This document shows positions 1 to 64,000 of a DNA stretch of 64,000 nt, in pieces. Position numbers and translations under genes: made by a program. Source of the DNA: an uncultured Clostridia bacterium (lineage in GTDB: Bacteria > Bacillota > Clostridia > Christensenellales > UBA1750); the NCBI GenBank assembly GCA_947625765.1, contig CANQPP010000001.1, forward strand, positions 71,763 to 135,762. Direction: 5' to 3'. The notes below the pieces were generated by a model. That model ran no database searches. It was given only the letters and a program-made list of their open reading frames with translations, and had not been told where the DNA came from. How positions within the stretch are numbered: the stretch's first letter is position 1; every line of letters starts with the position of its first letter.

Positions 1-488
1 TCTTCCAGAGCAATCTTCTCCGCCGCCTTCTCTGCCTTCTCGGATGTCCAGCCCTTTGCAATCAAATCTGTCTTGGCCGTGTACTTGAGAACTCTGTATA
101 GCATGGAGTGCTGTTGTCTCAAGAAACCAATGATGTTGTTGTAAATCGTCTCGACTTCGGGATGGGCCTTAACGCTAGGCGGGACGATGAACTCTGCGCC
201 CTGCATGTCCACATACCTTTGAGACTGGACACTGTAACTGGCGATCCTATGCCGGGTAAGCTGTGCCAGAAGCGACCTGCTCACTCCTTCCAGAGCGAAC
301 GTGAACGTAACGTGCTCCAGAGGACTTTCATGGCCCATGTCGGCCAGTCGCTTTAGAAAAGCATCAATCTTCTGCTCCGTCAAGCCGTTCATCAAAGTCT
401 CCACCTCTGACTTGGTGTAACAGAGCTTTGCAGATGCCGCCACCAGCTTCTCCGGGTCTGGTGTATGGGTAATTAAGGTTACTCTCAT
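1..488 (-). CDS. thyX: Flavin-dependent thymidylate synthase ThyX (3' end cut by window edge)
   Basis: Reading leftwards from an ATG at 488, the frame is open to base 1 and gives about 162 residues, so the C-terminus lies outside the window. The translation contains RHRIASYSVQS (about residues 80-90), the ThyX signature RHRX7S, which binds FAD/dUMP, followed by QRYVDMQ. ThyX makes dTMP from dUMP using methylene-THF and FADH2. Its start overlaps the polymerase stop as ATGA, so it is the next gene of the replication operon and probably translationally coupled. It supplies thymidylate for phage DNA synthesis. Identification is secure; only the length is unknown. Confidence 0.93.
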   Translation of the reverse strand, partial: MRVTLITHTPDPEKLVAASAKLCYTKSEVETLMNGLTEQKIDAFLKRLADMGHESPLEHVTFTFALEGVSRSLLAQLTRHRIASYSVQSQRYVDMQGAEFIVPPSVKAHPEVETIYNNIIGFLRQQHSMLYRVLKYTAKTDLIAKGWTSEKAEKAAEKIALE

Positions 489-3400
489 GAGACCTCCTCA
501 TAGTAGTTGTAAGCGTGTAAGTACCAATAATCCTTGCGTTTCGTGAAGCTCTGCGGCGGGCACTTGATGATGTCACCAACCTTCAACGGCATTGTCCGAA
601 ACAGCGACGCCCGAACGGTCAGGGGCGCGGTAATGCCTGTTCCGACGGATACTGCAACCACCTTGTAACCCCACACATCGGATGAGTTCTTACTGCGAAG
701 CGGATATACTTCCTTGACGTATAGCGTGAGCCTATCCTTCTTCTCCCCCGTCGCCATCGTGATATAGCCAAGGATTTCTATCTGCTTGTTAATCATGTAG
801 CTTAACGGAACTTCCGGCAGGTGCATATCCTTGATGCAGTCCTCGCAGGCATGGAGAACTCGCTTCATGTGCTCTTTGAATAAGCGTTCTTTTTCTGCGA
901 CTTTTTCTACGATTTGTGCTTGTAGCTCCAGCACTCTGGCCTCGGCATTTTCGCCAGAATTTTCATCAGAAAGATACTCTAATAATGTATCTTTTGTGCT
1001 CGTTCTATCGGGTTGCAGCTTGCGCAGCTCGGAGCGCAACTTGCGAATCTCCCTCTCTATCTTGTCGATGCCGTAATGCGATAGCCGCCAGTTCTTTGTA
1101 GGAATGCTTTTCTGCACGGATTCCTGGTCAGTGTACGCGAACAGAACGTCTCTGTATGGCTTCCCTGCCGCCTTCTCCGGGTCGATAATCTTGGCAGTCC
1201 CTTGATGCAGGAAATCGAACATATCCATAATCTGGTTCAGCGTGGTAGTCACGCCGTACTCATCGAAGTAGCCGATGTTAATGAGCGGCTCAATCTTGCT
1301 CTTCTTAATGGAACGCTCATCAAGGTACTGGAGAATGTCCACGAAGTAAGAGAAATGCTCTTGGTAGCAGTCGTACAGTATCTCGCCTAGCTGGCTTCCG
1401 TAGCCCTTTATGGTAGAGATGGACGTAGAGATGGCCTTATGCGCAGGATCACCAACTATCCCGCGCCCGTCATATTTGAACTTTAGCGGCAAAAATGAAA
1501 TATGGAAGTAGGATTCTGCTTCTTGTTTCACTCTCGTGATTTTCTCTTTGTTGCCCTTCTCGTCCAAAATCCGCAGGTAGCACTCATAGAACTCCGTGGG
1601 GTACATTGTCTTGAGATACGCCACATACAAGCTATCAATTGAGACGCAGTAGCTGTGAGAAGCATTGAAAGAGTACGCGGAGCTATCTTCCAGAATCTGC
1701 CATATCTGCTTTGTAGTCTCCTTTGCTACGTCCTCGTGCATATGCTCTTCGTTCTGCAACTTACTGCGCATCCCGTAAGAGAACTGCTCCTTATACTTGA
1801 GAACTTTGGCTACCCGCTTCTTGGCGATATTCTTGATGATTTCGTAGCACTCGGCCATAGGGATTCCCGCGTAGTGAAGCACGGCCATGGACATCTCTTG
1901 GTAGAGGATAAAGCTGCGGGGCATTTCCTTCGTTTGTATTAGGTCGTCCAGACTCTTAATGCCGTATGAGAACGGCTCTCTTGACTCGAACACCTTGTAC
2001 ATGCTCTTGAAGCCAGGGCGAATAGCAGCGATGAAGGCGCATAGCTCGGAAATATTGGTCGGGGAAAATGTTCTTACCCTGCTGGATGTCCCAGGCTGTT
2101 CCACCTGGTTCACGCCCAAAGTGCATCCCGTAGAGTAAATCTTCCATACATTCGACCGTGGGCCACACATCTGTAAGAGTTCGTTTGCGCTATGAGGCTT
2201 GATGCCAACTCTCTCATAGACGCGGTAAATTAAGTCCACGACGGAAACCTTTAACCAGTCCATCTTGAGGAACTTGTACTCTTCTGCCCACTTGCCATCC
2301 ATCACGCAGCATATCTCATCCTTGACCTTGATGATGCCGATCTCTTTTCGGATGTCGCCTTGGTAGAGCAGCGTCGCGCAGGCGTGTGGTGTAACATGAC
2401 TGATAATACCTCGATAGCTTTCACTCTGTGCGTAAATATCGTGGTACTCTTTGGCGATGTAGTCAAGGATGTCGATTTCTTCGTCCTCTTCCGCGTGTTT
2501 CAAAGCCGTCTCGTATTTATCAATCTGGTCGGAAACCGCGTTGGCTATGGAGAAATCAACGTTCTGAGACTTCGCATACATCTTCCATGCCGCCTTGGGC
2601 TTTAGCGTCCCATAGGCAATCATGGGGTATGAGTGTTCTTCGCCTAAGACTTCCTTCTGCGCTTGCAGGAATGGAGCGCGAACCGCTACGTTGAAATCAA
2701 TATCCGCAAGAGTCTTAGCTTCCAAAATTCGCGTCGGCGACATGAACCTTTCAGGGTACATGTGGACTTTTGCCGCGATCCTGTCTACGGAGGTGAACCC
2801 CAGCAGCTTGTTGGTGTAGAAGGAAACAGCACTACCACGGCCAGAGAGTGTGAGCTTGCCGCCGTTCTTGATTCCTTGCTCGACGACCGCGTGTCCGATA
2901 AGGAAGTAGTCCGCGTGCTTCGTGACGTGAACGATGTCCGTCTCCCGGCGAATCTCCTCCTCGTACATGGGCCAATCTTCTTCGGGAACTTCGCTCTTGG
3001 TCTTGTTCCAAGATTCCCATATCAGATCATCATACTTCTTATCCCGCTCCTCTTGAGTAAGATTGGCGTACAGCGTGGGCATCTTGATGTCTTTCGTGAA
3101 GCATGGATTGTCGTACTCCTCCACTTCCAGAAAGACGTTGGTGTTCTCTATCGCCTCCATGATCTCTTTATGGGGTAGAACGCACTGTTGAGCGAACCTG
3201 TGGTATGCTTCGTCCCCGTCCGGGTAATCCATGTACCACCCTTCTTCATCCGGGTAGTTCATGCCCTTAGATGTCAGATAGTCGCTTCTCTCTTGAGCAT
3301 CTTCCGGGTAGATGTAATGGCTATCGCACCCCATGATGATGCGCATACCGTACTTTTTCTTCATGGCAAGTATGTGCTTGTTCAATTCTGCCTGCGCGAC

Positions 3401-3994
3401 GGTATTGTGGTATTGGACTTCCAGAAAGAAGTTGTTCCCAAAGTGCTGGTGCAATCGGACGAAAATCTCTTCCGCGTCCTCATATTTCCACCCGGCGATG
3501 CAAGCGGTCGTAATGATTACATCGTCCGCCGGGAGTGACAGTATAAGCTCGGGGTCGAGCCGTGCCTGCCTGTAGAAACCTGTCAGGTTGGCTTCTGCCA
3601 GAACGTCATTGATGGCCTGTCTGCCGTTCTCATTTCTGGCGAAAATGCACATGTGACAGTTCGTTCCATCTTGCTCATGGCGGTCATGAACCCAGTAAGC
3701 CTCGACCCCGAAAACAAACTTGAGCGATGGTTCGTAGTTTTGGCAGGCGTGGTCGCACATGCTGCACTTCTTGCAGGCTTCGTTATCCTCGCTATAATTC
3801 TTGCAGACATGCGCCAACTCATAACCTTCTACGTACCTGCCCTGCCATCCGTGCTCCATGGTACTAATAATGCCGTGGCCCAGTTCAATGGCCCTTTTCG
3901 CATAAGCAGCATTACTGGTTACGCTATCAGAAACTCGGATGTTGGTATAGTAAGAGTGCCTATGATAATTTTGAAAAATGATTGGCAGTCTTAT
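485..3994 (-). CDS. dnaE: DNA polymerase III alpha subunit, DnaE type with PHP domain; probable AUA start
   Basis: Replicative family C polymerase. Motifs: SGRGSAVSFYTNKLLG near residue 383; ADIDFN near 430 (the two catalytic Asp of PDxDxD); KMDWLKV near 577 (third Asp); C-terminal OB-fold-like region. The first ATG is at 3859, but the 45 codons upstream are open and encode the start of the PHP domain, including NYHRHSYYTN and ELGHGIISTMEHG. No ATG, GTG or TTG lies in that stretch. An ATA at 3994 gives MRLPIIFQNYHRHS; it overlaps the primase TAA as ATAA and sits about 5 nt after AAAGG. CTG at 3988 is a second candidate. Full length is about 1169 aa. SPbeta also encodes a DnaE-like polymerase (YorL). 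Confidence 0.92.
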   Translation of the reverse strand: MRLPIIFQNYHRHSYYTNIRVSDSVTSNAAYAKRAIELGHGIISTMEHGWQGRYVEGYELAHVCKNYSEDNEACKKCSMCDHACQNYEPSLKFVFGVEAYWVHDRHEQDGTNCHMCIFARNENGRQAINDVLAEANLTGFYRQARLDPELILSLPADDVIITTACIAGWKYEDAEEIFVRLHQHFGNNFFLEVQYHNTVAQAELNKHILAMKKKYGMRIIMGCDSHYIYPEDAQERSDYLTSKGMNYPDEEGWYMDYPDGDEAYHRFAQQCVLPHKEIMEAIENTNVFLEVEEYDNPCFTKDIKMPTLYANLTQEERDKKYDDLIWESWNKTKSEVPEEDWPMYEEEIRRETDIVHVTKHADYFLIGHAVVEQGIKNGGKLTLSGRGSAVSFYTNKLLGFTSVDRIAAKVHMYPERFMSPTRILEAKTLADIDFNVAVRAPFLQAQKEVLGEEHSYPMIAYGTLKPKAAWKMYAKSQNVDFSIANAVSDQIDKYETALKHAEEDEEIDILDYIAKEYHDIYAQSESYRGIISHVTPHACATLLYQGDIRKEIGIIKVKDEICCVMDGKWAEEYKFLKMDWLKVSVVDLIYRVYERVGIKPHSANELLQMCGPRSNVWKIYSTGCTLGVNQVEQPGTSSRVRTFSPTNISELCAFIAAIRPGFKSMYKVFESREPFSYGIKSLDDLIQTKEMPRSFILYQEMSMAVLHYAGIPMAECYEIIKNIAKKRVAKVLKYKEQFSYGMRSKLQNEEHMHEDVAKETTKQIWQILEDSSAYSFNASHSYCVSIDSLYVAYLKTMYPTEFYECYLRILDEKGNKEKITRVKQEAESYFHISFLPLKFKYDGRGIVGDPAHKAISTSISTIKGYGSQLGEILYDCYQEHFSYFVDILQYLDERSIKKSKIEPLINIGYFDEYGVTTTLNQIMDMFDFLHQGTAKIIDPEKAAGKPYRDVLFAYTDQESVQKSIPTKNWRLSHYGIDKIEREIRKLRSELRKLQPDRTSTKDTLLEYLSDENSGENAEARVLELQAQIVEKVAEKERLFKEHMKRVLHACEDCIKDMHLPEVPLSYMINKQIEILGYITMATGEKKDRLTLYVKEVYPLRSKNSSDVWGYKVVAVSVGTGITAPLTVRASLFRTMPLKVGDIIKCPPQSFTKRKDYWYLHAYNYYEEVS

Positions 3995-5853
3995 CCCATC
4001 CTTTCATTGGCTGGATTCCACGGCAATTCATCAGGGATTCTAAAAGCAGGAGCTTCTATTCTATCGCTATAAGTGAACGTGTCCCATTCGTACTGATGTT
4101 CGTACTCATCTTGTGTGGTGTAGAATCTGCGTGTTCCCACATCGTAGTACAGCTTGAGCTTGAAGTTGGCCCGCCCACGCATACGATCTTTGAGCACTGT
4201 GACCATGACGTTCGCGCCGTCAGGATCATCTTCCGGCAAGCGCCTTAGACCAATTGCCCTATGAGCCAGGTTGATGATGTTGGAAGAACCCGCTACATCG
4301 TACATTCCCATGTTGAGCTGCGTGTTCTGTACCTTGCGAGGATGGCACACAAGAATGGTAGCCACGTTATACTTAGCGGAAAAGTGAATAAGGGAGTTGA
4401 TGGCCTCCGTCTGCTTCTGGTTCTCGCTGTCGGAGTTCGCACCAATATCTATCGTCATAAGGTTATCGAGAATCAGGAACTTCACGCCATACTTGCGCAC
4501 CACATCTTCCATGGAGTGCATGAGGTCGTCTATCTTGTTACTGAACTCGTCCTTGTAGATGTAAAGTCTCTCCCGGTAATGGTCGTTAATGGCATCCTTG
4601 GCGGCAGGAGAGACATTGTGGTATACAGCCCCGTATTGGTTGACATACTCGTGCGTGTTATGCGGCCCGGCCAAGATGTGAAGAATCCAGTTCTTCGCCA
4701 TCCAGTCAGGGAACTCACGGCTGAACACCCATGTTTTCACGTTCTGGTCGAGCGCGTTGCAGATGAGCTGGTACAGGAAGGAACTCTTGCCGCTCCCAGG
4801 GTAGCCGGACACAACGGTCAGAGTACCGAAGAAGAGCCGCATAAGCTCTTTGTCCAAAGCCGTGATTCCTGTGTACACCCCTTCAATCTGTTCCAGCTCT
4901 ACATCATCAATATCGGAGAAATCTTCAACCGAAGGAACAGGAGAGTCCTGCGCGTTTGCAATCAGGTTCAGAACAGCCTCTTTGCCTTGGTAGTACAGTA
5001 TCTCGTTAAAGTCCTTTACTACCCGTTCCTTGCCGCGCTGATCTGTGATGATACGGGGGATGTCGATGAACTTGCACCGCCATGCGCCCAAGCGTGGAAT
5101 GACTTCCTTCGTCATTGTTTTGCCCGCTTCATCGTTGTCCGCACCGATAATAATGGAATCGAACTGCTCTAGGAACGCCCAGTTCTCTTCGATCCAGTGA
5201 GTGTTCCCCGCGCCAAACGGGATAGAGACTACATTCGTAAACCCTGCTTCATACACCGCCATGGCATCCATTTCTCCTTCTGTAATAAGGAGAGTTTCTG
5301 TAGGATTTACACGGTGCATATTATAGAGGAGCGGCCTAGTGTCCGCATCCTGTTGACACCAAGCCTTGTGCTCCCCTTTCTCTAACTTACGGGCCGGGCG
5401 GTACTTCACCATCGTCAGAACATCGTTGCAATCGAAGTAGCGGAAAGCGACTGCCCCGTTATCCTCTCGCACACCAAATGCTTCTGCTGTGGCTGCTGAA
5501 ATCTTTCTGGTCTCCAGATACTCCAGCACAAGCTCGTTATCGCTCTCTGGAACATCCTTCGGGTAACGGTACTGATGTAATGTCTTAACTCCCGCTTCTC
5601 CGAACCCGTACTGAATCTTGGCCTTCGCAAACAGCTCTTGGACGGCCTCGATGAACGTCTTGCCCGTGGCGATATAGGCATCCAGAATGTCGTAGTTCTT
5701 ATGGCAAGCGCCGAAACAGTGGTACGAATACGTCTTGGGATTGTAAATGAAAGATGGTGTATCTTCCCGATGGAACGGGCAAAGAGACTTGTGATTCACG
5801 GGGTCGTACTCTTCAAGATGCAGGAGTTCCGCTATAATTTCAGCGTTCTGCAT
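3991..5853 (-). CDS. Primase-helicase (CHC2 zinc finger, Toprim, DnaB-type RecA domain)
   Basis: A bifunctional T7 gp4-like protein of 620 aa. N-terminal zinc binder: C25-P-F-H28 and C46/C50. Toprim primase core: TEGEMDA near residue 194 and GADNDEAGK near 238. Helicase: Walker A SGYPGSGKSS near 351, Walker B FLILDN near 461, then CHPRK and an SSNI..AHRAIGLR region as in DnaB-type RecA folds. It should unwind DNA and prime the lagging strand for the adjacent polymerase. ATG start with a GAGAAG SD. Its stop TAA overlaps the proposed polymerase start. Together these genes give the phage its own replisome core. Confidence 0.93.
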   Translation of the reverse strand: MQNAEIIAELLHLEEYDPVNHKSLCPFHREDTPSFIYNPKTYSYHCFGACHKNYDILDAYIATGKTFIEAVQELFAKAKIQYGFGEAGVKTLHQYRYPKDVPESDNELVLEYLETRKISAATAEAFGVREDNGAVAFRYFDCNDVLTMVKYRPARKLEKGEHKAWCQQDADTRPLLYNMHRVNPTETLLITEGEMDAMAVYEAGFTNVVSIPFGAGNTHWIEENWAFLEQFDSIIIGADNDEAGKTMTKEVIPRLGAWRCKFIDIPRIITDQRGKERVVKDFNEILYYQGKEAVLNLIANAQDSPVPSVEDFSDIDDVELEQIEGVYTGITALDKELMRLFFGTLTVVSGYPGSGKSSFLYQLICNALDQNVKTWVFSREFPDWMAKNWILHILAGPHNTHEYVNQYGAVYHNVSPAAKDAINDHYRERLYIYKDEFSNKIDDLMHSMEDVVRKYGVKFLILDNLMTIDIGANSDSENQKQTEAINSLIHFSAKYNVATILVCHPRKVQNTQLNMGMYDVAGSSNIINLAHRAIGLRRLPEDDPDGANVMVTVLKDRMRGRANFKLKLYYDVGTRRFYTTQDEYEHQYEWDTFTYSDRIEAPAFRIPDELPWNPANERMG

Positions 5854-5876
5854 ATCGAGCTTCTCTTTTGCCTTAT

Positions 5877-6689
5877 CTATCTTTTCCCTGTCGATGAGCG
5901 TTTCGTCGCCACCCCCTCGGAACGGTTACAGTAATTCCTTACTCCACACAAGAACTCGCAGAAGAAGTCAGGATACTTGTACTCTTTAAGGAGCTTGCCC
6001 TTCGCCTTGTACTCCAGGAAGATTTTGTCCTTGTACTCCGCGTCCTTGTAAATCTTCTGAATCGTGGTGATGAACCAGTCGGCAGCGGCATTATAAGCAT
6101 CCTCGTTGAAGATTTCCTCGACTAGCTCCCCAGCACGGAACATGTTGAACTGGAGCTTCGTAGGGAATTTCCCGTACTTCTCCTTGATGTGCCGCGCATA
6201 GAGATAGAGCTGAATCAGGTACTCGTCCTTCTCTGCATCATCCTTGAACTTCGACTTGGACTTGTGGTCGCGGATGATGATGTTGCCCGTATCCTTCTCT
6301 TGCAGGATAAGGTCGATGATCCCGACGAACCGATACCCGCCAATGTCAAGATTGACTTTCTCCTCAACACCCAGTACATCATACCTTTCGGACAACCCAT
6401 CATACTCATCCAGATACTCGACCCCGGACTGGTAATAGCTCTTGTTTAAGTCCTTGTACTTGTTCGGAGGGAATCTACAAGTGATTTCGTCTCTGTAATG
6501 GGTGATATAGTAGTCCGACAACTCGAAGATGCTTAACTCGTTCTTGTAGAGCATCTCAAGAATCTTGTGGATGTAGCTACCCCATTGCCCAAAGGCGTTA
6601 TTCTCCGTGGGTAATTTTTCAATGTACTGGAGAAAGAACGCCTTCGGACAAGTCTCGTAGGATTTCACGCGGCTGTAACTCCATACCAT
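5877..6689 (-). CDS. PD-(D/E)XK nuclease, Cas4/RecB-like
   Basis: 270 aa. N-terminal WSYSRVKSYETCPKAFF resembles the Cas4/AddB start, with the first iron-sulfur Cys at 14. The core shows RFVGIIDLIL followed by IIIRDHKSKSK, the D...(D/E)xK metal site, then a QLYLYAR helix. A C-terminal FFCEFLCGVRNYC cluster supplies the other three Cys of a possible 4Fe-4S cluster. Such proteins act as ssDNA exonucleases in recombination or end processing. It lies between SSB and primase, so it fits replication-linked recombination with Sak3. No Cas1, Cas2 or CRISPR array is present, so a CRISPR role is not supported. Confidence 0.85.
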   Translation of the reverse strand: MVWSYSRVKSYETCPKAFFLQYIEKLPTENNAFGQWGSYIHKILEMLYKNELSIFELSDYYITHYRDEITCRFPPNKYKDLNKSYYQSGVEYLDEYDGLSERYDVLGVEEKVNLDIGGYRFVGIIDLILQEKDTGNIIIRDHKSKSKFKDDAEKDEYLIQLYLYARHIKEKYGKFPTKLQFNMFRAGELVEEIFNEDAYNAAADWFITTIQKIYKDAEYKDKIFLEYKAKGKLLKEYKYPDFFCEFLCGVRNYCNRSEGVATKRSSTGKR

Positions 6690-6731
6690 TTTATCTAGCT
6701 TCTCTTTGTACGTAGGCCGCGTCCTCCTTAC

Positions 6732-7175
6732 TTAACCAAATGGAGTCCAATCGTCGTCCTCATCCTCTTCCACCGCCGCAGGCTTTGGAGTTTCGTGGGC
6801 GGGCTTACTCGTGTTACGAGCAGGACGATTCTGGCTCTGCTGACGCTGCTGTGCGCCGCCGCGACTGCTGTTGCCATCCTCATTTACATCGAAGTCCATC
6901 AGAAGGAAGCGGAAGAATCTCTTGCGCTCTCCTTCTGCTGTCACATACGACTCGTTTGAGAGCTTGTACTTCATGAGCCTGATGTGCGTGCCGTCCTTGA
7001 TATTTTTGATCTTGTTGTGGGCATGGCCGATACAGCGAACGAGCCAGGACGAGTTGATGTAGTTGCCATCCATGTCCTTTTCGCTAGTGCTGATGTTGAT
7101 GTCCGTGTACTTATCCGATGTGCTTATGGTACGCCAGTAAGTAGCCCAGACAGGATCATGTGTGCATAGAATCAC
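6732..7175 (-). CDS. ssb: Single-stranded DNA-binding protein (SSB-like)
   Basis: 147 aa. N-terminal 90 residues are compatible with an OB fold. A Gln/Pro/Asn-rich linker follows, then the acidic tip EDEDDDWTPFG, which mimics the SSB C-terminal peptide (DDDIPF) that recruits partner proteins. It starts with GTG and overlaps the Sak3 stop (GTGA). Likely role: coat ssDNA and recruit the Cas4-like nuclease, Sak3 and the replisome. The OB-fold call is inference; the acidic tail is visible. Confidence 0.75.
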   Translation of the reverse strand: MILCTHDPVWATYWRTISTSDKYTDINISTSEKDMDGNYINSSWLVRCIGHAHNKIKNIKDGTHIRLMKYKLSNESYVTAEGERKRFFRFLLMDFDVNEDGNSSRGGAQQRQQSQNRPARNTSKPAHETPKPAAVEEDEDDDWTPFG

Positions 7176-8002
7176 TTCTTCTTAGCCTCCTCGAACTGGT
7201 TCAAATCGGCCAAGCACTTCTCGCAATCTTCCACGGAAGCAATCAGCTTCGGGTTCTTCTTGCCGCCAGCGTACTTAGCAAACACTTCGCAAACTTCATC
7301 CTTGGTAGCAACACCCTTGCGTACCAGCTCGCTGCCGTAGTCACTAACCTTCTGAATCATCTCCAGAAGAGCCTGCTGTTGGCGCTCGTTCTCCGCTTCT
7401 TCTGCCTCGGCGGCTTCGGGAGCAACAGATTCACCATAGTACACGCTCAAGCCGATGCCGTGCATCGCAAGGTTCTTGACCAGGCAACGCATGATGGCTT
7501 TGTTGATCTCGTACATAGTGGCGGGTTCAACGCTGGCCTCGCCCTTCTTTGTCCTGTACTTGTACATCTCTGCCTTCATGGCCTTGTTCGCTCCATCCAG
7601 AACAGGTAGCCACATGTCATGAGTAAGGCCGTTAATGGTCACGCTGGTAAACACCATATACCCCACGCCGGGGTCATACAGATAAGGCTTGCCATCGAAG
7701 AACTTGACTTCGTAGGTGGAATCAGGATATTTCTTCTTCACCTCGGCCCATGCCCATGCCCAGCTTAGATAATCAAAACCGCTCTTCTGCTCCAGTCGAT
7801 CCGTTACATCCAGAGAATAGAGCATCTGGAAGGTGTCTCCATATTCTTCTTTTGGAGAAAGAAGTGCCGTAACTTCCATGCTAGGAGAATAAGGAAGAGG
7901 AACCGTGACAGTGCCCCCAGTAGTGGTAGTGCCAACGGCAGTATTTCCACCAGGGCGAAGATCAGTCGAAGTGGTGACATTAGGAGCCTTTATAGTTGCT
8001 AT
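7172..8002 (-). CDS. Sak3-type single-strand annealing protein (DUF1071); probable AUA start
   Basis: The conserved core begins near residue 60 with YLSWAWAWAEVKKKYP and continues with DMWLPVLDGANKAM and YEINKAIMRCLVKNLAMHG, the DUF1071/Sak3 signature. These phage proteins anneal complementary ssDNA during recombination and work with SSB. The first standard start is ATG 7879. The 41 codons upstream are open, have a Thr/Gly-rich phage-like composition, and begin with ATA at 8002 placed 7 nt after a perfect GGAGGTG. This ATA overlaps the stop of the HD gene as ATAG. I take 8002 as start (276 aa). The tail (about 190-276) is Glu/Lys-rich. Confidence 0.88.
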   Translation of the reverse strand: MATIKAPNVTTSTDLRPGGNTAVGTTTTGGTVTVPLPYSPSMEVTALLSPKEEYGDTFQMLYSLDVTDRLEQKSGFDYLSWAWAWAEVKKKYPDSTYEVKFFDGKPYLYDPGVGYMVFTSVTINGLTHDMWLPVLDGANKAMKAEMYKYRTKKGEASVEPATMYEINKAIMRCLVKNLAMHGIGLSVYYGESVAPEAAEAEEAENERQQQALLEMIQKVSDYGSELVRKGVATKDEVCEVFAKYAGGKKNPKLIASVEDCEKCLADLNQFEEAKKK

Positions 8003-8574
8003 AGTCTTTCACCTCCGTAGTTGATTTTGTCGAAAACAAATTCTAAGTATTTTCTGCTGGCGAGATAATCCGCCTGGTGGACGAACTTCTCAATCTTCGT
8101 CTTAGGCTTCGGAAGAATCTCCTTCTTCGTCCTGTAATCCGTATTCCACTGACCCATGTGAGAGTTGATGGCATTGATGAGAGTAGTTCTCTGTGTCTCG
8201 TCCCAGTTATTTAAGAAGCCTTGCTCCAAGAGCCAATCCGTCATGAGTTGTGGGTGCAGGGCGCTCACGTACTTCTGGTGGTCGATGCCGTGCTTCAATC
8301 CGTCATGCAGAATAAGCGCGGCGATAATGATGTCTTGCTCAATAGGCGAATAGGTGTGGCTGTACATTTCAAGGCCCAGAAGGTCTTTGGCAATTGCAAC
8401 CGCCGCCTTCGTGTGCCTTAGAAGTCCGCCTTCTCCGAGAGCATAGTCTGGATGGTACTTGCCTGTGGAAGATGCAGGAACAGTGAAGAAGTAATCAGGG
8501 AGGCAGTCCACGATCCACTTGACTGTATTGCGAATCGTCTCATCCTGTATCCAGTTGATTTCATTCTCCAGCAT
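7999..8574 (-). CDS. HD-domain phosphohydrolase
   Basis: About 191 aa from ATG 8574 (SD AAAAGG, 5 nt). The HD signature is LRHTK (first His) and ALILHDGLKHG (metal-binding His-Asp), with later conserved His at SHMGQW and HQADYLASRKY. Members hydrolyse nucleotides, cyclic nucleotides or RNA ends; the substrate cannot be told. It sits between a zinc-finger gene and Sak3. The start is ambiguous: a GTG at 8598 lies inside a strong GGAGGTG, and an in-frame ACG at 8589 is 8 nt after it, so a longer near-cognate start is possible. Confidence 0.8.
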   Translation of the reverse strand: MLENEINWIQDETIRNTVKWIVDCLPDYFFTVPASSTGKYHPDYALGEGGLLRHTKAAVAIAKDLLGLEMYSHTYSPIEQDIIIAALILHDGLKHGIDHQKYVSALHPQLMTDWLLEQGFLNNWDETQRTTLINAINSHMGQWNTDYRTKKEILPKPKTKIEKFVHQADYLASRKYLEFVFDKINYGGERL

Positions 8575-8621
8575 CTTAACCTTTTCCGTTCGTCTCACCT
8601 CCTATCGTAGACGCATTTATC

Positions 8622-8876
8622 TCAGCGGCCAAAGAGGATGTCCCACATCCAATGGGGTTCAAAGGGAGTACCGAACAGCTCCGGGTGTTCCCTGCGGAAA
8701 TCCATAATATCCTTCCTAGCCTTCTCTTCTTTCACGCAAAGCTCTTGATACTCAGCGATAAGAGCCTCGCGCTCATTCTCTTCCTTCTTGCAGGCATCTT
8801 CGTGCTCATAAGCACACTTAGCGTAAGCGTCGGCATTTTCGTGGGTCTTACCACAGAAAGGGCACTTAATGGTCAA
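8622..8876 (-). CDS. Small zinc-finger/coiled-coil protein, function unknown
   Basis: 84 aa starting with TTG 7 nt after AAGGA. CPFC at residues 5-8 with a later C..H arrangement (AKCAYEHEDAC) suggests one zinc-binding finger, followed by a Lys/Glu-rich helix and a hydrophobic end (WMWDILFGR). It overlaps the kinase gene stop by 4 nt, so it belongs to the same operon. Such small zinc fingers in phages are often DNA- or protein-binding adaptors, but nothing specific can be said. Confidence 0.6.
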   Translation of the reverse strand: MTIKCPFCGKTHENADAYAKCAYEHEDACKKEENEREALIAEYQELCVKEEKARKDIMDFRREHPELFGTPFEPHWMWDILFGR

Positions 8877-9406
8877 TGGCTTTTCCTTCTTTCATACTCG
8901 TTGTAAATAGTAGACGCGGCATCTTCTGGAGTAAGTGCGCGAATGTACAGGTCTGCCATGCGCTTTCCAGCATCGAGCGAGGCATCGTAGGCTAAGCGGC
9001 TTTTGATTTCTGCTTCGCTGGAGCCGCGCTCTCTCATTCGCTCTGTAAGCTCGTTTGTTTCCGCGTCGAGAAACACGATAAGCAAAGGTCTGATCGACCC
9101 GTATCGAGCCAGATAATAGGTCGTGCCGGACACGTCCCAAGTAGCAACGTCCGCGCCAAGAATCTGTGCGATGGAAGTTCCGTACAGATGGCCGTCGTAA
9201 GCAGAGATAGCAGCCATATCGCCGTTCCCCACCATGGTATTGAACGTCTGCTCCTTAATGAAGGTGTGCGTGTCCTCATCGGAGAATCGGCGGGGCCGAG
9301 TGGTATAGGTCTTAGCTTCTTTCAGCCCGTACTTCTGCTCCAGCACACGGGCTACCGTAGATTTGCCCGCCCCGCTCTTGCCAATCAAAACAATAAATGG
9401 CTTCAT
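8873..9406 (-). CDS. Guanylate-kinase-like P-loop nucleotide kinase
   Basis: 177 aa. P-loop GKSGAGKST at about 9-17; KTYTTRPRRFSDEDTHTF near 33-50 is the GMP-binding segment of guanylate kinases (TTRxxR then a Glu/Asp). Lid-like RMRERGSSEAEIKSRL follows. Likely converts (d)GMP to (d)GDP to feed phage DNA synthesis, consistent with thyX in the operon; a deoxynucleotide kinase of different specificity remains possible. ATG start with GGAGGAG SD. Confidence 0.82.
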   Translation of the reverse strand: MKPFIVLIGKSGAGKSTVARVLEQKYGLKEAKTYTTRPRRFSDEDTHTFIKEQTFNTMVGNGDMAAISAYDGHLYGTSIAQILGADVATWDVSGTTYYLARYGSIRPLLIVFLDAETNELTERMRERGSSEAEIKSRLAYDASLDAGKRMADLYIRALTPEDAASTIYNEYERRKSH

Positions 9407-9633
9407 TCATACTCCTCCGGGTAAATCCCATCGTAATCGTAGCCCACGTCCAACTCATCATCCATGTCAATCACCTCGTAGACAGAGCCTTCCAGCCGCT
9501 TGTCTATTCCATATTTGTCGGCGAGGTAATAGAGCGTGTCAGTTTCACTGGCCACAGGATACGATTCATCTTTCAGCCACAAGTGCTTGAAGTCGGGGTC
9601 GTCAATAGTAACTCTGAATGTCAGCCATTTCAT
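9403..9633 (-). CDS. Small acidic protein, unknown function
   Basis: 76 aa from ATG 9633 (MKWLTFRVTIDD). A longer frame upstream runs antisense-like through the neighbouring gene and is not used. Sequence is Asp/Glu/Tyr-rich with an acidic tail (DMDDELDVGYDYDG). No clear SD precedes the ATG; it begins 5 nt after the HPr-like stop and is probably read by coupling. No family recognised. Confidence 0.5.
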   Translation of the reverse strand: MKWLTFRVTIDDPDFKHLWLKDESYPVASETDTLYYLADKYGIDKRLEGSVYEVIDMDDELDVGYDYDGIYPEEYE

Positions 9634-9637
9634 GAGA

Positions 9638-9868
9638 TCATTCGGCGACGTAATCGACGATGTGGCCGTATACATCCGTGTCGGAGACGAGCCACACATC
9701 GTCCCATTCCATAGATGCCAACACACCGATGATGGACTTGGCGTTGCAACGGTAATTGCCGCTGCCGTCCTCAATGGTCACGCTCCCGTTCACATGGGAG
9801 ATTGATTCGACGAACTTCTTCACGTCCGTCATGGTTTCAAGATTCAGCTTGTACTTCAATGCTTTCAT
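9638..9868 (-). CDS. HPr-like phosphocarrier-fold protein lacking the active histidine
   Basis: About 76 aa. The segment VTIEDGSGNYRCNAKSIIGVLA matches the middle of PTS HPr around the regulatory serine (NAKSIMGVM), and total length and order match HPr. The N-terminal GIHARPA active-site loop is absent: the equivalent stretch reads LNLETMTDVKKFV, so phosphotransfer by His15 is not possible. ATG 9868 abuts its SD; TTG 9859 has better spacing. First gene after the promoter at 9909-9938. It could mimic HPr/Crh to influence host sugar control or serve a structural role. Confidence 0.6.
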   Translation of the reverse strand: MKALKYKLNLETMTDVKKFVESISHVNGSVTIEDGSGNYRCNAKSIIGVLASMEWDDVWLVSDTDVYGHIVDYVAE

Positions 9869-9908
9869 CCTTTCTATGCTGTTTGTCTGGCTGGAAAACC
9901 GTACCATA

Positions 9909-9956
9909 ACTATAGCACTCCGAACCTATTTGCAACAATAGCTTTTGAAAATTTCT
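9909..9956 (-). promoter_or_regulatory. Promoter P1 for the replication operon
   Basis: Minus strand: -35 TTGTTG (9933-9938), 18-bp spacer, -10 TATAGT (9909-9914). Immediately upstream of the -35 lies GAAATTTTCAAAAGC, the AT-rich element shared by most phage promoters in this window. It would drive the operon from 9868 down to thyX. The same architecture recurs at 20141, 21200, 32248, 37033, 40188 and 63052. Confidence 0.75.
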
Positions 9957-9970
9957 ATCCTATTTTTTTT

Positions 9971-9995
9971 AAAAAAGAGAGGTGCGCCCACCTCT
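9971..9995 (-). terminator. Rho-independent terminator
   Basis: Minus strand stem AGAGGTG/CACCTCT (7 bp) with a 4-nt loop followed by CTTTTTT. It overlaps the stop codon of the 9994-10566 gene and separates the accessory block from promoter P1. Confidence 0.8.
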
Positions 9996-10566
9996 AGTAG
10001 ACCAGCATACTTTCTGCGTAAGCGCACCAACTCTCTGGATAAGAATCTTTCTTGTATTCCACGTAATCACCGTCGATGTCTGTAACGACTATCGAATCTT
10101 TTGTAACTTCGCGGATCAGATTCCACTCGCCATATACTCCGTCGTAAATCCATATGGGGTGATATAGCATGCGCGTCAGTTCCGACCACGGTAATGGCTT
10201 TGGCACATCATCCAAATAGCACCGCGCCCGAAACTTGACTCTCTTTTCTTCGTCCTCTGCTTCAATCTCTTTCTTAGTATCCAGCACCGTGGCAAGTGCA
10301 ATCAAATCATCGTTTGTTTTTACTTTCCGTCCAAGCCGCTTTATTAGTTCTTCTACTTTCATCTTTTGTATTAGATTGTCGCTTCTTACAACCCTTAACT
10401 TGCTAAAATCGTCCATCTCACGGACTACAATTAAAGGGTTATCCTCCGTGTACAATTCATGCGGGCGCAGTACCACGACCTCTTTTAGAACAACGTTATC
10501 ACCAGTATAAATAGCCGATATGGCAGTATCCATCGGATGAAGAGGATGCCCTAAAAAGTCTCTCAT
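9994..10566 (-). CDS. Hypothetical protein
   Basis: 190 aa from ATG 10566 with an AGGGAG SD. The middle (about 65-110) is a charged helix (KMKVEELIKRLGRKV, TKKEIEAEDEEKR). The C-terminal part alternates Tyr/Trp/Asp in short strands, suggesting a beta domain. No family recognised. Last gene of the 10-19 kb transcription unit, ending at a strong terminator. Confidence 0.55.
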   Translation of the reverse strand: MRDFLGHPLHPMDTAISAIYTGDNVVLKEVVVLRPHELYTEDNPLIVVREMDDFSKLRVVRSDNLIQKMKVEELIKRLGRKVKTNDDLIALATVLDTKKEIEAEDEEKRVKFRARCYLDDVPKPLPWSELTRMLYHPIWIYDGVYGEWNLIREVTKDSIVVTDIDGDYVEYKKDSYPESWCAYAESMLVY

Positions 10567-10575
10567 TTCTGCTCC

Positions 10576-10710
10576 CTATCTCCATGTCATCATACAAACA
10601 ACAAACATGCACCACAATATACAGAACAAAGTCAAATCCATCTTTTCAATTTCCTTAATAAGCTCCTGTTGCCGGAGAATTTGCTTTCTCTCATACTCAT
10701 GAACATCCAT
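10576..10710 (-). CDS. Small single-pass membrane protein
   Basis: 44 aa, starting at ATG 10710 two bases after the upstream stop. The N-terminal half is a charged helix (VHEYERKQILRQQELIKEIEK); the C-terminal half is a hydrophobic span (LTLFCILWCMFVVCMM). The layout resembles a small signal-anchor protein. It sits between two other small genes and is probably co-translated. Function unknown; a holin-like or membrane-remodelling role is only a guess. Confidence 0.5.
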   Translation of the reverse strand: MDVHEYERKQILRQQELIKEIEKMDLTLFCILWCMFVVCMMTWR

Positions 10711-10711
10711 C

Positions 10712-10951
10712 CTACACCCCCAGACTGTTATAGCTCCAATAAAGAGTTAAGAAACAATAGAAACAATACACAAAAAGACCAAAAAATATCAGCGCAAGTA
10801 CAACCCCCATCAATGTTATAAGAATCTTTCCCGCAATTGTATCTTCCTCTTTGGGCCAGCTATAACAAAAGAAGTGCAAGAAAATCGCAATCACCAAAGC
10901 CGCCGCAACTGCCGATCCTCCCCACATTATGGAATATAGAATAGTAACCAT
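10712..10951 (-). CDS. Two-TM membrane protein, unknown
   Basis: 79 aa from ATG 10951 (SD GGAGGAG, 7 nt). Two hydrophobic spans, about residues 8-30 and 42-66, separated by a short charged loop (SWPKEEDTIAGK). Adjacent to another small membrane protein at 10576-10710, so the two may act together. No family recognised. Confidence 0.55.
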   Translation of the reverse strand: MVTILYSIMWGGSAVAAALVIAIFLHFFCYSWPKEEDTIAGKILITLMGVVLALIFFGLFVYCFYCFLTLYWSYNSLGV

Positions 10952-10968
10952 TTCTTCGCTCCTCCCCA

Positions 10969-11388
10969 TTAACGCAGAAGTTCCGGATTATCCCATTTAT
11001 TGCCGATAACTTCGATTTGTCTGTCATTGAGAGTGTAACCATGCGTTGCGGTAGAACTCCCCCCTCCGTACCCGGCATGGAACATCCCATCAGTAAAGTC
11101 CACAGGGAAAGCGCGCTTCCCATTATAGGTTCTCTTTAAGACAATATCGCCCTCGAAGATTTTCTGCCCGTTCTTATCCTTCAGGCCCGTGTACTGGCTT
11201 ACGGTATTGGGGTCAACTCGAAACAGAGCGGGTACTTCGTTCCTAATATCGTCGTTTTCTCCAAAATTTACGGCCAAGCTCTGAAAGCCCTGGAAAATGT
11301 AGCAGCCCCCGGCATTGCCTTCGTAATAGCCGCCATCTACCCATTCCCCATTGTCCAGCCGCTTACCACGAAAACGGATTTCACGCAT
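10969..11388 (-). CDS. YopX-family protein
   Basis: 139 aa from ATG 11388 (SD GGAGGGTG). MREIRFRGKRLDNGEWVDGGYYEG, then TVSQYTGLKDKNGQKIFEGDIV and a C-terminal IEVIGNKWDNPELL are the hallmarks of the YopX family found in many Firmicutes phages and prophages (named from SPbeta). The fold is beta-rich; function is unknown. It overlaps the stop of the upstream gene by 8 nt. Confidence 0.9.
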   Translation of the reverse strand: MREIRFRGKRLDNGEWVDGGYYEGNAGGCYIFQGFQSLAVNFGENDDIRNEVPALFRVDPNTVSQYTGLKDKNGQKIFEGDIVLKRTYNGKRAFPVDFTDGMFHAGYGGGSSTATHGYTLNDRQIEVIGNKWDNPELLR

Positions 11389-11818
11389 CTTTTTCACCCT
11401 CCACATAGAAACAGTCTCCAGGACGCATAGAAGGGAATAAATCTCTATGCAAAGTTCCTATTAGATAGCAATCACTAAACATCCCCGACTTCGTTTTAAA
11501 TGGCTTTTCGCTATGAAAGCATACATACCGGGGGACGTGCCCTTTTATCTCCCCGTCCAGGCTTACCCATTTTGCTCCTACCATTTTGCAGATTGATAGT
11601 TCTGCTTCTGTCAGATGCAATGTCCCAAACGTATTTGCCCATTCATACGCCCAATTATTGCATATATTATTGTCGTGCAGCACACATCCATTTTCTTCGC
11701 ATGCAGGCGCAAGATACATGGAATCACATTCGCGTCTAAAATCACAGCAATACTGATAGCATTCTTTTAATGTCCATTCATCAAAGGGCTTGTTTTTCTG
11801 CTTCATCAGATTCATCAT
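11381..11818 (-). CDS. Cys-rich hypothetical protein, paralogue of the next gene
   Basis: 145 aa. N-terminal half has many Cys (YCCDFRREC, ACEENGC) and may bind metal. The C-terminal half (AELSICKMVGAKWVSLDG ... LFPSMRPGDCFYVEG) is clearly homologous to the C-terminus of the neighbouring 251-aa protein, so the two arose by duplication. Start Met is uncertain within MMNLMKQK; the SD AAAGGAGG abuts the first ATG. Confidence 0.6.
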   Translation of the reverse strand: MMNLMKQKNKPFDEWTLKECYQYCCDFRRECDSMYLAPACEENGCVLHDNNICNNWAYEWANTFGTLHLTEAELSICKMVGAKWVSLDGEIKGHVPRYVCFHSEKPFKTKSGMFSDCYLIGTLHRDLFPSMRPGDCFYVEGEKDA

Positions 11819-11824
11819 CCTCCT

Positions 11825-12580
11825 TTATTCACAGAAGATGCAATCTCCAGGCTTGACACTTGGGAAAAGTGTGTCTTTGATGGTCGTTATCAATGAATCG
11901 CAAGAATAATACCCCTCATCATCCATTATGGGCTTATGTACAGAAAGGCAGACTAGGCCCATCCCCGACTCCCTATCGTAACTTACCCAATGTGCGCCCA
12001 CGCTCCGGCAAATTTCTTTCTCTTTTTCACTCAAAACAGGAGATCGGACAATAGATTCTGGATGGTTAATGGCAGTACATAAGATTTCCGTGCCCGTCAA
12101 ACCTTGAGCGCCTTTGAGGTTCCCTTTTTCATCCAGCCATACATCATCCGAGTTGATGTTTTCTTCCGGGTATTCAACATGCCATTTCTGCCCAGGCTTC
12201 ACCCTTAGTAATCCAGGCAAACGCGGAGTATATTCATCCGTCGCCAATGCAAAATTATTACGTCTAAAGCATCCCATACATGGATGTTGATGTATATCAG
12301 TCGCTTTCCAAGCGCAACCAGAACAGAGATCATATTGATTCTCAACGAGTTTATACCCCATCAAGCGGATGCCCTCTTTCATCTCTTCTGGATGAGAATC
12401 CCACCAATCCATATCGAAGCAATGACCATGAGCTGCTTTGTCAACTGGACAATCCGAACATGGGCCTGGACAGCGGAAATACTTCAATGCGGCTTCAAAG
12501 CTGTGAAATATATTCCCACTGATGGGGTCTACAATCATCAACTCGTCGTATATTGAATACCATTTATCAGGAACCATCAT
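11825..12580 (-). CDS. Cys-rich hypothetical protein, paralogue of 11381-11818
   Basis: 251 aa. Two Cys clusters (CPGPCSDCPVDKAAHGHC near 35 and CSGCAWKATDIHQHPCMGC near 83) look like zinc or Fe-S sites. The C-terminal domain (EKEICRSVGAHWVSYDR ... LFPSVKPGDCIFC) is shared with the downstream gene. The strong SD GAGGAGG is 13 nt from the ATG, but 7 nt from an in-frame ATC, so the true start may be two codons upstream. No known function. Confidence 0.6.
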   Translation of the reverse strand: MMVPDKWYSIYDELMIVDPISGNIFHSFEAALKYFRCPGPCSDCPVDKAAHGHCFDMDWWDSHPEEMKEGIRLMGYKLVENQYDLCSGCAWKATDIHQHPCMGCFRRNNFALATDEYTPRLPGLLRVKPGQKWHVEYPEENINSDDVWLDEKGNLKGAQGLTGTEILCTAINHPESIVRSPVLSEKEKEICRSVGAHWVSYDRESGMGLVCLSVHKPIMDDEGYYSCDSLITTIKDTLFPSVKPGDCIFCE

Positions 12581-13326
12581 TGAGATTTGTATACCTCCTC
12601 TTTACTGATCCTCTCAAACTCAATCACATGCACCCATGGGTTCGCATCCCAGCCGAATTTTGCACGGTCTGCTGCTTTGATGGTTTTGCCCCAGTAGTTT
12701 GCAAAGGCTATTCTGGCAAATTCAAAACATTGGTCTGGCCTGTCTACGTCTTTGAAGTGATAACCTGGATGATGTTGGGGGTTGGCTCTGTGCCATGTTT
12801 TTCCGCCGTCCAAACTCGCTCTCCACGACGGCGTATACATACCAAAATCTGTATATTTCGCGCCCTCAGCCATGGCTTGTTCCTCAGTTATGTCACGCAA
12901 CCGCTCCACGCGCACGCCCGTGACTCGTAGGAAGATACGTGCAGCTTCTTTGGGCATGTGGATTGATGGACGCCACTTTGGATGCTCTTGTCCTTCCCAG
13001 TCTGCTTTATAAATGTATACATCTGGAAGCCCCGTTTCTGGATCAGCTGCTGTCCAGTCGCTTATTTTTGCAAACGTCTCCCGGACATACAAAATGTCCC
13101 CTTTTTTGTATGGGTTTCTTACACGATAACATCGTGAATTGGATTTTCGGATAAACCACCACTCTCCGAACCAAGAATCATACGGATACGCATCTTCAAA
13201 CGCCGGAGCGTCACGAACTACCCGTCGAGTCACCGTCTTTTGACCACTCAGAAGTGCTCGAACCATATCTTCATTGAATAAGATCGGTTTCATTTCATCT
13301 ACTGTTCTACTTATAAATGGCTTCAT
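12577..13326 (-). CDS. ASCH-like phage protein
   Basis: 249 aa. MKPILFNEDMVRALLSGQKTVTRRVV, then GDILYVRETFAK and ARIFLRVTGVRVERLRDITEEQAMAEGA match the ASCH/PUA-like proteins common in phages: a ligand-binding beta barrel with TxTRR and an RxTF-like motif. ASCH domains bind RNA or nucleosides and some are nucleases or amidohydrolases. The two possible Met starts are 12 codons apart. Overlaps the next gene by 4 nt. Confidence 0.75.
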   Translation of the reverse strand: MKPFISRTVDEMKPILFNEDMVRALLSGQKTVTRRVVRDAPAFEDAYPYDSWFGEWWFIRKSNSRCYRVRNPYKKGDILYVRETFAKISDWTAADPETGLPDVYIYKADWEGQEHPKWRPSIHMPKEAARIFLRVTGVRVERLRDITEEQAMAEGAKYTDFGMYTPSWRASLDGGKTWHRANPQHHPGYHFKDVDRPDQCFEFARIAFANYWGKTIKAADRAKFGWDANPWVHVIEFERISKEEVYKSQ

Positions 13327-13327
13327 T

Positions 13328-13591
13328 TCAAATACTAGTCCCCCGACGATTGGCGAGACATTTCTTCAAATACTCCACTTCTTCTTCCGTCAAATCTTCC
13401 ATGAGCATGTAGTCCTCGCTCCTTACATAGCCCACTTGTCTCAAGAAGTTGTTGAACTCAAACCCAATCTCAAGCAGAACATCATCATTTATCCCCTCGT
13501 AAATACGAAGTTTCGACTTAGCCTTATACTTTGTGTTTGTGCTCTCGTCCTTAAGACCGAATTTGACCGTCAGGCCATATTCATCTTCCAT
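13328..13591 (-). CDS. Hypothetical protein
   Basis: 87 aa from ATG 13591 with GGAG 5 nt upstream. A mixed beta/alpha domain ending in a helix (DLTEEEVEYLKKCLANRRG). Its start lies inside the end of the methyltransferase gene (22-nt overlap), so it is translationally linked to the modification cassette. No family recognised and no simple-sequence tract, unlike the five genes upstream. Confidence 0.55.
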   Translation of the reverse strand: MEDEYGLTVKFGLKDESTNTKYKAKSKLRIYEGINDDVLLEIGFEFNNFLRQVGYVRSEDYMLMEDLTEEEVEYLKKCLANRRGTSI

Positions 13592-14781
13592 GGGTACTCC
13601 ATCTCCTCTCTTAACTTGAAGGCATCCCCGCACTGGATTATGTCAGGGAAGTTATCATTTGCAACTCTCATTGCATACTTATCAATCTCGTAAGCATAAT
13701 ACCGCACGTTGGTGAAGCCCATCTTTTGGAAACAGTATCTGCCCGTTCCGATACCATCGTACATGGATAGCACGATAATCTCTTCGTCCCTTCTCACGTT
13801 CTGGAGAGCGCCGCGCAGAATGTGAATAATCACTTCCGCAGTCCATCCATTTCCCAATCCTTTGTATGCCTGCGAATCAGATACCGACTTGCAATAATCG
13901 TCTGGCAGCGTTTGTAATCTGCAACACTCTTTCACGGTCAGCTTTCTGATGATGTAGCAGCCATCCATAAGTTGTATGGGATACCGACTATTGCCGATAA
14001 CAATTGTCCCGTGTTCTACACGATATATGGGACAATCCAGCGTGCCGCAATACTCGTACATCTGGCAGGAAGTTGTAAGACAGTTGCTCTTTTCTCTCAT
14101 GGCGCGGCCCCGCCGCGTTTTACTATGCGGCATGGAAAGATCAACGCACTCGCCGGGCAGAATATCCACATAGCCCTTCTTAGTGGCTTCTGGAACTCGC
14201 ATAATCGGCACAGCATACAGACCAGTCTTTGCACCAACACCACCGCCTTGACCGCACAAGGTAGTTGACTTCCCGTCCGGCGAGTATACGCGATACTGCT
14301 TACTATTGAACTCTTTGTTCTTAGCTTGGTTCTCAATCGTCCCGATCCTTACGGGAACATCAGAACCTAATGGAGTTAATCCCCCCCCCGCCTGCGCAGC
14401 TAGGCTAGAAGGAGGAGCAAGCGCGTAACCATGTTCGCTGCTCGTTGTCTCAAGAATATCGCGGAGCATAACGTGTCTATCATCCGGCTGGTCAACGCTC
14501 CAGTTGAAAGCATAGAATCGCTGGCGGTTTTGAGCAGAGACGAGAGCGGAGTTAATGTGCATTAGATTGACACCAAGCTCCTTGGAAATCTGATCCTTAA
14601 TTGGCTGTGCTGCTGACTTGTTGTTTTCGTATAAGAATAAGTCCGGCTTGAACTTCTCTTTGGCAATCAAATAATTCTTGAATAGCTCCCAACCAACTCC
14701 TTGGGCCTGCGTTTCCCTATGCCGGGTTTGGGCTATGCTCCAATGAGTGCATGGAGAGCCGCCAATCAAAATCTTTAGTAT
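13570..14781 (-). CDS. Circularly permuted DNA cytosine-C5 methyltransferase (DNMT3-like order); probable AUA start; G9 tract
   Basis: About 403 aa. Motif order is IV (GGSPCTHWS, catalytic Cys near 12), VI (LYENN), VIII (SAQNRQR), IX-X (TVKECCRLQTLP ... YKGLGNGW), and only then motif I (LSMYDGIGTGRYCF) and II/III (YEIDKYA, CGDAFKL) at the C-terminus. Normal C5 enzymes run I to X, so this is a circular permutation. A G9 run at 14381-14389 encodes AGGGL near residue 131 and is in frame here, so the gene is intact. Start: TTG 14787 is only 2 nt from GAGG; ATA 14781 is 8 nt away and gives MLKILIGGSPC, as expected for the family. Confidence 0.88.
   Translation of the reverse strand: MLKILIGGSPCTHWSIAQTRHRETQAQGVGWELFKNYLIAKEKFKPDLFLYENNKSAAQPIKDQISKELGVNLMHINSALVSAQNRQRFYAFNWSVDQPDDRHVMLRDILETTSSEHGYALAPPSSLAAQAGGGLTPLGSDVPVRIGTIENQAKNKEFNSKQYRVYSPDGKSTTLCGQGGGVGAKTGLYAVPIMRVPEATKKGYVDILPGECVDLSMPHSKTRRGRAMREKSNCLTTSCQMYEYCGTLDCPIYRVEHGTIVIGNSRYPIQLMDGCYIIRKLTVKECCRLQTLPDDYCKSVSDSQAYKGLGNGWTAEVIIHILRGALQNVRRDEEIIVLSMYDGIGTGRYCFQKMGFTNVRYYAYEIDKYAMRVANDNFPDIIQCGDAFKLREEMEYPWKMNMA
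14381..14389 (-). repeat. G9 tract inside permuted methyltransferase (in frame)
   Basis: Nine consecutive C on the plus strand (G9 sense). A change by one base would truncate the methyltransferase after about 130 residues. One of five such tracts in five adjacent genes. Confidence 0.9.
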
Positions 14782-14791
14782 AGGCAATTCC

Positions 14792-15830
14792 TCACTTATC
14801 TTTGGCTTTCATTTTCTGAACGTAATCACGGTACTGCTGAGTGTACTCATAGGAATCCTTGAAAATGTTGTGTGCCGCTTTATGAATCAATGGCTCGTAT
14901 GTGGCTACTACCTTCAAATCATCGAATAAATATCGGTTGAAAGGGCAACCGACGCATCCTGTTCTGTTGAACCCCCAGACCTCATAGCAATCGCTATGGG
15001 AAACGTTGAACCGATTTGCGTATTCTTTCTCGTCCTCGTCCTTATACCAGAACAGCGGCCTGTAAAAATCACACCCATCTTCATTGGCATCAAAACAAGA
15101 TTTATAACTGAATGAACGAACGCCGCCTTCTGCTTTTCTAATACCCACAATCATTAAGTCGATGCCGTTCTCTTTAATGAATTTATGGGCAACTTGCTTT
15201 TTTGCGTAATTGCAGCAGTTCTTAGATATTTTGAACCACGGCGGATTCTCGACCATGAATTCTTTTAGATACTTGTTTCGTGAGATGTTGTAGAAGCTGC
15301 GCGGCTCCCGTTTACTCTCTCTCTCTCTCTGCACCGCTGCCGACCGGGTATGCGTTGCACCACCACTTAATCGCCGAAGCGCATCCCGGATATTCCTCCA
15401 CAAGAGTCTCGAACGGCTTATCTTCCCATTTGAACCCATGCCTTTGCAGAGAGTAGATGTTTCCACTCACGTACTTAGAAAGAAACGGCTGGCCGTATTC
15501 TTTGCAAGACTGAGGAATTGACTTGAGAGGCTTGATTTTCTCAATGGTCACTCCATATTTGTTCTCTAAGTCTTTCAAGTGATCTTTAGTGGCCTTGTAT
15601 TCCAACCCGGTGTCGAACCAGATATAGCGTACTTTCCTTTCAACATCCAGCCTAGAGATGATGTCCATCATAATGTCGCTATCTTTGCCTCCAGAGATAG
15701 AACATGCGATATTATGGTGCTTTTGCAGTACAGAGAACGCCTTCGTGAAGCTGTCAAAAATGGCATAGTTGCCATCGGCCTTTTCTAGTAGTTCAGAGAT
15801 AGAATCCAATAAATCACTCCTTTCATACAT
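14792..15830 (-). CDS. PAPS-reductase-family protein 2, frame-broken at an (AG)8 tract
   Basis: Read as one gene with a frameshift. First part (ATG 15830, SD AGGAGG) gives about 172 aa with the PP-loop SISGGKDSDIMMDI and FDTGLEYKATKDHL, then stops at TAA just after GCA-(GA)n. The second part, in another frame to 14792, continues with FYNISRNKYLKEF, KISKNCCNYAKK and the family end NRTGCVGCPFNRY. Adding one AG unit (9 instead of 8) restores a single 346-aa frame. PAPS-reductase-fold enzymes activate or transfer sulfur (including DndC in DNA phosphorothioation). Currently OFF as sequenced, unless the repeat length is an assembly error. Confidence 0.82.
15315..15330 (-). repeat. (AG)8 dinucleotide tract at the frameshift in PAPS-family gene 2
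   Basis: Eight CT units on the plus strand. The upstream frame stops at TAA immediately after it; 9 units would join the two halves. A dinucleotide contingency-locus-like repeat. Confidence 0.92.
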
Positions 15831-16695
15831 TTTGACCTCCTTCCATGTTATCGAACATCAACATCTGACCAGACAGGACATCGTTCTCCATCCACCAGTT
15901 GAACACGTCCTCGCGGTCTTTCCATGCGCACTGGAGTCCTCTCTCCTTGCGCGCTTGAAGCATCTTATCGAACGCCTTTTTATACATCTCCATGTACTTG
16001 GGCCAGCGTTGAAAATCACGGTTCCTCCCAGAAGTTTGCGCTTGCGGACACCCGATGCACCCAACACGATTCCAGCCTTCGCAATATAGCGGATTAACAG
16101 TAATCTTCTCGTCCTTAATGTAGTCCCATACTTCGTCATTATCCCAGTCAATAATGGGGTTACAGACACGAGCAGCCTTGACCCGGCAACTCTCGAATAA
16201 CTGCCGCTTATCATCATTATCGTTCGAGAGAATTACTTCACCATGCGGAGACTCATAAATGCCACGTTTGCGTCGTTTAATGCTTTCAGCCCACCGAACA
16301 CCAGTCACGATAAAGGAATCCTTTATAGTTCCTTCTTTGAGAATGTCGCAGCAGTAACGCACGATTCTTGTCGGCGGCATCAACTTAATAGGAATCAGAG
16401 TCCACATTGACACGGGCTTGTTTTTGTAGCGGGGGGGGGTAATATAACAGTGGATTCCTTCATTCTCAAGCTCATGGAACTGTTCTCTTACGAACCTAAC
16501 AGTCTCTGGAGCATCTGCTGTGGTATGATTATGAGTGACCTCAAATGGGATACCAGCCTTCTTAGCCAGATGAATACATACAGAACTATCCTTACCGCCA
16601 CTATCAGTTAGGATTAACGGCTTCTTATAGTAGCCCAAACTCATATCCGATGCTGACTTTAATCGCTCAATTGCCAATTCCTCTTTATTCGGTAT
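15823..16695 (-). CDS. PAPS-reductase-family protein 1 (intact); probable AUA start; C9 tract
   Basis: About 290 aa. PP-loop LILTDSGGKDSSVCIHLAKK near residue 30, HNHTTADAPETVRFV, RYCCDILKEG, NPIIDWDNDEVWDYI, and the terminal Cys pair VGCIGCPQ. This is the phage PAPS-reductase/adenine-nucleotide alpha-hydrolase type, often next to DNA-modification genes. The open frame extends further upstream, but ATA 16695 sits 6 nt after AAGGTG and gives MPNKEELAIERLKSAS, the usual family N-terminus; the stretch before it is antisense-like to the upstream methyltransferase. A C9 run (16431-16439) encodes TPPR and is in frame. Confidence 0.86.
   Translation of the reverse strand: MPNKEELAIERLKSASDMSLGYYKKPLILTDSGGKDSSVCIHLAKKAGIPFEVTHNHTTADAPETVRFVREQFHELENEGIHCYITPPRYKNKPVSMWTLIPIKLMPPTRIVRYCCDILKEGTIKDSFIVTGVRWAESIKRRKRGIYESPHGEVILSNDNDDKRQLFESCRVKAARVCNPIIDWDNDEVWDYIKDEKITVNPLYCEGWNRVGCIGCPQAQTSGRNRDFQRWPKYMEMYKKAFDKMLQARKERGLQCAWKDREDVFNWWMENDVLSGQMLMFDNMEGGQNV
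16431..16439 (-). repeat. C9 (sense) tract in PAPS-reductase gene 1, in frame
   Basis: Nine G on the plus strand (poly-C in the coding strand). The gene is open through it. One-base slippage would truncate after about 88 residues. Confidence 0.9.
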
Positions 16696-17327
16696 CTGAA
16701 TCACCTTCCTTCTGGTTATAGCCAGCCCATTGTTCTGCCATAGCTTTTGCAATTCCAGAATAAGTTTTGCTTCGCATTTTTGCCCTTTCGGAACTTGGCG
16801 ACATGCGCCATATTCGATGCTCTCTGCCGTCCACAATATTAGTGGGTTTCAACGGAGGCAATCCCTTGAGCCAGAGACAAGTCGCTTTCGTCTCCCCGTG
16901 CCCAAATTGCCACGGCTGAATGATCTGGTCAGGCTTGCGGTATCTAGTAGACATAATGCCAACCGGGTTTTCGATGGCGATCTTCTGACAGTCCGCTTCA
17001 ACAAGTCTCATGAAGAAGTCCACTGCTGTCTGCTGTCTGCCATCCCTGCGCTTTTCCTCAAAATACCTTGCTCCGCTAACAGCCAAGTGCGTGCATGGCG
17101 GAAAAGCCAAAATCATATCCCATGCTCCACGAATGGTGTGTTCTATTCCATCGCAAGTTTCAAAGCTACAACTCCCATTTAATAAAGGCAAACAATCTTG
17201 CCTAATATGCCATTCTAATACCCCCCCCCGAACAAGGAAGGAGGTCGCAAGAATAGGCTTCATGGCCTAATCGCCGCAATTCTTTCGTTACGGCCTGCGA
17301 TTCTTCGCATGCCACCAAAATTTTCAA
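16685..17327 (-). CDS. Phage cytosine-C5 methyltransferase-like protein, frame-broken at a G9 tract
   Basis: The start TTG 17327 (AAGGAG 7 nt upstream) gives MKILVACEESQAVTKELRRLGH then AYSCDLLPCSGGG, and meets a stop two codons after the G9. The rest, in another frame, reads VLEWHIRQDCLPLLNG, LAFPPCTHLAVSGARYF (PPC motif) and IAIENPVGIMS (ENP), the family's catalytic part. With G7 the junction reads CSGGVLEWHI, the family's usual spacing; G10 also restores the frame. Full length would be about 213 aa. It is OFF as sequenced. Overlaps the Dam-like gene at its 5' end and PAPS gene 1 at its 3' end. Confidence 0.84.
17221..17229 (-). repeat. G9 tract breaking the C5 methyltransferase-like gene
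   Basis: Nine C on the plus strand. The upstream frame ends GGGY-stop directly after the run; the conserved EWHI segment is one base out of frame. Confidence 0.92.
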
Positions 17328-17780
17328 CACTTTGCTCCTTCGATTTGCTATTGTAGACCACGACCATCGACGGAAACGGCGCAGGATCAGCAGTTACGCC
17401 ATCATCGTCCGTGAAGCGCAGCCTTCCCCGAACAAATCTAATCTCTGCTTTTCCGTAAATGTAATCATGGAAGTATTGCGTATCAGTCCTTGCAGGTATT
17501 AAGAGGACAATCTCATCCCCCCCCGCATAGATTCTGAATACGCCTTTTCGACCCATTTCCCAATTTCTCTGCCATAGGGCGGATTACAAAACACCGCGCC
17601 GCCAACATCCCAGCTTTGTTCAAGCCCATTTGTTTCTGGAGTGAAATACATCGAGCACTTGGCCGTCTTATCAGTCGCCGCCGCATCCAGTTTAAAATGA
17701 AACTCCCGGTCAAGCTCATCATAGAAACTTTGCGGAGTACACCAATCCATTTTCTTAGAACTTAGAAGAGCCTTATTCAT
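17260..17780 (-). CDS. Phage N6-adenine methyltransferase (Dam-like), frame-broken at a G8 tract
   Basis: Starts at ATG 17780: MNKALLSSKKMDWCTPQSF, DREFHFKLDAAATD, then FCNPPYGREIGKWVEKAY with the catalytic NPPY. This frame ends soon after the G8. The continuation in the next frame reads DEIVLLIPARTDTQYFHDY, EIRFVRGRLRF and APFPSMVVVY, the remainder of the phage DNA N-6-adenine methyltransferase family. G9 instead of G8 joins them into about 173 aa. First gene of the modification cassette; weak SD. As sequenced it is OFF. Confidence 0.86.
17517..17524 (-). repeat. G8 tract breaking the Dam-like methyltransferase
   Basis: Eight C on the plus strand. One more G restores the frame through the conserved LIPARTDT motif. 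Confidence 0.92.
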
Positions 17781-17819
17781 GCTTCTGCCGCTATTCTCTT
17801 TTCTGCTATTTGAAAGTAA

Positions 17820-18167
17820 TCATTTCGCTCCGACTAGCCCCTTAATAATTTCCAGCATCCCTTCCGCTGTTTTATCTCCGATAACTTGGGGGATATTAGA
17901 CCCGCTCCTATCTTCGATCATCATCTCAAGGTGATTGTTCCGAACACCGTAACTGTAGAAGTCTTGGACCACATCGCATACTCTTCGGTCATCATCGGCG
18001 GGCACGACGATTTGCCATCCATCACAAAACTTTGAGATTGTATGCTCGATTCTTTCATCCTTAAGCATCTTATGGAGTTTCAAAATCTCTGTATACTTCT
18101 CGTTTGTTATGTAGCGAAAATCACTATCATAAAGTTTGCTTAAATCAATATCAATTTTCTGGCTCAT
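17820..18167 (-). CDS. Hypothetical protein
   Basis: 115 aa from ATG 18167 (SD AAGGAG). Contains a charged helix (YTEILKLHKMLKDERIEH) followed by a strand pattern (WQIVVPADDDRRVCDVV). No family recognised. Directly upstream of the methyltransferase cassette, with only about 40 bp between them. Confidence 0.55.
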   Translation of the reverse strand: MSQKIDIDLSKLYDSDFRYITNEKYTEILKLHKMLKDERIEHTISKFCDGWQIVVPADDDRRVCDVVQDFYSYGVRNNHLEMMIEDRSGSNIPQVIGDKTAEGMLEIIKGLVGAK

Positions 18168-18198
18168 TACCTGTCTCCTTTTTATCAGATTACTTCAA

Positions 18199-18486
18199 TT
18201 ACCGAACCCACTTTAGAAGCTCTGTAAATTCATGGTCATTAACATTCCATGCCGCTCTCATTTCTATGACTTTCTTTAGCGCTTCCGCTGGTGATGTATA
18301 CAGGCTTCTTGACGAATCATCAATTATTGAGTCAACTTCCTGTTCCGTTATAATTGTTTGCGCAGACTGAATTTCAGCTATAACATCGTCAAAAATACCA
18401 GCTGCAACTTCATCCCCATCAGAGATGCACTCCTGCTTGAAATTCGAGAACCTCTGCACCAATGAATCAGCATCAACTAAGCGCAT
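18199..18486 (-). CDS. Phage hypothetical protein with MRL(I/V)DAD start
   Basis: 95 aa. The opening MRLVDADSLVQRF is a very common N-terminus of small phage proteins of unknown function (usually MRLIDADAL). The rest is helical and acidic. ATG 18486 has a weak SD. Confidence 0.6.
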   Translation of the reverse strand: MRLVDADSLVQRFSNFKQECISDGDEVAAGIFDDVIAEIQSAQTIITEQEVDSIIDDSSRSLYTSPAEALKKVIEMRAAWNVNDHEFTELLKWVR

Positions 18487-18499
18487 TTCATCACTTCTC

Positions 18500-18769
18500 T
18501 CAACGTTCTTTCTTACTCAAGTATGGGTTGTACTCCGGCATCTCGTAAATGTCGATAATCTTGTGATCTTCGTTGTAATACTGGAACTGCACAGCGTTGA
18601 ACCAATCAGGATAGCCGAAGAGTTTAATCCAAGAATAGTTCTCCGTGATTTTAATTCCATCTACCGGGTAGACCGTCAGATAATCCAGCTTCTTTGCCAT
18701 CTCAACATCCCATGAGAACCCATTATTGGGATACAAGAACATGGCATATACAGGCTCGACTGTTTTCAT
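18500..18769 (-). CDS. Hypothetical protein
   Basis: 89 aa from ATG 18769 with a strong AGGAGGAG SD. Rich in aromatic residues (WIKLFGYPDWFNAVQFQYY); probably a small globular domain. No family recognised. Located between the PARP-like gene and the modification cassette. Confidence 0.55.
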   Translation of the reverse strand: MKTVEPVYAMFLYPNNGFSWDVEMAKKLDYLTVYPVDGIKITENYSWIKLFGYPDWFNAVQFQYYNEDHKIIDIYEMPEYNPYLSKKER

Positions 18770-18791
18770 TTTGCTCCTCCTTTCTGCGTTG

Positions 18792-19796
18792 CTAGACTTT
18801 AATGAGGTATTCCATTTTAATCGCCACTGGAGCTTCCGCGCTCTTTGCGGCTGCCTGAGAGCAGATAGCTATGTAATGGTCGTCGTTCTCTGCGAGTGGA
18901 TAATCACGCGCATCTTCCATCGGCACGCCCAAGCAAACCCTTGACCACCAGACATAATCTCTTCCGCTAAGAATGCAGAGCCGCTCCGTGCAATCTTCGT
19001 ACTGTTTCAGTTTCTCGTAGTAAGCGTCGTTCAAGGGCTGATTTACTACGCGCCACGCCTTCTGGAATCGCCGCGCTAATACTTTTCCAAGAAGCCCTTT
19101 AATTTGCTGCTCTTCCTGCGGCGATACTTCCGACATGCTCACACCGTACATATCCATCACAGAGATGTTCATGTCCTCGTTGTTCATCTGGAAATACTCC
19201 TGCTCTTTCTGATCCATATCAAACTCGCCCTTTGCCAGACTTAAAAGCGATTTCTCCCGGACGATGATGGTCGAATAATCGCGGGGAGAGACTGCAAGCA
19301 GCGCTGCCATATTGTCCGTCCTGCGCGGCATCACTTGACACAGATAGATAATCGCGCTGTTGAACTCCACTAAGTCCTCGATGTCGGCCATGCAAGCAAT
19401 CACATCATCCGCTTCCTGGATTTGCTCTGGGGTCATACGCCTGGCGGGCGTGAGATACGTAGACGCGAACGTTTTCTTCGCTGCGTCACGCAGCTCAACG
19501 ACCACGCTTGGGTATGGGCCGCGCCGTTTTGCTATGATGCCCGTGGCGCGGAACACATCGGTCTGATCTGTATAACCTTTTCTTTTGCGGGCGTTATAGA
19601 TGCGATCCCAGTTGTAAATCGGGTGCTTTGTAATGACGTTTTTGTAGCCCGTCGTGCCCGCGATCGTAGTGAACTCTTCCCCGTTCGGAATCATGCGGTA
19701 GAATCTAAGTTTACCGTCCTCTTCCTTCACAAAGTATTTCTCTTCGTATGGAATCTGGTTCGGTCTCTTGGTCGGCATGCTCTTTCTTTCGCTCAA
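18792..19796 (-). CDS. WGR-domain, PARP-like ADP-ribosyltransferase homologue (catalytic residues altered)
   Basis: 334 aa from TTG 19796 (GGAGG 7 nt upstream). Residues about 15-85 (FYRMIPNGEEF ... TKHPIYNWDRIYNARKRKGYTDQTD) fit a WGR domain. About 125-200 (RRMTPEQIQEADDVI ... AIIYLCQVMPRR) resembles the PARP regulatory helices (kLskrQIqka ... LxnxfYxxIP). About 245-330 (WRVVNQPLNDAYYEKLKQ, ERLCILSGRDYVWW, YIAICSQAAAKSAEA) resembles the PARP catalytic start, but the NAD-binding HG is SG, so activity is doubtful. It lies just after the structured RNA and terminator, so read-through may set its expression. The PARP link is by eye and moderately certain. Confidence 0.55.
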   Translation of the reverse strand: MSERKSMPTKRPNQIPYEEKYFVKEEDGKLRFYRMIPNGEEFTTIAGTTGYKNVITKHPIYNWDRIYNARKRKGYTDQTDVFRATGIIAKRRGPYPSVVVELRDAAKKTFASTYLTPARRMTPEQIQEADDVIACMADIEDLVEFNSAIIYLCQVMPRRTDNMAALLAVSPRDYSTIIVREKSLLSLAKGEFDMDQKEQEYFQMNNEDMNISVMDMYGVSMSEVSPQEEQQIKGLLGKVLARRFQKAWRVVNQPLNDAYYEKLKQYEDCTERLCILSGRDYVWWSRVCLGVPMEDARDYPLAENDDHYIAICSQAAAKSAEAPVAIKMEYLIKV

Positions 19797-19810
19797 CCAA
19801 TCGCCTCCTC

Positions 19811-19839
19811 TGAAATAAAAGAACAGGTCGGAAACCTGT
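19811..19839 (-). terminator. Rho-independent terminator between structured RNA and PARP-like gene
   Basis: Minus strand ACAGGT-TTCCG-ACCTGT hairpin followed by TCTTTTATTT. It lies only about 15 bp upstream of the SD of the 19796 gene, so it could end the non-coding transcript or act as an attenuator. Confidence 0.75.
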
Positions 19840-20134
19840 CGTTTTCGGTATGGGATTTAAAAAGGTAGGGGAGATGTTGTTCCTCCTAATCGGCTTCGCA
19901 ATTTGAAAGGAGGAGGAAAATAGGAGGTTCACAGTACGCCATATCCGCTCATTCACACTTAGGACAAAAGGAGGATTTTTGAAGCCGATTAGTGACTATC
20001 GCAGCCGCCGATGTGTGAGAGGAACAACGATCTCCGACGCAAATCATTGCGCTTACCTACTGGTGGGCCTTGAAGGAATCGAACCTTCGTTTACCAGACT
20101 AAAGACCCATGTATTTGCCGCCTTCCCTAGCGAC
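19812..20134 (-). ncRNA. Structured non-coding RNA / leader with tRNA-like element and anti-SD loops
   Basis: About 320 nt between promoter P2 and a terminator, with no convincing ORF. From 5': a 48-nt tRNA-like fold (20108-20061); strand one of a 16-bp helix (20035-20019, one bulge), which pairs with 19885-19870; strand one of a 12-bp helix (19992-19981), which pairs with the directly adjacent 19897-19886. The enclosed 83-nt loop contains three CCTCC sequences, including CCTCCTTTC (19917-19906 region), identical to the anti-SD end of Firmicutes 16S rRNA. A 26-nt asymmetric insert lies between the helices. It may be a stand-alone RNA or a leader controlling the downstream gene. Confidence 0.65.
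20061..20108 (-). other. 48-nt tRNA-like element without anticodon arm
   Basis: Minus strand: acceptor GGGTCTT pairs with AAGGCCC (7 bp, one G-U) followed by encoded ACCA. The T arm is GAAGG-TTCGATT-CCTTC with the canonical TTCGATT loop. Only 13 nt (TAGTCTGGTAAAC, D-loop-like with GG) lie between acceptor and T arm, so no anticodon arm exists. It could be a processed minihelix, a tRNA relic, or an attP core copied from a host tRNA 3' end, since a recombinase gene lies 150 bp away. Confidence 0.6.
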
Positions 20135-20140
20135 AGTGTT

Positions 20141-20192
20141 ACTATAGCATGTCACTCCCTCTTGCAACAACGCTTTTTGAAAAATTTTCTCA
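20141..20192 (-). promoter_or_regulatory. Promoter P2 for the structured RNA
   Basis: Minus strand: -35 TTGTTG (20165-20170), 18-bp spacer, -10 TATAGT (20141-20146), preceded by GAAAATTTTTCAAAAAGC. Same design as P1. Predicted start near 20134, 26 nt before the tRNA-like element. Confidence 0.78.
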
Positions 20193-20228
20193 TTTACTAT
20201 TGTCAAAACTATTTATGGGCAAACAGAT

Positions 20229-20248
20229 GCCCCGCCTTGCGGCGGGGC
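20229..20248 (-). terminator. Strong GC hairpin after the recombinase-like gene
   Basis: GCCCCGCC-GCAA-GGCGGGGC (8 bp, GNRA loop on the minus strand) 18 bp after the stop of the 20266 gene. The T-tract is weak (ATCTGTTTG), so it may be an inefficient terminator or an mRNA 3' end protector. Confidence 0.6.
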
Positions 20249-20265
20249 TTAATTTGCTTCGGCTG

Positions 20266-21132
20266 TTATCTGTTGAACGCCCGACTGTACTCACTAAGGT
20301 AGTAGGCGTTCCTTTGCAGGGACTGGTACGTCTGAATATCGAGCATTTCCCGAATATCATCGTAACGCGCCTCTCCCCTCTTCTCTGCGTTTGCGATCCA
20401 GTACAAATTGTAAGTCGCAGCGGAAGCGATGGATAGCGGTGTGTACTGTTCCGTGCCTTTGTTCGAGCTGGCAATCACATAGGAGATTGCAGAGTTCATC
20501 CAGGCAGTAGAAGGCCGCCGGGCTAATGCACCCACATGCGTCGCGTTGCCCATCTTCTGCCATTCTATCGGGTTCCTTCTCAGGTAATACGGCGCGTCAA
20601 TTTCTTCTGGCTTAAAGGACTTCAAGTATCCATCCATCAATCCTTCAACAGGCTCCCGCAGCTCCACATCGCCGATCTTTACGTCGAAAGTATTACTTAG
20701 CCGCATCCCTGTATTCCAGATGAGGCAGAGTGCCGGGTAGACAACTCCGTAACCTACCGAGTAATCATACCGCTTCATGTACTCAACGAACTGCTCGTCG
20801 CTCCCGATGTACTTGGCGTGCATGGTATCCAGCAGAGAGATGTTGTTTTGCGATACCCGGAATGCCCTGGGTAATTTACTGGGAACATCCTTCTCATTGA
20901 GGAAGTCGATGTATTTATTGATGCCGCGCACGACGTTCTCGAATTGCCCCGAAGTATCAAAAACGCATTTGCCGAGGACTTCAATCAGTTCGCCCGCGTT
21001 CATATCTTGCAAGGGCTTCTTAGCCATTTTCTCGATTTGCTCCACGATCTCCATCGTCTGGGTCACGGTGTGGTTCTCACGGGGACTTTTCATTTTTGCC
21101 TGGTTGAAAAATTCGAGTTGCATGGCATTCAT
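20266..21132 (-). CDS. Tyrosine-recombinase-like protein, degenerate catalytic box
   Basis: 288 aa from ATG 21132 (GGAGG, 9 nt). N-terminal 100 residues are helical like a core-binding domain. The segment CLIWNTGMRLSNTFDVKIGD near 160 matches the first catalytic box with its Arg (TGMR). The later H-x-x-R and LGH boxes are not recognisable; a Tyr-rich end (QSLQRNAYYLSEYSR) could hold the nucleophile. One of three recombinase-like proteins in the window. It has its own promoter and sits next to the tRNA-like element, so it could act at that site or be an inactive DNA-binding derivative. Confidence 0.55.
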   Translation of the reverse strand: MNAMQLEFFNQAKMKSPRENHTVTQTMEIVEQIEKMAKKPLQDMNAGELIEVLGKCVFDTSGQFENVVRGINKYIDFLNEKDVPSKLPRAFRVSQNNISLLDTMHAKYIGSDEQFVEYMKRYDYSVGYGVVYPALCLIWNTGMRLSNTFDVKIGDVELREPVEGLMDGYLKSFKPEEIDAPYYLRRNPIEWQKMGNATHVGALARRPSTAWMNSAISYVIASSNKGTEQYTPLSIASAATYNLYWIANAEKRGEARYDDIREMLDIQTYQSLQRNAYYLSEYSRAFNR

Positions 21133-21199
21133 ACATGTGTTCCTCCATTAGAATAGTTGGGGCATGATGGGCCTCCTTCCTACCATGCCCCACGACCTT

Positions 21200-21250
21200 A
21201 GTATATTACCATAAATTACCCATGTCAATACCTTCTGGAAAATTTTCTCA
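21200..21250 (-). promoter_or_regulatory. Promoter P3 for the recombinase-like gene
   Basis: Minus strand: -35 TTGACA (21223-21228), 17-bp spacer, -10 TATACT (21200-21205), preceded by TGAGAAAATTTTCC. Near-consensus sigma70 plus the shared AT-rich upstream element. Start about 60 bp before the gene's ATG. Confidence 0.85.
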
Positions 21251-21254
21251 CTTT

Positions 21255-21752
21255 CTATTGCAAAATCTTTTCAAGGTCATTAGAAATAATGGTGTCCTCG
21301 AACGGGTAAAAGCGCGGGTCGCCTTCGTTGCCAAAATCATCTATGGCTACTACATCCAGTTCTCCGTTAGAAAAAGAAAGATACGCCGTGCCATGAGAAA
21401 GAGTTTGCCACGGATCGAACCAACAATTCACCTTACTGTCGTCAATAATAAAGCGGCCATTGACCAACATATCACGCAGCCCATCATTGCAGACGTAATC
21501 TTCCGGCGACTCCGCAGGATCATCCATCTCGGCCAGCAGATTATCCATCATAGTTTTCTCCGTAGCTAAGAATAACTTCCCCTCTTTAGAAAACACCAAA
21601 TAGAGGGGAGGCTTTGTGAAAGCACAGCAGTATTCTTCCACGCTGTCCGGCCCGATACCGAAGGGAACATACTCAGACACCTTAAAAAACACATTCCCGT
21701 TCACGTTCCTCAACCACTCCAGAAAACCATCCCGACGCAGACTAAACTTCAT
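21255..21752 (-). CDS. Hypothetical protein
   Basis: 165 aa from ATG 21752 with GGAGG 8 nt upstream; the open frame further up is leader. Resembles SMI1/KNR4-like small domains in layout (YLVFSKEGKLFLA, DGLRDMLVNG), but this is too weak to call. Preceded by a strong promoter and a 5' hairpin at 21801-21836. Confidence 0.5.
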   Translation of the reverse strand: MKFSLRRDGFLEWLRNVNGNVFFKVSEYVPFGIGPDSVEEYCCAFTKPPLYLVFSKEGKLFLATEKTMMDNLLAEMDDPAESPEDYVCNDGLRDMLVNGRFIIDDSKVNCWFDPWQTLSHGTAYLSFSNGELDVVAIDDFGNEGDPRFYPFEDTIISNDLEKILQ

Positions 21753-21800
21753 CTCATTGTCCTCCTTAATCTTAATATCTAAGCTGCATCTTCCCTGAAA

Positions 21801-21859
21801 AGGGAGGTGGCGGGTTTTACCACCGCCACCATAATACAGCCTATGGCCTTTCATGTCAA
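21801..21859 (-). promoter_or_regulatory. Promoter P4 with 5' leader hairpin
   Basis: Minus strand: -35 TTGACA (21854-21859), 17-bp spacer, -10 TATTAT (21831-21836). The transcript would begin at a perfect 8-bp hairpin (GGTGGCGG/CCGCCACC), likely protecting the mRNA 5' end or acting as attenuator. It lacks the AAAATTTTCAAAA element of the other promoters. Confidence 0.8.
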
Positions 21860-21935
21860 CAGTTTGTTTGCAGACTTTGGAACTTCTCTAAATCTAACAA
21901 ACTTTATCCGTCACATTTAGTTGCTTTTGTTGAAG

Positions 21936-22241
21936 TCACATCGTCTCAAGTTTATCAATGTCGTCCTGAATCGCCTGGAGATGCTCCTGGATGTCCCGCA
22001 GGTATTCAGACGAGACCATGAGATTGATCCATCTATCCGACCCGCTAAAGTACATGTCCACGTTACCGAACTTCTCCTCCTCCACGTCGGCCATCTTGTT
22101 GTACTTCGGCAGGAACTCTTTGATTTGCTCCTTCATGCCTTCGTACTTTTGTGCGAACTCCACCATCTGGTCGATGATCGCCTTCATTCTGTCGAACTTT
22201 GCGGAGTCAAGGTGGATAATCATTCTGTCGGCCTGTGTCAT
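21936..22241 (-). CDS. Hypothetical coiled-coil protein
   Basis: 101 aa from ATG 22241 (AGGAGG SD). Mostly helical with heptad-like spacing at both ends (DRMKAIIDQMVEFAQKYEGMKEQI; QEHLQAIQDDIDKLETM). The mRNA leader contains an AAGCGC/GCGCTT hairpin. No family recognised. Confidence 0.55.
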   Translation of the reverse strand: MTQADRMIIHLDSAKFDRMKAIIDQMVEFAQKYEGMKEQIKEFLPKYNKMADVEEEKFGNVDMYFSGSDRWINLMVSSEYLRDIQEHLQAIQDDIDKLETM

Positions 22242-22369
22242 TGTTTTGTTCCTCCTTATAAATTTATTGCAGTTTTAAGCGCATTTGTTTGCGCTTCTTA
22301 CTATATTTGTTCTATATACGCTGGACATATCCTGCCATATTTTGAAATTAGAAAACAAAGGTAACAACA

Positions 22370-22391
22370 ACCGCCCCGGTTGTGGAGCGGT
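22370..22391 (-). terminator. Terminator after HicA-like gene
   Basis: Minus strand ACCGCTCC-ACAACC-GGGGCGGT (8 bp, one wobble) followed by TGTTGTTACC. It separates the HicA block from the coiled-coil gene downstream. Confidence 0.65.
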
Positions 22392-22395
22392 CATG

Positions 22396-22578
22396 CTAGG
22401 CAATCAGATTGTACTTGTTAATCATCCGCTGAGCCGTTAGGATGTTTACTTCGTGGCACGGCACAGAAACCACATCATTCCCGCGCTTCCATATAATGTG
22501 GCCTCCTTTCATTCTCACCTTCTCAAACCCGTTCTGCTTGAGCAGCTTTTGAAAAGTCCTTGGGGTGTAAGTTGTCAT
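22396..22578 (-). CDS. HicA-like mRNA interferase domain protein, no HicB partner
   Basis: 60 aa. Layout FQKLLKQNGFEKVRMKGGHIIWKRGNDVVSVPCHEVNILT matches the HicA (YcfA) dsRNA-binding fold with the active His after GG (GSH in the family, GGH here) and the conserved VPxH. HicA cleaves mRNA and is normally neutralised by HicB encoded next to it; none is adjacent. It overlaps the upstream gene by 56 nt. It may be a solitary phage effector or a host-directed regulator. Confidence 0.72.
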   Translation of the reverse strand: MTTYTPRTFQKLLKQNGFEKVRMKGGHIIWKRGNDVVSVPCHEVNILTAQRMINKYNLIA

Positions 22579-22879
22579 TCCTTCGCATCTCTCCTTTCAT
22601 TTGTAGTAGCTCCTTATTTTGTGCGGCATCCAACCAGAATCTTGCCATCTCATATTTGCTCTGGTCAATATAGATGGTAGAGAGTGCAGTTGCAGCCACA
22701 TACCAACAGTAGTCTCGCCCGCCCTTGTGGAAGTCTCGTTTCCAGAGATCGGCTGACGTTTCGTTGCCGTCGTGCTCAAGGTAAACTCGAATCAAACTCG
22801 GATAACATCTAACGGTTATGACGTTGAGTTCAATCGGAAGTTCCTTGAGCACTTCGGCAAATACTTCCAGCATCATCAT
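22523..22879 (-). CDS. Hypothetical protein
   Basis: 118 aa from ATG 22879, overlapping the preceding stop as ATGA. Pattern LKELPIELNVITVRCYPSLIRVYLEH suggests two strands; the C-terminal half is helical and basic. Its 3' end overlaps HicA by 56 nt in another frame. It does not resemble HicB. Confidence 0.5.
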   Translation of the reverse strand: MMMLEVFAEVLKELPIELNVITVRCYPSLIRVYLEHDGNETSADLWKRDFHKGGRDYCWYVAATALSTIYIDQSKYEMARFWLDAAQNKELLQMKGEMRRNDNLHPKDFSKAAQAERV

Positions 22880-23664
22880 TTCTCGGCGTCTTCCCACGGA
22901 GAGTAATAGCCCGCCGTTCCAAACTTAATGATGCCTTCCTGATCTCCTTCGGGCGCAGGCCCATTGTTCCACTCACGGACGGACGCCAAATGATTGTTTT
23001 CGTCAGTGATTAAGACGGATAGCCGTGTATAGGGAACGTCCTTGTCGGCAAATTGCTTTGCTTCTTCTAACCCATCAACTATTGTTCTCTTTTTTGTTCC
23101 GTAATCGATAGTGAACTCATGTAATTTACCTTGACTCTTCAACTCCTCGATCCTTTTTGCATTTGCTCTCCACTTCTTATAGTTCCTCCCATAATCATCC
23201 GCGAATCTGCAAAACAACTTGTCATACTTATAGTGCGGATCAAAGGAGCTTATTAGTTGATGAATTGTCAGCTCAGTGGTGCGCATTTCTTGAGCCATTT
23301 CTGCTGCCGCCATTTCCATCATATATTTATAGCTGATGGACTGGTCTTGTTGAACGAATGCCACCATGTATTTGTCAAAATATCTTGAATCATATTTCCC
23401 TTTTTCCATCTCGTGACCAATGCGGGTTCTAATCTCTTGCTCTCTCTCTTCATCAATAGGCCACGTTTTCTTTATAAACTCCGAAGCTCTATTCTTTATC
23501 GCCTGTTCAATTTGCTCCTCGTCTGTGAGAGTAAGCCTCGGCAGAGGCGGGGCCTTCACGGAGTTCTCTGCTCTCATCTCCATTTTAGCATTTTGTTTTG
23601 CGTCCGAAAACCCGGATGCGATAAACGCTCCAAGAGCACCCAAGAAGCTCCATCCACCAGCCAT
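22876..23664 (-). CDS. Hypothetical protein with N-terminal hydrophobic segment
   Basis: 262 aa. Residues 1-18 (MAGGWSFLGALGAFIASG) could be a membrane anchor. The remainder is charged and helical with long Lys/Glu/Arg stretches. Follows the two-TM protein gene at 23665 directly, so both may form a membrane-associated unit. No family recognised. Confidence 0.55.
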   Translation of the reverse strand: MAGGWSFLGALGAFIASGFSDAKQNAKMEMRAENSVKAPPLPRLTLTDEEQIEQAIKNRASEFIKKTWPIDEEREQEIRTRIGHEMEKGKYDSRYFDKYMVAFVQQDQSISYKYMMEMAAAEMAQEMRTTELTIHQLISSFDPHYKYDKLFCRFADDYGRNYKKWRANAKRIEELKSQGKLHEFTIDYGTKKRTIVDGLEEAKQFADKDVPYTRLSVLITDENNHLASVREWNNGPAPEGDQEGIIKFGTAGYYSPWEDAEK

Positions 23665-24162
23665 TTACTTTCCCCTCCTTTTCGGCATTTGCCCTATTTC
23701 CTTCCACTCATCATCCGTCATGTAAAAGTATCCATCCTCATCCACATTGTCTGGAATATCTGCCGGATCGGGTTTGTCGATTGCCCATTCCAGCATCTTT
23801 TTGCGATATTCCTCGACCGCCTTTTCCACTCCCTTTTGAATCATCTGCTCCTTCAACGCTTCCTTTTCTTTATAACGGTCAGCTAGAATCTGTTGCTCAA
23901 TATCAGCTGCTCTCTGCTTTCCCGTCTTAAACTCTGGGATCGTTCCATTCTGAGATAACCGCCCATATATCCCATAAACCAACAATCCAATACAAACAAG
24001 AAGCCCCAGGAGATACAGTGCATTCTCTCCGAACACGCCCTTTACAACGGTGATTATCCCGGCCAAGATTACAAGAGCCACAATGGCGATGATTATCGCA
24101 AATCCCGGCGTGAACAAGAACTCCGCAAGCACTTTCGAGAACTTCGGCTTCTGATCCATCAT
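23665..24162 (-). CDS. Two-TM coiled-coil membrane protein
   Basis: 165 aa. Hydrophobic spans at about 19-42 and 47-66; then a charged coiled-coil (KQRAADIEQQILADRYKEKEALKEQ) and an acidic/basic tail. The SD GAGGTGG favours the second ATG. The C-terminal region would be cytoplasmic. Function unknown. Confidence 0.6.
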   Translation of the reverse strand: MMDQKPKFSKVLAEFLFTPGFAIIIAIVALVILAGIITVVKGVFGENALYLLGLLVCIGLLVYGIYGRLSQNGTIPEFKTGKQRAADIEQQILADRYKEKEALKEQMIQKGVEKAVEEYRKKMLEWAIDKPDPADIPDNVDEDGYFYMTDDEWKEIGQMPKRRGK

Positions 24163-24205
24163 TATCCACCTCTTTCCCTTATTTTACCATTCCTATCCAT
24201 CCCCG

Positions 24206-24601
24206 TCAAATGATTTCCACTTTGCATTTGTTCCGAACATCTTCGTTCAATACATAACCCAGCACTTTCTCCACATATTCATTTATATCATTCTCTCCTT
24301 TCGGAACAACAAACATCATCTCACACTCTCCAATATCGCCGCCAAAACTCACAGTAACTCGCAACGGATCATCAACCAGCCGTAAATCAGCAGTAGAACA
24401 AAACCACTTGTGATCCGATGCTGTAGTTCCGTTCGGCCACTGCACCAAAATATCATCATCTTCTTCTAACCAATCAATCACCTTCCCTACCGTTCCGACG
24501 GGAGGATACCACTCCTCAGCACTTTCCCTAAGTTTTCTCGCATTATTCCCGTAGAACATTACCTGATCTCCAACCCTAAACTTTCTTGCATTCTTCTTCA
24601 T
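24206..24601 (-). CDS. Hypothetical protein, SH3-like N-terminal domain
   Basis: 131 aa. FRVGDQVMFYGN ... VGTVGKVIDWLEEDDDILVQWPNGT resembles an SH3-like barrel (GDxV ... GxVxxI ... VxW). The C-terminal half is a separate small beta domain (RVTVSFGGDIGECEMMFVV). ATG 24601 with a GGGAGG SD. Function unknown. Confidence 0.5.
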   Translation of the reverse strand: MKKNARKFRVGDQVMFYGNNARKLRESAEEWYPPVGTVGKVIDWLEEDDDILVQWPNGTTASDHKWFCSTADLRLVDDPLRVTVSFGGDIGECEMMFVVPKGENDINEYVEKVLGYVLNEDVRNKCKVEII

Positions 24602-24615
24602 TTGCTTGCCTCCCT

Positions 24616-25194
24616 CTACATCTTTATCGGAAGAACCAGCGCAATTCCAGATGGCTTATCATCAGCAGAACCCATTGCAACCCTTATGCCGCCATACGGC
24701 GGAACAATTTGTACCAGCACTTCCTTATAATCCTTATTCTTCCTGAATGCTTTGAACGTCTCGTACAGGTAATTAATATTGAACTTCATCCATTTACTCT
24801 GGCCTCTGTTGTCTAAATGGACATCAATAAGATCGACTATTTTCTGATCCCAGTCCTCTTCTCTCGTAATGTTCTCGACCTTCATAGTGTCGCCGCTATC
24901 CGCAGCATAAACCGTGCATCCATCCTCACTTGTAATTGTAATATGGTCGTCGTACTTGAATCCGGGACGAACAGGCTGAATCAATGCAGTCCCATCTTCC
25001 GAACCTTCCAATGCCTTGAAATACAGCCTAGAGCATTTTGCTACATCCATTATTCTTACGCAGACTTCATCGCCCGTAACTTCAATGCGAATCATCATGA
25101 ATCGTTGCATTGACGTTTTCTTCCCATTGTCTGCGAACGCCTTTGCATATTCCATCATCAAGTTGACATCCCAACCACGCAATACTGCTTTCAT
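24616..25194 (-). CDS. Possible sliding-clamp-like (beta clamp fold) protein
   Basis: 192 aa. The C-terminal 70 residues (FNINYLYETFKAFRKNKD ... VLVQIVPPYGGIRVAMG ... GIALVLPIKM) follow the pattern of the last domain of DnaN (FNxxYLxDxLkxl ... PlxixxxxxyxxlxMPxrl). The first half also alternates strands. If right, it would be a two-domain clamp-like or inhibitor-like protein for the phage replisome, which otherwise shows no clamp here. The match is short and made by eye. ATG 25194 with AAGGAGG SD. Confidence 0.35.
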   Translation of the reverse strand: MKAVLRGWDVNLMMEYAKAFADNGKKTSMQRFMMIRIEVTGDEVCVRIMDVAKCSRLYFKALEGSEDGTALIQPVRPGFKYDDHITITSEDGCTVYAADSGDTMKVENITREEDWDQKIVDLIDVHLDNRGQSKWMKFNINYLYETFKAFRKNKDYKEVLVQIVPPYGGIRVAMGSADDKPSGIALVLPIKM

Positions 25195-25208
25195 TTTTGT
25201 TCTCCTCC

Positions 25209-25376
25209 TTAATCCATCGCCCTACGAACAGCTTCCGAATAATCCTCATACACCCATGCCCGCTTGGCAGCCTCCGCCGGAGTCAAAAGTATTTTGCATA
25301 CATATCCCTTCGACTGACCGTACTGGTCGCGGGGCAGATAGTAGTAAGTCCGCTTTTCTTCCATAATATCGTTCAT
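25209..25376 (-). CDS. Small hypothetical protein
   Basis: 55 aa from ATG 25376 (AAGGAGG, 7 nt). Sequence MNDIMEEKRTYYYLPRDQYG then KGYVCKILLTPAEAAKRAWV; ends RRAMD. Strong SD, correct spacing and tight packing between neighbours support it. No family recognised. Confidence 0.55.
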   Translation of the reverse strand: MNDIMEEKRTYYYLPRDQYGQSKGYVCKILLTPAEAAKRAWVYEDYSEAVRRAMD

Positions 25377-25387
25377 GATTTTCCTCC

Positions 25388-25690
25388 TTAAATCAACGGA
25401 TTATCTTCATTCTTGTACTTCACGAGCGTCTTTGTCCTAGACCAATTTGTTACGATCTCAATGTCCCATCCCCTTACTGCTCTGTTGTTGTACTTGTACC
25501 GGCCCATTATATAATCATCACCATGATCCAGAGCGTACTCATTCATGAGCGCTTCGCTGTTATCAACATCGCCCCAATCTTCTCTCTGGTATCGGCGCAA
25601 ACAGTTATCAACAAACACCGCGAACGAGGAACTCTTTTGCATCCCCTCTGTTATCCGTTTCGTTTTGTAGAGCTTACCCAACTTAAACGT
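25388..25690 (-). CDS. Small phage protein of LYKTKRI type; possible ACG start
   Basis: About 100 aa. LYKTKRITEGMQKSSSFAVFVDNCLRRYQREDWGDVDNSE belongs to a frequent gut-phage/ICE hypothetical family (KxKRI ... GDWGD). TTG 25681 has no SD at normal distance, whereas ACG 25690 lies 9 nt after a perfect GGAGG and gives MFKLGKLYKTKRI. A near-cognate start is therefore likely. Function unknown. Confidence 0.6.
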   Translation of the reverse strand, partial: TFKLGKLYKTKRITEGMQKSSSFAVFVDNCLRRYQREDWGDVDNSEALMNEYALDHGDDYIMGRYKYNNRAVRGWDIEIVTNWSRTKTLVKYKNEDNPLI

Positions 25691-25709
25691 ACTTGTCCAC
25701 CTCCTCTAT

Positions 25710-25916
25710 TTAACCCGGCAGCTTGTCCCCACATCTTAATGCAACCACATCAACCAGCTTCCCGTCGTTCACCATGTCGTTCAATTCCTTCCAACGGTGC
25801 ATCACGACATCGTTGTACTCTGTGGATTCCAGCGGGACGATCTCAACACGAACATCCTCTCTGTCGGACAGGATGTAAGAGATGTGCCCGTCAATTTGCA
25901 TGATGTACACCTTCAT
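25710..25916 (-). CDS. Small hypothetical protein
   Basis: 68 aa, ATG 25916 with GAGGAGG SD, overlapping the preceding stop. Short strand/helix mix (MKVYIMQIDGHISYILSD ... VRVEIVPLES). No family recognised. Confidence 0.5.
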   Translation of the reverse strand: MKVYIMQIDGHISYILSDREDVRVEIVPLESTEYNDVVMHRWKELNDMVNDGKLVDVVALRCGDKLPG

Positions 25917-26125
25917 GGAATCTCCTCCTCAATTACGGGATAACGGTTTGCACTGATGATCTTTTCTGGATGCGCTATCATCTGGCAGATTGTTTTTGCG
26001 TCGGCGATTTGCCCGCTCGTTGTAACCACTTCTCCGTTCGTAGTTATGTGATAGATTTTCGATAGCGCTTTGAAGTAGAACTTAACTCCTTCCCGCACTC
26101 CAAGCGTCTTTTCCATGTTGCTCAC
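25913..26125 (-). CDS. Small hypothetical protein
   Basis: 70 aa from GTG 26125, 8 nt after GGAGGAG (the longer frame would place the SD inside the coding part). LGVREGVKFYFKALSKIYHITTNGEV followed by a helix. No family recognised. Confidence 0.5.
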   Translation of the reverse strand: MSNMEKTLGVREGVKFYFKALSKIYHITTNGEVVTTSGQIADAKTICQMIAHPEKIISANRYPVIEEEIP

Positions 26126-26325
26126 AGAATGGTCTCCTCCCATTTTATTGCGGGGCGCTTCTCTCTTGCTCTATACTCCCACATGTCCTTGCGATTGGAC
26201 AACATGGGGCACAGATAATAATGTCTCCGCCACTTCCTTAACTCTTTAAGAGCATCTGCCTCTGTCGGGCAGAACATCACATACGGATTCGATCCATCCT
26301 CAAATTGAATGTGCAAAACAATCAA
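26122..26325 (-). CDS. Small hypothetical protein
   Basis: 67 aa from TTG 26325 (GGAGG 10 nt). IQFEDGSNPYVMFCPTEADALKELRKWRRHY has the beta-then-helix layout of small phage accessory proteins. Overlaps the next gene by 4 nt. Confidence 0.5.
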   Translation of the reverse strand: MIVLHIQFEDGSNPYVMFCPTEADALKELRKWRRHYYLCPMLSNRKDMWEYRAREKRPAIKWEETIL

Positions 26326-26371
26326 ATTGTTTCATCCTCCTCGTTTCTAATCTGTTCTCTTTTCTTCAAGA

Positions 26372-26623
26372 CTAACGTTCATCGTATTGCATCCTCTTTA
26401 AGCTCATTTCCAAGACGACACTCGGCGGGAAACCTTTTGAGTCCACATACAACAAGTCAAAGACTTCCAATTCCAAATCCTTTAGGTTATTCAATTCATC
26501 GTCTAAGCACTTCGCGTCACCAAAGCAAATCCTTCTTCCATCAGTGCCACGGATAGTCACAACAATACGGGAACGATCCGCACAAAGTTCATCTGCCATT
26601 TTAAGAGCCTGCGTTATATTCAT
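26372..26623 (-). CDS. Small hypothetical protein
   Basis: 83 aa, ATG 26623 with GGAGG SD. An amphipathic helix (MNITQALKMADELCADRS) then IVVTIRGTDGRRICFGD. No family recognised. Confidence 0.5.
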   Translation of the reverse strand: MNITQALKMADELCADRSRIVVTIRGTDGRRICFGDAKCLDDELNNLKDLELEVFDLLYVDSKGFPPSVVLEMSLKRMQYDER

Positions 26624-26634
26624 TCCATTGCCTC

Positions 26635-27087
26635 CTAAAATTCAATCTCCAGAGAGTCAATCTCGCCATTGTTATCCTTGTGGCATAATACGTTGTAGCA
26701 ACCGTCACCAAATGCCGTTTCGCTGTAGAATCCTTCTTCAAATGTGTCGGTTTCATATGTGGATGCAAGATCGCAGAACTCCGCCCATTCTTCTTTTGTG
26801 TAATCGCGTTTGTTGTGGAAGAATCCAGCCATGCCGGAATCAACGCCAATCTCTCCAAACAACTCCATCTCTTTCTGCGGCGGAACATAGCCCATCCAGT
26901 AGATGCCCATTCTCATTACCCTTTTATCCTCGCCAACCCAAGCGACACATTCAAATGAACTTTCCTTGACCTTCACGTCATTGATTCTGCACCACACATC
27001 TCTGTCGTAACAAGGATCAGTAATATCAACCAATCCCTCGAAGTCATACCAGCCATACTTCTTTTTAGTCAGACGCTGCTTACTCAT
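26635..27087 (-). CDS. Hypothetical protein resembling DUF4241
   Basis: About 150 aa from ATG 27087 (GGAGG, 9 nt). FEGLVDITDPCYDRDVWCRIND, then MGYVPPQ and GEIGVDSGMAGFFHNKRDY, plus a final GDGCYNVLCHKDNNGEIDSLEIEF. The VDSGxxGxF motif and the closing strand pattern occur in DUF4241-type phage and bacterial proteins. Function unknown. Confidence 0.6.
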   Translation of the reverse strand: MSKQRLTKKKYGWYDFEGLVDITDPCYDRDVWCRINDVKVKESSFECVAWVGEDKRVMRMGIYWMGYVPPQKEMELFGEIGVDSGMAGFFHNKRDYTKEEWAEFCDLASTYETDTFEEGFYSETAFGDGCYNVLCHKDNNGEIDSLEIEF

Positions 27088-27295
27088 TTTCATATTCCTC
27101 CAATTCGCCGCTCACGTTGATGGTCAACGAAGCATTTCCATCAGGAGCATCAAAAGATTCAACCTCCAGCTCGCCGATTCTAGGTGGTATTTCATCCGCC
27201 TTGCTAAGCCAGATAACTCTCCCTTCATCAACATGCCAAATCTCCACATCGAAGTAGCTTTCAGTACACATCTTCACAAAATCATACAGAGTCAT
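27080..27295 (-). CDS. Small acidic hypothetical protein
   Basis: 71 aa. MTLYDFVKMCTESYFDVEIWHVDEG is a common opening among gut-phage and mobile-element proteins (MTLGEFLKM...). Acidic, likely a small globular domain. ATG 27295, GGGAGG SD. Confidence 0.55.
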   Translation of the reverse strand: MTLYDFVKMCTESYFDVEIWHVDEGRVIWLSKADEIPPRIGELEVESFDAPDGNASLTINVSGELEEYENE

Positions 27296-27337
27296 GGTAA
27301 ATCCTCCCTATTCCAAATTACTTGTTTTGCTTTCTTT

Positions 27338-27607
27338 TTACTTTATCACATCGTCCAGTGTTTCCACATCAAAGTACGCATACGTCCTCTTCTTCCCCGT
27401 CGGATAATTCTTTGACAATTTGCTCACCAGGTAACATTCATGCTTTTTTCCACAAACATCAGTTACCATTACTGTTCCCTTCAATAGCCTCATTGTGGAG
27501 ATGGTTTCACCGAAGAACTTTAGAGTGTCATGGTCGAAGTAATGGCCGTTCGGATGCTTCTCGTAATACATGTTTCGCAGCTCGTACACATCATTAGGTC
27601 GCTTCAT
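27338..27607 (-). CDS. Hypothetical protein
   Basis: 89 aa. ELRNMYYEKHPNGHYFDHDTLKFFGETISTMRLLKGTV is the typical core of a widespread small gut-phage/ICE family (NPxGHFFDxxTLKFFGE). Function unknown. Confidence 0.65.
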   Translation of the reverse strand: MKRPNDVYELRNMYYEKHPNGHYFDHDTLKFFGETISTMRLLKGTVMVTDVCGKKHECYLVSKLSKNYPTGKKRTYAYFDVETLDDVIK

Positions 27608-27610
27608 TTT

Positions 27611-28165
27611 TTACGCCGCCTTCCTTCCTCTAAATGTCCAGCCATAAACCTTTGCGATTTCATCACCAAGTCGCCGAGTGTACCGAGTAACATCGGCCCG
27701 AGTGCATTTCCCGTAGTAGATTTTATCAAGGAAGTTATTGATTTGCGTCTCACTCAACCCATCTTTGAACGCCCTGTACAAGTAATAATTGCTTCCGTCA
27801 TGATGCGCTCCATCCATTCTTAAATCCCCGAGATCATCTACATACCACGTCACGTAATCGCAAACATTATCGTACAGGCAATCCTTGATATTGCCGGAAT
27901 CAATGATTCTGTAACCGTTTACTCGTCCGTGCCAGAGACCAAGGTCGCCCAGCACTATAATCGGCTGCGAGAGTTGAATGTCCAAATTCATCCGTTCCAC
28001 ATCGAGCATATCGTCGTTATCGCCAATCATGAACTCATAGAGCCGATCTTCATCACCCGTGTCCCAGTCCAATTCATTCGCCCTAATGTAGTCGATGTAC
28101 TCCTCTCTGTAATCATCCGGGTCAAGGTAATCGTTAGTCCATACAAGCCTCTTGTGCTGATACAT
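27611..28165 (-). CDS. Hypothetical protein, acidic
   Basis: 184 aa from ATG 28165 (GGAGG). Central LDIQLSQPIIVLGDLGLWHGRVNGYRII and ITY-like VTWYVDDLGDLRMDGAHHDGSNYYLYR are shared with a family common in clostridial mobile elements. The C-terminal ends basic. Function unknown. Confidence 0.6.
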   Translation of the reverse strand: MYQHKRLVWTNDYLDPDDYREEYIDYIRANELDWDTGDEDRLYEFMIGDNDDMLDVERMNLDIQLSQPIIVLGDLGLWHGRVNGYRIIDSGNIKDCLYDNVCDYVTWYVDDLGDLRMDGAHHDGSNYYLYRAFKDGLSETQINNFLDKIYYGKCTRADVTRYTRRLGDEIAKVYGWTFRGRKAA

Positions 28166-28695
28166 TACTTTGCCTCCTTCTTTTCCGTTTCAGGATCATG
28201 CCAATGCAAGCCCCTTCTCTCATACAGCGGAATCCAATGCGCTTCATAGAAGTCATAACCAGCCCCATCAATGCCGAAGAAGTAGCCAAATTCCTCACTC
28301 CTGTAAATGCGGAATCCGCACATCGACATAATCCGAATCCCATCATCCTCCTCAAGCCATTCATCATCAAGAGAATCACCGAAAGACCACATTGTCCCCC
28401 ACATCGGAAGGGCTTCATCGTTTTCCAATTCCATATCGTCCATCGCAACTCTTACAGTCTTTCCGTTGTCTAGCTTTACGGAATACAAGTCACTCTCCGC
28501 ATCGAACCCATTTACCTCCCCGCTTTCGCTCTCATTGTAAACATAAACCCTATCGCCAGCTGTAGGAATAGTAACTTCCGTCCAGTCGCACTCGTCCACC
28601 TCCATCAGCCTTTCGATCATCCCCTGCTGGACTACATTAAACTCCTTCACCCATTCACGAACAGCTTCTTCCTTTGTCATGCCCTTCCTCAACAT
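28165..28695 (-). CDS. Hypothetical protein with MTKEEAVREWVKEFNVV start
   Basis: 176 aa. The opening TKEEAVREWVKEFNVVQQGMIERLM and the following PTAGDRVYVYNESESGEV (KOW/SH3-like) mark a common phage and conjugative-element family of unknown role. Very acidic. Start ambiguous between ATG 28695 and ATG 28680. Confidence 0.65.
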   Translation of the reverse strand: MLRKGMTKEEAVREWVKEFNVVQQGMIERLMEVDECDWTEVTIPTAGDRVYVYNESESGEVNGFDAESDLYSVKLDNGKTVRVAMDDMELENDEALPMWGTMWSFGDSLDDEWLEEDDGIRIMSMCGFRIYRSEEFGYFFGIDGAGYDFYEAHWIPLYERRGLHWHDPETEKKEAK

Positions 28696-28715
28696 TTATT
28701 CCAGCCCCTTTCAAA

Positions 28716-29009
28716 TCAAAGAAAATCGATTTCATCTACTACCCAATATGGTTCTTCCTCGCAATCCACATCGAAGCCACCATCATAATCATCACCGCCG
28801 TAGCACTTAAAACCAAATACCAAATCATCCCCTTGTGATTCATAAAGTGCGTTAAGCAGCGTCGCAATCGCTGCCGCCATATCTTCTGTCTTGCAAATCA
28901 AACAATTCCCAGCACTGTACAAATCAGAATCTTCTTGGTAAAGGAGTCTGTTCACGAATATAGCGAACCAATCTACTTTGAACACACCGAGTCTTCCCAC
29001 ATCTACCAT
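28716..29009 (-). CDS. Small acidic hypothetical protein
   Basis: 97 aa. Helical middle (TEDMAAAIATLLNALYESQ) and an acidic, Tyr/Gly-rich end (YGGDDYDGGFDVDCEEEPYW). No family recognised. Confidence 0.5.
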   Translation of the reverse strand: MVDVGRLGVFKVDWFAIFVNRLLYQEDSDLYSAGNCLICKTEDMAAAIATLLNALYESQGDDLVFGFKCYGGDDYDGGFDVDCEEEPYWVVDEIDFL

Positions 29010-29039
29010 TTATCCCAGGCTCCTTTCAGTTCAATTCAT

Positions 29040-29390
29040 TCATTCTACTGTCCCCACAATTTTCCGTTTGCACGCTTTCGGATATATAGCTATCCCTCCT
29101 TTGTTATACAGCGCGCTCCCGCTATCTCGTTGCTTAGTTTCATGAGGCGTCAACGTATAGGGCAAACTCATAAATGCAGCTTTGTTCATGCCGCAGAATG
29201 CCGTAATATGCCGCCCAGTCGTTGCGCTCCATCCACCCCAAAGTCGTCTGTAATTGCCGTTTTTATCCCGGCTAAGAATGGGGGTTCCGTAGCTGTACAG
29301 AACCCTCGTACCGTTATCCTTCTCCTTTACGATTGCCTTTTTGTAGTAACTCTTCCGGCCATCATTCGGCACCAACTCATATTCACGCAT
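29040..29390 (-). CDS. Phage/ICE hypothetical protein (MREYELV...SGRKS type)
   Basis: 116 aa. MREYELVPNDGRKSYYKKAIV, RVLYSYGTPI and GGWSATTGRHITAFCG match a common small family in clostridial phages and ICEs. Function unknown. ATG 29390, AAAGGAGG SD, 8-nt overlap with the peptidase gene. Confidence 0.65.
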   Translation of the reverse strand: MREYELVPNDGRKSYYKKAIVKEKDNGTRVLYSYGTPILSRDKNGNYRRLWGGWSATTGRHITAFCGMNKAAFMSLPYTLTPHETKQRDSGSALYNKGGIAIYPKACKRKIVGTVE

Positions 29391-30426
29391 TTAATTTGCC
29401 TCCTTTTTCGTCAATTCCATCGTTCCACCAATCAACGTTTCCTTCCTTGCCGAACTCCTCCTCGTAAAGCTCGTGAATCACCCCATTTCCAAATTCATAG
29501 CGATAATCTTCCAGCTCCTCGAAGTCATACTTCCAAAGCAAATCTTCATACTCGCACTGAATGTCAAGCGGCAGAGAATCAATCACTCTGTCAATAGCTG
29601 AAACATAATCTTTTCCATAATCCCCGGTCTTATAATTCGCCCATTTGTCGTATGCTTTATCGTACTTATCATAGGCATTCCAAGAGTAGACGTTTCCGTA
29701 TTTGCTATAACCGTAAGTAGACACCGCCTCCACATATTCGTACCTGGGGAACGTCTCCGCGTTGGCTTGATTTACCATGTTCACGGCTCTCTCAATCGTT
29801 TTGTTGAGGTCAGCCATGACAACATACTCATGCTGGGTATGGGCATTGTAGTACCCCGACGATAGATTTACTGCGGCCACGCCCATAATCGGTGCAATGA
29901 TTGAGATGTCAGTGAAGCTCCCGAAAGCAGTCGTGAACCCGTTCTCCGTTACCCAATCTTCAAAGTCCTTGTTGTCGCAGTCATAATAGACTGCATCGTC
30001 TACCCCTCTCCGATCAATCTCAATAATCGCCTTCACGTCGTCCAGCTCTGTCGGCAGCTTCTTGTTCATAAAATCGTCTGCAAACTTATTCGCGCCGCCG
30101 CCACCTATTTCTTCATCGCAAGTGAACAGCAGCCACGGCTTCCGTTCGGCCTTTTCACGGATTTGCATCAAGGCATAGACCCCGCACCGATCATCGCCGC
30201 CGATTCCCTGCGGGGACATAATAATCTCGCCCCATTCGCTCATACACACATCCTTCACGTTCTCTTTATGAACCGTGTCCAGGTGGGCCACGAGAAGCAC
30301 AGGGGCCTCGCCTCTTACCAGAACGTACTTCCCCTTCTCGTGTTGCTCATCATCCTTGTACGTCCTCACCAAAAGGTTGAACAATTTTGTTTGCGGTTTG
30401 CGTGCCAATTCAACAAAGCTAGTCAT
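29383..30426 (-). CDS. M20/M28-like metallopeptidase
   Basis: 347 aa. Metal site motifs in order: VAHLDTVH (near 71), GIGGDDRCGVYA (near 95), CDEEIGGGGA (near 120), EIDRRG (near 153), and NAHTQHEYV (near 209), as in zinc aminopeptidases and deacetylases of the M20/M28 group. The C-terminal third is acidic and Tyr-rich, without known role. Phage copies of this family occur in gut phages; the substrate is unknown. Confidence 0.8.
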   Translation of the reverse strand: MTSFVELARKPQTKLFNLLVRTYKDDEQHEKGKYVLVRGEAPVLLVAHLDTVHKENVKDVCMSEWGEIIMSPQGIGGDDRCGVYALMQIREKAERKPWLLFTCDEEIGGGGANKFADDFMNKKLPTELDDVKAIIEIDRRGVDDAVYYDCDNKDFEDWVTENGFTTAFGSFTDISIIAPIMGVAAVNLSSGYYNAHTQHEYVVMADLNKTIERAVNMVNQANAETFPRYEYVEAVSTYGYSKYGNVYSWNAYDKYDKAYDKWANYKTGDYGKDYVSAIDRVIDSLPLDIQCEYEDLLWKYDFEELEDYRYEFGNGVIHELYEEEFGKEGNVDWWNDGIDEKGGKLNA

Positions 30427-30441
30427 GATTTAATGCCTCCT

Positions 30442-32193
30442 TTAAGCGATTCTCTCCTCGGTTTCGTGATCCGGCATGCAGTCCGGGCAGTAATACTTGA
30501 CTTCGCCCGTCTGCGGGTCAACGAACATGTTCTCATCGCACTTGAGAACGTATTCGTGGCAATCAGAGCATTCTTCGCATTCACGCTTTACACAGTAGTC
30601 GCACATGTACTGAATCCGCCCGCAATCATCGTGAACCGCGTTCAAGTCGTCAGAACGGAGCAGCTCCCCACAATGGTCACAAGCAGCGTAATAGCGCTCA
30701 ACGCAATCTGGGCAAACCCTTACTTCATAACCACGGCAGTCATAAGCGACAAGCACCTCGCCGTTATCGATCCACTCGCCGCACTCTTCGCAACAAGTAA
30801 AGAGACTGTCTCTACAATCATCGCAGTAATAGTATCCGTTAATGCAAGTGACATTGTTCTCATGATGCCATTCTCCGCACCGCTCGCAGTAGAGGTAATG
30901 GTCATCCAGGCAGTCTTCGCAAACCTGAACCACATTACCATACTCATCACGAACCCATATCAAATCGTCTTCGTTGTGGACGGTGCATCCGCAAGCGTCG
31001 CAATGATAACTCCCGCCGCAATCGCTACAAAGCAGCCCATCGTCTTCGTCGGTTTCTTTGCCGCAATCAATGCACAGGCCACGAGCGCCGACGATCAGCA
31101 CGGGTTCACTACCCATCGGCTCGGGAAGCGTTGCCCCAGACCGAACAGAGACCTTCCCCGCGAAATTGTTGTAAATCCAATCGGGATACCCGCCGAAGCC
31201 AATGCCCTGCTCTACCAAAGACTTAAAATCCCCTTCGTAAGAGGGCTTAGTCGTCCACAGATTAGGCATATCCTCTAGCTCGCTAATCTCCTTCTGCACC
31301 AAATGACGGTACAGTTTGCTATCCTCTCCCTCAGCGCCGGAAAGCCCGCCGCACTTCTGGTACATCCTGCTTTGCAGAAGCACACCGCTGCCAGGGTTAT
31401 ACGCGAAGATTTGCCGCGTCGTTTTGCGATTGTTCAGAGTTTCCGCGTCGGTAGGATCGTCAACCGTGAACACGATAAACGACACCTCGTCACGGGCATA
31501 CCCGGAACAGCCGTTGTTGTAGGAGAAGTCCCCGTTGAAAGAATGGCAGCTTGTCAGGGTCTGCCCGCGATCATCGTCCTTCGGGTTGCTCATGGTCAAG
31601 AAATGGGCCGGGTTAATGGAAACAAACAGCTTGAAGTCGATTTGCTTTGAAACAAGCTCGTCAGCGAGAGCAGCATACTTCCGTTGAAAGTCGCTCCCTG
31701 CCGTCTCATCAACCAAGCCAAGAGCCTTGCAGATAGAGCGGAACACTTTGCTCAGTTTGCGCCCCTCTACATAAGCGCCAGGCGCAACCTCGTTCATCAC
31801 CGCAATAGCGCGATCTCGGAAGAAGTTATCTTCCCTATTCTCTTTTATAGAAAAGAAGTCAATAATCAAATCCATCTGCGAGAAAGTGATTTGACCATAA
31901 GCGAAAGCCAATTGAAGGATACTTCGTGCCAATTGGCGAATCGTTTGGGCGTCTGCGTCGTGCGTTCTCGTCCCGTTAATCACAATTGCGCCCAGCTCCT
32001 CGTTCCACACGGGCGATTTACGGAACAGCTCCCTCAGCGCCATCTTCGACTTTGCATTATCCCGCGCAAGCCTCTGAATGAAGGCATCGCTGGCGTCCGC
32101 GCCATAGGTGCGGTCAGTATGCGCGTAGTAGTCCTTCAACGCCTGGCGAATGTTGATCTCGTTCTGTTCCACGACCTGCTCGAAAGTGTACAT
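30442..32193 (-). CDS. Large multi-zinc-ribbon protein
   Basis: 583 aa, ATG 32193 with AAGGAGG. The N-terminal about 350 residues are a conserved domain (LTSCHSFNGDFSYNNGCSGYARDE) seen in gut phages and ICEs. From about 370 to the end come many CxxC pairs (CIDCGKE, CSDCGGSYHCDACGC, CEDCLDDHYLYCERCGEWH, and more), compatible with at least six zinc ribbons. Likely nucleic-acid or protein binding. Has its own promoter (P5). Function unknown. Confidence 0.7.
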   Translation of the reverse strand: MYTFEQVVEQNEINIRQALKDYYAHTDRTYGADASDAFIQRLARDNAKSKMALRELFRKSPVWNEELGAIVINGTRTHDADAQTIRQLARSILQLAFAYGQITFSQMDLIIDFFSIKENREDNFFRDRAIAVMNEVAPGAYVEGRKLSKVFRSICKALGLVDETAGSDFQRKYAALADELVSKQIDFKLFVSINPAHFLTMSNPKDDDRGQTLTSCHSFNGDFSYNNGCSGYARDEVSFIVFTVDDPTDAETLNNRKTTRQIFAYNPGSGVLLQSRMYQKCGGLSGAEGEDSKLYRHLVQKEISELEDMPNLWTTKPSYEGDFKSLVEQGIGFGGYPDWIYNNFAGKVSVRSGATLPEPMGSEPVLIVGARGLCIDCGKETDEDDGLLCSDCGGSYHCDACGCTVHNEDDLIWVRDEYGNVVQVCEDCLDDHYLYCERCGEWHHENNVTCINGYYYCDDCRDSLFTCCEECGEWIDNGEVLVAYDCRGYEVRVCPDCVERYYAACDHCGELLRSDDLNAVHDDCGRIQYMCDYCVKRECEECSDCHEYVLKCDENMFVDPQTGEVKYYCPDCMPDHETEERIA

Positions 32194-32247
32194 AGTTTGC
32201 CTCCTTAAATTTTTGATTTTGTTCGGGAACTTCTCGGAATGGTTAAT

Positions 32248-32295
32248 AGGGTATCACTCAAACCTGTTTGCACCAATAGTTTTTGAAATTTTCTA
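32248..32295 (-). promoter_or_regulatory. Promoter P5 for the zinc-ribbon gene
   Basis: Minus strand: AAAATTTCAAAAACTATTGGTGCAA; -35 TTGGTG (32271-32276), spacer 17, weak -10 TACCCT (32248-32253). The upstream element and -35 region match P1 and P6 closely; the -10 is poor, so an activator may be needed. Confidence 0.6.
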
Positions 32296-32327
32296 ACTAT
32301 GGTCAAAAAAATAGAGCTTCTGCGCGG

Positions 32328-33188
32328 TCATGCAACCCTCCTCTTCTCTTTAACTTCTAGTCCGTACTTGTCCGCTGCCCGCAAGATTGCATCCTCCAGC
32401 ATGGCAGTCATGGCCGTAATAGCGCCACGGCACTCCCTATGCTGCAAGCGGGCAACGCTCGCCGTCACCGTCGGCCCCCAGTTGTCCTCATGCGTCCAGC
32501 CCATGCCATCCTTCATGGCTTCCACCACGGGCTTCTTGTACCCATACTTGCCCACGATAGCGGCCAGGCAGGACAGCACCGTCCCCGAATAGCCGCCGAT
32601 CTGTTCGTCCCAGCCCAAGTCCTCGATCAAAGAAAACACCACGTCAAGCCGTTCTTCCCCTTGATTTGCGATCAACTTCATGGCCCTGCTCGTAGAGTTC
32701 AAATAGCGAGGCTTCCTCAAGGCGCGAACATTCGAGATTTGCACGCCGTGCTTCTCGCAAATCCTTCGCAAGGCAAGCGCTCTTGGATCGTTGTAGACGA
32801 TCTCCGCCTTGTACTTATCATAGGCGCTCATACTGGTCTTGTTGTCATTTTGCCCGGCGAAAATCCGCGCCTCGTCCTCCTGCGTGTACCCCACATAGAG
32901 CCTGCACACAAGGGCATCCTTCCCGATCATTTTTGCTGCAAGGACAGTGTTCTGCCCGTCCATCACGAAAAACTCACCGCCCCGGAAAGAAACCATGGGC
33001 GGGTTGCACTTCTCGTCGCTCCATTCGCGGGCGATCTTTGCCACTTTGCTGCCCGGCGTCCGCTGATACTCCGGGTCTACCTGTAACAGGGTCAGAGGGA
33101 TTTCCAGGAACTTATTCGTCCCGACGATAGTCGCGTTGCGGACAAGAGCTTCGGCCATAGTGGATTCAAGATTAACGATTTTCTGCAT
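32328..33188 (-). CDS. ParB-like nuclease-domain protein (DUF6551 type)
   Basis: 286 aa. LLQVDPEYQRTPGSKVAKI then GGEFFVMDGQNTVLAAKMIG (ParB/Srx-like DGxNT box) and ARIFAGQNDNKTSMS. The C-terminal half is helical. Such ParB-fold proteins in phages bind nucleotides or DNA and often accompany modification genes; no ParA is near, so plasmid-type partition is not indicated. ATG 33188 with AAAGGAGG SD. Repeated TTTGCGTCCA-like motifs flank the gene. Confidence 0.75.
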   Translation of the reverse strand: MQKIVNLESTMAEALVRNATIVGTNKFLEIPLTLLQVDPEYQRTPGSKVAKIAREWSDEKCNPPMVSFRGGEFFVMDGQNTVLAAKMIGKDALVCRLYVGYTQEDEARIFAGQNDNKTSMSAYDKYKAEIVYNDPRALALRRICEKHGVQISNVRALRKPRYLNSTSRAMKLIANQGEERLDVVFSLIEDLGWDEQIGGYSGTVLSCLAAIVGKYGYKKPVVEAMKDGMGWTHEDNWGPTVTASVARLQHRECRGAITAMTAMLEDAILRAADKYGLEVKEKRRVA

Positions 33189-33240
33189 AATGATCCTCCT
33201 TTAATTTGCGTCCATGTGTTTTTTGAGTTTGCAGGGGTAC

Positions 33241-33273
33241 AAAAAAAGCCCGCCCACATTTACGTGAACGAGC
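33241..33273 (-). terminator. Terminator upstream of the ParB-like gene
   Basis: Minus strand 11-bp stem (several G-U pairs) from GCTCGTTCACG to TGTGGGCGGGC followed by T7. Ends the transcript of the 33423-34076 gene. Confidence 0.7.
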
Positions 33274-33302
33274 AGTCCGTCTAGGTTCAATTTACTTTTG
33301 GT

Positions 33303-33371
33303 CTACATGATTTTGTTGTCGTCCTGGTCTATGATTGTATCCTCCTCAGAAAACAGATTTGCAATAGGCAC
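33303..33371 (-). CDS. Possible 22-aa microprotein
   Basis: GTG 33371 follows GGAGGAGG; the peptide reads VPIANLFSEEDTIIDQDD then NKIM. Only the SD and a complete short frame support it; the gap between neighbouring genes otherwise holds only the terminator. Confidence 0.25.
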   Translation of the reverse strand: MPIANLFSEEDTIIDQDDNKIM

Positions 33372-33422
33372 ACGCCTCCTCCGTTTTCATTTTACCGTTT
33401 GTTCGGATTTAATTTGCGTCCA

Positions 33423-34076
33423 TTAGGTATGAACGCTATACTTCAAGCCCAGCCTCCCCTTCGTGAGAGTCTTCGAGAAAATCAAACCCCCATTCATAGG
33501 GTAGCCGGATTTAGAGGTGAAGTAGAAATCCTCCGTCCCATCCGCATACAGGGTCACCACGTCCCCATGCCACTGGAAGCAGTCACGCATAGCTTTGCTG
33601 AAAGCCCTCCTCCAGTCAGAGCAGGTCTGGATACAGTGAAGCAGATTCTTCGTCCGCTCGTCGTCATGGAACACGACCCGAGGAGCCTCAGCGCGGCCAG
33701 TATACAGGTACTTCACCGTCTTGCCGTTAAGCCAGTCCAGAACGATCTCCAGAGGAATAGTAAATTCCTGCTTCCTGCCCTTCAAGTGGTTGTTGGGCGC
33801 GCTCCAGTCCAGGTCAAGCCAAAGCATCTCAAAGGCATAGTCATCCCCGCGATTCCTCACCTCCATAAAGTTGTTCATGTCCCTATCGTATCCCTGAATG
33901 ATCTCATCGTTCAGAATCATCTTGGCCAAAATGGGCGAAACGTAGAAGCGATTGCTCTTGCCCTCGTTGTCAACCGTCCACAGGAAATGCAAGTCCCCGC
34001 TCTGCTCCAGGTGCACAAGAATAGCTTTGTTGTAAATTGCGCGGCTATACTTCCCGCGGCTGTTCAGTTTTCCCAT
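33423..34076 (-). CDS. Hypothetical protein
   Basis: 217 aa from ATG 34076 (AAGGAGG). Basic start (GKLNSRGKYSRAIYNK), then mixed strands; FHDDERTKNLLHCIQTCSDWRRAFSKAM suggests a helix pair. No family recognised. Ends at a terminator. Confidence 0.55.
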   Translation of the reverse strand: MGKLNSRGKYSRAIYNKAILVHLEQSGDLHFLWTVDNEGKSNRFYVSPILAKMILNDEIIQGYDRDMNNFMEVRNRGDDYAFEMLWLDLDWSAPNNHLKGRKQEFTIPLEIVLDWLNGKTVKYLYTGRAEAPRVVFHDDERTKNLLHCIQTCSDWRRAFSKAMRDCFQWHGDVVTLYADGTEDFYFTSKSGYPMNGGLIFSKTLTKGRLGLKYSVHT

Positions 34077-34150
34077 AGTGATCCTCCTTGCTTTGATTTG
34101 TTCGCGTCCATATGGGCGCAGTTGTCCCCTTTAGTTCGTTTACGCTAACT

Positions 34151-34315
34151 CTAGCGCACAAAGTAGTCCTCAATATAGATGATCTTCTCCCGAACGGGAA
34201 CAGGGTTCACCTGGGCCTTTTTATTCTGCCGCCAAAGGGCATCGGCCTCCCTGGACGAACGAATGGGGCGCTTGTCCTCGCGCCTGTACAGCTCCGGGTT
34301 GCGAATCTTCAACAT
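34151..34315 (-). CDS. Small basic hypothetical protein
   Basis: 54 aa from ATG 34315 (GGGAGG, 8 nt). Starts MLKIRNPELYRREDKRPIRS; rich in Arg and Lys in the first half. Could bind nucleic acid. No family recognised. Confidence 0.5.
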   Translation of the reverse strand: MLKIRNPELYRREDKRPIRSSREADALWRQNKKAQVNPVPVREKIIYIEDYFVR

Positions 34316-34383
34316 GGCATAGTCCTCCCGATGGTCTAAATGGGCGCACTTGTAGCGCCTTGTTTGTTAGGGCTGTTCCGCGT

Positions 34384-34563
34384 TTACGCGGTCTTGATTT
34401 GCTTCTGCGCCTCCGCTGCGAGCGCGTAGAAAGTCCGTTTCATCTCGGCGTACTCCGCCTTTACGTCAGGATCGAAGCGCAACTCAAGGGCGTAATGCTT
34501 GCGGTATGCGCCCATCTTGTTATTCAAGGCATAAAGATTACGTTCTAACTCTTGCATTGTCAT
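34384..34563 (-). CDS. Small helical hypothetical protein
   Basis: 59 aa from ATG 34563 (AAGGAGG). Starts MTMQELERNLYALNNKM; entirely helical and charged. No family recognised. First gene after the bidirectional terminator. Confidence 0.5.
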   Translation of the reverse strand: MTMQELERNLYALNNKMGAYRKHYALELRFDPDVKAEYAEMKRTFYALAAEAQKQIKTA

Positions 34564-34597
34564 GGTTGTAGCCTCCTTGTTTTTGGGTACAAAAATA

Positions 34598-34617
34598 AAG
34601 CCCGTGTTTACGGGCTT
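34598..34617. terminator. Bidirectional terminator
   Basis: AAGCCCGT-GTTT-ACGGGCTT with T-runs on both sides (TTTTTG on plus, TATTTTTG on minus). Borders the gene-free stretch 34618-34854. Confidence 0.75.
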
Positions 34618-34854
34618 TTTGTTCGGGATTTATCGCGTCTACATAGGAATGGCTTTTTCAATTTGCGCGCACGGGTTGCGCAGCTATGGGCAAGTGCTCA
34701 TAAAAATAGCGTGGATCGTTTTGCTAGTCCTATTGCGTCAACGCCTGGGCAGCGTGCTTTGCTTTTATCGCGTCAACGTGAAGCCAGAAAGTGCCTAGTA
34801 TTCGCGCGCGTACAGAAAACAGTCCAGCGGCAAAGTCTGTAAAAATGGGCGCGA
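34618..34854. other. Gene-free stretch with motif copies
   Basis: About 240 bp between two terminators. No ORF with an SD seen on either strand. Holds three of the six TTATCGCGTC-type motifs and GC-rich patches (GCGCGC). Purpose unknown. Confidence 0.4.
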
Positions 34855-34886
34855 AAAAAGACCGGGGATTTATTCCCCGGTCTTTA
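34855..34886 (-). terminator. Strong terminator after the 34916 gene
   Basis: Minus strand AAAGACCGGGGA-ATAAA-TCCCCGGTCTTTT followed by TTCG. A 12-bp stem with U-tract. Confidence 0.88.
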
Positions 34887-34915
34887 TATTCCGCTCGCCG
34901 TTTTTCGCGTCGGCG

Positions 34916-35731
34916 TCAGTTTAGCCCCTTAATGGCCCTATATAATAGATCGTCCATCAGCCCGGCAGCGCTTTTTGCGCCCTTGAAAAGGCGCTTTGTA
35001 ACGTCGTCCTTTGTCGTCGCCCGCGTAAACAAGCCCGCGCAAAATTCCTTGCACGCCGTCGCGCTAACATCCAGATGGCCCGCCTTCCCATATGTCGAAA
35101 ACAGCTTGCCTTCCGGCGCAAACTTTTTCAGGAAATTTTCCTGCGCGGCTCGTGCCTGTTTCCATGCAGTCTGATTGACTGTCACTTCGTTTTCAAAATG
35201 TGAAGTCATGGCCGCCGTAGCCGTATTGATAATGGCCTGCACGTCATCCGCGAAACCGTCAGAGAGATAACGCATTGAACGCGCCGTAGAAAGGTTATGA
35301 AGTGCCAGGGCATAAAGCCCGCGATACTCACCATTCAAGCGCGGTTCGGCGCCATTTTCCCTGTTCGCGTTCGCGGGGTCGATGATCCGCAGAATCGTTT
35401 CATAGTTGGCGGCGACGGCGGCAAACTCGATCTTTGCCTTTTCAAGGGCACGGGCCGCCCGGTCGTCGTCTTCCTTCATGGCCTTCTTGATGGCCTTGAA
35501 ACCCTCGGCGGACTTTTCCGCGCCGTACTTTTCCGCATGTTCGGCGGCATAGATGGCGCGCCTCGTGTCGTCCACGTCCCATCCGGCCAACTTGACCAGG
35601 GCGGTAGCGGTCTTTTCCTTGGCGGTCGTCTTCTCGTCCAGCGACGCCTTACAAGAGATAGCGTAGACGACATCCTCACGGGACAGCTTTTCCGCCTTCA
35701 CGGCGTCGGAAATAACATACTTAACAGACAT
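34916..35731 (-). CDS. Hypothetical Ala/Lys-rich helical protein
   Basis: 271 aa from ATG 35731 (AGGAGG, 7 nt); the open frame further upstream is non-coding leader. Ala/Lys/Asp-rich helices throughout (REDVVYAISCKASL; DDDRAARALEKAKIEFAAVAANYE). Codon use looks more GC-rich than the neighbours, which may mean separate acquisition. Leader transcript comes from a consensus promoter at 36163-36191. No family recognised. Confidence 0.6.
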   Translation of the reverse strand: MSVKYVISDAVKAEKLSREDVVYAISCKASLDEKTTAKEKTATALVKLAGWDVDDTRRAIYAAEHAEKYGAEKSAEGFKAIKKAMKEDDDRAARALEKAKIEFAAVAANYETILRIIDPANANRENGAEPRLNGEYRGLYALALHNLSTARSMRYLSDGFADDVQAIINTATAAMTSHFENEVTVNQTAWKQARAAQENFLKKFAPEGKLFSTYGKAGHLDVSATACKEFCAGLFTRATTKDDVTKRLFKGAKSAAGLMDDLLYRAIKGLN

Positions 35732-35750
35732 TATATAGCCTCCTTTGTGC

Positions 35751-35866
35751 TTGCAATCACTTGCAAGCCGTGATACAATGTTCTTGCAGGCCCGGGCGCG
35801 TCTCCTTTGTCGCCCGGCTCCCTGCCCCCTCCGTGCGTTTCCTAGTGTCGCGGAGGGTGTTTTTTT
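35751..35866 (+). ncRNA. Predicted small RNA with own promoter and terminator, antisense to the leader of 34916-35731
   Basis: Promoter: -35 TTGCAA (35751-35756), 17-bp spacer, -10 TACAAT (35774-35779). The RNA would run from about 35786 to 35866 (about 80 nt). Hairpin 1: CCGGGCG/CGCCCGG (35792-35817), with a 12-nt loop CGTCTCCTTTGT exposing CUCCUUU, an anti-SD-like sequence. Hairpin 2: CCCTCCG/CGGAGGG (35827-35857), then T7, a terminator. It is antisense to the mRNA leader of the gene on the other strand, so it may control that gene. Confidence 0.65.
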
Positions 35867-36162
35867 GGCGTTGCGTGCGGTGTGGTTCTTCCATCCGGCG
35901 CTCATCGCGTCGGGCCGCCCGGTTTCGCCTATACTCAGTACTTCGCCTTCCGTTTTCCATCGCGCCCAGCACAATTTCCAACTTCTGCGGGGCAATCTGC
36001 TTCTTGCAAGTCGCCCGCCCTTTCCAGGGGTTTCGCTGCGCTTATCAAGGTGTAATAGTGTTTGGCGTCCTGCGCCATCCATGGAGGGGAGCCTGCTCCC
36101 TTGTGTTACACGGGGTATTTTTTCATCCCTTTTGGGACTCTGTACCCCTTTGGTATGTATAA

Positions 36163-36191
36163 AGTATACCAGAAATATATATACCTGTCAA
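36163..36191 (-). promoter_or_regulatory. Consensus promoter driving the 34916 gene
   Basis: Minus strand TTGACA (36186-36191), 17-bp spacer, TATACT (36163-36168). It gives a long leader of about 425 nt before ATG 35731, with several hairpins (for example GGGAGC/GCTCCC at 36090-36103). Confidence 0.82.
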
Positions 36192-36227
36192 GCCCTTTTG
36201 CCATTTTCCAAAGTAAAGTTAATGTAA

Positions 36228-37030
36228 ACTACATATTAAAAACATCGATTATGCATGACGCACAATATACAAGGCGCGACAGGGATCGCGTATATTTTAT
36301 AGAGCGTTACGTTTTATCATCAATGTTCTAATTTTAATAACTATTTCCCAAAACGCGAATAGCTCTAAATGGCCGCGCAAGCCCAAGAAAGAAAGAGCAA
36401 GAATGGCGCGAAAAGCCTATTTTTAGGCATTCCACAAAATTATAAAAAACTTGCAGTCACAATTAAAAATGCCTCTTTTTTGTATAATCTGTATAATAAT
36501 ATAAAAAATAGAGATAGCGTATACTTTATCAAAACATAGTAGGCCTTTTGAACAAAGCCCTGCCTATATGGGGAGCGGGGTACTTTACATTAAAATTTTT
36601 CAATATGTATAGCTTTAGCTCCTAGCACGTCTTCATCACTCTGAGCCTTCATTTTCCACCCTATTCCTTGCATTTTCCACACGACCCCCTTCTCCCCTTC
36701 CTTTTTAAGTTTCTCATACCTGCTCTGGGTCGTGTTCCCGCCCCCGTTTATTCCAGAATAAAACTGCCAAGCACACTTAATAACACACATTCTTATTAGC
36801 TTTCTGGGGTACATGAGCACTATGCTGAAACCGGGCAGTTTTATATTAAGTTTATGTTAATAGAACTTATGCTTTATAAAATATTTTTCTTCGAGAAATC
36901 AAGAACTATTATGTTGATTCACCAATCTGGTTATGCACCGGGCTACTCTCTTTATTCACTGAGACTCAACATACCAACCTCTCGCCCAGAATATATTTAA
37001 CAATAAAAGTTGAGAAATTCCCTCATTTTC
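36228..37030. other. AT-rich gene-poor control region, candidate replication or regulatory locus
   Basis: About 800 bp, strongly AT-rich with several TATAAT-like sequences and A/T runs (36440-36530). It divides mainly leftward from rightward genes. Apart from the weak ORF at 36590-36820 no gene is seen. AT-richness plus divergent transcription is compatible with an origin, but no iterons or DnaA boxes were identified. Confidence 0.35.
36590..36820 (-). CDS. Possible small protein
   Basis: Up to 76 aa; more likely from ATG 36790 (MCVIKCAWQFYSGINGGG). Middle is Lys/Gly-rich (SRYEKLKKEGEKGVVWKMQG). SD is weak and no clear promoter is seen; composition looks protein-like. Low certainty. Confidence 0.3.
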   Translation of the reverse strand: MLMYPRKLIRMCVIKCAWQFYSGINGGGNTTQSRYEKLKKEGEKGVVWKMQGIGWKMKAQSDEDVLGAKAIHIEKF

Positions 37031-37061
37031 TATTGCAATCATTTCCAGCGGAGAGTATACT
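37004..37061 (+). promoter_or_regulatory. Promoter P7 for the integrase
   Basis: -35 TTGCAA (37033-37038), 17-bp spacer, -10 TATACT (37056-37061), preceded by TTGAGAAATTCCCTCATTTT, a divergent form of the shared upstream element. Confidence 0.78.
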
Positions 37062-37113
37062 GATACCATAAGCTGAACCCAACGGAGAGCAGAAGCAAAA
37101 GGAGGCTCATACA

Positions 37114-37980
37114 ATGACAATGACCATGAGTAATGAATACGCGCATGTAGATACTGGCAAGGTGCTTCTGCACCCCTCCCTACTCCGCTGGCAGGACGCT
37201 CAAGATGATGAAGATGAAAGCATCCCTGTACTGGCCTATACAACAGTAGAGAGAAAGGTATACGAGCAGCACGACTCTGAACCCATAAGGGATAAAGAAG
37301 ATATAACTCGTATAGTGGACTATTACCTAGAGCGTGGGCAGTACAGGAAGCTGATGATGTTCATCATAGCCATCAATACTGGTATGCGTTTCGTTGATCT
37401 TAGAACATTGACCTTCGGAGACTTTCTGGACGAAACTGGTCATTTTAAGAAGAAGTTCATATACGTAGCGATAAAGACAGCGGCAAAGCGTGAGCAGCAC
37501 GGCCACCAGCAGAACCTGGAGGTATACGTGAACAAAGCTGTAAGAGAAGCCATCAGGCTCTACTGGCGGACGCTGGGCGACCAGCCGCTGAGTCTGAATG
37601 ATCCTATCTTCGTGAATGAAGGTAGGAATGGCCGCGGAAACGCATTGAACCAGGAGGGCTATAGAAGGCATCTCCACAGCTTAATAAACTCTCTTGGTAT
37701 AGGTATAAGGTGCGGCACGCACACTACCAGAAAGACGTTTGCATACCATGTAGCTACTTCTATGGTAGATGCTGCGCGGCGCACTAGGACGATGGATAAT
37801 CTTATCCTCTTACAGCAGATGCTAGGCCATGCTTCCATGAAGACTACGTGCAAGTACATAGGTATAGCATCTGAGGAGATCGAAGCTATATACCTGAATC
37901 TGAACCTTGGATTAGATGCTCTACAGAGGTATACAGCTTCCTTAAAGGAAGATGATAAGCTAGTGAACGAGGTGTATTAA
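37114..37980 (+). CDS. Tyrosine recombinase (integrase)
   Basis: 288 aa, ATG 37114 with GGAGG 8 nt upstream. Catalytic residues in order: Arg in NTGMRFVDLRTL (near 91), HTTRKTFAYHV (H-x-x-R near 204), LGHASMKTTCKYIG (His near 243 and Tyr nucleophile near 252). The N-terminal DNA-binding arm is short, so it may rely on a partner. Preceded by its own promoter and followed by 900 bp of structured non-coding DNA, which could hold attP. It implies a temperate lifestyle or a resolution/inversion role. Confidence 0.87.
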   Translation: MTMTMSNEYAHVDTGKVLLHPSLLRWQDAQDDEDESIPVLAYTTVERKVYEQHDSEPIRDKEDITRIVDYYLERGQYRKLMMFIIAINTGMRFVDLRTLTFGDFLDETGHFKKKFIYVAIKTAAKREQHGHQQNLEVYVNKAVREAIRLYWRTLGDQPLSLNDPIFVNEGRNGRGNALNQEGYRRHLHSLINSLGIGIRCGTHTTRKTFAYHVATSMVDAARRTRTMDNLILLQQMLGHASMKTTCKYIGIASEEIEAIYLNLNLGLDALQRYTASLKEDDKLVNEVY

Positions 37981-38304
37981 GCCCATACCAACCTATAATA
38001 TAGCAGGTGGTACGTTAGAAGTAGATGGCTTAATGTGGAGAAAATCAAGGGCGGCCGGGACTACGTGTTAGGAAATTTTCCTGATGAAAATTCCCGTTTC
38101 TCCCCGTTCTCCTTCTACGCCTAATGAGAAGTACGCTGGCTTGAAGCAGAACCTTCAATATATATATACTGTCGTTCTCTCCGCCAGGCTAACAGGTATA
38201 GGGAACTCACCGTCTCATCCACTCTCGCCGGAATGTATATACTAGGCCGTTCGTTCCCTTATATATAAAAATCCTCGTCCGGTCCCTCTGCCATTTTCAA
38301 TGTA

Positions 38305-38439
38305 GATTGTATGAGCCATGCCGATAGGCAGAGTGACCGTCTTCCCTTATGTAGTGAATTGGTCAGCTACCTTGACCACTTTCCCTTTGGATTGTATGGG
38401 CCAGAAGCGGTAGCTTCCTATTATGTTTGTATGAGCCAT
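38305..38439 (+). repeat. Three direct repeats GATTGTATGAGCCAT-like
   Basis: GATTGTATGAGCCAT at 38305-38319, GATTGTATGGGCCA at 38390-38403, TTTGTATGAGCCAT at 38426-38439. Spacing is 85 and 36 bp. Candidate integrase arm sites or operator copies. Confidence 0.6.
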
Positions 38440-38463
38440 TTTATCTATATTCTTGTATGTAGC

Positions 38464-38537
38464 GTATAGCTTATGCGCTCCGTCCGCCTCTCCCCAACCG
38501 CTCCCGGAGCGCACAGCTATACAGAGTGCCTATTTTT
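38464..38537 (+). ncRNA. Long hairpin followed by a U-run
   Basis: GTATAGCT pairs with AGCTATAC (8 bp); after a small internal loop TGCGCTCCG pairs with CGGAGCGCA (9 bp). The 22-nt terminal loop is C-rich (CCGCCTCTCCCC). CTATTTTTA follows at 38529-38537, so this may be the end of an RNA reading rightwards or a leader structure of the helicase transcript. Confidence 0.55.
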
Positions 38538-38883
38538 AAAGAGGGTGTTTTAATGATGGAAAGTATGGGTACTTGATATAAAGTCCGCTTCGCGGTCTTG
38601 TATACAAGGGAGTATGTTTAATATTCTATTACATAATAGTATATTATATATATTGGTGAAACTAAGGAACTTTTTCACTTGTATTATTTATAAGAACACA
38701 TTGAGTTTTTCTCGGGGAGTCAATGGAGATTTTGAAAGTTCTCAATTATAAAACAGAAATTTCAAGGGGGTGCTTTATATTATTTTGTAGTTTTGCTGTG
38801 TACTAAGCCGGGAAAGATGATGGGCAAATCTGCATAGAGGCCCATAGATTCTCGGTAAAAATAACTTCCAGAAAGGAGTATTC

Positions 38884-40140
38884 ATGGAGAAGATAACTGT
38901 AAAAATTTGTGACACAATCATGGGCGGCGGCAAAACACAAGCGGCGATCAGTTACATGAACGCCCCGGAGAACCGGGACAAGAACTTCCTGTACATCACC
39001 CCATTTTTGACCGAGGTGGAGAGGATCGTAAAGGCTTGCCCAGCGCGACGCTTCGTTCAGCCCTCTTCACATGATGGGCCGGACGGAAAGAAGGGGTCGC
39101 TCAAAAGGCTGTTGGCCCGAAAGCGCTGTATAGCCAGCACTCACCAGCTACTGCGGCAGGCAGATCAGGAGACCACTCAGCTATTGAAGGACGGGAACTA
39201 CACTCTGATAATGGACGAGACCATGAGTGCCGTTGATTTATACCCCCTTCACAAGGACGACGTGGGCGTTCTGATTAAGAGTGGCATGGGTGAGTTGGTG
39301 AACAAGCAGCTCTTTTGGAAGGACGCTGAATACGGGGGGCTTGTTTACAGGGATTTAAAGAGGGACTTGGATAACGGTTGCTTCATTTATGTGGAGGACT
39401 ACACTTATATCTGGAACGTTTCCCCTTACTTCTTAACAGCATGTAACGAGGTCATTGTTCTTACCTACATGTTCCGCTCTTCCATCCTCCGGGGGTACTT
39501 AGACATCCTTCATGCTGAGTATGAGTACATTGGAACTAAGCGTGTTGGTGACGGAGAGTATGTGTTCGCCGAACCGGGCTGGATGCCGGAGTACGTGAAA
39601 GATTTGAAAAACAAGATTCACATTGTGGAGGGCGTTACAAACAACATTGCCAGTAACAGGAATGCTAAAAATGCGGTAAATGAGCCGAAGAAGAAATTCG
39701 CGTTGTCAAGCTCTTGGTACTTGAAGGACACTTTAAGTGGTGGCAAAGGCATCAAGAAGCTAAAGGGCACAATTTCGTACTTGTATAACACTCTTACTAT
39801 AGTTCCTAGTAAAGCGCGCATGTGGACTACCTTTAAGGAGTATCAGACCAAGTTGGAAGGCGGGGGTTACAAGAAGGGCTTTGTAGCTTGCACGGCGCGG
39901 GCGACGAACGATTTCTCAGACAGGACTGATCTTGCGTATCTTGTTAATATCTTTATGAACCCAAACATCAAGAAGTATTTCTATAGTATGGGCATTGAGA
40001 TTGACGAGGATGAGTACGCGCTCTCCGAGATGATTCAGTGGATATGGCGGTCGGCCATTCGGCGCGGCGAGGACATCCGCATCTACATCCCATCGGAGCG
40101 CATGAGAAATCTGCTAAAGGGCTGGCTGGATAGCTTCTAA
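38884..40140 (+). CDS. Helicase-like P-loop ATPase (SF2/DEAD-like)
   Basis: 418 aa. Walker A TIMGGGKTQAAI (residues 12-23), ITPFLTEVERI (motif Ia-like), ASTHQLLR, Walker B TLIMDETMS (near 108), and late motifs (FVACTARATND; IQWIWRSAIRRG, arginine-finger-like). Pattern fits SF2 phage helicases such as replication-origin or recombination helicases. ATG 38884, AAAGGAG SD. First gene of the rightward unit; its mRNA leader may include the long hairpin upstream. Confidence 0.78.
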   Translation: MEKITVKICDTIMGGGKTQAAISYMNAPENRDKNFLYITPFLTEVERIVKACPARRFVQPSSHDGPDGKKGSLKRLLARKRCIASTHQLLRQADQETTQLLKDGNYTLIMDETMSAVDLYPLHKDDVGVLIKSGMGELVNKQLFWKDAEYGGLVYRDLKRDLDNGCFIYVEDYTYIWNVSPYFLTACNEVIVLTYMFRSSILRGYLDILHAEYEYIGTKRVGDGEYVFAEPGWMPEYVKDLKNKIHIVEGVTNNIASNRNAKNAVNEPKKKFALSSSWYLKDTLSGGKGIKKLKGTISYLYNTLTIVPSKARMWTTFKEYQTKLEGGGYKKGFVACTARATNDFSDRTDLAYLVNIFMNPNIKKYFYSMGIEIDEDEYALSEMIQWIWRSAIRRGEDIRIYIPSERMRNLLKGWLDSF

Positions 40141-40168
40141 GGGAAATCTTTATTTTTTTACCCCATCT

Positions 40169-40217
40169 TAGAAAATTTCAAAAACTATTGTTGCTTATAG
40201 GTATGAAATGGTATTCT
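40169..40217 (+). promoter_or_regulatory. Promoter P6 for the deaminase-RNA polymerase unit
   Basis: TTAGAAAATTTCAAAAAC, then -35 TTGTTG (40188-40193), 18-bp spacer, -10 TATTCT (40212-40217). It repeats the P1/P2 design on the opposite strand and would transcribe genes from 40254 through the RNA polymerase. Confidence 0.75.
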
Positions 40218-40253
40218 ATGGGTACACCAACGACCAGAAAGGAGATTCGGAAC

Positions 40254-40667
40254 ATGAGGAGCAATACGGACAAAGGCGCACAGTACAGGTGCAGCGACTG
40301 CTTGGACGCGAAGAGGTGCTTTGACAAGAGTAGGTGTCTCTTCTTCTCTAGGACGGACGAGGACATAAACCGGGCTGATATGGTAGAGGCCATGATGAAG
40401 CGCCGCACACCCATGGATGGTGATAGGTATGAGCTGCTGGACACTGGTAATTTCTACGAAGAAGAACCCGTGGAAGTTACTATGGAAAACACTCGCCGCT
40501 CGTATGTGAACTGCTCTCTTGATGATTTAGATGCTGGCCGCTCCATCTGCGTCGGTAGCAAGGACATGGTTCAGGAGATCATCAACTTCCAACCGAACAT
40601 TAAGGTCGTTGAGCGCGGGGGGATGTACTACATAACCAAGATGCAAAAGAAGCGCGTCAGTGCATGA
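40254..40667 (+). CDS. Zinc-binding small protein, unknown
   Basis: 137 aa from ATG 40254 (AAAGGAGA). YRCSDCLDAKRCFDKSRCLFFSR provides four Cys at about 11-28 for one zinc site. The rest is acidic with a final basic stretch. It overlaps the deaminase start (ATGA). No family recognised. Confidence 0.55.
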   Translation: MRSNTDKGAQYRCSDCLDAKRCFDKSRCLFFSRTDEDINRADMVEAMMKRRTPMDGDRYELLDTGNFYEEEPVEVTMENTRRSYVNCSLDDLDAGRSICVGSKDMVQEIINFQPNIKVVERGGMYYITKMQKKRVSA

Positions 40668-41095
40668 CACGAGGCAAGATGAAGTTCTTTGAACACGCCA
40701 GGAATGTGGCGAGGATGTCCACCTTCCCCCGCGTGCATGTTGGAGCTGTAATAGTGTATGGGAGCAAGATTCTGTCCTGCGGGTTCAATCAGACAAAGAC
40801 TCACCCCTTACAGGCCAGATTCAACGCTATGCGGCACTTCGAGAACCAGGACAATGTACAGCACTCGATCCATGCGGAGATGGCCGCTCTATCCTCCATA
40901 TGGGATGCGGACTTGGACTGGAGCAAGGTCGAGGTGTTCGTCTATCGCCTCCGGGGAGACAGGCCACACGGGTATGCCCGCCCGTGCAAGGCTTGTATGA
41001 CCGCCATTCGGGAGAAGGGTATCCGGGATGTGTACTATACCGGGGACGATGGGTTCATATATGAGAGACTGGACGAGCTAAAGGAGGTTGTGTAA
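40664..41095 (+). CDS. Cytidine/deoxycytidylate deaminase family protein
   Basis: 143 aa. Zinc-dependent deaminase motifs: SIHAEMAAL (His, catalytic Glu) near 68 and ARPCKACMTAI (two Cys) near 105. GAVIVYGSKILSCGFNQTKTH supports the fold. May produce dUMP for ThyX or act on another nucleotide; the C-terminus is shorter than in typical dCMP deaminases, which leaves the substrate open. Confidence 0.85.
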   Translation: MTRGKMKFFEHARNVARMSTFPRVHVGAVIVYGSKILSCGFNQTKTHPLQARFNAMRHFENQDNVQHSIHAEMAALSSIWDADLDWSKVEVFVYRLRGDRPHGYARPCKACMTAIREKGIRDVYYTGDDGFIYERLDELKEVV

Positions 41096-41536
41096 GTGGC
41101 GTCTTTTCCGATTTGCACGCACGGGTTGTACAAGTCAATAATGCCCGCTGTAAAGACTTGGGTGGTGCAGCCCAGTGTGGTTGAGAATTGGCTGAACAAC
41201 TGCATGTTTCCGTTGTGTTCAGGGTGTAACGATGCGATGAAGAAGGTGTACGTCAACACCGCCCTGGTGAACCATGACCAGCCGCGTTCTTCCTGCGGGG
41301 TGTCTACTGTAATGGTTATCTGCGGCAAGTGCGGAACGGTGCTGTTCGTGAGTGTCGGGGCTATGTATAAGGCGGCGCACGGTATCGCGGAACGCCCAGA
41401 GCTTGGGGATGGCGAGACTCTGACTTATATTCTGGAGTATGAGAGCATGGTTGAGAATGGGCGGCTTGAGTCCAAGAGCTGGTACAAGTTGGTGGATAGG
41501 AAGCCCATGCAGGAGATGCTAAACATTATTGAGTAA
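41096..41536 (+). CDS. Cys-rich hypothetical protein
   Basis: 146 aa from GTG 41096, directly after the deaminase stop and 8 nt from AAAGGAGG. Cys/His pattern (FPICTHG, CSGCNDAM, ICGKCG) suggests one or two zinc ribbons. Unknown function. Same operon as the RNA polymerase. Confidence 0.55.
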   Translation: MASFPICTHGLYKSIMPAVKTWVVQPSVVENWLNNCMFPLCSGCNDAMKKVYVNTALVNHDQPRSSCGVSTVMVICGKCGTVLFVSVGAMYKAAHGIAERPELGDGETLTYILEYESMVENGRLESKSWYKLVDRKPMQEMLNIIE

Positions 41537-41548
41537 GGAGGTGATGGT

Positions 41549-41854
41549 GTGCGCGGCGATTTGAGAGAAACTTCGTTTGACTACATTGTCGGGGATGAAA
41601 AGGCTGTTGCATGGTCGTCTGAGCCGAAGGTGATGCGTCTCCTCCACTCTCTGCACCAGCGGTTCCCGAACGATGTAGAGATCGTGAAAGTTCAGGACGA
41701 GAAAGACGGGAGCGAATGGTCTGTGAGTGCTCTTGTCCCAGTCAGCTGGATCAAGCTCTCCCCGCCCAGGAAGAGGAACATGACGGACGAAGAGAAGCAG
41801 AGAGCGGCGGAGCGGCTAAAAGAGGCACGGGCAAAGCGCGCCCGGCAGAAGTAG
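41549..41854 (+). CDS. Hypothetical protein with basic tail
   Basis: 101 aa from GTG 41549 (AAGGAGG). First 75 residues mixed alpha/beta (SWSVSALVPVSWIKL-like core), then Lys/Arg/Glu-rich (KRNMTDEEKQRAAERL). This combination is common in SPbeta-like and other Firmicutes phages next to polymerase genes. Possible nucleic-acid binding. Confidence 0.55.
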   Translation: MRGDLRETSFDYIVGDEKAVAWSSEPKVMRLLHSLHQRFPNDVEIVKVQDEKDGSEWSVSALVPVSWIKLSPPRKRNMTDEEKQRAAERLKEARAKRARQK

Positions 41855-41891
41855 CAGCGGGCACGGAACAGGGAAGTGAGGTGGATGCGGC

Positions 41892-44600
41892 ATCGCGCTA
41901 GACAAGCAGGTCAACATTTACGCGGTTGACACGAGCGCCTTCTACACCGACGAAGAGAAGGAGTTGGAGGACGCGCTGAACAAGGCAAGAGCAGAGCGCA
42001 ATTCTCTGGTTAAGGAAGCCTTGGTCATTCGGAAGTACCATGCGGGGGAACTCACAGAAAAGAAGGCCATGAATCAGCTCCATGCCTTATACAAGGATAA
42101 AGATGAGGAGCTTCGGCCTACGGCGGTTCCCAGTGAAGCTCGGCTAGGTGTTATCAAGCTGGAGAAACAATGCTGCGTGGTCAAGATAGCAAGCCTAAAG
42201 GAGCAGCTCTTACAGCTACTCAAGCGGCATGAAGGGGTACGGGAGCTTCGCCCGGAGGAGTTAAATGTACAGCACATAGTATCGGTGTTCGATTCTGCGT
42301 TGACACGTGCGCTTAAAATGGACATCAATGGGCTTTATAACGACATCATTATCGTCAAAACCTACTTTTTCGACGTGTTCAAGAACATCGTTGAGGATGG
42401 GTTCACCTACCAAGGTGACAGATATGTGCTGTTGACAGCCTCGGCGGGGCAAATCAGAACGAAGAAATCCGTCTTTATTAAGGAGAAAAGACTGCAAGAA
42501 GTACAGGATGTTATCAGCTGTGGGCTGTCTGTGGACGATATAAACGCTCACGGCGGCGTTAATGTCAATAAGTACCTTGCTTATCTGGCCTTGAGCAACA
42601 GCGCGACGGACGTTATCCCGTGGTTTGACATCGACAGGTGCATCGTGGTGGACGATTTGGAGACTACTGTGACCAGCATGGTGGACTTCGTGGACGAGAA
42701 AACCTATACAGTGCATCGGCAAGAGATGTCCTTCCCTATCACTCATACGGACGGGTGCGGGATGATACTCCCTTCTGCATCGAAGAAGAACTTCATGATC
42801 CGCTTGCCATGGATAAAGGGCTTGCTGGCAGTGTTTCCGTTCGATAAGTTCATAAATCAGGCAAATATGTACAAAAACGACGGAAATAGTGCAAAAATCA
42901 AGGATATTTATGGCGAAACGCACGATATTTTGGCAGAAAATATCAATATTATTTTCACCAAAAGCCAGTTCAAGATGTGGAAATACTATTCCAGTTGGGA
43001 TGAGTATAAGGAGAAGTTCAAGCGTTTCGGCTGCACGGCGGGCATGTGTAACGAGGAAGATGATAAGATACAGGACGCCAAGATCAACTACCAGATGCTC
43101 CAGACGCTCACAGACCTGCGGGAGGACGAGCTGGAGCACATTGTAGGCAAAACGGCGTACAAAATCTCCTCCATCTCTTCCGACCGGGAGACCATGTTGC
43201 GTGTGTTCGGCGCGACCACGAAGAACCAGCACAAAAACTACTTTCAACAGTGCCTTCTCCTCTATCCCGAACTTCTACAGGATGAGTATTGCCGAGACAT
43301 GCTCCGCAGCATCAAGGGGAGTCTGGAGAAAGAAGCCTGGTCTGGCCGGGTGGATGTGTATGGGAAGTACACCTTTGTCGTGCCGGACATGTTCGCTTTC
43401 TGCCAGCACCTGTTCTGTGGCGAGGCCATCCCTACCGGGCTGCTAAAGAATGGCGAAGTGTACTGCCGCCTGTTCCGTGCCCCGGAGCTTGACTGCTTGA
43501 GAAGTCCCCATCTGTACCGGGAGCATGCCATCCGAACGAATGTCGCCCCGGAGAAGCCGGAGATGGCGGAGTGGTTCTGCACGGATGCTATCTATACTAG
43601 CATCGAGGACAACATTAGCAAGATTCTCATGTTCGACTGTGACGGTGATAAGCTGCTGGTGTGTGCCGATAAGGTTCTCGTACAGGCGGCGAAGCGCAAC
43701 ATGGAGGGCATTGTTCCGCTGTACTACGAGATGGCGAAGGCTGGCTCTATGCCCCTTACCCCTACCGTTATGTATAACGGCATGATCGCGGCATATACGG
43801 GCGGGAACATCGGCCAGATAAGCAACGACATCACGAAGGTGTGGAACAACCCGGAGCCAGACCTTGAAGTCATTAAGCTCCTGTGCATGGAGAACAACTT
43901 CACAATCGACTATGCCAAGACCTTGTATAAGCCCGTCCGCCCGCCGGAAGCCGAGAAAAGGATAACGGAAGCTACGCGGCGGCAGCTCCCCCACTACTTC
44001 ATCTGGGCAAAAGATAAGCGTGAAGACCAGGTGGCCCCGCCGGGGACTGGATGCGTGGACAAGATACTGGACATGATCCCGAAGGGTAGGTTGCGCTTTG
44101 ACCAGAAGAAGAACGGGAAACTCAACTACCACCTGCTTATGCAGAACTGGCGGCTCGATATGGAAGAAGAGAAGGCTAAGGAAGTTCTTGCCGCCTATAA
44201 GGGTGCTGTCGCAGACATTGGCACGGTGATGTACTTCTCTGAAGATCAGCAGGACAATAGCAACTACATTCTTGGTCAACTCAGGGACAAGCTGACCGCT
44301 ATTGCTCCTATGGAGTACGTTACTGATGTGCTGGTAAAGCATCTCTTCCACCAAAAACATACCCCGCGCAAGGTGGTTTTCTGGAATCTGTGCGGAGAGC
44401 AGGTCTTGAAGAACTTGCAGGCCAATATCTCGACCAAGACCTTCTACTGTGTGAGCTGCGGGAAGCGTGTGGTGCGCAGGCATCCGAACCAGACGCGCTG
44501 CGACCAGTGTGCCGCCGATAGAAGGAAGGCGTACAATGCGGAGAAACAGCGGGAATACCGTAGAAAAAAGCGAGAATCATGTACCCCGTTGAGTCAATGA
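41892..44600 (+). CDS. Single-subunit YonO/QDE-1-like RNA polymerase; probable AUC start
   Basis: About 902 aa. The active-site loop ISKILMFDCDGDKLLV holds the DxDGD signature (near 580) of two-barrel RNA polymerases; upstream are LLKNGEVYCRLFRAPEL and SPHLYREHAI (basic substrate-binding box). The end has two CxxC pairs (CVSCGKRV, CDQCAA) and a basic tail. SPbeta YonO is of comparable size and transcribes late genes. The first standard start, TTG 41964, cuts off NIYAVDTSAFYTDEE; an in-frame ATC at 41892, 7 nt after GAGGTGG, includes it. It likely reads the structural genes to the right. Confidence 0.82.
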   Translation: MALDKQVNIYAVDTSAFYTDEEKELEDALNKARAERNSLVKEALVIRKYHAGELTEKKAMNQLHALYKDKDEELRPTAVPSEARLGVIKLEKQCCVVKIASLKEQLLQLLKRHEGVRELRPEELNVQHIVSVFDSALTRALKMDINGLYNDIIIVKTYFFDVFKNIVEDGFTYQGDRYVLLTASAGQIRTKKSVFIKEKRLQEVQDVISCGLSVDDINAHGGVNVNKYLAYLALSNSATDVIPWFDIDRCIVVDDLETTVTSMVDFVDEKTYTVHRQEMSFPITHTDGCGMILPSASKKNFMIRLPWIKGLLAVFPFDKFINQANMYKNDGNSAKIKDIYGETHDILAENINIIFTKSQFKMWKYYSSWDEYKEKFKRFGCTAGMCNEEDDKIQDAKINYQMLQTLTDLREDELEHIVGKTAYKISSISSDRETMLRVFGATTKNQHKNYFQQCLLLYPELLQDEYCRDMLRSIKGSLEKEAWSGRVDVYGKYTFVVPDMFAFCQHLFCGEAIPTGLLKNGEVYCRLFRAPELDCLRSPHLYREHAIRTNVAPEKPEMAEWFCTDAIYTSIEDNISKILMFDCDGDKLLVCADKVLVQAAKRNMEGIVPLYYEMAKAGSMPLTPTVMYNGMIAAYTGGNIGQISNDITKVWNNPEPDLEVIKLLCMENNFTIDYAKTLYKPVRPPEAEKRITEATRRQLPHYFIWAKDKREDQVAPPGTGCVDKILDMIPKGRLRFDQKKNGKLNYHLLMQNWRLDMEEEKAKEVLAAYKGAVADIGTVMYFSEDQQDNSNYILGQLRDKLTAIAPMEYVTDVLVKHLFHQKHTPRKVVFWNLCGEQVLKNLQANISTKTFYCVSCGKRVVRRHPNQTRCDQCAADRRKAYNAEKQREYRRKKRESCTPLSQ

Positions 44601-44627
44601 GATTTCCGTTGACTCAATGGAATTTCC
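44588..44627 (+). repeat. Abutting 20-bp repeats containing an inverted TTGASTCAA pair
   Basis: GTTGAGTCAATGAGATTTCC (44588-44607) is followed at once by GTTGACTCAATGGAATTTCC (44608-44627), 3 mismatches. TTGAGTCAA is the exact reverse complement of TTGACTCAA, so the pair also forms an inverted repeat. It covers the RNA polymerase stop codon and precedes the ClpP-like gene, so it may be an operator or phage-RNA-polymerase recognition site. Confidence 0.65.
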
Positions 44628-44760
44628 ATTCACTTCCCGAACAAAATTGATATTGAAATAAAAGGCCCAAAAATGCTTGAATTATCGGAATTTCTTGGCC
44701 CTGCCTAGCTAAAACGCAATTAGGGGAAACCCCTTGTTTAAAGCTATGAAAGGAGCACGG

Positions 44761-45453
44761 ATTTTCCGTGACATGCCTATGAGCAAGAAGCCTTACAAGT
44801 CTGATGTAGAGAGCTTAATGGACGAACTGCTGGCCGATGCGCGGTATGCCGAGTTTGACCCGGAAGGCGTTTCTTCCTTCCTCGACCCTTATCTGCTGAC
44901 GTATTACGCGCTGCGACAGGATCGCATGCTTTGGCTAGGCGGCGAGGTGGACGATGATTGGTGCGAGTTCGCCAAGATTATTCTCCTGTGGAACAAGTAT
45001 GATGAGGATGCCCACATCGCTGTCAAAGACAGAATACCCATTAAGTTGCTGATACATAGTGATGGCGGCGACCTTGGTGTGAACAATGTGCTGACGAACA
45101 TGATCCGTGTAAGCCGCACTCCTGTGTGGGGTGTCAACATGGGCCAGGCGTACAGCGCCGCCGCGTGTATTTACCTATCTTGCCACAAACGCTTGGCTAT
45201 GCCTAACTCTCGCTTCCTGCTGCATAGCGGGGGGGTCGAGAATATGTCCGGCTCCTATGAAGAGGTTATGGCCTTTGCGTCGAACTACAAGTCGCAGATT
45301 GCTGATATTACAGAGCTTATCATTGAGCGAAGCAATGCCTCCAGAGAGTATGTGGAAGACCACATGCGCGCTGACTGGTTCCTTTCTGCTCAAGAAGCGA
45401 TTGATCTTGGCATCTGTGACAAGCTGATTACAGATGTGCGCGACCTTCTATAA
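44761..45453 (+). CDS. ClpP-like serine protease; start AUU or UUG
   Basis: About 230 aa. Crotonase/ClpP fold signature: IHSDGGDLGVNN (oxyanion), MGQAYSAAACIY (catalytic Ser near 131), RFLLHSGG (catalytic His), and ICDKLI at the end. Phage ClpP-type proteases often mature the head, although here a separate protease/scaffold lies at 53913. Start: ATG 44746 has no SD; ATT 44761 is 5 nt from AAAGGAG; TTG 44734 is 6 nt from AGGGGA. I prefer ATT but this is not settled. Confidence 0.83.
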   Translation: MFRDMPMSKKPYKSDVESLMDELLADARYAEFDPEGVSSFLDPYLLTYYALRQDRMLWLGGEVDDDWCEFAKIILLWNKYDEDAHIAVKDRIPIKLLIHSDGGDLGVNNVLTNMIRVSRTPVWGVNMGQAYSAAACIYLSCHKRLAMPNSRFLLHSGGVENMSGSYEEVMAFASNYKSQIADITELIIERSNASREYVEDHMRADWFLSAQEAIDLGICDKLITDVRDLL

Positions 45454-45465
45454 GGAGGGCTTCTA

Positions 45466-46140
45466 ACGAGGAAAAGAGTTGAGCATGAAGCGCCACCTGA
45501 AACGCTAGAACAACACATGAATTACGGGCTGGTGCTGGATGATGAACAGCGCCACTTCCGGGATGCTATATGGGACTCCCGCAAGAAGATCGTGCTGTGT
45601 GACAGTGCGGCGGGCACGGGCAAGACTACCATCGCGGTAGCCACCGCCTGTCTCCTGTACCACTACCACCTCTACGATGGCTGTTACTATATTGTGACTA
45701 ACTACTCTGAGAGGCTGGGGTATCTTCCCGGTGACTTGACATCCAAGGAACAGCCCTACATGACCCCGTTGTATGACGCATTGGCTAAGATACGAGAAGA
45801 GGACTGCGTGGTTCGGCCCGGCACGGACGGCCCGAAGGAAGGCTTCATCTATGCTTCTACGGACGCTTACGTGCTTGGCGTGAACTGGGATCACAAGGTC
45901 GTTATTATTGACGAGGCACAGTGCCTGACAAAGAGCGCTCTTAAGGCGCTGCTTACACGGTGTTCCGATACCTGTAAGGTGATTGTCATTGGCTCCACTC
46001 TGCAAGTGCAGGGCATAAGCAAAGAGGCTTCCGGCTTCGCTGACTGCATCAAGCACTTTGCGGAGAAGGATTGGGCCGCCGTCTGTCATTTGACAAGGAA
46101 TTATCGAGGAGAAGTATCTGCTTGGGCAGATAAGATGTAA
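45466..46140 (+). CDS. PhoH-like ATPase; probable ACG start
   Basis: About 224 aa. Walker A DSAAGTGKTTIAVATACLL (near 46), GYLPGDLTSKEQPYM and YDAL, Walker B VVIIDEAQCLT (near 145), RNYRGEVS at the end: the phage PhoH family (RNA-linked ATPase of uncertain role). ATG 45517 has no SD; 17 codons earlier an in-frame ACG (45466) sits 7 nt after AAGGAGG, and the encoded segment RVEHEAPPETLEQHMNYGL looks like the normal family N-terminus. Confidence 0.86.
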   Translation, partial: TRKRVEHEAPPETLEQHMNYGLVLDDEQRHFRDAIWDSRKKIVLCDSAAGTGKTTIAVATACLLYHYHLYDGCYYIVTNYSERLGYLPGDLTSKEQPYMTPLYDALAKIREEDCVVRPGTDGPKEGFIYASTDAYVLGVNWDHKVVIIDEAQCLTKSALKALLTRCSDTCKVIVIGSTLQVQGISKEASGFADCIKHFAEKDWAAVCHLTRNYRGEVSAWADKM

Positions 46141-46151
46141 GGAGTAACGGA

Positions 46152-46328
46152 ATGGCTAAGAAATCACGCAAGACAAGTTTTTCGCACGCTGTTATCGACG
46201 TGGATGCCGGGACGATAACCGAGATCACCGCCGATAATGAGCATGAGTATCAGATCGACGAAGTGCTTCGGGAATGGGATGGTGTAGAGAACATCCGCTT
46301 CTCTATCAGCATGGACGAGGACTTTTGA
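46152..46328 (+). CDS. YonK-like small protein
   Basis: 58 aa: MAKKSRKTSFSHAVIDVDAG then TITEITADNEHEYQIDEVL and NIRFSISMDEDF. Length and pattern (TITE ... Y.I..VL.E.DG..I.ISI) resemble SPbeta YonK. Its position next to PhoH and the phosphoesterase agrees with SPbeta order. Function unknown; forms small oligomers in SPbeta by report, which I cannot verify here. Confidence 0.65.
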   Translation: MAKKSRKTSFSHAVIDVDAGTITEITADNEHEYQIDEVLREWDGVENIRFSISMDEDF

Positions 46329-47302
46329 TGCAGAAAGTAGATAGGATGCCTAATGAGACGTATGAGGACTACTTTGTGCGTCTGTTCGATGGGAAAGCGG
46401 AGTATGGGCTTACATGCCAGGACATCGCCGCTCTGTTGAACAAGGAGTTCCACCAGAACTTTGATGCCAGCACCTACCGTAAGGAGTTCCGGGCTTTCGA
46501 CCGGGGCCGTGCCTACGAGAGGAAGAGGAAGGCCGCGCCTGTAACAATTCTGGCGCTGTCTGACTTCCACTATCCGTATGCCCGCCCGGCGGCGGACTTC
46601 ACGCTCTACAACGGCTTGGTGGACGTGCTGGTTCTGAACGGCGACATCATCGACTGCCAATCTATCTCGTCCTTTGATAAGGTATATAGGTTGAGCCAGA
46701 TGGAGGAAATCATTGGCGGCAGGCAGTACCTCGTGGACTTGATTAGTGTGATACAGCCCAAGCGAGTGGTGTTCACTTACGGGAATCACGAGATACGCTT
46801 CCAGAACTACCTGGCGAAGAATCTGGATTCTGACGTGCTGGAGCTGATGCCCTCCACTCCTCTGGACTTGATCGTTACGGATGGTTTTACCCATTACAAC
46901 AAGAAGAACATGACCAAGACTCAATATGAGCCGCTGGAGTCCATGTTCCCGAACATCGACATCGAGTATAACGGTAGTTGGTGGGTGCAGATCGGCAAGA
47001 CGATTTTCTGTCACCCGCTGGCATACAAGAGCGGGATGCTGAAAACAGCAGAAGCAGCGGTCTATTACTTCCATAACCAAGGCATTAGCTTTGATACGGT
47101 CGTGATGGCGCACACGCACAAGATCGGCCAGTACAAGCTGGGCAACGTCCATTTGTACGAGCAAGGCTGTTGCTGCGATGTGGATGCCCTGCATTATGCT
47201 GACGGCAAACTGCAAGCCCCACAACAAAAAGGGTTCCTTCTCTTATCTCAGGAGCTGGATGGCTCACTGATTGTCGAGAAGACCCGGATCATAGAAGATT
47301 AA
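46328..47302 (+). CDS. Calcineurin-like metallophosphoesterase
   Basis: 324 aa from ATG 46328 (TGATG overlap with the previous stop, GAGGAC SD). Motifs: LSDFHYP (metal Asp/His), NGDIIDCQS, YGNHEIRF, CHPLAYKSG, MAHTHKIGQ. N-terminal 70 residues form a helical DNA-binding-like segment. Cleaves phosphoesters, perhaps DNA ends or signalling nucleotides. Substrate unknown. SPbeta has a related protein in the yon block. Confidence 0.83.
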   Translation: MQKVDRMPNETYEDYFVRLFDGKAEYGLTCQDIAALLNKEFHQNFDASTYRKEFRAFDRGRAYERKRKAAPVTILALSDFHYPYARPAADFTLYNGLVDVLVLNGDIIDCQSISSFDKVYRLSQMEEIIGGRQYLVDLISVIQPKRVVFTYGNHEIRFQNYLAKNLDSDVLELMPSTPLDLIVTDGFTHYNKKNMTKTQYEPLESMFPNIDIEYNGSWWVQIGKTIFCHPLAYKSGMLKTAEAAVYYFHNQGISFDTVVMAHTHKIGQYKLGNVHLYEQGCCCDVDALHYADGKLQAPQQKGFLLLSQELDGSLIVEKTRIIED

Positions 47303-47332
47303 AGGAATATTTGAAGAAAAAAGGAGTACAGG

Positions 47333-47650
47333 ATGCTAACTAAGAGCGACATCGTTGACAAGGTTTCCAAAAAGACTGACGTAGCGCGGGTGTACGTGCG
47401 CGAGTTCATGAAGGCTCTCGAAGAGGTGGTTCTTGAATCCGCCGCACAGCGCGAACCCATTCAGTGGGTCGGCTTGTTCAGCCTTAACTTTAAGGAGCGG
47501 CAGCCTCACCTGTTCCACAACATTGTGACCGGGAAGACCGAGATGAGCCACGCTACCATTTCCGCGTCCATGAAGCCTTCTCTCAAGCTACAGGAGGCTT
47601 GCAAGACTGGCGCGATTGACGATAAGGAGACTGTCACCGATGAAAATTAA
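47333..47650 (+). CDS. HU/IHF-like DNA-binding protein
   Basis: 105 aa, ATG 47333 with GGAG. LTKSDIVDKVSKKTDVARVYVREFMKALEEVV matches the HU N-terminal helices; VGLFSLNFKERQPH and TGKTEMSHATISASMKPSLKLQEA match the beta arm and C-terminus (HU: GFGxFxxRxRxxR ... A...pxFkPg). Bends or packages DNA. SPbeta has YonN (HupN) in the same neighbourhood. Confidence 0.82.
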   Translation: MLTKSDIVDKVSKKTDVARVYVREFMKALEEVVLESAAQREPIQWVGLFSLNFKERQPHLFHNIVTGKTEMSHATISASMKPSLKLQEACKTGAIDDKETVTDEN

Positions 47651-48005
47651 GCGCAGCACTGTTGTTGATGCTATCACCCGATCCAGGGAGGAAGAACCCG
47701 ATAAGACCGTGGTTCTCATCCTGCCTGCGAACGAAGTCCCCGGCTACATGCGCAAGCTGATCGGGGCGAAGTATGACTTAAACTATATCCAGTACGACCC
47801 GCTGGAGTACCCGTATGAGTACATGGTAACGGTGTTCCGCGACAATACTGTCGCCATCGAGAACATCTACGATGATAAGGACAATCCCTACGACCTGGTG
47901 TGTGACGGTGACATCCACTACATCCACCCCGATTGCCGTAGTAAGGTCTGGGGCGACACCTGTTGCAAGCACGACTACTTCGACGATTTGTACTTCGAGG
48001 ATTGA
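47640..48005 (+). CDS. Hypothetical protein
   Basis: 121 aa from ATG 47640, overlapping the HU gene end by 11 nt. Acidic with a Cys/His/Asp-rich end (WGDTCCKHDYFDDLYFED). The core PDKTVVLILPANEVPGYMRKLIG is a strand-helix unit. No family recognised. Confidence 0.55.
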   Translation: MKIKRSTVVDAITRSREEEPDKTVVLILPANEVPGYMRKLIGAKYDLNYIQYDPLEYPYEYMVTVFRDNTVAIENIYDDKDNPYDLVCDGDIHYIHPDCRSKVWGDTCCKHDYFDDLYFED

Positions 48006-48023
48006 TCTAGCACTTATCTTTCG

Positions 48024-48055
48024 GGACTCCCCCATCGTGGGGAGTCCTGCTTTCG
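48024..48055 (+). terminator. Terminator after the HU block
   Basis: GGACTCCCC-CATCGT-GGGGAGTCC (9 bp) followed by TGCTTTC. The T-tract is short, so termination may be partial. Confidence 0.7.
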
Positions 48056-48356
48056 GCTTATAAAGGAAGGCGTTGCTTGTGTGTAACTACGTTGGCGCGA
48101 GTTCTAACCCTTTCATTTTCCCGGAGAGGACTGGTTCGCAAGTACAGCGTTCCATCTCCATTATTCTCTTTCCCGCTGAATGGGAGCCTGCTCTAATAGG
48201 TGGGTATCTGCCCCGGTGTGTGTAACGTCGGGCGGGCACACTAATAATGTAAGATTTTGAAACAGAGGCGGGCCAGCATGTCCCTGGTGGACGGCTGGCC
48301 CATTCTTATACAACAAGGTATAACGGAACATAGATTTATGGAAGCGAGGTGGTTGT
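48056..48356 (+). other. Gene-free, structured leader
   Basis: About 300 bp with no SD-led ORF before 48357. Contains CCGGTGTGTGTAACGTC-GGGCGG (48214-48238, imperfect stem) and a two-step hairpin GGGCCAGC/GCTGGCCC enclosing TGTCC/GGAC (48270-48301) followed by ATTCTTAT, terminator-like. May regulate the terminase unit. Confidence 0.5.
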
Positions 48357-49415
48357 ATGGCCTCTAGTGCTAATAGCCGACTCGTTTGGTGTACGGTTGA
48401 GAGAGTAGGAAGAATCAGCCCGGAGAATAAGGAGAAGTACGAGAGATACTTTAAAGCGTGCAGGAAGGTCAACAAGTTCAAGACTACCTATACAGTATAC
48501 TACGGTATCCTTAAGCAGTTCATGTGCTTTCTTGCGATCTACCACGATAACATTGATGTTTACTCCGACGACTTCATGTTGAACGGCGCGGACATCATGA
48601 CGGACTTCTTGGATTTTTGCCAAGATACCCTACACAACCATACCAGTGCGATCAATACTAAGGTAGCCGCTGTAAAATCCTTCTTCAACTGGTCTGTGGA
48701 GAAGGGCTATATTCAGAAGTCCCCGTTTGAGATGCGGGAAATCAAGCTGCACTACCCGAAGGAAGCCGGGCCAATAAGCCCCTCTTATTATCTTACAGAA
48801 GAACAAGTAGCGAAAATTAGATACAACCTGGAGGTTGACGAGAACTTCGACATGCAGGATCAGCTCCTGTTCGAGCTGGCATATGACAGTGCGAACTGCA
48901 TCGGGGTTCTGGAGTCTCTATCCTTGGAGAAGCTGGACATGGAGAACAGTATGTTCGTCGGCATCAAGGAGAAGCGCGGCAAGGTGATTGACGTGGTATT
49001 CTCTGAAAAGACCGCCGAGCTGTTGAAGAAGTGGATGAGTCTTAGGAAGAATGGGTTTGACTATCTGACCATTGATTCACCCTTCATTACCTACTACGGC
49101 AAGAAGTACGTGCCCATGGCCCGTGGAGCCATACATCGGCGTATCCGAAAGTATGGCAAGACAATAGGGATAGACAACTTACGGTCGGAGTCTCTGCGCA
49201 AGTCTCGCTTATCTAACATCTTCGCCGTGACGGGAGATATGCTCACCGAACAACAGCGGAAGAAGATGGAAAAGGAACAGCTTGCGGTCGCGCCCGGCGG
49301 CGATACTCAAGGTTTTGTGGATGCTATCGAGCAGAAGATGGACATCCGCGACCGGGTGGCGAAGCTCAGAAAAGAGCGGGAGAAAGCTGGTGAGATGAAT
49401 GGCGACAAGGCGTGA
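48357..49415 (+). CDS. Tyrosine-recombinase-like protein without intact active site
   Basis: 352 aa. The SAM-like core-binding domain is clear (YERYFKACRKVNKFKTTYTVYYGILKQFMCFLAIY ... TKVAAVKSFFNWSVEKGYI). In the catalytic part the first Arg box is YDSANCIGVLESLSLEKL (no Arg), ESLRKSRLSNIF has E in place of His, and no Tyr box follows. The C-terminal end is a charged coiled coil. So it probably binds DNA without recombining it. SPbeta carries similar proteins. Confidence 0.7.
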   Translation: MASSANSRLVWCTVERVGRISPENKEKYERYFKACRKVNKFKTTYTVYYGILKQFMCFLAIYHDNIDVYSDDFMLNGADIMTDFLDFCQDTLHNHTSAINTKVAAVKSFFNWSVEKGYIQKSPFEMREIKLHYPKEAGPISPSYYLTEEQVAKIRYNLEVDENFDMQDQLLFELAYDSANCIGVLESLSLEKLDMENSMFVGIKEKRGKVIDVVFSEKTAELLKKWMSLRKNGFDYLTIDSPFITYYGKKYVPMARGAIHRRIRKYGKTIGIDNLRSESLRKSRLSNIFAVTGDMLTEQQRKKMEKEQLAVAPGGDTQGFVDAIEQKMDIRDRVAKLRKEREKAGEMNGDKA

Positions 49416-50475
49416 TCCTAAAGTAGCCTTTGTAAGCAACGATAATGTGAAGGGAACCCCGGAAATCCGGCGCTCTGAAACGTATCGGCGCGGCCCCTTC
49501 GTTTGCACCGCCTGCGGGACACCGTACCCTGACTTAGCAAAAAATTTCGCCCCCTCCCCTTCCCCCATGTGGGCGCACAATTCTGGCAGGATTCCAATCT
49601 GTAATAACTGCTTGGACAGCCTATACAACCAGTATCGCCGTTTGCTTGGGGACGAGGAAGAAGCGATTCGCCGCGTCTGTATGCACTTCGATTGGTACGT
49701 GCTGGAGGACGCTATATTGGCTACGCGAAGCATCGAGGCTACGAAGTCGCGCATCCGCGAGTATCTCTCAAAACTCCGCCGCTCCGCGCACAAACAGGAT
49801 ACTTACGATACCTATCTCTACGAGAAGTCCGAGGAAGCCATTCTGGACGAGAAGGACTACCAGGCGGCGCACGAAGTTGGCGACATCGAAGTCTCCAAGG
49901 ATGTGGTGAAGTTCTGGGGTCTAGGCTTTACCCCGAGCGACTACGAGTTCTTGGAGGGGCGATATGCAGAGTGGCGCAGCAGGTATGTGATTACCGGGCT
50001 TGCCCGCGAGTCTCTGGTGAAGGACATCTGCGTGTTTGACTTGCTGAGACAAAAGGCAATGCAGGCGGGAGATACCGACCGCTACTCGAAGCTGACCGTA
50101 GAGTACAACCGGGCTATTGATAATGCGGGGCTTACCCCGAAGCAGGAAGAGGCATATAACAAGTCGCAGGAAATGCCGCTTGGAGCTATGCTCAAACGCT
50201 TCGAGACAGAGAAGCCAGTGCCGAAACCCGACCCGGAATGGGAGGATGTGGACGGCATCATGCACATTATCCTTACCTATTTTATAGGGCATCTTTGTCA
50301 CATGCTTAATTTGAAGAACAGATATGAGGCCAGGTACGTCCAGGAGATGGAGAAGTACCGCGTCGCCCTGCAAATGCCGCAGGACTCTGACGCGGAGGAT
50401 ATCTTTGATCGGTTGATGGAGAACAACTACAAGGGCGTGCAGCTGTCCAGCGGGAGTGAGAAGAATGTCACTTAG
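49399..50475 (+). CDS. Zinc-finger protein upstream of terminase (possible small subunit role)
   Basis: 358 aa. FVCTACGTPYPDLAKNF ... PICNNCLDSLY provides CxxC...CxxC near 35-75. The remainder is helical, with two YE-rich stretches. It overlaps the recombinase-like gene at its start and terminase at its end, so it may act in DNA recognition for packaging. No family certainty. Confidence 0.55.
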   Translation: MATRRDPKVAFVSNDNVKGTPEIRRSETYRRGPFVCTACGTPYPDLAKNFAPSPSPMWAHNSGRIPICNNCLDSLYNQYRRLLGDEEEAIRRVCMHFDWYVLEDAILATRSIEATKSRIREYLSKLRRSAHKQDTYDTYLYEKSEEAILDEKDYQAAHEVGDIEVSKDVVKFWGLGFTPSDYEFLEGRYAEWRSRYVITGLARESLVKDICVFDLLRQKAMQAGDTDRYSKLTVEYNRAIDNAGLTPKQEEAYNKSQEMPLGAMLKRFETEKPVPKPDPEWEDVDGIMHIILTYFIGHLCHMLNLKNRYEARYVQEMEKYRVALQMPQDSDAEDIFDRLMENNYKGVQLSSGSEKNVT

Positions 50476-52228
50476 TGGTATCACGACTCCCGGCAAGTAC
50501 GAGAAAATCATGGAGGGCGTTGGCGTGTGGGGCGCTTATTATCGGGCGAACCCTAACCGCCTGGTCAAGGACTACTTCGGTATCCATTGGCTCTCCCCTT
50601 TCCAGCAGATTCTCCTCTGTTTCTTTCTCCGCTTCACCTATGCTATGGTTATCGCAAGCCGTGGTATGGGTAAGACACTGATAATGGCCGTTGCTATCTG
50701 CGTGAAGTGCGTCCTCTACCCTGACTGCCGCGTGGTTATTGCCGCTGGCAACCGTGGGCAGAGCTTGAACGTGCTAAAGAAGATCGTGGAAGATTTGATG
50801 CCCGCGTCCGAAAATCTGCGTAACGAGATCACGGAGTTTAGGACAACGGTGTCCGATGCTCATATCTACTGGCGCAGCGGCGCGGTCGTTGAGGTCGTCA
50901 CCGCCAGGGACAGCGCCCGGTCGGCCCGTGCTAATTGGCTGATCTGCGATGAGTTCGTTCAAATTCCACAAGTCATTATAAGCAGCGTTCTTAGGAAGTT
51001 CAAGGCGGGCAAGCGCCGCCCCGGCTTCCTGGACAAAGAGGAATATCGAAACTATCCCGTAGAGCCTAACAGTGAATCATACATCTCGTCTGCTTACCTA
51101 AAGGCCCATTACAGCTGGGGTAAGTTTAAGTCTTACTTCAAGTCCATGGCGAAGGGCGAGGACTACATCTGCTGCGGTCTCCCCTACCAGCTCCCTGTTC
51201 GGGCGGGCTACTACCCAAAGGAACAGATAGCGGAAGAGATGCAGGAGTCCGACTTCGACCCCATCTCTTGGAGCATGGAAATGGACAGCATGTTCTTAGG
51301 CGAAGTGGCGAACGCTTATTTCAACTACAATGCCATGAATGTGAATCGTACCATGGAGCTTCCCGTGTACCCCCGAAGTGTATACCAGATGTTGGGCGAC
51401 CCCAAGATCAAGTATAGGAACAAAGAGGTAGACGAGATTCGCATTTTGGCGATGGACGTTGCTGTTATGGGCGGTAACAAGAACGACAACACCTGCTACT
51501 CCATCTTGTCTCTAAAGCCGAACAAGTACAGTCAGTACGTGCGACGGCTCATCTACTTAGAGACGCGGAACGGCGGGCACTCCGAGGATCAGGCTATTCG
51601 CCTGCGCCAGCTCTTTGATGATTTTGAGTCCGACTACATCGTGCTCGATACTCAGGGCGTTGGTTTGGGCGTGTACGACCAGCTTACACGAGAGCTGTTT
51701 GACCCGGAGCGGAACTTGATCTACCAGCCGATAACGTGCATGAACGACCCCGAGATGGCGGCGCGGTGCAAGGACGATAACGCCCTGCCCGTGATTTACA
51801 GTGTGAAGGCTACGCCTCAGTGGAACTCCGACGCGGCTGTGTCCATGAAGGACTGTCTGACAAGGGGCTTACTCAAGCTGCTTATCAGCGAGATCGACGC
51901 GGCAGACATCTGGTCGGAGAACAAGAACTACATGTTCCTTGACCCCCAGCAGCAGGCGCTTATTAAGATGCCTTACCACCAGACAACACTTCTCGTCAGT
52001 GAGATGATAAACCTCTCCTTCGAGCTGGTGAACGGAAAAATTCGTATCTTCGAGGGGAATGGACGAAAGGATAGGTATTCGTCCGTCTCCTACGGCAATG
52101 CCTTTGCTAATGAGTTAGAGAGGACTAACCTGCGCACACCGAAAAGCAGGAATGACGAAATTCAAACGGCATTTCGCACCCCAGACTTTCATAGAAGAAC
52201 AGGAGGTCTTGTGAGAAGATGGCGTTAG
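50465..52228 (+). CDS. terL: Terminase large subunit
   Basis: 587 aa from ATG 50465 (GGGAG). ATPase: IASRGMGKTLIMA (Walker A near 63), WLICDEFVQ (Walker B near 165). Nuclease: ILAMDVAVMGGNKND (first Asp near 335), YIVLDTQGVGLGVYD, and a late Asp. It powers DNA packaging and cuts the concatemer. Start overlaps the previous gene; end overlaps portal by 10 nt. Confidence 0.93.
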   Translation: MSLSGITTPGKYEKIMEGVGVWGAYYRANPNRLVKDYFGIHWLSPFQQILLCFFLRFTYAMVIASRGMGKTLIMAVAICVKCVLYPDCRVVIAAGNRGQSLNVLKKIVEDLMPASENLRNEITEFRTTVSDAHIYWRSGAVVEVVTARDSARSARANWLICDEFVQIPQVIISSVLRKFKAGKRRPGFLDKEEYRNYPVEPNSESYISSAYLKAHYSWGKFKSYFKSMAKGEDYICCGLPYQLPVRAGYYPKEQIAEEMQESDFDPISWSMEMDSMFLGEVANAYFNYNAMNVNRTMELPVYPRSVYQMLGDPKIKYRNKEVDEIRILAMDVAVMGGNKNDNTCYSILSLKPNKYSQYVRRLIYLETRNGGHSEDQAIRLRQLFDDFESDYIVLDTQGVGLGVYDQLTRELFDPERNLIYQPITCMNDPEMAARCKDDNALPVIYSVKATPQWNSDAAVSMKDCLTRGLLKLLISEIDAADIWSENKNYMFLDPQQQALIKMPYHQTTLLVSEMINLSFELVNGKIRIFEGNGRKDRYSSVSYGNAFANELERTNLRTPKSRNDEIQTAFRTPDFHRRTGGLVRRWR

Positions 52229-53688
52229 AGGAAGAAAAAAGCCAGATGAACCTGGATGAATTTCTCCAGACGTATGCCGCAGACCTTCGGAAACAGTGGC
52301 TGCGGAATTTAGAGAAGAATGGCGGCGGCTCGTCCGTCTCCTTCTCCAGGTACACCCAAGACCAGATATACCAGTATCTCCAGTCTCCGCAGTCAAACGA
52401 GACAAACCTGCGGAACACGAGCATTTATTTCTACAGTACTTCTAGCCATTATCGCAGGCTTATCGACTATTACGCCACGATGATGGTATGGGACTATATC
52501 GTTGTCCCCTATAAGTATGACCCCACCAAGATCAAGGCCGAACAGCTCAAGAAGCAGTACGTGAAAGCTATCGCCTCTGTGGAGACGATGAACTTGAAGA
52601 ACGAACTCAAGAAAGCGCTTACGATTGCTTTGCGCGAGGGCGTGGCGTACTGCATGATCTGGACGAACAGCGATAGTTGGTGGCTCCAGCGCATCAACCC
52701 TGACATTTGCGTTCTAAGCTCCGTGGAGAACGGCGCGTGGAACTTTGCCGTGGATTGCAGCCGCATTAAAGAGGAAGACTTGAACCAGTACCCAGAAGCT
52801 ATGACCACCATGTGGAACGAGTACCGCAGGACTGGCACTAAGTACCAAGAAGTCCCTGCGGCAGTTAGCTTCTGTCTAAAGGCCGATGAGACCACCTCTT
52901 ACAGCCTTCCTCCGTTTGCGGCCACCATTCCACTGCTCTACTACATTGAGACAGCGAAGGAATTACAGGAGATCGGCGACGAGCTGAACAACTACAAGCT
53001 GATTAGTCTGACGCTCCCCACCGATAAGGACGGCAAGCCCTCCATCGACTATAACGTCGCGCTCAAGTATTATGAACACTTCGTCGGAAACATCCCGCCC
53101 CGTATCGGCGTTGGTATGACCCCCATGAAGATGGAGTCCGTGGACTTTGAGCGTTCCGGCTCCACGGTCGATGTAGACTCCGTGGCGCGCACCGAGGAGC
53201 AGTATTGGGCCGCGTCCGGCACGAGCAGCCTGCTGTTTGGCAGCGCGAAGAACTCATCCTCGTCCGGCTTGAAGTTATCCATCACATCGGATGAAGCACT
53301 GGCCTTTGGGTGGGCGTCCCAGTGTGAGCGGCTTATTAACCGTTACCTGCTTACCCTGTCCGGGACAGTGAAGTTCAAGATCACCATCCTCCCCGTGACC
53401 GTGTTTAACCGCTTCGACATGGTGAACATGTATAAGGAAGCGGCAACATACGGTATCGCCCGGTCAGCTTATGGCGCGGCGCTTGGATTCCATCCCGCTG
53501 ATGTGGCGGCGCTTGAGGTGATTGATTCGGAAGTCCTGTCTCTGAATGAGCTGACACCCTTGACGAGTACCCATACGCAGTCCTCCACTAGCGATACTGG
53601 TGGCAGGCCCACGAATGAGTCTAAGGGCGAAGGGTTGACCGAGGCTGGAGAACAGACCAAAGAAGATGATGAAAATGCCAATAGATAA
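52219..53688 (+). CDS. Portal protein
   Basis: 489 aa. STSSHYRRLIDYYATMMVWDYIVVPY (N-terminal clip), EGVAYCMIWTNSDSWWLQRINPD, NALKYY..., SSSGLKLSITSDEALAFGWASQCERLINRYL (stem helix region) and an acidic Ser/Thr-rich tail: usual for dodecameric portals next to TerL. It forms the DNA channel at the capsid vertex. ATG 52219, strong overlap with terL. Confidence 0.9.
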   Translation: MALEEEKSQMNLDEFLQTYAADLRKQWLRNLEKNGGGSSVSFSRYTQDQIYQYLQSPQSNETNLRNTSIYFYSTSSHYRRLIDYYATMMVWDYIVVPYKYDPTKIKAEQLKKQYVKAIASVETMNLKNELKKALTIALREGVAYCMIWTNSDSWWLQRINPDICVLSSVENGAWNFAVDCSRIKEEDLNQYPEAMTTMWNEYRRTGTKYQEVPAAVSFCLKADETTSYSLPPFAATIPLLYYIETAKELQEIGDELNNYKLISLTLPTDKDGKPSIDYNVALKYYEHFVGNIPPRIGVGMTPMKMESVDFERSGSTVDVDSVARTEEQYWAASGTSSLLFGSAKNSSSSGLKLSITSDEALAFGWASQCERLINRYLLTLSGTVKFKITILPVTVFNRFDMVNMYKEAATYGIARSAYGAALGFHPADVAALEVIDSEVLSLNELTPLTSTHTQSSTSDTGGRPTNESKGEGLTEAGEQTKEDDENANR

Positions 53689-53899
53689 GGCGACATCACC
53701 ATTCGTTTACACGAATGTAGATGATACAGAGACAAGAAGGGCACTGGAGGCTTTGGGCTACAAGAAGGTCGCTGGACAAGAATCCGGCGATCTTATTATG
53801 TATGCGGCTCCAAGCTCCCCGGTTTACACGGCGATGGAGAAGCAGCGACTATTGCAAGCGCTCCGCCGCTGTGCTGTCTCATCCACTATGTTCATTTAG
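53666..53899 (+). CDS. Small hypothetical protein between portal and protease
   Basis: 77 aa or slightly shorter. TRRALEALGYKKVAGQESGDLIMYAA suggests a small alpha/beta unit. Overlaps the portal by about 20 nt; SD is weak. Possible head accessory protein. Confidence 0.5.
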   Translation: MMKMPIDKATSPFVYTNVDDTETRRALEALGYKKVAGQESGDLIMYAAPSSPVYTAMEKQRLLQALRRCAVSSTMFI

Positions 53900-53912
53900 G
53901 AGGTGAGACAAG

Positions 53913-55346
53913 ATGCTTCAAGCTCTCACATCGTACCCCATTGAGACCTACACAGTAGACAAGAGTTATGATTCTACCCGGTTTCTAAAGCTCCGCCTCG
54001 AAGTGTGCCACGATGGGGCCAATCGGAAAAATACCTATTTCGACGCAAGCGTTATTAAGAAGGCTATGGGTTCTATTGCCTATGCGCCCATACTCGCCAA
54101 TGTCGTGTACGACAAGGACGGTAATCCTAAATTCGGCTCTCATGATATGCACTTGGAGCCTGACAAGATGAACGACGACGAGTACCGGGCGATTTATGAT
54201 GAAACACCTATTGGGTTTGTGCCCGCCGACAATAACGCCGAACTGGTCGAAAAAGATGGACGGAAGTATCTCGCGGTAGACGCTTATGTGTGGCGCGGTT
54301 ACTCCAACTACGCAGAAGACCTTCTGGAAGAGAACGAGTCCGTCCAGCTCTCTATGGAAATCACGATGCACAAGTATACCTTTGATGATAAGGAAGGCTT
54401 CTACAGGATCGAGGACTTCTCTTTCAAGGGCATTACGCTGCTAGGTGATGATCGCACTCCTGGCATGGAAGGCGCGAACGCGACTGTGGTATCAGAGTAT
54501 GACTTCGACGCCTTTGTTGACGAGATGCAGGCCGAGATGAATAGCATCTCCCATGCGAATATGCAGAAGAAGGAGGAACCTACAATCGAACTTCCTGTGG
54601 AAAATGCGGAAATCGTGGAGACCAACGAGCTAGAGCAGGCGGATGAACAGCCTCAAGAGCAGGCCCAGGGGCAAGAAGCGGAGATGAGCTTCGAGCTGAC
54701 GAACACCGTTCGTGATGGCTTGGAAGAGGCAGTCCACGCTATTGACCCCGAAGATCGTTGGCACTATTACCTGATGGATTTTGACCCCGCTAAGTCGGAG
54801 GTTTACTTCATTGACCAACGTGGCCGCAAGATGTACGCCGCGCCTTATACCCTATCTGGCGAAGTGTATTCTGTGGACACGGCTGCGAAGCGCCGCGTGA
54901 AGGTAGCTTATGTGGATTATGCTGATGGCTTCGACCCCGTGAACTACGTGTTCGACGCTATCTGTAACCACTTTGAGTCTGCTCTCTCCGACGAGAAAGA
55001 CAAGTATGACAATTATGTGGCTTCTCACCAGACCGATGATGCTGCTGTGAAGGAGCTAAAAGATTTTAGGGAAGCTCGCCTAAAGGCTGACCACGAAGCC
55101 AGTATGGATGCTGTATTGGCCCAGTTCGAGGATTTGACCGAGAACGAAGAGTTCGCGTCTCTGCGCGAGACCGCTTATTCTTTCGAGTCTCCCGAGGAAC
55201 TTGAGCTGCGCTGCTATGCTATCCGGGGCAAGATGGCGAAGCCTGCCGCGCCCGCCCAGAAGAAGGTCGTTGCGAAACAGCAGCTGCCCGAAACAGAAGC
55301 GGACGATGTTCCCTATGGCGGTCTGCTTGATAAGTACCGCCAATAA
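53913..55346 (+). CDS. Capsid maturation protease / scaffold fusion
   Basis: 477 aa, ATG 53913 (GGAGG). The first 200 residues (SMEITMHKYTF ... EDFSFKGITLLGDDRTPGMEGA) have the layout of phage head proteases that act on HK97-type capsids, with a candidate Ser/His pair (SMEI; HDMHL). The rest is acidic and helical (EQADEQPQEQAQGQEAE), as in scaffolds. It lies directly before the capsid genes, so a protease-scaffold role is expected. Specific catalytic residues are not certain. Confidence 0.65.
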   Translation: MLQALTSYPIETYTVDKSYDSTRFLKLRLEVCHDGANRKNTYFDASVIKKAMGSIAYAPILANVVYDKDGNPKFGSHDMHLEPDKMNDDEYRAIYDETPIGFVPADNNAELVEKDGRKYLAVDAYVWRGYSNYAEDLLEENESVQLSMEITMHKYTFDDKEGFYRIEDFSFKGITLLGDDRTPGMEGANATVVSEYDFDAFVDEMQAEMNSISHANMQKKEEPTIELPVENAEIVETNELEQADEQPQEQAQGQEAEMSFELTNTVRDGLEEAVHAIDPEDRWHYYLMDFDPAKSEVYFIDQRGRKMYAAPYTLSGEVYSVDTAAKRRVKVAYVDYADGFDPVNYVFDAICNHFESALSDEKDKYDNYVASHQTDDAAVKELKDFREARLKADHEASMDAVLAQFEDLTENEEFASLRETAYSFESPEELELRCYAIRGKMAKPAAPAQKKVVAKQQLPETEADDVPYGGLLDKYRQ

Positions 55347-55370
55347 TACTCTGATATTGGAGGAAACAAT

Positions 55371-55880
55371 ATGCCTTACGCACAAGTTCGTACTGATAAC
55401 CTGACTGGCATTTATGACGGTTCCAAGGTTCTAAGCGCTGTATACACCGAGGACATCGAGGACGGCAACGTTGTTGTCGTGAAGAAGCTGGCCGAGGGTG
55501 AGCGCGAGATTTACGAGGCTGAGAAGCCCGTTGCTAACTCCCCCATGGGCACTATCGCTCTAGTCGCTGGCGTCGAGCTAATGTATGAGAGCGGCACTCA
55601 CAATCTGGACGAGTACATCAATAAGAAGGGCGTACCCTTCCGCGTGTACCTTCTGGAAAATGGTGACGTGTTCTCCGTGACCGCCGAGGCTCTGGATGGC
55701 GACGCTCCCACCACCGCCAACACCGATAAGGTCGAGCTACAGGCTGGCACTAAGCTAAAGGTCGTGAAGTCCGGCACCGCTAGTTCCACCGTGATTGGCG
55801 ACGTTATTGCTATTGAGCAGGTTGGCACTAAGAAGTATTACGTGATCCGCGTGAACGCTTCTGTGGCTGCTGGCGAGTAA
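55371..55880 (+). CDS. Head decoration-like protein
   Basis: 169 aa, ATG 55371 (GGAGG). Beta-rich with Gly/Ala/Thr/Lys; opening QVRTDNLTGIYDGSKVLSAVY and a Gly-rich end. Position right before the major capsid protein fits a decoration or stabilising protein. High-expression codon use. Confidence 0.65.
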   Translation: MPYAQVRTDNLTGIYDGSKVLSAVYTEDIEDGNVVVVKKLAEGEREIYEAEKPVANSPMGTIALVAGVELMYESGTHNLDEYINKKGVPFRVYLLENGDVFSVTAEALDGDAPTTANTDKVELQAGTKLKVVKSGTASSTVIGDVIAIEQVGTKKYYVIRVNASVAAGE

Positions 55881-55920
55881 GTATAGCAATACGACATATT
55901 CGTAAAGGAGCAATTACATA

Positions 55921-56916
55921 ATGGACAAGAAGCAAATTCTTAGCATCGCCCGCGATGCTACTCGTAATACCCTAGCGGGCAATTATTCCATCTCTGATGC
56001 TTCCACCGCTCTGCGCGAGGAACTAAAGGCCGCTAATGGTGGCAGCACCATCATCGACCGCCGCGCTCTGCGCGCTAATCCCGCCCTGTACGACATCGTT
56101 GAAGACCTAATCACCGTTATCACCACCGAGGGCGTGCGCGGCGACGAGTTCTTCATGAACTTCGTGGATGAGCGCAACCTGGCTCTTGGCGACAAGAACG
56201 AGTTCGTCGTTCCCCAGAACTCTACCTTCGTTGTGGCTAAGATGGCTGACGGTATTAGCACTCCCCGCAGGCAGCGCATCGGCGAGGCCACCAAGATTTC
56301 CGTGCCTACCTATATCCATGCTCTGCGCATCTACGAAGAGTTCAGCCGCTTCATGGCTGGCCGTATCGACTGGAATGAGCTAGTGGATAAGGTTGCCGCC
56401 GCTATGCTGTCCGCTCGTTACGAGGACATCTACACCACCTTCACTGGTATTACCAGCTCTACCATCGGTCTGAGCGAAACCTATGTGAAGAGCGGTACTT
56501 ACTCCGAGGATACCCTCATGGAGCTTATCGACCATGTGGAAGCCGCCAACAACGCTCCCGCCATCGTGCTAGGCACTAAGGCCGCTCTGCGCAAGGCGAC
56601 CACCGCTGTTGTGGCCGAGGCTGCTCGTACCGACGTGTACAACATGGGCTACTACGGCAAGATCAACGGCACTGACGCCATGTTCATCAACCAGCGTCAT
56701 AAGGCTGGCACTGAGGAGTTCCTGTTCAACAACAAGGAGCTGTATGTTGTGTCCGGCAATGACAAGTTCATCAAGCAGGTTCTGGAGGGCGACACTGTTA
56801 TCGTGGAGCACGATTACACCGACCATCCCGACATGACTATGGACTACTTCATGTCCCAGAAGTGGGGTACTGCTCTGGTTCTGGCTGGCAAGATCGGTAA
56901 GTACACCCTGTCCTAA
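55921..56916 (+). CDS. Major capsid protein (HK97 fold)
   Basis: 331 aa, ATG 55921 (AAGGAG). GVRGDEFFMNFVDERN, FVVPQNSTFVVAKMADG, ISVPTYIHALRIYEEFSRFMAGRIDW, APAIVLGTKAALRKAT and TAVVEHDYTDHPDMTMDYF-like region follow the E-loop/A-domain order of HK97-type MCPs. Strongly biased codons (GCC, GAG, CTG, ATC) fit high expression. A 12-bp hairpin lies after it. Confidence 0.88.
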   Translation: MDKKQILSIARDATRNTLAGNYSISDASTALREELKAANGGSTIIDRRALRANPALYDIVEDLITVITTEGVRGDEFFMNFVDERNLALGDKNEFVVPQNSTFVVAKMADGISTPRRQRIGEATKISVPTYIHALRIYEEFSRFMAGRIDWNELVDKVAAAMLSARYEDIYTTFTGITSSTIGLSETYVKSGTYSEDTLMELIDHVEAANNAPAIVLGTKAALRKATTAVVAEAARTDVYNMGYYGKINGTDAMFINQRHKAGTEEFLFNNKELYVVSGNDKFIKQVLEGDTVIVEHDYTDHPDMTMDYFMSQKWGTALVLAGKIGKYTLS

Positions 56917-57011
56917 GCGATATAGGATATGACAGATTCCACCACGCCTCTGGGCATCGTCTTTCAGACAGTTCAGGCGCAACCCGGTGGAACTTTCAAG
57001 AATTAGTGGTA

Positions 57012-57038
57012 GGTTGCCTGGGCACGGCCCAGGCAACC
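57012..57038 (+). terminator. Perfect 12-bp hairpin after the capsid gene
   Basis: GGTTGCCTGGGC-ACG-GCCCAGGCAACC, no T-tract. It may be an attenuator or a 3' end stabiliser separating the very high capsid expression from the next genes. A second outer stem TTCCACC/GGTGGAA flanks 56938-56995. Confidence 0.7.
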
Positions 57039-57064
57039 CCACATGGAATTAAGGAGATATTATT

Positions 57065-57670
57065 ATGAGCGAAACCAACACAAAGAGTAAGAATCCTAAA
57101 GCGGCTCCCGGAGCGAAGTCTACTAAGCCCAAGCCAGCCGCCGCGCCGAAGACTACTGCGGAAGCGCCCGCACAGGCTCCAGTCGCAAAGGCAACGGAGA
57201 GAAAGAAACTGCCCCATGTTGACGATAAAGAATATGTCGATGTCGTCTCTGGCTACGCGGGCGGCCTAGTCTACGTTTCCTATAACACGCGGAACAAAAT
57301 CGAGTGGGCCAGGTGTGGCGATGTGAATCCCATGACGGTCGAGGAACTGCGCGAGATGAGGAACACTCAGCGCGCCTTCTTTGAGAATCATTGGGTATAC
57401 CTGGTTGGCGAGAATGCCGACGCGGTTATCTCCTACCTGCAACTGGATAAGTATGGGGTTGGCTCCCAGCAGCACGAGAAGATGGAGAACATCTTCCATG
57501 CTACCCCCGAAGAAGTTGAGGCCATGAAGGGTTCCTTTACGCAAGCGGAGCTGGAGAACATCGCGCATCGCGCTTTTGGCCTGATGCAGGATGGTGCTAT
57601 TGACAGTAACCGCATGATTGACGCTCTGGAATTGCTGACTGGATATGACCTGCGCGGCGAGCTTGAATAA
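57065..57670 (+). CDS. Head-tail region protein with Ala/Pro/Lys-rich N-terminus
   Basis: 201 aa, ATG 57065 (AAGGAG). First 45 residues are low-complexity (KPKPAAAPKTTAEAPA), then a globular part (KLPHVDDKEYVDVVSGYAGG) and a helical end. Its position between MCP and the connectors suggests a head or vertex protein. No family recognised. Confidence 0.55.
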   Translation: MSETNTKSKNPKAAPGAKSTKPKPAAAPKTTAEAPAQAPVAKATERKKLPHVDDKEYVDVVSGYAGGLVYVSYNTRNKIEWARCGDVNPMTVEELREMRNTQRAFFENHWVYLVGENADAVISYLQLDKYGVGSQQHEKMENIFHATPEEVEAMKGSFTQAELENIAHRAFGLMQDGAIDSNRMIDALELLTGYDLRGELE

Positions 57671-57690
57671 CCGACAGAGGATGATGGATA

Positions 57691-58128
57691 GTGGCAACAC
57701 CGTTTTCTGACGTGTATACCGCTGCGTTGCTGAAATTTTCGGAGTCTGACTTGTATAACCTGGACGAGCTTGACCGCGAGGATATTCTGTTCGGCTATCT
57801 GAAAAGTGCTGTTGCGGACTTCATGCCCGTGTGCTATCAGGACTTGACGTTTGACGAGGAAGAACCTGCCTTCACGGTAGACTTGACCTTGGAGGAAGTT
57901 GAGATTCTTGCTTTGGGGATGGCTCTCAAGTGGCTGAACAACAAGCTGTTGTACAGCGATGCTCTTGCGAACCATCTATCCACCAAGGATTATGTCTACA
58001 ACTCCCCCGCCAACCTGATCTCCAGCATTACCTCTCTGCGCAATCGGCTGATGGATGAGTACAACCACAAGATCATTGACTACAGCTATCGGTACAGTGA
58101 CATCGACGAGCTGCGGTCTACGAGGTGA
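57691..58128 (+). CDS. Head-tail connector (adaptor)
   Basis: 145 aa from GTG 57691. Helical (FSDVYTAALLKFSESDLYNLD; LALGMALKWLNNKLL) like gp6/gp15-type adaptors that dock to the portal. First of four short connector genes. Confidence 0.65.
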   Translation: MATPFSDVYTAALLKFSESDLYNLDELDREDILFGYLKSAVADFMPVCYQDLTFDEEEPAFTVDLTLEEVEILALGMALKWLNNKLLYSDALANHLSTKDYVYNSPANLISSITSLRNRLMDEYNHKIIDYSYRYSDIDELRSTR

Positions 58129-58132
58129 GCGG

Positions 58133-58444
58133 ATGAAGAGATTGACTCCATATATTCGCTACTTGACTGGTTCCATCTACCAGCTATTGCCGCTTAAAGA
58201 GGAGGCCGACGCGGGAAAGCCTGTGTCGTGGAAGGAGCGCGCCCGGAGCATCTGCTTGGACATGACGGGAGCGCAGAACTCCTTCCCTGTGCTGGCTAAC
58301 GATACGGACTTCTTATCTTGCAATAACCGCCTTTGGGGCATTGTGGTACAGGACGTTGACCACGCTGATTTCCGCCGCGAGATATTAGGCATCCTTCATA
58401 AGCTGAACTGTATTGAGAAACGGTACGGTGATGCGAATGGTTAA
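58133..58444 (+). CDS. Head-tail connector/stopper-like protein
   Basis: 103 aa from ATG 58133 (GAGGTG, 5 nt; the longer frame is antisense-like). KRLTPYIRYLTGSIYQLLPLKEEAD resembles small stopper proteins by position and length. Overlaps the next start. Confidence 0.55.
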   Translation: MKRLTPYIRYLTGSIYQLLPLKEEADAGKPVSWKERARSICLDMTGAQNSFPVLANDTDFLSCNNRLWGIVVQDVDHADFRREILGILHKLNCIEKRYGDANG

Positions 58445-59435
58445 TTGGGGGATGTTCGAGAGGCGGAACAAGCTGCACGGCTCCAGCAGTCTGGAGCGGA
58501 AAATCAACGACGCCCGCGAAGAGTTCAACCGTGAGTACAAGTTGCACCCCGCCTATCACGACTGTCTGGTCGGAAACAGGAAGATTGGTGCGCTTCTGTA
58601 CAACACCGTAGATATGGACATCATGACGTTCGATGCCCCGTTCGGGTCAGAGATCGTCCTGGGCGACCTAGTTGTTGTTGACGGCCTGCACTGGCTGGTT
58701 ACAGAGATGCGGTTTCCAGATAAGATAACCGTTCACGGGAAAATCGAACAGTGCAACAGGCAGATTGCTTGGCAGAATCCCAAGACCGGGGAGATCATCC
58801 GGCGCTGGTGTACTGCTGATAAGCCGTACTACCGCAACCTTGAGTTCACCAGAGAAGTTACTGTCTCTAACCGTGAGTTTAAGATTCAGGTGCAGTTTGA
58901 CGAGGAGACTTCCCTTATCGACATCGACAAACGCTTTATGTTTGAGGTGATCGACGGGAAGCCCAAGGTGTATAAGGTCACTTCCGTTGACGTGCTGACT
59001 ACCACTTACGAGGAGTTAGACCGTGGGTTTATCACATGGAACGTGACGCAGGACTTGTACGACGAAGATGTGGACAACGTAGAGTTGGGCATCTGCGATT
59101 ACAAGCCTTCTACTTCACCTTTGCCTCCTCCCCCGCATCATCTTGCGGCACAGGTTCTTGGCAATGATACGATGCGTTCGGGCGGCCCCGCCGCAGAATA
59201 TGTCGTTGATTACGATAAGTCCAAGATCGTGGGCACGGTCGTCCCTCATTGGCGCGTCGTTGACGATGGAGGTATCGACTCGTTGAAGCTGGCCGATGAA
59301 GGCGAGAAATGCACCGTGTCGGTACAGTACGCGGCACTTGAAGATGCTGGCAAAGCCTTTACGATAGAGTTCTCCGATGAAAACGGCCTCGTAGCTACCT
59401 GCACGAAAACTGTAAGGGTGGTGGGCTGGTACTAA
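58431..59435 (+). CDS. Head closure/tail-neck protein with C-terminal Ig-like domain
   Basis: 335 aa from ATG 58431. The first 220 residues contain beta-sheets like stopper proteins (LVGNRKIGALLYNTVDMDIM; FGSEIVLGDLVVVDG). After a Pro-rich linker (TSPLPPPPH) the last 100 residues (AEKCTVSVQ... FTIEFSDENGLVATCTKTV) are Ig-like. Such domains often decorate virions for binding carbohydrates or cells. Start may also be ATG 58437. Confidence 0.6.
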   Translation: MRMVNWGMFERRNKLHGSSSLERKINDAREEFNREYKLHPAYHDCLVGNRKIGALLYNTVDMDIMTFDAPFGSEIVLGDLVVVDGLHWLVTEMRFPDKITVHGKIEQCNRQIAWQNPKTGEIIRRWCTADKPYYRNLEFTREVTVSNREFKIQVQFDEETSLIDIDKRFMFEVIDGKPKVYKVTSVDVLTTTYEELDRGFITWNVTQDLYDEDVDNVELGICDYKPSTSPLPPPPHHLAAQVLGNDTMRSGGPAAEYVVDYDKSKIVGTVVPHWRVVDDGGIDSLKLADEGEKCTVSVQYAALEDAGKAFTIEFSDENGLVATCTKTVRVVGWY

Positions 59436-59944
59436 TGGTGAACGCTAGTATGAAAACCGTTTCCAAGGATAAGATGGAGTTCATCCGGCGCATGGCCGAG
59501 GATGAAGGTCTGGCTAAGTGCTTGCTTAGTAATCAGCCGAACTTCCTTGACTACGAGATCAAAGAGGGCGACCTCGACAAATTACCTTGGAAACATATAT
59601 TCCCATGCAAATACATCATGGACACACAAGAGATTCGGCAGAGCTACATAACCATGGAGTTCCGCTATGAGAAGTCCTACTCTTCTCCGATATGGCGGAT
59701 CGGTTCTTTTACGATCTATGCTCTCTGTCACCGTGAGCTGGCCCGTACCGACTATGGTATGACCAGAACGGATTATATGATCGACAGAATAGATAACCTG
59801 CTGTTCCAGAGCAAGAACGACACATGGCTAGGTAGACTGGAGTTTCAAGGTTCCTCCGACATTATACTGGATGAGCGCGGCCTGTTCGTTGGCACGTATG
59901 TGACCTACCGTGCGACAGAAGCGCATGATACGATGGTGCGTTAG
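59435..59944 (+). CDS. Tail-completion/terminator-like protein
   Basis: 169 aa, TAATG overlap with the previous gene. YKWKHIFPCKYIMD-like core, SYITMEFRYEKSYSSPIW and DRIDNLLFQSK fit tail terminator proteins by length and position. No signature motif; positional call. Confidence 0.5.
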   Translation: MVNASMKTVSKDKMEFIRRMAEDEGLAKCLLSNQPNFLDYEIKEGDLDKLPWKHIFPCKYIMDTQEIRQSYITMEFRYEKSYSSPIWRIGSFTIYALCHRELARTDYGMTRTDYMIDRIDNLLFQSKNDTWLGRLEFQGSSDIILDERGLFVGTYVTYRATEAHDTMVR

Positions 59945-59953
59945 AGGAACTAG

Positions 59954-60706
59954 ATGATTGATATTACTTCTGCCGACATGCAGCTAAAGCTGCTGACGAG
60001 CCTACCCATATATGTTCAGGATATTCCTGTGCTCCACATTTCACTGAATCATATAGCAGACATGGGCTATAGACGATATAACGAGCTTCTGCACATACTC
60101 AGTATGCAGTATATGCAGGTAAAAAGCTCGGACGGGAGCAAGGAAACACAGATAGATGCTTTCGATTATTTGCTATTAGCGGCGTACAGAAACAAGGAAA
60201 TGCGTGAGATTATTTACTCCGCGTTCGAGCTGTTCACAGGATGCCGCCCGGCAGTAAACAGACAAGATGGATGTTTCGACTTCCCCGGCACGAAGTTCCA
60301 GCGCATCACCAAGGAGATGTACGCGGACTTTCAGCTCGTGCTCAAGGAGCGAAACGGGATACGGCCCGATGATGAGGTAGACGAGAACCCGCTTAACGAG
60401 AAGGCTAGACAGCTTTTGGCGCGCCGCCGCGAACTGCGCGAGAAGGTACGTAAGGCAAAGAGGAATAAGGAAGGTTCCGATATTACTCTTGCCGACCTAG
60501 TGTCGATTCTGGCCGGGGGGTTAAAGATGCCTCTCCATGAGATCATGGAATACGATATGTACCAATTCAATAATCAGTTTAACCGTCTACGCATATTCAA
60601 GGATTACGACGTGAACGTGCAAGCCCTGCTTGCCGGAGCGAAGAAGGAAGATGTAAATCTCCAGTATTGGATAAGCAAGATAGACACTGGTGAGGCTGAT
60701 AGCTAG
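59954..60706 (+). CDS. Tail assembly region protein
   Basis: 250 aa, helical N-terminus (LNHIADMGYRRYNELLHILSMQY), basic charged middle (RRRELREKVRKAKRN). Located directly before the tail tube. Perhaps a neck or assembly factor; no family recognised. Confidence 0.5.
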   Translation: MIDITSADMQLKLLTSLPIYVQDIPVLHISLNHIADMGYRRYNELLHILSMQYMQVKSSDGSKETQIDAFDYLLLAAYRNKEMREIIYSAFELFTGCRPAVNRQDGCFDFPGTKFQRITKEMYADFQLVLKERNGIRPDDEVDENPLNEKARQLLARRRELREKVRKAKRNKEGSDITLADLVSILAGGLKMPLHEIMEYDMYQFNNQFNRLRIFKDYDVNVQALLAGAKKEDVNLQYWISKIDTGEADS

Positions 60707-60737
60707 TCCTCCGATAAGCGGAGGGCTATTTATTTTG
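60706..60737 (+). terminator. Terminator before the tail tube gene
   Basis: CCTCCG-ATAAG-CGGAGG then GCTATTTATTTT. It may lower transcription into the tail tube or come from a separate unit. No promoter with the shared element follows. Confidence 0.65.
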
Positions 60738-60759
60738 TCCTTTTATAGGAGTGATATAG

Positions 60760-61578
60760 ATGAGCCTAAATACCAAGTTCGGTGCGAAGGAAGTCATGGA
60801 CGTTACTCTGTACGATATGCAGACTGGCGATCCTTTTATTTCTTTCGATACGCTAAAGACTTCTAGCATTTCCGTCACCGCTGAAAAGGTGTATGCCCGA
60901 GGCGGTCGCGGTAACGTGAAGCTCATTACCTGGGAGCTGAATAAGGAAGCTACCCTTACCATTGAGGATGCTCTGATCTCTCCCCGCTCTCTGGAGCTAG
61001 TCACTGGTATGGCCGTTGCGAAGGGCCAGCAGACCCTGCACGTCCGTCAGAAGACTGAGTTCGATACCTCCAAGGAGCCTGTGGTTGACAAGGGTCTGAA
61101 CTTTCCCCTGGTCTGCTCCAGCGCTGGTGTAATTAACCTGGCTTGGACTCCCATTGAGACCGCCGCGAACATCCGCGTGTACCTGGCCGACGACGACGCT
61201 GGTACTCGTGTTGACATGGTTGGCGCGTCCCTGGCCGAGAAGCAGCTGACCCTTGGTGAGACTGGTATTGCTACCGCTGGCGGCAAAAAGGTTGTCGTGT
61301 ACTACACCCGTAAGTCCTCCGAGAACACCGAGGTGTATACCGTCACCGCCGATAAGTTCGCTGGTACTTACAAGCTAGTTGGCGAGACCGTGATTCGTAA
61401 CCTGAACACTGGTAAGGACGAACCCTTCCAGGTCATCATCCCCAACCTCAAGTGGACTTCCGACCTTGAGCTGGGCTTCGCCGCCGAGGGCGATCCTGTT
61501 ACCACCACCTTCGAGTGCGAGATTCTGCGCGCCGCCGATTCCAGCACCATGATCCAGATGATTAAGTACGAGTATTAA
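60760..61578 (+). CDS. Major tail tube protein
   Basis: 272 aa, ATG 60760 (AGGAGTG, 6 nt). FGAKEVMDVTLYDMQTGDPFISFDTLK, ITWELNKEATLTIEDALISP, LVCSSAGVINLAWTPIETAANIRVYLA (Ig/fibronectin-like insert), and NLKWTSDLELGFAAEGDPVT are typical of siphophage tail tubes. Highly biased codons like MCP. A perfect hairpin follows. Confidence 0.85.
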   Translation: MSLNTKFGAKEVMDVTLYDMQTGDPFISFDTLKTSSISVTAEKVYARGGRGNVKLITWELNKEATLTIEDALISPRSLELVTGMAVAKGQQTLHVRQKTEFDTSKEPVVDKGLNFPLVCSSAGVINLAWTPIETAANIRVYLADDDAGTRVDMVGASLAEKQLTLGETGIATAGGKKVVVYYTRKSSENTEVYTVTADKFAGTYKLVGETVIRNLNTGKDEPFQVIIPNLKWTSDLELGFAAEGDPVTTTFECEILRAADSSTMIQMIKYEY

Positions 61579-61593
61579 GCCGTGCTTGTGAGG

Positions 61594-61617
61594 AAGCGGG
61601 GGTTCACTCCCCCGCTT
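61594..61617 (+). terminator. Hairpin after tail tube gene
   Basis: AAGCGGGGG-TTCACT-CCCCCGCTT (9 bp), no T-tract. Same design as the hairpin after the capsid gene: probably an attenuator or stabiliser. Confidence 0.65.
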
Positions 61618-61647
61618 ACCACATAATAACAATAGGAGAATGGTAAA

Positions 61648-61878
61648 ATGCAGGAATATCAGGTTCTGGTAAAGGACGCTTCCGTGGGGACTCTTTGGAA
61701 TGACGTTACCGTGGAGAGTGAAGGCAAGACCTTCTCTGTGGTTGTTTCCAAGGACGTGGACGTTCTCCCCATGATCGGTAAGTTCTATACTATGGCTACC
61801 GTGAATGGCGAGTTTCGGTTCAACCCCCCGAAGGCTTCCCGCAATAAAATCAAGACGTTTGTTGAGCCGCTCTCTTGA
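61648..61878 (+). CDS. Small tail-region protein
   Basis: 76 aa, ATG 61648 (AGGAG). MQEYQVLVKDASVGTLWNDV is a beta unit. Possibly a tail chaperone or minor tail protein. Followed by a terminator-like hairpin (61864-61885). Confidence 0.5.
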   Translation: MQEYQVLVKDASVGTLWNDVTVESEGKTFSVVVSKDVDVLPMIGKFYTMATVNGEFRFNPPKASRNKIKTFVEPLS

Positions 61879-61890
61879 GCGGCTCTCTTA
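61864..61890 (+). terminator. Hairpin at end of 61648 gene
   Basis: GAGCCGCT-CTCTTG-AGCGGCTC followed by TCTTAC. Partial terminator. Confidence 0.6.
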
Positions 61891-61922
61891 CACATACATT
61901 GAAATAAAAAGTGGTGTAAAGT

Positions 61923-62498
61923 ATAGGACGAGAACTAAGACTGACAGCACCGATACCGCCCAGTGTGAACCACTACTTGGCGTACCGGGCAATCATAACC
62001 AAGGGCGGCAAACCAATGGCTATGAGTTACGAGACTGATGTAGCTAAAAAATTTAAGGCTCAATTTTCTAGCTATGTGCTACAAGAGATAGAGAATCAAG
62101 GGTATGATGCCGAAGTGAACGCGACGCAGCACTTCTACTGCGACTGTATCTTCTACTTCGACCGCATGGACAAAGACCCGAACAACTACTATAAGCTCCT
62201 ATGGGACTCTATAACCAGCACGCAGAAAATCTGGATGGATGATAACGTTGTCGCAGAGCGATGCCAAGGCATCTTCTATGACCGGGAGAATCCTCGTATT
62301 GAGATATGGATACATCCAGTTGAGTATGTAGGCGTGTTTAAGGATGGAGAAGCTCTCTCTGCATTTTTGGATCGCTGTAAGACCTGTCGCCGATATGTGC
62401 GCAACTGTAGTCTGTTGAGAAATGCCAGGCTCGGAGTAATACAGAGAGACATTGATATGGATAACGGTGGGTGCGTGAAGTACCGCCAGTACAAATAA
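61923..62498 (+). CDS. rusA: RusA-like Holliday-junction resolvase; probable AUA start
   Basis: About 191 aa. PPSVNHYLAYRAIITKGGKPM, YCDCIFYFDRMDKDPNNYYKLL (RusA Asp/Asn box), SITSTQKIWMDDNVVAERCQGIF and RIEIWIHPVEY match RusA. The only standard start, GTG 61965, removes the N-terminal strand ELRLTAPIPPSVN; an in-frame ATA at 61923 (after GTGGTG, 6 nt) includes it. It resolves branched DNA before packaging. The C-terminal part is a Cys-rich addition (CKTCRRYVRNC). Confidence 0.82.
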   Translation: MGRELRLTAPIPPSVNHYLAYRAIITKGGKPMAMSYETDVAKKFKAQFSSYVLQEIENQGYDAEVNATQHFYCDCIFYFDRMDKDPNNYYKLLWDSITSTQKIWMDDNVVAERCQGIFYDRENPRIEIWIHPVEYVGVFKDGEALSAFLDRCKTCRRYVRNCSLLRNARLGVIQRDIDMDNGGCVKYRQYK

Positions 62499-62516
62499 CT
62501 TAAGGGAGAATAGAAT

Positions 62517-62969
62517 ATGAGCAATATTAAGCACATGTACAAGAAGCCGGAAGTCCTAGTTTCTGACGAACTCATCTCCGCTTCCGACGCTGAGATCACC
62601 GCCGCTATTCCTAATGTTGAGGCGGGCACTATCATCTACAATGTCGGGCAGACTGTTGTGAAGCAGATGTCCTTGGATGGCAAGTGGGTTCCCGTTGCTT
62701 CCGGCGCGGGCAAAGACGGTAAGAGTGCCTACGAACTTGCCAAGGAACAAAATCCAGAGATTGGCGACCTAGACTCTTGGCTCGCTTCCTTAAAGGGCGA
62801 AAAAGGAGAAAAGGGCACGGACGGAAAAGCTGGCGCGGATGGCAAGGCTGGTGCAAGTATTACATCTATTGTTCTGAAAACTAATGCCGAAGGCCAAGTG
62901 GTTTCTGGCACGGCCACGTTGAGTGATAAGTCATCCGTGACCATTACTGTGACTTCGGAAGCTGAATAA
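62517..62969 (+). CDS. Collagen-like virion protein
   Basis: 150 aa, ATG 62517 (GGGAG). After an N-terminal beta part comes GEKGEKGTDGKAGADGKAGA: six to seven Gly-X-Y repeats, then a Thr/Val-rich strand end. Probably a trimeric decoration or tail-fibre-type protein. Confidence 0.7.
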   Translation: MSNIKHMYKKPEVLVSDELISASDAEITAAIPNVEAGTIIYNVGQTVVKQMSLDGKWVPVASGAGKDGKSAYELAKEQNPEIGDLDSWLASLKGEKGEKGTDGKAGADGKAGASITSIVLKTNAEGQVVSGTATLSDKSSVTITVTSEAE

Positions 62970-62975
62970 AGCCGT

Positions 62976-62999
62976 ACGGCGCTGCCGCGCCGTGTGATT
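62976..62999 (+). terminator. Terminator, first copy of a repeated hairpin
   Basis: ACGGCGC-TGCC-GCGCCGT then GTGATTTTG. A near copy is at 63893-63918. Confidence 0.7.
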
Positions 63000-63029
63000 T
63001 TGGTCAAAACCCATTTAGTAGCGAAGCAA

Positions 63030-63080
63030 ATAATTTTCAAAAAAATACCTCTTGCAATTCAACCATAGGCTGCATATAAT
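63030..63080 (+). promoter_or_regulatory. Promoter P8 for the GNAT module
   Basis: TAATTTTCAAAAAAATACC, then -35 TTGCAA (63052-63057), 17-bp spacer, -10 TATAAT (63075-63080). Shares the upstream element with P1-P7. Confidence 0.85.
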
Positions 63081-63126
63081 AGAATCTATGGTATAGTAGC
63101 TCTCTCAAACGAAGGAGGTGTTGAAT

Positions 63127-63291
63127 GTGGCTACTTCTTCAATCACTAAGCAGTTTGTTGCAAAAGACATGAAAGCATTTGAAAAACTGCTGTCTGAGAT
63201 AGAAAAACAGCCCGAAAGAAAAGTCTCCGTCAAAGAGAGCACCTCTTTGAATAAGGGGCGAGAAGCATTAAAACGGTTTTCACTTCGCTAA
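63127..63291 (+). CDS. Putative antitoxin of GNAT toxin system
   Basis: 54 aa from GTG 63127, 8 nt after GGAGG. VATSSITKQFVAKDMKAFEK then KQPERKVSVKESTSLNKGRE resembles the short antitoxins (MATSSITK...) found upstream of GNAT-family toxins in gut Firmicutes. Charged, helical. Promoter P8 lies directly upstream. The pair with 63297-63854 looks like a type II toxin-antitoxin unit. Confidence 0.6.
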   Translation: MATSSITKQFVAKDMKAFEKLLSEIEKQPERKVSVKESTSLNKGREALKRFSLR

Positions 63292-63296
63292 GGGAT

Positions 63297-63854
63297 TTGC
63301 TTGATAAAAGCCAAGGAGACCCACGATTTAAGGAAGCATTGCAAAACGCATTGCTTTCTTTTCGTTGTGTTTTAGATGCCGATATTGAAAATTTTCTTCA
63401 TGAAAAAGTGTTTGAGTTCTTTGACCGTAAATTATGTTCTGTTTACTTTTTTCTTAACGAAGATGATTTCAATCGCGGCAAGTTGAAAATCGAGGCATAT
63501 TTCACCCTCTCACATAAGAGCATCATTGCATCCGATAACGATTTAAGTAAATCAAAAATACAGAAAGTCACTGGATTTAAATCCTCCAGAACACTTGACT
63601 TTGTTTTAATTGGACATCTCGGAAAGAACATTGAAAGAAACAAGTCTGGGAAACTTATTAAATCGAAAATCAATGGACATGAGATTTTAGATCGTGCTTT
63701 TGAGGTTATTTCTTCTGCGGCGGACTTGATTCCATGTCGTTGTGCTCTTATTGAATGTAGCAATGATCCTAACGTTAAACGCTTTTACGAGAGCTATGGG
63801 TTTAGCTTTTTCCAAATGGATGGGATTCATAACCAATACACGAAGTTACTTTAA
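63297..63854 (+). CDS. GNAT-family acetyltransferase (toxin-like)
   Basis: 185 aa from TTG 63297; an in-frame ATT near 63264 after AAGGGG would add MKTVFTSLRDL. The end VKRFYESYGFSFFQ and the acetyl-CoA-side helix (DRAFEVISSAADLIPCRCALIECS) are GNAT features. N-terminal LDADIENFLHEKVFEFFDRKLCSVYFFLN matches GNAT toxins that act on aminoacyl-tRNA. It would acetylate tRNA or proteins; toxicity is inferred from pairing with the upstream small gene. Confidence 0.6.
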   Translation: MLDKSQGDPRFKEALQNALLSFRCVLDADIENFLHEKVFEFFDRKLCSVYFFLNEDDFNRGKLKIEAYFTLSHKSIIASDNDLSKSKIQKVTGFKSSRTLDFVLIGHLGKNIERNKSGKLIKSKINGHEILDRAFEVISSAADLIPCRCALIECSNDPNVKRFYESYGFSFFQMDGIHNQYTKLL

Positions 63855-63892
63855 CTTAAATAGTATCTCTTAAAATCATCAAGATAAGCATT

Positions 63893-63918
63893 GCGGCGCT
63901 GCCGCGTTGCGTGATTGT
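63893..63918 (+). terminator. Terminator, second copy of repeated hairpin
   Basis: GCGGCGCTGCCGCGTTGC then GTGATTGTG: a near copy of 62976-63001. Another hairpin GGAGCCTC/GAGGCTCC follows at 63950-63969. Confidence 0.6.
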
Positions 63919-63949
63919 GTTGCAGAAACCCGCGAGGACTGCGACCGGG

Positions 63950-63969
63950 GGAGCCTCTGCGGAGGCTCC
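63950..63969 (+). terminator. Hairpin before the next promoter element
   Basis: GGAGCCTC-TGCG-GAGGCTCC (8 bp), followed by TTCAACTGC. Likely ends the GNAT transcript. Confidence 0.6.
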
Positions 63970-63978
63970 TTCAACTGC

Positions 63979-64000
63979 TTATAAAAAATTTTCAAAACAT
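63979..64000 (+). promoter_or_regulatory. Truncated promoter upstream element
   Basis: TTATAAAAAATTTTCAAAAC at the window end matches the upstream element of P1-P8. The -35 and -10 would lie beyond the edge. Confidence 0.5.

What the first reader, a model, noticed from the sequence alone, without database searches (positions are those of the whole stretch)
13570..17780. Phase-variable-looking DNA-modification cassette: five consecutive genes, each with one long simple-sequence tract
Seen in sequence: Dam-like MTase (G8, 17517), C5 MTase-like (G9, 17221), PAPS-reductase-family 1 (C9, 16431), PAPS-family 2 ((AG)8, 15315) and permuted C5 MTase (G9, 14381). Three are frame-broken exactly at the tract: the Dam-like gene needs G9, the C5 MTase G7 or G10, and PAPS-family 2 (AG)9. 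Two are in frame. I saw no G, C or dinucleotide tract of this length elsewhere in coding DNA. This is how bacterial contingency loci switch by slippage, but here every gene of one phage modification operon can switch independently, giving up to 32 epigenetic states. It could diversify virion DNA against restriction systems.
Basis: partly seen in the sequence, partly recalled or inferred. Interest (0 to 1): 0.92.

Follow-up and report, generated by a model that had tools for sequence, protein, structure and literature searches.

The report
Slippage-switched DNA-modification genes in phages
A virus of gut-type bacteria carries five neighbouring DNA-modification genes, each with a stuttering stretch of DNA that can grow or shrink and so turn the gene on or off, and close relatives of some of these genes are caught in both states.

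Summary
The only G/C runs of 8 or more and the only dinucleotide run of 6 or more in the 64-kb window lie one each in five consecutive genes: Dam, C5 methyltransferase, two PAPS-reductase-family genes and a permuted C5 methyltransferase. Three change frame exactly at the tract. One detail was wrong: the C5 register.

The locus is in a large prophage. Relatives support switching by slippage. In 176 dereplicated, protein-selected loci, 30 of 59 tracts fall in modification genes, about ten times the outside rate. Of 39 homologs with a tract 15 are broken, all at the tract; of 195 without, 8 are broken. Near-identical phages differ in tract length and frame: the cleanest pair has no substitution in 7,885 bp, with Dam G9 open and G8 broken. 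The virion-producing phage FP_Lagaffe (G7, broken) has a 97% identical relative (G8, open). Eleven further loci carry tracts in two or more modification genes. Sequence below the breaks stays under purifying selection.

The switch is well supported as a class, most strongly for Dam; in this phage itself it rests on tract and frame. Restriction evasion and the sulfur chemistry are inferred. My paper searches found no phage modification cassette switched this way.

The parts
17260..17780 (-). Dam-like N6-adenine MTase gene, frame changes at its tract
   Evidence: PF05869 in both halves; PHROG 111; frames
17517..17524 (-). G8 tract (coding strand) in Dam, site A
   Evidence: same site holds G8-G10 in relatives
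16685..17330 (-). C5-type DNA MTase gene, frame changes at its tract (start near 17330 is my reading)
   Evidence: phrog_757 1e-56 for the downstream part; frames
17221..17229 (-). G9 tract (coding strand) in the C5 MTase
   Evidence: G11 at the same site in L199
15823..16836 (-). PAPS-reductase-family gene 1, open across its tract
   Evidence: PF01507 3e-24; ORF
16431..16439 (-). C9 tract (coding strand) in PAPS-family 1
14792..15830 (-). PAPS-reductase-family gene 2, frame changes at its tract
   Evidence: PF01507 in both halves; ORFs 15312-15830 and 14792-15466
15315..15330 (-). (AG)8 tract (coding strand) in PAPS-family 2
13570..14787 (-). Permuted C5 cytosine MTase gene, open across its tract
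   Evidence: PF00145 2e-21; phrog_17284, phrog_116, phrog_363
14381..14389 (-). G9 tract (coding strand) in the permuted C5 MTase

Best explanation
This is a prophage-borne DNA-modification operon whose genes are contingency loci. Strand slippage during DNA replication changes the length of one simple-sequence tract per gene and moves that gene in or out of frame, so a phage lineage becomes a mixture of modification genotypes. In the assembled copy PAPS-family 1 and the permuted C5 MTase are open; Dam, C5 and PAPS-family 2 are off. Shown here: the tracts and their clustering; breaks at tracts; tract-length and frame differences between near-identical relatives (Dam); tracts recurring in the same gene kinds of other phages; purifying selection below the breaks. 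Inferred: that all five tracts switch in this phage, that the enzymes modify DNA, and that the benefit is bet-hedging of virion DNA against varied host restriction.
For: Clustering beyond codon-usage expectation. 30 of 59 tracts in modification genes over 176 dereplicated loci (p 7e-16). Broken 15 of 39 with tract, all at the tract, against 8 of 195 without. Near-identical pairs with different length and frame: L318/L319 (no substitution in 7,885 bp), L141/L150, L165/L182, L179/L185, L337/L350, FP_Lagaffe/L331. dN/dS 0.04-0.14 below the tract in five site-A pairs with unsaturated dS. Same PAPS-family site with (AG)8 in L063 and G9 in L320. Eleven dereplicated loci with tracts in two or more modification genes.
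Against: No reads; no close relative of this very phage was found, so switching is not shown for these five tracts. None of 17 PAPS-family 2 homologs has a tract, and 61 of 73 permuted C5 and 74 of 81 C5 homologs are intact and tract-free, so tracts are optional. The host has mutS1, which could lower slippage rates. Some broken homologs without a tract look like plain decay (L177, L140). About half of all tracts lie outside modification genes (29 of 59). Many identical contig pairs do not differ at the tract.
Confidence: 0.82

Rival explanations
1. The same slippage switch exists, but it serves the lysogen: the prophage enzymes change methylation of the host chromosome (a phage-borne phasevarion) or protect the host from other phages, and virion protection is secondary.
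For: The operon sits in a prophage. The host genome has 26 other G/C runs of 8 or more, including a frame-broken MmeI-type R-M gene.
Against: Tract-bearing modification genes are found in many viral contigs, including next to packaging and replication genes, and in phages that make virions. No evidence on expression in the lysogen.
Confidence: 0.3
2. The genes are decaying pseudogenes and the runs are incidental.
For: Three of five genes are broken in this assembly. A few homologs are broken without a tract (8 of 195).
Against: Breaks sit at tracts (15 of 15); low dN/dS below the tract; open and broken states in near-identical phages; synonymous sites saturated between the window and site-A relatives while the run persists.
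Confidence: 0.06
3. Assembly or sequencing error at homopolymers makes intact genes look broken.
For: Homopolymers are error-prone; no reads were available here.
Against: Error does not explain why the long runs exist only in these genes, an (AG)8 break, differences of 5 bases (G13 against G8), or the same state recurring in several samples (L309, L318, L344 G9; L286, L319 G8).
Confidence: 0.06
4. Programmed ribosomal or transcriptional slippage at the tract makes the full protein from the broken frame, so that length is not a switch.
For: Runs can cause slippage by RNA polymerase or ribosome (general knowledge).
Against: Tract length and frame vary between near-identical phages, both open and broken, and one tract is a dinucleotide repeat. 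Leaky expression in the off state is not excluded.
Confidence: 0.08

Closest known systems
Bacterial contingency loci and phase-variable R-M genes (phasevarions), e.g. G9-tract MTase of Helicobacter pylori HPK5 (PMC12003011, passages read; review PMC12707154, passages read)
   Same: Poly-G or dinucleotide run inside an MTase reading frame; off and on by length; runs clustered in one functional class.
   Different: Here the genes are phage genes, five in a row, and include PAPS-family genes.
CUS-3 prophage neuO, phase-variable capsule O-acetyltransferase (PMC3046976, start of abstract in the listing; its repeat type is recalled)
   Same: A prophage gene described as phase-variable.
   Different: One gene for a host surface change, not DNA modification.
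Phage Dam family (PF05869, TIGR01712)
   Same: Dam halves match.
   Different: Split by a tract at one of two sites; many relatives intact without a tract (33 of 59).
DndC / SspD / BrxP sulfur-family proteins
   Same: PAPS-family 1 hits BrxP (1e-19) and DndC weakly (7e-8); PAPS-family 2 N half hits SspD (6e-8).
   Different: DndC equivalog score 25 of 290 bits; I did not search the rest of the window for Dnd or Ssp partners.

Membership tests
Simple-sequence contingency locus | Unstable-length repeat inside or beside the gene | tested here: met
   Five tracts, more than codon usage gives
Simple-sequence contingency locus | Length differs between close relatives and changes the frame | tested here: met
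   Met for Dam in relatives. For the window's own phage no close relative was found
Simple-sequence contingency locus | Reversible switching at measurable rate in culture | not testable with these tools
   No reads or cultures
Phasevarion | Switching of an MTase alters expression of many genes | not testable with these tools
   No expression or methylome data
Phage Dam MTase (PF05869 / TIGR01712) | Score over curated cut-off | tested here: met
   Pfam 73 of 28.1 bits for the N half; TIGR01712 70.4 of 97.05 for that half alone, as expected for half a protein
C5 cytosine MTase (PF00145) | Score over cut-off, order of motifs | tested here: met
   Permuted C5 gene 77.5 of 22 bits; TIGR00675 72.6 of 100.65, below its cut-off
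DndC phosphorothioation (TIGR03183) | Score over curated cut-off | tested here: not met
   25.2 of 290.4 bits for PAPS-family 1; no hit listed for PAPS-family 2
DndC phosphorothioation (TIGR03183) | Partners DndB, DndD, DndE or SspB beside it | not tested
   PADLOC was run on six proteins only

The most novel reading that the evidence does not exclude
Phages, many of them probably of gut Clostridia, carry combinatorial, slippage-switched modification cassettes (Dam plus C5, N4/N6 and sulfur-family genes). Each phage population then holds many epigenetic genotypes, a phage-encoded bet-hedge against restriction and a way to change host range without changing the tail.
Probability: 0.55. Interest if true: 0.88.

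Novelty: new variant of a known kind. Interest (0 to 1): 0.8.

Why it matters
If true, phages use the stochastic gene switching known from bacterial surface and restriction genes to vary the chemical state of their own DNA. That could contribute to host-range shifts without receptor change: FP_Lagaffe, whose Dam is off by tract length here, is reported to make virions in two bacteria related only at the order level (PMC5883640, passages read). It would also mean that some phage methyltransferases annotated as split or short are switched off, not lost. FP_Lagaffe is a cultured system in which this can be tested.

Tried and rejected
Megablast of window 5000-27000 against 50,697 phage records: no match. 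Sensitive search of 13300-17900: 19 records, none covering 80%. DNA search of the operon in 61 related genomes: only self, G003 (69-74%, permuted C5 only) and a 34-base match in G016. So no close relative of this very phage was found. PAPS-family 1 gave one and PAPS-family 2 seven relatives in IMG/VR, few for a tract comparison. I considered that open alternative frames below Dam site A mean overlapping coding: they are open for 37-61 codons in nine relatives but not in the window, so I dropped it. I looked for the other half of the host DUF1538 gene to prove the right prophage end; both matches lie on contig 1 at the left end. Structure prediction and fold search were not run. Solved-structure search found only PAPS/APS reductases and CysD for PAPS-family 1, and HhaI, HaeIII and DNMT3-type MTases for the permuted C5.

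Limits of the counts. One search is not dereplicated and drops homologs with under 60% query cover (number not counted). Of its 8 breaks without a tract, L185 and L071 have a G7 at the break, and L114, L128, L129 and L205 may be alignment gaps. One search used 7 further queries taken from tract-bearing loci, which leans towards my reading; with the original queries it is 40 of 74 tracts in 187 kb of 2.31 Mb, not dereplicated. Of the eleven multi-tract loci, L304, L320, L345, L370 and L375 come from scans that selected for a tract, and L179 and L184 are about 92% alike. The 108 new loci were selected for a tract and serve only for lengths and pairs; 58 show one Dam frame and 50 two. Frame state is read from tblastn frames. 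In L182 the run also carries a substitution. L076 (run lost) and L173 (G9) are both open, a 3-base difference. No chance expectation was computed for the host's own runs.

Papers: ten searches (cap reached), eight of them on phase variation or repeats in phages, one on PAPS genes, one on Lagaffe. None of the listings named a phage DNA-modification gene switched by a simple repeat. PMC10477858 (gut phage methylation) has no hit for five phase-variation terms (nothing else of it seen). The library lacks most subscription papers and I read listings and passages only, so absence is weak evidence.
Full report
What is there. The window is bases 71763-135762 of contig 1 (155,297 bp) of a 2.54-Mb, 99-contig genome. 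Left of the window the contig changes from bacterial to phage-type genes at a large serine recombinase (resolvase, recombinase and zinc-ribbon domains), beside a DUF1538 gene whose first repeat is cut down to profile positions 167-211. The right end of the contig is still in tail genes (tape measure). I read this as an integrated prophage of more than 90 kb; its right end was not found. Most of the 19 titled genome contigs with a permuted C5 homolog are Clostridia, so a clostridial host is inferred, not shown.

The tracts. Five consecutive minus-strand genes each hold one long simple repeat, and these are the only G/C runs of 8 or more and the only dinucleotide run of 6 or more in 64 kb. The 79.5 kb of contig 1 fetched outside the window has no G/C run of 8 or more (L007-L010 not listed; the first 11.8 kb was not fetched). 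Three genes change frame at the tract and two read through. With the phage's own codon usage four such runs in these genes were never drawn in 5,000 trials.

Relatives: enrichment. I collected 217 loci from IMG/VR and GTDB contigs by protein similarity, not by tract, plus one locus of a related genome. In these 218, 40 of 74 tracts fall in homologs of the five genes, which make up 187 kb of 2.31 Mb. Dereplicated to 176 loci and with a wider query set it is 30 of 59, or 0.166 per kb inside and 0.0168 outside (p 7e-16). By gene, tracts occur in 23 of 59 Dam, 7 of 81 C5, 8 of 73 permuted C5, 1 of 4 PAPS-family 1 and 0 of 17 PAPS-family 2 homologs.

Relatives: frame. Homologs with a tract are broken in 15 of 39 cases, each at the tract; homologs without one in 8 of 195 (Fisher p 3e-8, not dereplicated). 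Dam has two tract sites. Site A is the one in the window (after about codon 84; G8-G10 in relatives). Site B lies just before the FCNPPYG motif (G7-G11 in the protein-selected set). Tract-free relatives of site B write the same glycines with mixed codons. A DNA pattern for site B with eight or more G found 98 stretches in IMG/VR, and one for site A found 17; run lengths there reach 17.

Relatives: switching. Near-identical phages differ in tract length and frame. L318 and L319 share 7,885 bp with no substitution and one gap: Dam G9 (open) against G8 (broken). In this group L309, L318 and L344 are open and L286 and L319 broken, each from a different IMG/VR dataset. L141/L150 (99.8%), L165/L182 (99.5%), L179/L185 (98.4%), L337/L350 (98-99%) and FP_Lagaffe/L331 (97.2%) show open against broken in other lineages. 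Other pairs differ in length with both broken (L329/L369, L300/L323), and many near-identical pairs do not differ. FP_Lagaffe is reported to make virions from F. prausnitzii A2-165, and its virions were detected in Blautia hansenii cultures (PMC5883640, passages). Phage nd12 has a broken Dam with G9 at site A, and Enterocloster phage PMBT24 has a C5 frame change in an alignment gap that holds a G7.

Relatives: the cassette. Eleven loci (dereplicated at 95%) carry tracts in two or more modification genes: Dam plus an N4/N6 MTase (L179, L184, L370, L375), Dam plus PAPS family (L304, L320, L345), C5 plus PAPS family (L197, L199), and a C5-type plus an N4/N6 MTase (L075, L118) (Pfam or PHROG labels for L118, L179, L304, L320, L345 and L375; L075 and L370 by tblastn only). 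None of these has five. At one site of a PAPS-family gene L063 has (AG)8 and L320 has G9; L197 and L199 have G8 and G9 at one site of another. Different repeat types and different sites in one gene family point to repeated gain under selection.

Selection. Below the tract, five site-A pairs with unsaturated synonymous change give dN/dS 0.04-0.14; four of the five compare two broken copies. In nine pairs dS is saturated and pN/pS is 0.11-0.34; one more (L062/L180) gives 0.07 at dS 2.6. Between the window and its site-A relatives synonymous sites are near saturation, yet the run persists. These are signs of genes in use, not decay.

Mechanism. Slippage at replication changes run length, the frame opens or closes, and the genotype is inherited. 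The genes abut or overlap, so effects on neighbours are possible. The host has mutS1, so the slippage rate on phage DNA is uncertain; the phage has its own DNA polymerase III alpha-type gene, which might matter (inference). The host genome has 26 further G/C runs of 8 or more, among them a frame-broken MmeI-type gene and a frame-broken acyltransferase gene, so the host lineage may use the same device.

Function. Dam and both C5 enzymes are expected to methylate DNA by family. The PAPS-family proteins are not DndC by score. They hit BrxP and SspD models, and a PHROG profile labelled PAPS reductase also matches Dam weakly (phrog_33262, 3e-4). This fits a role in DNA modification but does not show it. 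Restriction evasion is the likeliest benefit; control of the lysogen is the main alternative.

Novelty. Slippage-switched R-M genes in bacteria are well known (PMC12003011, PMC12707154, passages). A prophage-borne phase-variable gene, neuO, is known (abstract start). None of my ten paper searches listed a phage DNA-modification cassette switched this way.

Noticed in passing
L081 10681 and L082 8046; also L077 16313 and L184 5443: Poly-G runs just upstream of small genes that look like terminase small subunits (my reading, no family search). L081 and L082 are identical over 8,093 bp except G10 against G9 at this run.
   Followed up: partly
window 41964-44600: 878-aa protein matches PF05183 (RdRP, 4e-12); from recall this resembles YonO-type phage RNA polymerases.
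   Followed up: no
window 48357-49415: Tyrosine recombinase (PF00589) in a prophage that also has a large serine recombinase at its left end.
   Followed up: no
host contig 38, position 1593 (L056): Host MmeI-type restriction-modification gene broken at a G10 run, with MmeI domains on both sides.
   Followed up: partly
L179 9821 and L185 7275: A G9/G10 run just upstream of a gene that reads like an XRE-type repressor (my reading) differs between these phages.
   Followed up: no
L320 5927 and L321 5599: The only gap in 10,189 bp between these two phages is a G9/G8 run beside a small open frame, not in the Dam tract.
   Followed up: no

What the first reader, a model, noticed from the sequence alone, without database searches (positions are those of the whole stretch)
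19812..20134. Structured RNA combining a 48-nt tRNA-like element, a two-part long helix and 16S-tail-like anti-SD loops
Promoter, tRNA-like fold with encoded CCA, 16-bp plus 12-bp long-range helices and a terminator form one unit with no ORF. The loop shows CCUCCUUUC, identical to the 16S rRNA anti-SD end, plus two further CCUCC. I know of no described RNA with this combination. It might compete with 16S rRNA for SD sequences, bind a tRNA enzyme, or attenuate the PARP-like gene immediately downstream.
Basis: partly seen in the sequence, partly recalled or inferred. Interest (0 to 1): 0.85.

Follow-up and report, generated by a model that had tools for sequence, protein, structure and literature searches.

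The report
Phage leader RNA with tRNA mimic
A dormant virus in a bacterial genome appears to encode a folded RNA that opens with a tRNA look-alike lacking the codon-reading arm, and similar look-alikes turn up between genes of other viruses, which suggests that viruses use them as cutting or protecting signals for their messages.

Summary
On the minus strand (20134 to 19812) lie a promoter, a 48-nt anticodon-less tRNA-like element (TLE) with encoded A-CCA (20108-20061), a 33-bp multi-part helix, an 83-nt loop with four CCUCC (unique in the 64-kb window) and a terminator directly before a PARP-like gene. The window is an SPbeta-like prophage. The RNA promoter shares a repeated, imperfectly palindromic box, in the same register to the -35, with the promoter of the MrpR/YopR-like gene next door, so it probably belongs to the lysis-lysogeny regulon. 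It is not an attachment-site remnant. No relative of the whole RNA was found, so the long helix has no covariation support. The TLE alone is not unique: anticodon-less TLEs with a short UGGU linker recur in IMG/VR phage contigs, up to ten per contig, mostly between co-directional genes, with compensatory changes in acceptor and T stems. Best explanation: the TLE is an RNase P recognition and 5'-end element (a phage analogue of plant mitochondrial t-elements) in a repressor-controlled leader; the anti-SD loop may pair with ribosome binding sites. Transcription, processing and function are inferred.

The parts
20171..20221 (-). repeated, imperfectly palindromic box (CAATAGTAAATGAG...), candidate operator
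   Evidence: Same repeat at 21226-21279 before the MrpR-like promoter and at 37015-37038
20141..20170 (-). promoter: -35 TTGTTG (20170-20165), 18-nt spacer, extended -10 TGC-TATAGT (20146-20141); start of transcription near 20134
   Evidence: Sequence; 32-nt register from box to -35 identical to the MrpR-like promoter TTGACA-17-TATACT
20117..20134 (-). 5' hairpin of the primary transcript, would be removed by RNase P
   Evidence: Fold
20061..20108 (-). anticodon-less tRNA-like element: acceptor GGGTCTT/AAGGCCC, 13-nt linker TAGTCTGGTAAAC, T arm GAAGG-TTCGATT-CCTTC, A73, CCA
   Evidence: Rfam tRNA 30.7 bits; comparison with host tRNA-Met; fold
20019..20060 (-). 5' side of the rod: GTAGG, hairpin GCGCAA-TGAT-TTGCGT, GGAGAT, GTTGTTCCTC
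19981..19992 (-). 5' arm CTAATCGGCTTC of the 12-bp helix
19898..19980 (-). 83-nt loop with four CCUCC (one of them in CCUCCUUUC, 19911-19903)
19865..19897 (-). 3' side of the rod: GAAGCCGATTAG-GAGGAACAAC-ATCTCC-CCTAC
19812..19840 (-). intrinsic terminator, stem 19840-19822 and T-rich tail
18792..19796 (-). PARP-like gene directly downstream (TTG start, SD GAGGAGG)
   Evidence: phrog_23333 E 2.4e-7; 22.9% identity over 155 residues to the PARP-annotated protein of Cellulophaga phage phi4:1
20266..21132 (-). MrpR/YopR-like gene upstream, candidate repressor
   Evidence: PF22822 MrpR_N_CB E 7.3e-5 but below the curated cut-off; no PHROG or NCBIfam match

Best explanation
The RNA is a repressor-controlled early leader of an SPbeta-like prophage. 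Shown by sequence: a repeated box in front of its promoter and of that of the adjacent MrpR-like gene; a TLE that keeps what RNase P reads (acceptor and T stem of 12 bp together, T loop UUCGAUU, A73-CCA) and lacks what decoding needs; a long helix; a terminator just before the first gene. Inferred: the TLE folds first, host RNase P cuts between 20109 and 20108, and the TLE with the following rod forms a protected 5' end. The terminated form is a stable small RNA whose CCUCC loop can pair with SD sequences; the readthrough form leads the PARP-like/replication block. In other phages the same type of TLE sits between genes and most likely acts as RNase P punctuation that leaves a structured 5' end on the downstream message.
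For: TLE above the tRNA gathering score with anticodon arm missing; acceptor and T stem pairing kept through changes relative to host tRNA-Met; TLE is the stable fold of the growing chain up to about 280 nt. RNase P cuts hairpins made only of acceptor stem, T stem and T loop and pairs with RCCA (PMC11143913). Class evidence: 36 descriptor hits against 7.7 on average and 15 at most after permuting acceptor strands; 20 of 22 selected elements intergenic, 18 of 20 with a same-strand upstream and 20 of 22 with a same-strand downstream gene; compensatory changes. Box shared with the MrpR-like promoter; in SPbeta, MrpR binds repeated elements at prophage promoters (PMC10516654). Terminator adjacent to SD and start. 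Four CCUCC in the loop.
Against: No expression data. In the finished readthrough RNA the equilibrium fold prefers another partner for the 5' acceptor strand (in the terminated RNA the difference is only 1.6 kcal/mol). No relative of the whole RNA, so no test of the long helix. No compact TLE in the portions examined of SPbeta, Sundance, KKP_3916 and 949. Most class members lack CCA and the long rod, so transfer of function is by analogy. The class statistics include some false hits inside real tRNAs, and the covariation sets were picked for pairing.
Confidence: 0.5

Rival explanations
1. Trans-acting small RNA: the TLE is only a stabilising cap, and the anti-SD loop represses translation of phage or host mRNAs in the style of C-rich-loop small RNAs of Firmicutes.
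For: Own promoter and terminator; four CCUCC in one loop, unique in the window; loop AUUUUCCUCCUCCUUUC complementary at 16 of 17 positions to the ribosome binding site of the second downstream gene (18769).
Against: Predicted duplexes with 94 prophage start regions are unspecific (mean -19.5 kcal/mol; the gene at 18769 gives -27.2, which several others reach). The PARP-like gene depends on the same transcript, because there is no room for another promoter.
Confidence: 0.25
2. cis attenuator: ribosome, protein or metabolite binding to the leader decides between termination at 19840-19822 and readthrough into the PARP-like gene and the replication block.
For: Terminator lies between promoter and gene, 20-odd bases before the start codon; the acceptor strand has a downstream competitor AAAUCCCAU, hence two near-isoenergetic folds.
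Against: The competing folds do not involve the terminator stem, which forms in both; no antiterminator found; no Rfam riboswitch or leader match.
Confidence: 0.2
3. The TLE is a functionless relic: a deleted phage tRNA gene, or the tRNA fragment of an integration site.
For: Acceptor like host tRNA-Met, T arm identical to clostridial tRNA-Lys. tRNA fragments at integration sites are common (PMC9897764). A second degenerate tRNA-like sequence lies about 44 kb away.
Against: Single copy in the contig and inside the prophage, whose edge carries a large serine recombinase about 26 kb away. Both acceptor strands, U8/A9, GG and CCA are kept, and the T stem pairs despite changes on both sides. The same compact form recurs in other phages.
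Confidence: 0.12

Closest known systems
t-elements of plant mitochondria (tRNA-like processing signals in mRNAs; from own knowledge)
   Same: Partial tRNA fold without decoding function, next to genes, expected to be read by tRNA-processing enzymes
   Different: Here in a prophage, with the whole acceptor and T arm, encoded CCA and a long downstream rod; cleavage not shown
Minimal RNase P model substrates (acceptor stem + T stem + T loop, such as AT1; PMC11143913)
   Same: Same 7+5 bp stacked stem, T loop and 3' RCCA
   Different: Natural sequence with an added 13-nt linker holding GG; embedded in a longer RNA
tmRNA tRNA-like domain
   Same: Acceptor and T arm with a D-loop remnant and no anticodon arm
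   Different: No tag reading frame and no insertion between the halves; ARAGORN and Rfam do not call tmRNA
MrpR/SPBRE regulon and the AimX ncRNA of SPbeta (PMC10516654)
   Same: Recombinase-fold regulator gene, repeated palindromic boxes at promoters, a phage ncRNA linked to the lysis decision
   Different: Different box sequence; RNA lies after, not before, the regulator gene; no similarity to AimX was tested
GOLLD and ROOL RNAs
   Same: Structured non-coding RNAs of phages, often near tRNA genes (own knowledge)
   Different: Much larger; no Rfam match here

Membership tests
tRNA (RF00005) | Model score above gathering threshold | tested here: met
   30.7 against 29 bits
tRNA (RF00005) | Anticodon arm | tested here: not met
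   Only 13 nt between acceptor and T stem; ARAGORN none
t-element-like RNase P processing signal | Acceptor and T stem with T loop and no decoding arm | tested here: met
t-element-like RNase P processing signal | Cleavage by RNase P in the cell | not testable with these tools
   Needs 5'-end mapping or in vitro cleavage
tmRNA | Tag reading frame and the tmRNA fold | tested here: not met
   No ARAGORN or Rfam call
Integration-site tRNA remnant | Second copy at the other prophage end, next to the integrase | tested here: not met
   Single copy in the contig; serine recombinase at the edge. The right-hand edge lies beyond the contig end
C-rich-loop small RNAs of Firmicutes | Unpaired C-rich anti-SD motifs | tested here: inconclusive
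   Four CCUCC, two of them mostly unpaired in the predicted ensemble, the one in CCUCCUUUC partly paired
MrpR regulon of SPbeta-like prophages | Repeated palindromic operator at promoters, bound by a recombinase-fold repressor | tested here: inconclusive
   Repeated box yes; protein match below cut-off, fold prediction failed, binding untested

The most novel reading that the evidence does not exclude
Tailed phages of several lineages carry a class of anticodon-less tRNA mimics (acceptor, UGGU linker, T arm, often a following hairpin) that act as RNase P punctuation between genes; this prophage has built one into a repressor-controlled leader RNA with anti-SD loops, so that host RNase P and ribosome binding sites help to shape early gene expression.
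Probability: 0.35. Interest if true: 0.85.

Novelty: new variant of a known kind. Interest (0 to 1): 0.62.

Why it matters
tRNA punctuation is textbook knowledge for mitochondria, but I found no description of anticodon-less tRNA mimics used that way in phages (searches of open-access papers only). If right, phages recruit host RNase P, which cells cannot easily lose, to cut and protect their messages, and the elements are overlooked because tRNA finders need an anticodon (ARAGORN calls none in L036, L146, L174 and L181; Rfam's gathering threshold misses them too). The prediction is directly testable by 5'-end mapping and in vitro cleavage.

Tried and rejected
Attachment-site remnant: rejected. 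tmRNA, GOLLD, ROOL, riboswitch: no Rfam match. Coding on the plus strand: a 107-aa ORF at 19979 with SD AAAGGAGG runs antisense through the TLE and has no Pfam match. Homologue searches that found no relative of the RNA: INPHARED blastn, neighbour proteins in IMG/VR (12, 13), PARP-like protein in 396 genomes of the order, TLE pattern in IMG/VR (16) and in 291 genomes of the class, RNA in plasmids. DNA matches in 101 and 391 genomes were tRNA T arms or weak chance matches. Searches are void: the pattern had one N too many and missed the window's own genome. AlphaFold of the MrpR-like and PARP-like proteins without alignment: mean pLDDT 39 and 34, not used. Target prediction for the loop: unspecific. 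Compact TLEs in portions of SPbeta, Sundance, KKP_3916 and 949: none. The consensus promoter scan missed the promoter.

Full report
What the window is. The window is C1:71763-135762 of a 2.5-Mb draft genome; C1 has 155,297 bases. Its left part is host chromosome (SMC, TrkA, YjeF). At about 64.5-66.1 kb stands a large serine recombinase, and from there on the contig is phage: anaerobic NTP reductase, PolIII alpha, primase-helicase, exonuclease, Sak annealing protein, methylases, then terminase, portal and tape measure. Portal relatives are Alicyclobacillus KKP_3916, Brevibacillus Sundance, the Lactococcus 949 group and Bacillus phages, so this is a large SPbeta-like prophage.

The RNA. On the minus strand, after a MrpR-like gene (PF22822 core-binding domain, E 7e-5 but below its cut-off) and a G+C hairpin, comes a promoter with an extended -10. 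The first base should lie near 20134. Then follow a hairpin, a 48-nt TLE (20108-20061), a rod of 5+6+10+12 bp, an 83-nt loop, an intrinsic terminator (19840-19822) and, after the SD GAGGAGG, the TTG start of the PARP-like gene at 19796. The fold is better than that of shuffles (z -2.95 for the whole, -3.4 for the rod).

The TLE. Rfam's tRNA model aligns to it end to end while skipping the D stem and anticodon arm. It keeps U8, A9, a linker with GG, the T loop UUCGAUU and A73-CCA. Its acceptor resembles that of the host tRNA-Met (GGGCCTT/AAGGCCC); position 4 changed from C to U but stays paired with G, and the T stem differs on both sides at two pairs and still pairs. Its T arm is identical to that of clostridial tRNA-Lys, so the exact parent is open. 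It is the first large structure of the growing chain and persists to about 280 nt. The finished RNA has a competitor, the 5' acceptor strand pairing with AAAUCCCAU; it is better by only 1.6 kcal/mol in the terminated RNA but dominates the readthrough ensemble. The energy model does not count the D-loop/T-loop contact.

The promoter belongs to a set. A repeat lies before the RNA promoter (20168-20221), before the MrpR-like promoter (21226-21279) and at 37015-37038 ahead of an integrase-family gene. In the first two, the distance from CAATAG to the -35 is exactly 32 nt. The copy at 37035 reads CAATAGAAAATGAG...CTCAACTTTTATTG, an imperfect palindrome. In SPbeta, MrpR, a recombinase-fold repressor, binds repeated elements in prophage promoters and keeps lysogeny (PMC10516654), and there too a stem-loop and a palindrome follow the yopR gene, then other early-region genes. 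That the neighbour protein binds this box is inference.

The TLE is one of a class. Scans of IMG/VR for a spacing from UGGU to the T loop that is too short for a tRNA, read with a descriptor for acceptor and T stem, gave 36 hits, where permuted acceptor strands gave 7.7 on average and at most 15 in 300 trials. Some hits overlap real tRNAs and are false. A hand-picked set of 22 from 14 contigs is intergenic in 20 cases; 18 of 20 have a same-strand gene upstream and 20 of 22 downstream. L152 has ten copies, L248 four, L036 three, L069 at least three. Copies within one contig differ in acceptor and T stem but still pair, and in several families a short hairpin follows directly. Eight copies from L248, L432 and L146 give a consensus of just the acceptor and T stem, with 11 of 12 pairs changed on both sides in some copy; this is biased because paired copies had been selected. 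GTDB genomes also hold a few (Lactobacillus L442, a Clostridia MAG L432), but there the enrichment is slight (5 against a mean of 1.3 and a maximum of 4).

Mechanism. Bacterial RNase P cuts minimal substrates made of acceptor stem, T stem and T loop, and pairs with RCCA (PMC11143913). The most likely role of the TLE is therefore an RNase P site whose product begins with a base-paired 5' end. The loop with four CCUCC is unusual for this genome, so pairing with SD sequences is plausible; no specific target stands out, although the ribosome binding site of the second downstream gene (18769) matches at 16 of 17 positions. The readthrough transcript would lead the genes towards replication. Shown: anatomy, repeated box, class enrichment and placement. 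Inferred: transcription, cleavage, stabilisation, SD pairing, repression.

Limits. No expression data are at hand. Two late pattern scans were mis-specified and count for nothing.

Noticed in passing
L152, L248, L036, L146, L432, L069 (IMG/VR and GTDB loci): Families of anticodon-less tRNA-like elements, two to ten per contig, between co-directional genes and in several families followed by a short covarying hairpin.
   Followed up: partly
20168-20221, 21226-21279, 37015-37038: Repeated, imperfectly palindromic box at three promoter regions, candidate operator of the MrpR-like protein.
   Followed up: partly
about 64239 (+), just outside the window (contig C1 about 136001): Degenerate tRNA-like sequence GTTCCCATAGCTC...GGCTGGGGACGAGC with a D arm and T arm but a poor anticodon arm, not called by ARAGORN or by the Rfam tRNA search of the genome.
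   Followed up: no
15830-14792 (-) and 17780-17260 (-): A second PAPS-reductase-like gene and a Dam-like methylase gene are each split over two overlapping reading frames that match consecutive parts of one profile: frameshifts, by mutation or by assembly.
   Followed up: partly
22396-22578 (-): HicA-type toxin gene (PF07927, E 1.1e-9, above cut-off); an antitoxin partner was not looked for.
   Followed up: no
L491 45855 (+), Lactococcus phage 949: Unannotated tRNA-like sequence with a 26-nt middle part, and several other unannotated tRNA-like sequences in the same cluster.
   Followed up: no
18768-18784 (-): Ribosome binding site of the 89-aa gene starting at 18769 is complementary at 16 of 17 positions to the CU-rich loop of the RNA.
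   Followed up: partly
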